Shown here piece by piece: positions 1-8,429 of a stretch of DNA of 8,429 nt; within the stretch, counting starts at the first letter, position 1; each line of letters opens with the position of its first letter. The notes below the pieces were generated by a model, which was not told the origin of the DNA, ran no database searches, and saw only the letters and a program-made list of their open reading frames with translations. The stretch comes from an uncultured Pseudomonas sp. (GTDB taxonomy: Bacteria > Pseudomonadota > Gammaproteobacteria > Pseudomonadales > Pseudomonadaceae), in the NCBI GenBank assembly GCA_946886875.1, contig CAMPJN010000151.1, positions 1 to 8,429 of the forward strand, read 5' to 3'. A program made the position numbers and the translations under genes.

Positions 1-1
1 A

Positions 2-280
2 GCCGGCAGCCTGGATCTGAAAGCCCTGGCCCAGGCGGCCGCGGTGAAGAAGGCGGAGATGGCCGATCCCGCGGCGGCGCAACGCGCCACCGGTTACCTG
101 CTGGGCGGCATCAGCCCGCTGGGGCAGAAAAAAGCTTTGCGCACCTTTATCGATGAATCCGCCCGGCAGCACCCGAGCATTTATGTCAGCGCCGGGCGGC
201 GAGGGCTGGAGGTCGAATTGGCGGCCGACGTTCTGGCGCAGCTGACCCGTGCGGTTTTTGCCGCCATAGGTCGGCAATAG
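2..280 (+). CDS. ybaK: YbaK-type Cys-tRNA(Pro)/aminoacyl-tRNA deacylase, C-terminal part (5' end outside window)
   Basis: The reading frame is open from base 2 and ends at TAG 278-280, giving about 92 C-terminal residues; the start lies upstream of the window. The visible part carries the family hallmarks [46 protein letters not shown]. In E. coli YbaK and its relatives these surround the editing pocket that hydrolyses Cys mischarged on tRNA(Pro), a free-standing cytoplasmic proofreading activity. The N-terminal half, which holds the key catalytic lysine in characterised members, is not in view, so activity cannot be judged. The glycerol kinase gene starts 101 bases downstream on the same strand, with a palindromic element between them, so co-transcription is possible but not shown. 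The family call is firm; the exact tRNA substrate is inferred from homologues. Confidence 0.9.
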
Positions 281-300
281 ATGGCGTTGCGCTTTGCTTT

Positions 301-343
301 GTTGGGCTTCGTGTTACTCAGCCCAACCTACAGCGAAGCCCGA
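301..343. repeat. REP-like palindrome with an alternative third arm, between ybaK and glpK
   Basis: GTTGGGCT (301-308) and AGCCCAAC (320-327) are perfect 8-base inverted repeats around an 11-base loop. A further arm, CGAAGCCCGAC (333-343), can pair with GTTGGGCTTCG (301-311) over 11 positions if one G-U pair is allowed. The GTTGGGCTTCG...AGCCCAACCTAC pattern resembles a dispersed palindromic element common in Pseudomonas genomes (recalled, not searched). It could end ybaK transcription or form alternative structures in a read-through ybaK-glpK message. There is no U-run, so it is not a classical terminator. Confidence 0.6.
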
Positions 344-369
344 CCTTCAATTGCACCCACAATTACAAC

Positions 370-375
370 AAGGAA
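370..375 (+). promoter_or_regulatory. Ribosome binding site of glpK
   Basis: AAGGAA lies 6 bases before the ATG at 382 and supports that start; residues 3-20 of the product already match the glycerol kinase N-terminus. Confidence 0.6.
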
Positions 376-381
376 ACCCTT

Positions 382-1869
<1,488 letters not shown>

Positions 1870-1880
1870 AGAGGGCGTCT

Positions 1881-1905
1881 CAGCCCATATCGGCTGCGGG
1901 CTTTC
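1881..1905 (+). terminator. Weak candidate terminator after glpK
   Basis: Just after the glpK stop, CAGCC (1881-1885) can pair with GGCTG (1892-1896), or AGCCC (1882-1886) with GGGCT (1898-1902), followed by TTCT. The stems are short and the T-run is poor, so this is a weak call. The larger palindromes further downstream may do the job instead. Confidence 0.25.
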
Positions 1906-1942
1906 TATAGGCGCTCAAGGGATCATCGAGCAGGCGCGATCT

Positions 1943-2020
1943 CGTAGCCCGAATAAGCCTTTGGCGCAATCCGGGAGCGGTTTAGCGCCGGGCATCGTCC
2001 CGGATTTCATCCGGGCTACA
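1943..2020. repeat. REP-type element, GTAGCCCG...CGGGCTAC family
   Basis: Nested inverted repeats: outer GTAGCCCG (1944-1951) with CGGGCTAC (2012-2019), and inner ATCCGGGA (1969-1976) with TCCCGGAT (1998-2005), both perfect 8-mers. The TCCCGGAT...CCGGGCTAC pattern is a dispersed palindrome familiar from Pseudomonas intergenic regions (recalled). It lies between the convergent glpK and the PilJ-like gene, where REP elements typically stabilise 3' ends or block read-through. A degenerate relative lies at 5400-5424. Confidence 0.7.
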
Positions 2021-2053
2021 GATCACCGTGATCCATCAATGTAAGCGTTAAAG

Positions 2054-2079
2054 CATCGCGGCCAAGGCCGCTCCTACAG
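2054..2079. repeat. REP element of the GCGGCC-AA-GGCCGCTCCTACA type
   Basis: GCGGCC (2058-2063) and GGCCGC (2066-2071) form a tight stem around AA and are followed by TCCTACAG. This is the shape of the classic Pseudomonas REP (core with a GCTCCTACA tail). It is a second, unrelated repeat family in the same gap. The rest of 1870-2131 shows no gene. Confidence 0.7.
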
Positions 2080-2131
2080 TTCCGCGGTCCCTAGCCAGCT
2101 TGCGCCCGGTGCAGCCTTGCTCGCTACCCTC

Positions 2132-2914
2132 TCAGGTGCCCGCGAGCATCACTCCTTCGTACTGGTTGGTCAGCTCATGCATCTGCCACAGCAGGGTTTC
2201 GGTGGTGGTGGAGATCACCGTGGGCACGTAGCGCGAGTCCGCCGAGAGTTTGAAACCGGCGCGAGTGAAGCGCCATTGGGTTTCGGCGTGCTGCAGGCCT
2301 TCGGCAATGGCCGGGGTGTTCTGGTTGGCTTGCTGCAGTTCCTGCAGTGCCTGTTCGAATTCGTCCACCGCCTGGTTGAAGGCTGACTCTAGGCCATTGA
2401 CCGGCAGGCGCCAGCTCATCGCCAGGTAAAGTTTGGCGATGCGTTGGCTGAGCATGCGCTGGCGGCCGCTGCGGTTGACCAGGCGCGCGCTTTGTCCGCC
2501 GCTATGGCGTTCGAGCAGTTGCACCACGTTCTCGCTCTGGGCCAGCAACTGGTCACTGAGTTCGAGCATCCTCAGCGCTTGCTGTTTATTGGGCCGCGAG
2601 AGCGCCAGTTCGCGGTATTGCTGCCAGGTTTGCCCGGCCTCGGCCAGCGCCGTTTTGATCTGCGCGGTGGGCGCGTATTCGCTCAGCGCCAGGTAATTAC
2701 TCTCGAATTTGGCGATGCTTTGGTCGAGTTGCTCTTCGGCTTGCTCGGGGCGAACTTCGGCGCCGATCATCAGGTAGGTTTTGGCGATACGCTGGCTGAG
2801 CATACGCTGCATGCCGGACAGGTTCATCGCCTCAGCGGCGCTGATCGCCGCCGAGCTGGGGAAGCTGAGCAGGGTGAGGCTAAGCAACAGGCCGGAAATA
2901 ATGGGCTTGAGCAT
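2132..2914 (-). CDS. Secreted protein with tandem PilJ/NarX-like sensor modules, no output domain
   Basis: The chosen start is ATG 2914-2912, because AGGAG (2926-2922) lies 7 bases before it and the next residues form a signal peptide (MLKPIISGLLLSLTLLSFPSSA); an upstream ATG at 2956 would put 14 unlike residues ahead of it. The product is 260 residues. It contains the same motif twice, 116 residues apart: SGMQRMLSQRIAKTYLM (33-49) and SGRQRMLSQRIAKLYLAM (149-166). This is the hallmark of the PilJ N-terminal family and resembles the periplasmic P-box of NarX/NarQ (AGSLRMQSYR), whose arginine contacts nitrate or nitrite. The rest is predicted long helices rich in Q, E and L. There is no second membrane span, HAMP, kinase or MCP signalling domain, so it should be a free periplasmic protein. 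It follows the porin gene by 75 bases. Family call is good; ligand and role are inference. Confidence 0.82.
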   Translation of the reverse strand: MLKPIISGLLLSLTLLSFPSSAAISAAEAMNLSGMQRMLSQRIAKTYLMIGAEVRPEQAEEQLDQSIAKFESNYLALSEYAPTAQIKTALAEAGQTWQQYRELALSRPNKQQALRMLELSDQLLAQSENVVQLLERHSGGQSARLVNRSGRQRMLSQRIAKLYLAMSWRLPVNGLESAFNQAVDEFEQALQELQQANQNTPAIAEGLQHAETQWRFTRAGFKLSADSRYVPTVISTTTETLLWQMHELTNQYEGVMLAGT

Positions 2915-2921
2915 GATGAGT

Positions 2922-2926
2922 CTCCT
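2922..2926 (-). promoter_or_regulatory. Ribosome binding site deciding the start of the PilJ-like gene
   Basis: On the minus strand AGGAG sits 7 bases before ATG 2914-2912. The upstream in-frame ATG (2956) lies inside a GC hairpin region without such a site. Confidence 0.75.
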
Positions 2927-2927
2927 G

Positions 2928-2953
2928 AAAACCCGCGGCGCGGTCGCCGCGGG
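2928..2953 (-). terminator. Strong intercistronic hairpin with T-run, just before the PilJ-like gene's ribosome site
   Basis: Read on the minus strand, CCCGCGGCG (2953-2945) and CGCCGCGGG (2940-2932) form a perfect 9-base-pair stem with a 4-base loop, followed by TTTT (2931-2928) and almost directly by AGGAG. It has the form of an intrinsic terminator. It may cause partial termination, or a processing/stability step that lets the porin be made in excess over the downstream protein. Confidence 0.6.
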
Positions 2954-2961
2954 CACAGCGG

Positions 2962-2982
2962 AAAAGGCCCCGTACAGAGGCC
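2962..2982 (-). terminator. Second intercistronic hairpin after the porin stop
   Basis: On the minus strand GGCCTC (2982-2977) pairs with GGGGCC (2971-2966), with one G-T wobble, around the loop TGTAC. It is followed by TTTT (2965-2962). It begins 7 bases after the porin stop codon (2992-2990) and is a plausible weak intrinsic terminator or 3' end stabiliser. Confidence 0.55.
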
Positions 2983-2989
2983 CGGATCG

Positions 2990-4228
2990 TCAGTAGCTGT
3001 ACTGCAGTTGCACCCAGAGCTTGTCGGTATCCACGGCGAAGTCGTCGGCATCGTAACTGGCGTATTTGACCAGGCCGACGAGGCCTTTCACGCCCGGAAT
3101 CGGGTGGGCGTAGGACAAGTCGATCTCTTCGCCGTACTGGCTGCTGCCCTTCTCGGCGCGGAAGTCGTGGTACCAAGCCGCCAGGGTGCCGCCGAACAGC
3201 GGCGCGCTGCCGCCGACATAGGCGTCCTTGATGCCGTCGGGTGGGGTCAGCAGGAAGATGTCGGCCCAGCCCTGGAACGCGTGCTTGGTCGCCAGCGGTG
3301 TCTGGAAGGCGCGGTTGCCCGGTCCTTCGTCGCCGCCGAGTACTTCGTAGCCGCCTTTCAGAGCCACGCCTTTGATCGTGTAGCCCAGTTCGGCCAGGTA
3401 GTAGTCGCTGTCCTGATCGCGGGTATTGTCGGAGTAGTCGCTGAGGTCGCTTTGCTTGGCGTATTCCAAGGCGTAGCTGACACCGGAGACCGCACCGTTG
3501 AGGCGCAGGCCGGTGGTCTTGCTCGACTGGCCGCCAGCGGCGAGGTTGTCCAGGCCCAGGCGGTATTGATAGGCGGTCACGGTCAGCTCGGGCATCACCA
3601 TGTACTGGGCGTTGAGCAGGTGGCTGTGGCCTTCGATATTGGCCTGGTTGGCGGCGGTGTCGAAGCGGCCGTTACCGGGGCCGAAGATGCTGTTGATATT
3701 GTCGATATAGGCGTAGGTCAGGGTCAGGCCTTCCAGTGGTTTCAGTTGCCCGAGCACGCCGTCGTAGGTCTGCTCGTTCTGCCGCCAAGCCACGCCGCCG
3801 ACGAAGCGCTGGTTGTCCAGGTTGATGCGCTGGCGACCGAGCACGGCGCTACCGTATTTATGCTCGTAGCGCAGCAGCGCCTGGTTGATTTCAGTGCCGT
3901 CCGGGTCGGCGACCACGGAATAGTCGGTCTGGCCATTACGGAAGCTGTTGTAGCTGGCATCGCCGATGCGGCTGACATTGTCCGCCTCGATCAGCGCCGA
4001 GAGGCCGTACCATTTACCGCTCTGGAAACCGACGCGGGTGCGGATGGTCTGGGCGTTGGCATTGTTCAGGGCGTTGTCCTGGTCGACATGCTCATAGCGG
4101 TAGCGCAGGTCGAGGATCGGCTTGCCCTGGGTGAACAGGTTGCTGAATGCCTCTTCGGCGAGGGCGGCGTGGCTGAGGGTGCTGCTGGCAACGGCCAGCG
4201 ACAACAGGGTCAGTTTCATCATGCGCAT
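2990..4228 (-). CDS. Outer-membrane porin, alginate-export family type
   Basis: The start chosen is ATG 4228-4226, giving MRMMKLTLLSLAVASS; AGGAAG (4240-4235) lies 6 bases before it, and the 26 extra residues of the longer frame are leader RNA. The product is 412 residues with a signal peptide ending ALA-EE (cleavage after about residue 24). The mature part has alternating beta-strand patterns throughout (LDLRYRYEHVD, TIRTRVGFQSG, ALLRYEHKYGSAVLGRQRINLDNQRFVGGVAWR, LTLTYAYIDNIN, YYLAELGYTIKGVALKGGYEVL) and ends in QLQYSY, the terminal aromatic typical of outer-membrane barrels. The GRQRINLDNQRFVGG region is typical of the alginate-export (AlgE-like) family, most members of which are uncharacterised channels rather than alginate exporters. 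No alginate genes are nearby. The sigma-54/ANTAR-like leader and the NarX-like neighbour suggest a nitrogen compound, perhaps nitrate or nitrite; this is inference. Confidence 0.85.
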   Translation of the reverse strand: MRMMKLTLLSLAVASSTLSHAALAEEAFSNLFTQGKPILDLRYRYEHVDQDNALNNANAQTIRTRVGFQSGKWYGLSALIEADNVSRIGDASYNSFRNGQTDYSVVADPDGTEINQALLRYEHKYGSAVLGRQRINLDNQRFVGGVAWRQNEQTYDGVLGQLKPLEGLTLTYAYIDNINSIFGPGNGRFDTAANQANIEGHSHLLNAQYMVMPELTVTAYQYRLGLDNLAAGGQSSKTTGLRLNGAVSGVSYALEYAKQSDLSDYSDNTRDQDSDYYLAELGYTIKGVALKGGYEVLGGDEGPGNRAFQTPLATKHAFQGWADIFLLTPPDGIKDAYVGGSAPLFGGTLAAWYHDFRAEKGSSQYGEEIDLSYAHPIPGVKGLVGLVKYASYDADDFAVDTDKLWVQLQYSY

Positions 4229-4234
4229 AGCGGT

Positions 4235-4240
4235 CTTCCT
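4235..4240 (-). promoter_or_regulatory. Ribosome binding site of the porin gene
   Basis: AGGAAG on the minus strand, 6 bases from ATG 4228-4226. Two further ATGs follow in frame (4222 and 4219) but are 12 and 15 bases away, so 4228 is preferred. Confidence 0.65.
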
Positions 4241-4257
4241 AATTAGGCCAAAAACGC

Positions 4258-4311
4258 AAAAAAAAACGTCACAGCGCCCGCTTCTCCGAAAGGGAGGGGG
4301 TGCCATGACGT
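4258..4311 (-). terminator. Leader terminator (attenuator) upstream of the porin gene
   Basis: On the minus strand a long imperfect hairpin runs from ACGTCATGGC (4311-4302) to its partner ending TGACGT (4271-4266). An inner CTCC/GGAG stem is closed by CTTTC. It is followed by nine T's (4266-4258). It is a textbook intrinsic terminator in the leftward direction only; rightward there is no T-run. It lies about 30 bases before the porin ATG, and no leftward gene precedes it in the window, so it must act on the porin's own leader. Its 5' arm overlaps the 3' arm of the upstream hairpin at 4323-4304, as expected for an antitermination switch. Confidence 0.8.
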
Positions 4312-4350
4312 CGTTGTCGGATGTGTGGCAGACACGCCGTTGTGCTGACC
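4304..4350 (-). promoter_or_regulatory. ANTAR-type tandem hairpin antiterminator RNA in the porin leader
   Basis: Two successive minus-strand hairpins. P1: GG-t-CAGCAC (4350-4342), hexaloop AACGGC (4341-4336), GTG-t-CTG-CC (4335-4327), eight pairs with single-base bulges. P2: CAT-cc-GAC (4323-4316), hexaloop AACGAC (4315-4310), GTC-ATG (4309-4304). Three bases separate them. Both loops have A at position 1 and G at position 4, the signature described for RNA targets of ANTAR-domain proteins (NasR, NasT, AmiR and EutV types). P2 uses GTCATG, which is also the 5' arm of the terminator at 4311-4258, so protein-stabilised P2 would prevent termination. No ANTAR gene is in the window. Confidence 0.75.
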
Positions 4351-4362
4351 GGGGTTGGTCTT

Positions 4363-4379
4363 AGCAGGAGCCGTGCCAA
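4363..4379 (-). promoter_or_regulatory. Sigma-54 (RpoN) promoter of the porin gene
   Basis: On the minus strand TTGGCACGGCTCCTGCT (4379-4363) matches the consensus YTGGCACGRNNNTTGCW at 16 of 17 positions. The invariant GG (4377-4376) and GC (4365-4364) are 12 bases apart as required. The predicted start is near 4352, two bases before hairpin P1, giving a leader of about 124 bases. An enhancer-binding activator (for example NtrC) would be required. Confidence 0.82.
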
Positions 4380-4443
4380 AGGTGTTCAAGTGCTTTGTTT
4401 GCACTGGTTACGCTGGAGTTCGCCGCTTTTTTCTCGATGTTCG

Positions 4444-4490
4444 TGCACCGTACTTGTTCGCGGCGCTTTCAGACGGTGCAGCTGTACCGT
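4444..4490. promoter_or_regulatory. Candidate activator/operator site: interlocking inverted repeats
   Basis: TGCACCGT (4444-4451) and ACGGTGCA (4473-4480) are perfect 8-base inverted repeats 21 bases apart. ACGGTGCA also forms an 18-base near-palindrome with TGTACCGT (4483-4490; one mismatch). The half-sites resemble the TGCACC/GGTGCA arms of NtrC sites, but the spacing is not the usual 17-base dyad. They lie about 92 to 138 bases upstream of the predicted sigma-54 start, a normal place for an enhancer, and could equally serve the divergent phzF-like gene. Confidence 0.4.
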
Positions 4491-4557
4491 GGCAATGGTG
4501 AATACCTGTAGCGGGTGCCAGGCGATGATTTAAGGCATCTTCTGCCTACCAAGAATC

Positions 4558-4562
4558 AGGAG
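4558..4562 (+). promoter_or_regulatory. Ribosome binding site of the PhzF-family gene
   Basis: AGGAG, 8 bases before the ATG at 4571. A 5-base-pair hairpin AGGCA/TGCCT (4533-4547) lies just upstream; no convincing sigma-70 promoter was seen for this gene. Confidence 0.7.
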
Positions 4563-4570
4563 CTTTATCG

Positions 4571-5377
4571 ATGCAGCTTAATTTCCACCAGGTCGATGCC
4601 TTTACCAATCAGCCTTTCGCCGGCAATCCGGCCATGGTTTACCGCCTGGATAGCTGGCTAAGCCCCGCGCTGATGCAGCAGATCGCCGCCGAGCACAATC
4701 TGGCGGAGACCGCTTTTTTGGTGAAAGAGGGGACTGGCTGGCATATCCGCTGGTTTACTCCGACCTCTGAGGTGCCGCTGTGCGGTCATGCCACCCTGGC
4801 CAGCGCACTGGTGTTGTTCGAGGTCTATGACGAACCCGGTGAAGTGTTGGATTTCACCTGTCTGTCGGGTGCGTTGCGCGTGACCCGAGAGGCGGGCCGG
4901 CTGGTGCTGGATTTCCCCATACGCACAGTCGAACCGTGGGACTCGCAAGGCGCGGTGCAGCGCGCTCTGGGCGTCCCGGTGGAGGAAGTGCTGGCGCTGT
5001 ATGGTCAGCAGGGCATTCAGGAGCTTCTGGCAATATTGCCGAGCGAAGCGGGCGTACGCGATTTTCAACCGAATCTGGCGGCTTTGGCCGAACTGCCGGG
5101 CCTGGGTGTGCTGATCAGCGCGCCGGGCCAGCACCATGATTTCGTCTCACGCTACTTCGCCCCCTCCATCGGCATCGATGAAGATCCGGTCACCGGCTCG
5201 ACCCATTGCATGCTGGTGCCTTACTGGGCCGTAAAGCTGGGCAAGAGCGAACTTCGCGCATTCCAATGTTCGGCACGCGGCGGCGAGTTGCTGTGTCGGC
5301 TCGAGGGCGAACGGGTGAAGATCGCAGGCCCGGCGGTGCTGGTTGCCAGCGGCCAGTTGCATTTGCCAGAGGCTTGA
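4571..5377 (+). CDS. PhzF-family isomerase/epimerase-like protein
   Basis: The 268-residue product has the expected length and motifs of the PhzF/YddE/YHI9 family, which has the two-lobed diaminopimelate-epimerase fold. Seen in order: FHQVDAFTNQPFAGNPAMV (5-23), AAEHNLAETAFL with Glu46 at the position of the catalytic glutamate of PhzF, RWFTPTSEVPLCGHATLAS (60-78), and IDEDPVTGSTHC (202-213) at the second active-site loop, then SARGGEL (234-240). PhzF itself isomerises dihydro-hydroxyanthranilate in phenazine synthesis, but no other phenazine gene is here, and most family members have unknown substrates. The gene stands alone, divergent from the porin and convergent with the ABC ATPase. Family membership is firm; the reaction is unknown. 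Confidence 0.92.
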   Translation: MQLNFHQVDAFTNQPFAGNPAMVYRLDSWLSPALMQQIAAEHNLAETAFLVKEGTGWHIRWFTPTSEVPLCGHATLASALVLFEVYDEPGEVLDFTCLSGALRVTREAGRLVLDFPIRTVEPWDSQGAVQRALGVPVEEVLALYGQQGIQELLAILPSEAGVRDFQPNLAALAELPGLGVLISAPGQHHDFVSRYFAPSIGIDEDPVTGSTHCMLVPYWAVKLGKSELRAFQCSARGGELLCRLEGERVKIAGPAVLVASGQLHLPEA

Positions 5378-5429
5378 TTGCTGTTGGTGGGCGAGGGCTT
5401 CCCGGATTGCTTCTGATGGGCTACAGCAA
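5378..5429. repeat. Degenerate REP element between convergent genes, possible bidirectional terminator
   Basis: TTGCTGT (5378-5384), immediately after the PhzF-family stop codon, pairs with ACAGCAA (5423-5429). Inside, TCCCGGATT...GGGCTACA (5400-5424) is a decayed copy of the right half of the 1943-2020 element. It fills most of the 77-base gap between two convergent genes and may end both transcripts. Confidence 0.45.
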
Positions 5430-5454
5430 CGCGCTTTGTGGGTGACCTTGGCCG

Positions 5455-6561
5455 CTAGCTATCGCTGCTATAGCGGCGCACGCCGGAGTCGGCCAGGTTG
5501 ACCTGCGTGGCGATGCTGCCGGGAGCGGGAAATACCACCAGGTGATCGGCCGCGACGCGGATGCCTACTTCCTCGCCAGGTAAATGGTCGGCATGGCTGG
5601 GGAAGATCGATTCCAACTGACTTCCAGTAGCAAGCTGTAGGCGATAAAGGGTGGCGGCGCCGAGAAAGGTCTTGCCGACGATCAGTGCTTTTTGCGAGCT
5701 GTCCGGGTCGTAGACGATATCGTCGGGGCGCAGCAGTACATCCACGGCGCTGCCGACCGGCCAGATATAGGCGCGATTGCCGCGAATCACCCCCAGCTCG
5801 GTTTGTACCGCATCCGGGCTGAGCAACTGGCCACGTATGAAATAGCCCTGGCCGATAAAGCTGGCGACGAAGGGCGTCAGCGGTTCGTGGTAGAGATTGA
5901 ACGGGGTGTCCCACTGTTCCAGCTTGCCCTGTTTGAAGACGCCGACATGATCGCTTACGGCGAAGGCCTCTTCCTGGTCGTGGGTGACCAAGATCGCGCT
6001 GGTGCCGCGGGCTTTGATGATGTCGCGCACTTCATGGCTCAAGCGCCGACGCAGTTCGCCATCGAGGTTGGAAAACGGCTCGTCGAGCAGCAGCAAGCGC
6101 GGCTCCGGGGCCAGGGCGCGAGCCAGGGCGACGCGCTGTTGCTGACCGCCGGACAGTTCATGGGGGTAGCGCTTGCTCAGGTGTTCGAGCTTGACCAGCT
6201 CGAGCAGTTCCTGGGTGAGGCGCTGACAATGGGCCTGTTTACGGATGCCGAAGCCGACGTTCTCGGCCACCGTCAGGTGCGGGAACAGGGCGTAATCCTG
6301 AAACACCATACCGATCCGGCGCTTCTCCGGGGCGAGGCTGAAGCCGGCGCGGGAGATCACTTCACCGGCCAGCTGGATTTCACCTTCGAGGACCTGCTCG
6401 AAACCGGCGATCGCCCGCAAGGTGGTGGTCTTGCCGCAGCCGGAGGGGCCGAGCAGGCAACCGATATCGCCGACGTTCAGGTGCAGGTTGAGGTTCTGCA
6501 CCACTTTATGTTCGTGATAACCGCAGCTCAGGTCGCGCAGGTTCAGCAGGGCTTCGCTCAT
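5455..6561 (-). CDS. ABC transporter ATP-binding protein, FbpC/PotA-like
   Basis: The start ATG 6561-6559 overlaps the argF stop as ATGA, giving 368 residues; the longer open frame upstream is argF antiframe without family match. The ATPase domain is complete: Walker [10 protein letters not shown] (38-46), Q-loop [16 protein letters not shown] (Gln88), signature [15 protein letters not shown] (136-150), Walker B LLLLDEP (156-162), D-loop SNLD (164-167) and switch histidine LVTHDQEEA (His194). From about residue 240 follows a TOBE-type beta domain ([10 protein letters not shown]), as in FbpC (ferric iron), PotA and related importers. It would energise an inner-membrane importer, but no permease or binding-protein gene is next to it. 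From memory, P. aeruginosa also has such an ATPase gene beside argF. Substrate unknown; iron(III) is a family-based guess. Translational coupling to argF is likely. Confidence 0.9.
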
Positions 6562-7478
6562 GCGTGGTGGTACGCCGGCTCGACCAGAAACTCCAGCAAA
6601 GCTTTTTGCACATGTAAGCGGTTTTCCGCTTGGTCCCAGGCTACCGAGCGTGGGTCGTCGAGCAGGTCTTCGCTGATTTCCTCGCCACGGTGCGCCGGCA
6701 GGCAATGCATGAACAGAACGTCCGCGGCGGCAGCATCGAGCAGGGCGCGGTTGACCTGATAAGGCTTGAACAGCTTGTGACGTTCGGCGATTTCTTCTTC
6801 CTGGCCCATCGATGCCCAGACGTCGGTACTGACCAGGTGCGCGCCGCTCACGGCTGCACGCGGATCGCGCAGAACCTGCACCCGCTCGCCGGCCTTGGCC
6901 AGGAATGCGGCGTTTGGCTCGTAGCCTTCCGGGCAGGCCACGCGCAGTTGGAAATCGAACTGCTCGGCGGCTTCTATATAAGAGTTGCACATGTTGTTGC
7001 CATCGCCGATCCAGGCCACGGTCTTGCCTTTGATGCTGCCGCGGTGTTCCTGGAAGGTCTGCATATCGGCGAGCAACTGGCAGGGGTGCAGATCATCGGA
7101 CAGGCCGTTGATCACCGGCACGCGCGAGTTGGCGGCGAACTCGGTCAGGTTACTATGGGCGAAGGTGCGGATCATCACCGCATCGAGCATCCGTGACATG
7201 ACGATGGCGGCATCGCCAATCGGTTCGCCGCGGCCCAGCTGGGTGTCGCGCGGCGACAAAAAGATCGCCTGGCCGCCGAGCTGAATCATCCCGGCTTCGA
7301 ACGACAAGCGGGTGCGGGTCGAAGCCTTCTCGAAGATCATTCCCAGTACACGGTTCTTCAGTGGCTCGAACAACAAGCCGCGGTTGCGCAAGTCCTTCAG
7401 CTCGATGCCGCGGCGGATCAGGCTCACCAATTCTTGTGGTGTGCAGTCCTTCAGCGAGAGAAAGTGTCTTGCGCTCAT
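6558..7478 (-). CDS. argF: Ornithine carbamoyltransferase (anabolic)
   Basis: The 306-residue product matches anabolic ornithine carbamoyltransferases, which make citrulline from ornithine and carbamoyl phosphate in arginine synthesis. Carbamoyl-phosphate motif STRTRLSFE (53-61), HPCQLLAD (131-138), [10 protein letters not shown] (158-167), the ornithine-binding DVWASMG loop (219-225) and [10 protein letters not shown] (258-267) with the active-site cysteine (259) are all intact. The start ATG 7478-7476 is supported by AAAAGG (7492-7487) 8 bases upstream and by the typical N-terminus [14 protein letters not shown]. It overlaps the downstream ABC ATPase by four bases. The short length and the lack of catabolic-type features favour ArgF over ArcB. 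Arginine/ArgR repression is expected from relatives; only a weak candidate site is visible. Confidence 0.95.
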
Positions 7479-7563
7479 GGTTCATACCTTTTGACAGCGG
7501 GCGCAGGTTCAAGGGCCAAATTAATGAAGAAAACGGCAGAACCTACGGCTGGGGGCCGCACAT

Positions 7564-7571
7564 GCGACGAA
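7564..7571 (-). promoter_or_regulatory. Possible ArgR half-site in the argF leader
   Basis: TTCGTCGC on the minus strand (7571-7564) contains CGTCGC, one base from the TGTCGC half-site described for Pseudomonas ArgR. It lies just downstream of the predicted argF start, a repressor position. No clear second half-site was seen, so this is tentative. Confidence 0.2.
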
Positions 7572-7587
7572 ACGGGGAAGGCGCGAT

Positions 7588-7615
7588 CTTATAAGCAAAC
7601 GGCGAGCAGGCGCAA
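7588..7615 (-). promoter_or_regulatory. Candidate sigma-70 promoter of argF
   Basis: On the minus strand TTGCGC (7615-7610), a 16-base spacer and TATAAG (7593-7588) make a reasonable -35/-10 pair, about 100 bases before the argF ATG. The gap 7479-7804 otherwise holds only the divergent lipoprotein control region. Confidence 0.45.
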
Positions 7616-7702
7616 ATCGTCCGCTCGTTAGCACCGGCTTGGCGCCGTGTAAGCGATTTTCCCTATTCGTTGTGCGAGATGTCACAAAACGGAAATCTAC
7701 GC

Positions 7703-7731
7703 TTGCCCGCTCTAGATTGGGCTTCTAGGAT
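7703..7731 (+). promoter_or_regulatory. Candidate sigma-70 promoter of the lipoprotein gene
   Basis: TTGCCC (7703-7708), a 17-base spacer and TAGGAT (7726-7731) match 4 of 6 bases in each box with ideal spacing. This predicts a leader of roughly 65 bases. Confidence 0.4.
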
Positions 7732-7745
7732 GCCCGCGCCTTTTC

Positions 7746-7774
7746 GGGCAATGCATTGCCCCCGCAATGGGGTA
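7746..7774 (+). promoter_or_regulatory. Overlapping palindromes in the lipoprotein leader
   Basis: GGGCAATGCATTGCCC (7746-7761) is a perfect 16-base palindrome. Its right half CATTGC (7754-7759) also pairs with GCAATG (7764-7769) around CCCC, and CCCC (7759-7763 region) can meet GGGG (7769-7772). The two hairpins exclude each other. It could be a protein operator near the start site or a structured leader RNA. Confidence 0.4.
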
Positions 7775-7792
7775 TCCATGGAATGTTATGCA

Positions 7793-7798
7793 AAGGAG
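7793..7798 (+). promoter_or_regulatory. Ribosome binding site deciding the lipoprotein start
   Basis: AAGGAG lies 6 bases before ATG 7805. Upstream in-frame ATGs (for example 7670) lack such a site and would hide the signal peptide behind 45 unlikely residues. Confidence 0.85.
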
Positions 7799-7804
7799 TT
7801 TTGC

Positions 7805-8236
7805 ATGAAACGCATCGCAACTATCGCCACTGTCTCCGCGTTCGCCCTGTTGACTGGCTGTGCCAGCCAGAACGTTAGTCAGCCAGCTGTGCCGTTGAAC
7901 GGTACTGTTGAGACTAACCTCAAGGCCGACGTGAAAGTGGGCGAAACCATCTCCGGTGAGTCTTCGGTGAACATCCTGTTCAATATGTTCAAGCTGGGTG
8001 GCGATACCCAGTTCGCCGATGGCGTTACCTACGGTGGTAGCGAAGGTGGTTTTGCGCTGGGTCTCGACCCGGTGGCATCCGCCAAATCCGCAGCTGCTTA
8101 CAAGGCAGTCACGGCCTCGGGTGCCGACGTGATCGTCGCCCCGCGTTATGAAGTGAACGTTCAAGATTACTTCGTATACAAGACCGTGCACGTCAAAGTA
8201 ACCGGCAACAAAGGCACCGTGACTGCAATTCGCTAA
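7805..8236 (+). CDS. Small outer-membrane lipoprotein of unknown function
   Basis: The 143-residue product begins MKRIATIATVSAFALLTGC, a lipoprotein signal peptide with lipobox LTGC (Cys19). Residue 20 is Ala rather than Asp, so sorting to the outer membrane is expected. The mature part has no recognised catalytic motif. It contains VGETISGESSVNILFNMFKLGGDTQ in its first half, a Gly-rich TYGGSEGGFALG stretch, then AKSAAAYKAVTASGADVIVAPRYEVNVQDYFVYKTVHVKVTG, a pattern of a short helix followed by beta strands that ends in a basic tail (TVTAIR). This layout, with an 'A-DVIVAPRYE' strand after a helix, resembles several small uncharacterised proteobacterial lipoproteins. It stands alone, divergent from argF, with its own promoter-like sequence and strong hairpins after it. 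No function is assigned. Confidence 0.88.
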   Translation: MKRIATIATVSAFALLTGCASQNVSQPAVPLNGTVETNLKADVKVGETISGESSVNILFNMFKLGGDTQFADGVTYGGSEGGFALGLDPVASAKSAAAYKAVTASGADVIVAPRYEVNVQDYFVYKTVHVKVTGNKGTVTAIR

Positions 8237-8250
8237 GAACTGCCGTTACT

Positions 8251-8302
8251 GAGAGCCGTCAGGCTCTCCGCCTGAATCGGCCGGCATGATGCCGGCCGAT
8301 TC
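8251..8302 (+). terminator. Two tandem hairpins after the lipoprotein gene
   Basis: GAGAGCC (8251-8257) pairs with GGCTCTC (8262-8268) around GTCA. Six bases later GAATCGGCCGGCA (8274-8286) pairs with TGCCGGCCGATTC (8290-8302), a perfect 13-base stem with a 3-base loop. Neither has a clear T-run (the second is followed by ATAAG), so termination may be imperfect, or the hairpins may protect the 3' end of the message. Confidence 0.55.
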
Positions 8303-8400
8303 ATAAGACGAACGCTGCTAGCGCACTTCCCCTCCAGTCTCCATAGTCATGTTCGTACCGACCATAGCAGTCGTCTTGAACAAGAATATGAGGCTAGGCC

Positions 8401-8429
8401 ATGACCAAGACCCTCCATCACCGTGCGTG
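8401..8429 (+). CDS. Start of a further gene (3' end outside window); possibly a molybdopterin oxidoreductase
   Basis: ATG 8401 follows TGAGG (8389-8393) by 7 bases and opens a frame reading MTKTLHHRA to the window edge. The HHRA(C) beginning recalls formate dehydrogenase-like molybdopterin oxidoreductases that start with an HHR-C-x-x-C iron-sulphur motif, but nine residues are too few to be sure. The 98-base gap before it (8303-8400) shows no clear promoter. Confidence 0.35.

Follow-up and report, generated by a model that had tools for sequence, protein, structure and literature searches.

What is an ANTAR-type antitermination leader doing in front of an outer-membrane channel gene, and what would such a channel carry? 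The question arises in an 8,429-nucleotide stretch of DNA from an uncultured Pseudomonas sp. (the window, by which we mean the whole stretch analysed). On its minus strand, a leader (4350-4258) is followed by a porin gene (2990-4228) and next by one encoding a periplasmic protein (2132-2914), the pair being flanked by glpK and a phzF-like gene. The closest homologues of the porin belong to Pseudomonas or to metagenome bins near Pseudomonas. The intergenic DNA after glpK (1940-2035) is rich in palindromes and by eye resembles REP-type repeats. The features of the locus are as follows.

4362..4377, minus strand: putative sigma-54 (-24/-12) promoter, GGCAC-N6-TGC, read from the sequence, with a predicted start site near 4352
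4305..4377, minus strand: match to Rfam RF03032 narK RNA (promoter, hairpin 1 and hairpin 2), found with cmscan
4327..4350, minus strand: ANTAR hairpin P1, 8 pairs, hexaloop AACGGC at 4341-4336
4307..4318, minus strand: ANTAR hairpin P2, 3-pair stem (GAC/GTC), hexaloop AACGAC at 4315-4310
4258..4311, minus strand: intrinsic terminator that takes in the 3' strand of P2, its 5' arm starting from within the P2 loop
2990..4228, minus strand: outer-membrane channel of the Alginate_exp family (PF13372), predicted 18-strand barrel
2132..2914, minus strand: tandem PilJ/NIT-like protein of the periplasm, with two near-N-boxes (MNLSGMQRMLSQ, VNRSGRQRMLSQ), a candidate nitrate binder

In the available excerpts of PMC3369931 and PMC8934654, ANTAR target RNAs are defined by A1 and G4 in the hexaloops, by stems with 3 or more pairs and by a terminator that overlaps. 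The leader contains two such hairpins, each with at least 3 pairs, and an intrinsic terminator that overlaps hairpin 2 and ends in nine T (T run 4266-4258, minus strand). The original prediction had described both hexaloops, AACGGC and AACGAC, with A1 and G4 in each, and a terminator sharing its 5' arm with the second hairpin; all of these are present at 4350-4258 of the minus strand. Its spacing of three bases between the hairpins was wrong, as the minimal stems are separated by a linker of eight unpaired bases (hairpin 1 ends at 4327 and hairpin 2 starts at 4318). Its span of 4258..4352 encloses the hairpins and the terminator, but the element reaches upstream to 4377 once the promoter is counted.

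A structure search for two ANNGNN hairpins (at least 3 pairs each) with a terminator overlapping hairpin 2 found a single place in the window, which is this leader. Dinucleotide shuffling of the leader (5000 times) or shuffling of the whole window (60 times, both strands) never reproduced the full arrangement. Short hairpins with a hexaloop are frequent, and dual hairpins without the terminator requirement occurred in 65 of the 5000 leader shuffles, as one might expect if chance hairpins happened to precede an ordinary terminator; since the overlapping terminator accompanied them in none of the 5000, the probability of such a coincidence is negligible. The minimum free energy structure from RNAfold consists of hairpin 1 and the terminator (-34.8 kcal/mol). 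Forcing both hairpins gave -24.6 kcal/mol, and this penalty of about 10 kcal/mol fits the expectation for a default-off attenuator.

Upstream of the hairpins lies GGCAC-N6-TGC, which we take to be a sigma-54 promoter by comparison with the consensus. In the window leader, the GG and GC elements stand at the -24/-12 spacing. From the -24 GG to hairpin 1 the distance is 27 nt, both in the window and in the loci with the leader; an automated measurement gave this value in 26 of 33 loci and stopped at a more upstream motif in the other 7, where the 27-nt motif is visible as well. The predicted start of transcription, near 4352, lies two bases ahead of hairpin 1 and would place P1 at the extreme 5' end of the RNA. 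NtrC-like sites were sought upstream at five spacings: the best was found in 21 of 35 related rows, compared to 8.9 in shuffles, and the other four were enriched little or not at all.

The covariance search called for by the original prediction hit this very spot with a model of nitrate-gene leaders: cmscan reported an end-to-end match to RF03032 narK RNA (41.0 bits, E 3.5e-5), a score just below the gathering score of 43.2. The Rfam structure pairs only hairpin 1 of the two hairpins. Because the first 16 positions of the match have the form of a sigma-54 promoter, RF03032 appears to mix an untranscribed promoter (positions 1-16) with an ANTAR element. Rfam narK RNA thus gains a candidate function and mechanism, namely a sigma-54 promoter plus a NasT target. 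The promoter had been overlooked in the earlier reading, as had the downstream PilJ/NIT-like gene and the copies with FNR-type boxes described below.

The leader is conserved in homologous porin loci. Among the best 80 of 589 confirmed porin relatives, 33 loci carry it, in addition to the window. As the original prediction required, both hexaloop hairpins are kept in the homologous leaders: A1 and G4 are retained in the P1 loop of all 33 aligned leaders and in the P2 loop of 31, the exceptions being AACAAC in L006 and GACGAC in L066. All 8 P1 pairs and the P2 pairs are invariant among 31 distinct porin leaders, and this conservation refutes the chance-hairpin reading. A C-A mismatch adjoins stem 2 in 29 of the 33. 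The terminator pairs do vary, with double changes in 4 of 13 pairs and 90.3% of cells paired. Natural losses in the second hexaloop also occur elsewhere: G4 is lost through AACAAC in L162 as in L006, and A1 through GACGAC in L172, from the same genome as L066. Such losses offer a natural test of which loop matters.

Moreover, the leader leads back to the porin when the search starts from the RNA. A scan with the P1 sequence pattern of two overlapping samples of 398 genomes matched 23 and 32 genomes, and the reversed pattern matched none in either sample. In the 45 P1-pattern loci examined, some of which share genomes with the 80 homologue loci, the porin lies downstream of the leader in 44; the sigma-54 box was present in 45, the second hairpin in 44 and a run of at least 6 T in 43. 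In L054 and L176 the promoter and P1 are kept and P2 is absent, L176 also being devoid of a six-T run. No porin was found in 40 sampled leaderless genomes, in a search that had no positive control.

Which regulator would read this leader? We surveyed 19 genomes reached through porin loci and 14 control genomes. RF03032 sites were found in all 19 at E up to 1 and scored above the cut-off in 17, compared to matches in 6 of 14 controls at E up to 1, none of them above the cut-off. Within the 19, the 15 leader-bearing genomes all have an RF03032 match at the porin (30.9 to 44 bits), of which one exceeds the gathering score and 14 fall below it. All 60 sites at E up to 0.005 in the 19 genomes precede nitrate-assimilation genes or this porin; 48 were assigned by a protein motif at most 1200 bases downstream and 12 further porin sites by locus evidence or coordinates. 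The porin therefore appears to belong to the nitrate regulon of NasT, in line with the original prediction: nitrate-assimilation genes of the same genomes carry the same leader. The 53 motif-judged sites (the 48 and five weaker ones) precede narK/nasA (18), nasS-like (16), nrtA-like (11), nas reductase (4) and porin (3) genes, with one unclassified; the gene labels rest on motifs and a reading of the translations, except for nasS-nasT of L111. In one genome, two narK-RNA sites lie about 700 bases apart on the same strand before a narK-like gene (G019:C13:302349 and 303054, in L120).

A strict two-hairpin rule was passed by 41 of the 53 regulon leaders and failed by 12, although the hairpins picked in a few of the 41 are not the expected pair. 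A run of at least 4 T is present in 52 of 53. The P1 pairs differ between regulon leaders and yet stay paired, the third pair being GT, TA, GC, AT or CG. Thus the compensatory changes that the original prediction had asked for exist between different regulon leaders only, because the hairpin stems of the porin leaders never vary.

The genomic company of the leader points to the same regulator. In the P. resinovorans group (L017, L018, L021, L026, L027, L031) the porin adjoins NasS/NrtA-family genes, and in two members (G010, G011) nasT is about 4 kb from the porin leader. ANTAR proteins were found in 16 of the 19 surveyed genomes and in none of the 14 controls. The suggested look-up of nasT was less telling: NasT at 75% identity or more is encoded in 43 of 47 leader-bearing relatives and is equally common in leaderless genomes (34 of 40), so that its presence proves little. 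Judging from these relatives, the window's own genome presumably carries nasT. On sequence evidence, the leader shared with known nitrate-assimilation genes counts for more than NasT presence. Five of the 15 leader-bearing genomes have two ANTAR matches, which leaves some room for the leader being read by another ANTAR protein, such as AmiR, with nitrate irrelevant. As nine of the 15 have a single match, and the leader resembles nas leaders in promoter, loops and terminator, we regard this as very unlikely. We are highly confident, from these comparisons, that the leader belongs to the NasT regulon and works as an ANTAR antitermination switch.

The next question is what the switch controls. 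The porin matches Pfam Alginate_exp (PF13372) with 36.3 bits (cut-off 25.2), and the family named in the original prediction holds; the predicted barrel, however, is as near to the OprD/Occ uptake channels as to AlgE, or nearer. A sequence search of the PDB gave no match to the porin up to an E of 1. With 47 D+E against 31 K+R the porin is net negative, so that an anion channel is not favoured by this count, which covers the whole protein.

The periplasmic protein matches the PilJ domain of McpN and the NIT domain of NasR, and its fold is fitted equally well by PilJ, which does not bind nitrate. The arginines of its near-N-boxes, R37 and R153, are invariant in 30 aligned sequences and equivalent to R61 of McpN, the first by alignment with McpN and the second by motif. 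The strict N-box, [IVL][ND]xAGxQRML[ST]Q (PMC6381276), is absent from the protein of the window and occurs at least once in 8 of the 30 aligned sequences. From fold and conserved arginines, the protein may well bind nitrate.

The PilJ-like gene lies downstream in 21 of the 33 leader loci. In one further locus (L178, 1501-2540) the leader directly precedes the PilJ-like gene, with a short porin remnant between them, which ties both genes to the leader. One could take this locus, where nearly all of the porin is lost, as a sign that the PilJ-like protein is the main player, sensing or buffering nitrate in the periplasm, and that the porin is a general channel which accompanies it. This is rather improbable, as the porin is kept in 12 of the 33 leader loci where no PilJ-like gene is in view, two of which (L053, L072) end within the porin so that the gene could not be observed. 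In P. resinovorans DSM 21078 (L018:5296-7208), the place of the PilJ-like gene after the porin is taken by genes for an MCP-signal protein of 414 aa and a protein of 223 aa that matches no family.

Leaderless homologues of the porin often have a different upstream signal. We scanned 43 leaderless loci with full upstream DNA and 35 leader rows for TTGA[TC]N4[AG]TCAA, the consensus of an FNR-type box. The box is present in 24 of the 43 leaderless loci (shuffle mean 0.035, maximum 1 in 200 shuffles) and in none of the 35 leader rows. With two mismatches allowed, FNR-like boxes were found in 8 of the 35 leader rows, compared to 3.3 in shuffles. The neighbourhoods differ as well. The 4-kb flanks contain genes for NarX/NarL-like, Dnr-like, PilJ-chemoreceptor or DGC proteins in 16 of the 24 loci with an FNR-type box, in none of the 33 leader loci and in 7 of the 23 others; the corresponding counts for nas/nrt-family genes are 0 of 24, 6 of 33 and 2 of 23. 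The query proteins were verified by family, and we use Dnr-like for a regulator of the Crp/Fnr family. A protein with a DGC domain (PF08859) is encoded close to several of the porin copies with an FNR-type box (L047:6942-7370, L019, L037, L040, L043, L058).

Both kinds of copy occur, one each, in six genomes (counted by accession), and the leader label requires at least 8 switches on the tree. Environmental strains with two copies include P. tumuqii and Pseudomonas sp. 8AS. In two of the six genomes the copies are nearly identical over a defined tract. L004 and L010 share 98.3% identity over the mature porin only (tract L004:4103-5228), and L012 and L019 share 97.1% over the mature porin and the PilJ-like gene (tract L012:4073-6123). 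In both pairs the leaders, signal peptides and flanks are at background identity. The remaining four same-genome pairs are 92, 78, 78 and 77% identical in the aligned stretch, and a leader copy and a copy with no box (L046/L041) are 75% identical. The two near-identical pairs look as if gene conversion had acted between the copy for assimilation and the one for respiration; this would be sensible if both carry the same ion.

These copies bear on the cargo. Barrels of the Occ/OprD type have organic acids and amino acids as their main cargo. A barrel fold near theirs and a negative net charge would suit a genuine NasT target whose porin carries something else needed during nitrate use, such as an organic source of nitrogen or carbon, a compound of molybdenum or iron, or nitrite on its way out of the cell. 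Against this, the FNR-box copies adjoin regulators of nitrate/nitrite respiration and are near-identical to the assimilatory copy in two genomes, and the operon partner has the fold of a nitrate sensor; another cargo is therefore unlikely. Nitrate and nitrite are the common factor of the respiratory and assimilatory settings, and the physiological substrate of the channel is probably one of the two.

We consider it quite likely, from the combined sequence evidence, that a NasT-responsive ANTAR switch under a sigma-54 promoter drives an operon passing nitrate, possibly nitrite, across the outer membrane. Under nitrogen limitation, NtrC and sigma-54 would initiate transcription a couple of bases ahead of hairpin 1. 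When nitrate is lacking, NasS would hold NasT, the RNA would fold into hairpin 1 and the terminator, and transcription would stop before the porin. When nitrate is present, NasT would be released and bind hairpins 1 and 2, the terminator would be blocked, and the porin and the PilJ-like periplasmic protein would be made. The porin would then admit nitrate, and the tandem NIT-like protein would bind it in the periplasm, aiding capture or sensing. More broadly, we lean towards a dedicated outer-membrane module for nitrogen oxyanions, made of a selective barrel and a periplasmic tandem nitrate-binding protein. In some genomes it would exist as two copies, one under sigma-54 and NasT for assimilation when nitrogen is limiting and one under FNR-type control for nitrate respiration, with mature sequences homogenised by gene conversion and promoters and signal peptides kept apart.

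The general view is that nitrate passes the outer membrane by way of non-specific porins. A search of the open-access literature, most subscription journals being outside its scope, found no nitrate or nitrite porin by name. The kind of ANTAR RNA described here is already known; what would be new is an outer-membrane module dedicated to nitrate. An assimilation switch on one copy and a respiration-type switch on the other make a dedicated nitrate channel directly testable, and the locus supplies a compact operon, a leader that can serve directly as a reporter, and a periplasmic protein to assay.

The dual-hexaloop targets of EutV, NasR and AmiR, as far as the excerpts of PMC3369931 and PMC8934654 describe them, likewise have two A1/G4 hairpins and a terminator over the second. 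Unlike those RNAs, the leader described here precedes an outer-membrane channel gene, and its P1 is predicted to lie at the start of a transcript that depends on sigma-54. Control of nas and nos operons by NasS-NasT (PMC3795266, PMC6759348, PMC5424462, in their accessible parts) likewise involves a NasT-type leader with a sigma-54 box and antitermination; here, nasT lies some 4 kb from the porin leader in some relatives. In the accessible text of PMC6759348 and PMC5424462 the word "porin" is absent and "outer membrane" occurs once, for a gene raised in a B. diazoefficiens nasT mutant. The PilJ-like protein shares with the PilJ domain of McpN and the NIT domain of NasR the fold, the N-box core and the N-box arginine. 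Unlike them, it is a predicted soluble periplasmic tandem with no signalling output, has a porin as neighbour and misses the strict N-box. Finally, the porin differs from the 18-strand Occ/OprD and AlgE porins in being preceded by a NasT-type leader or an FNR-type box.
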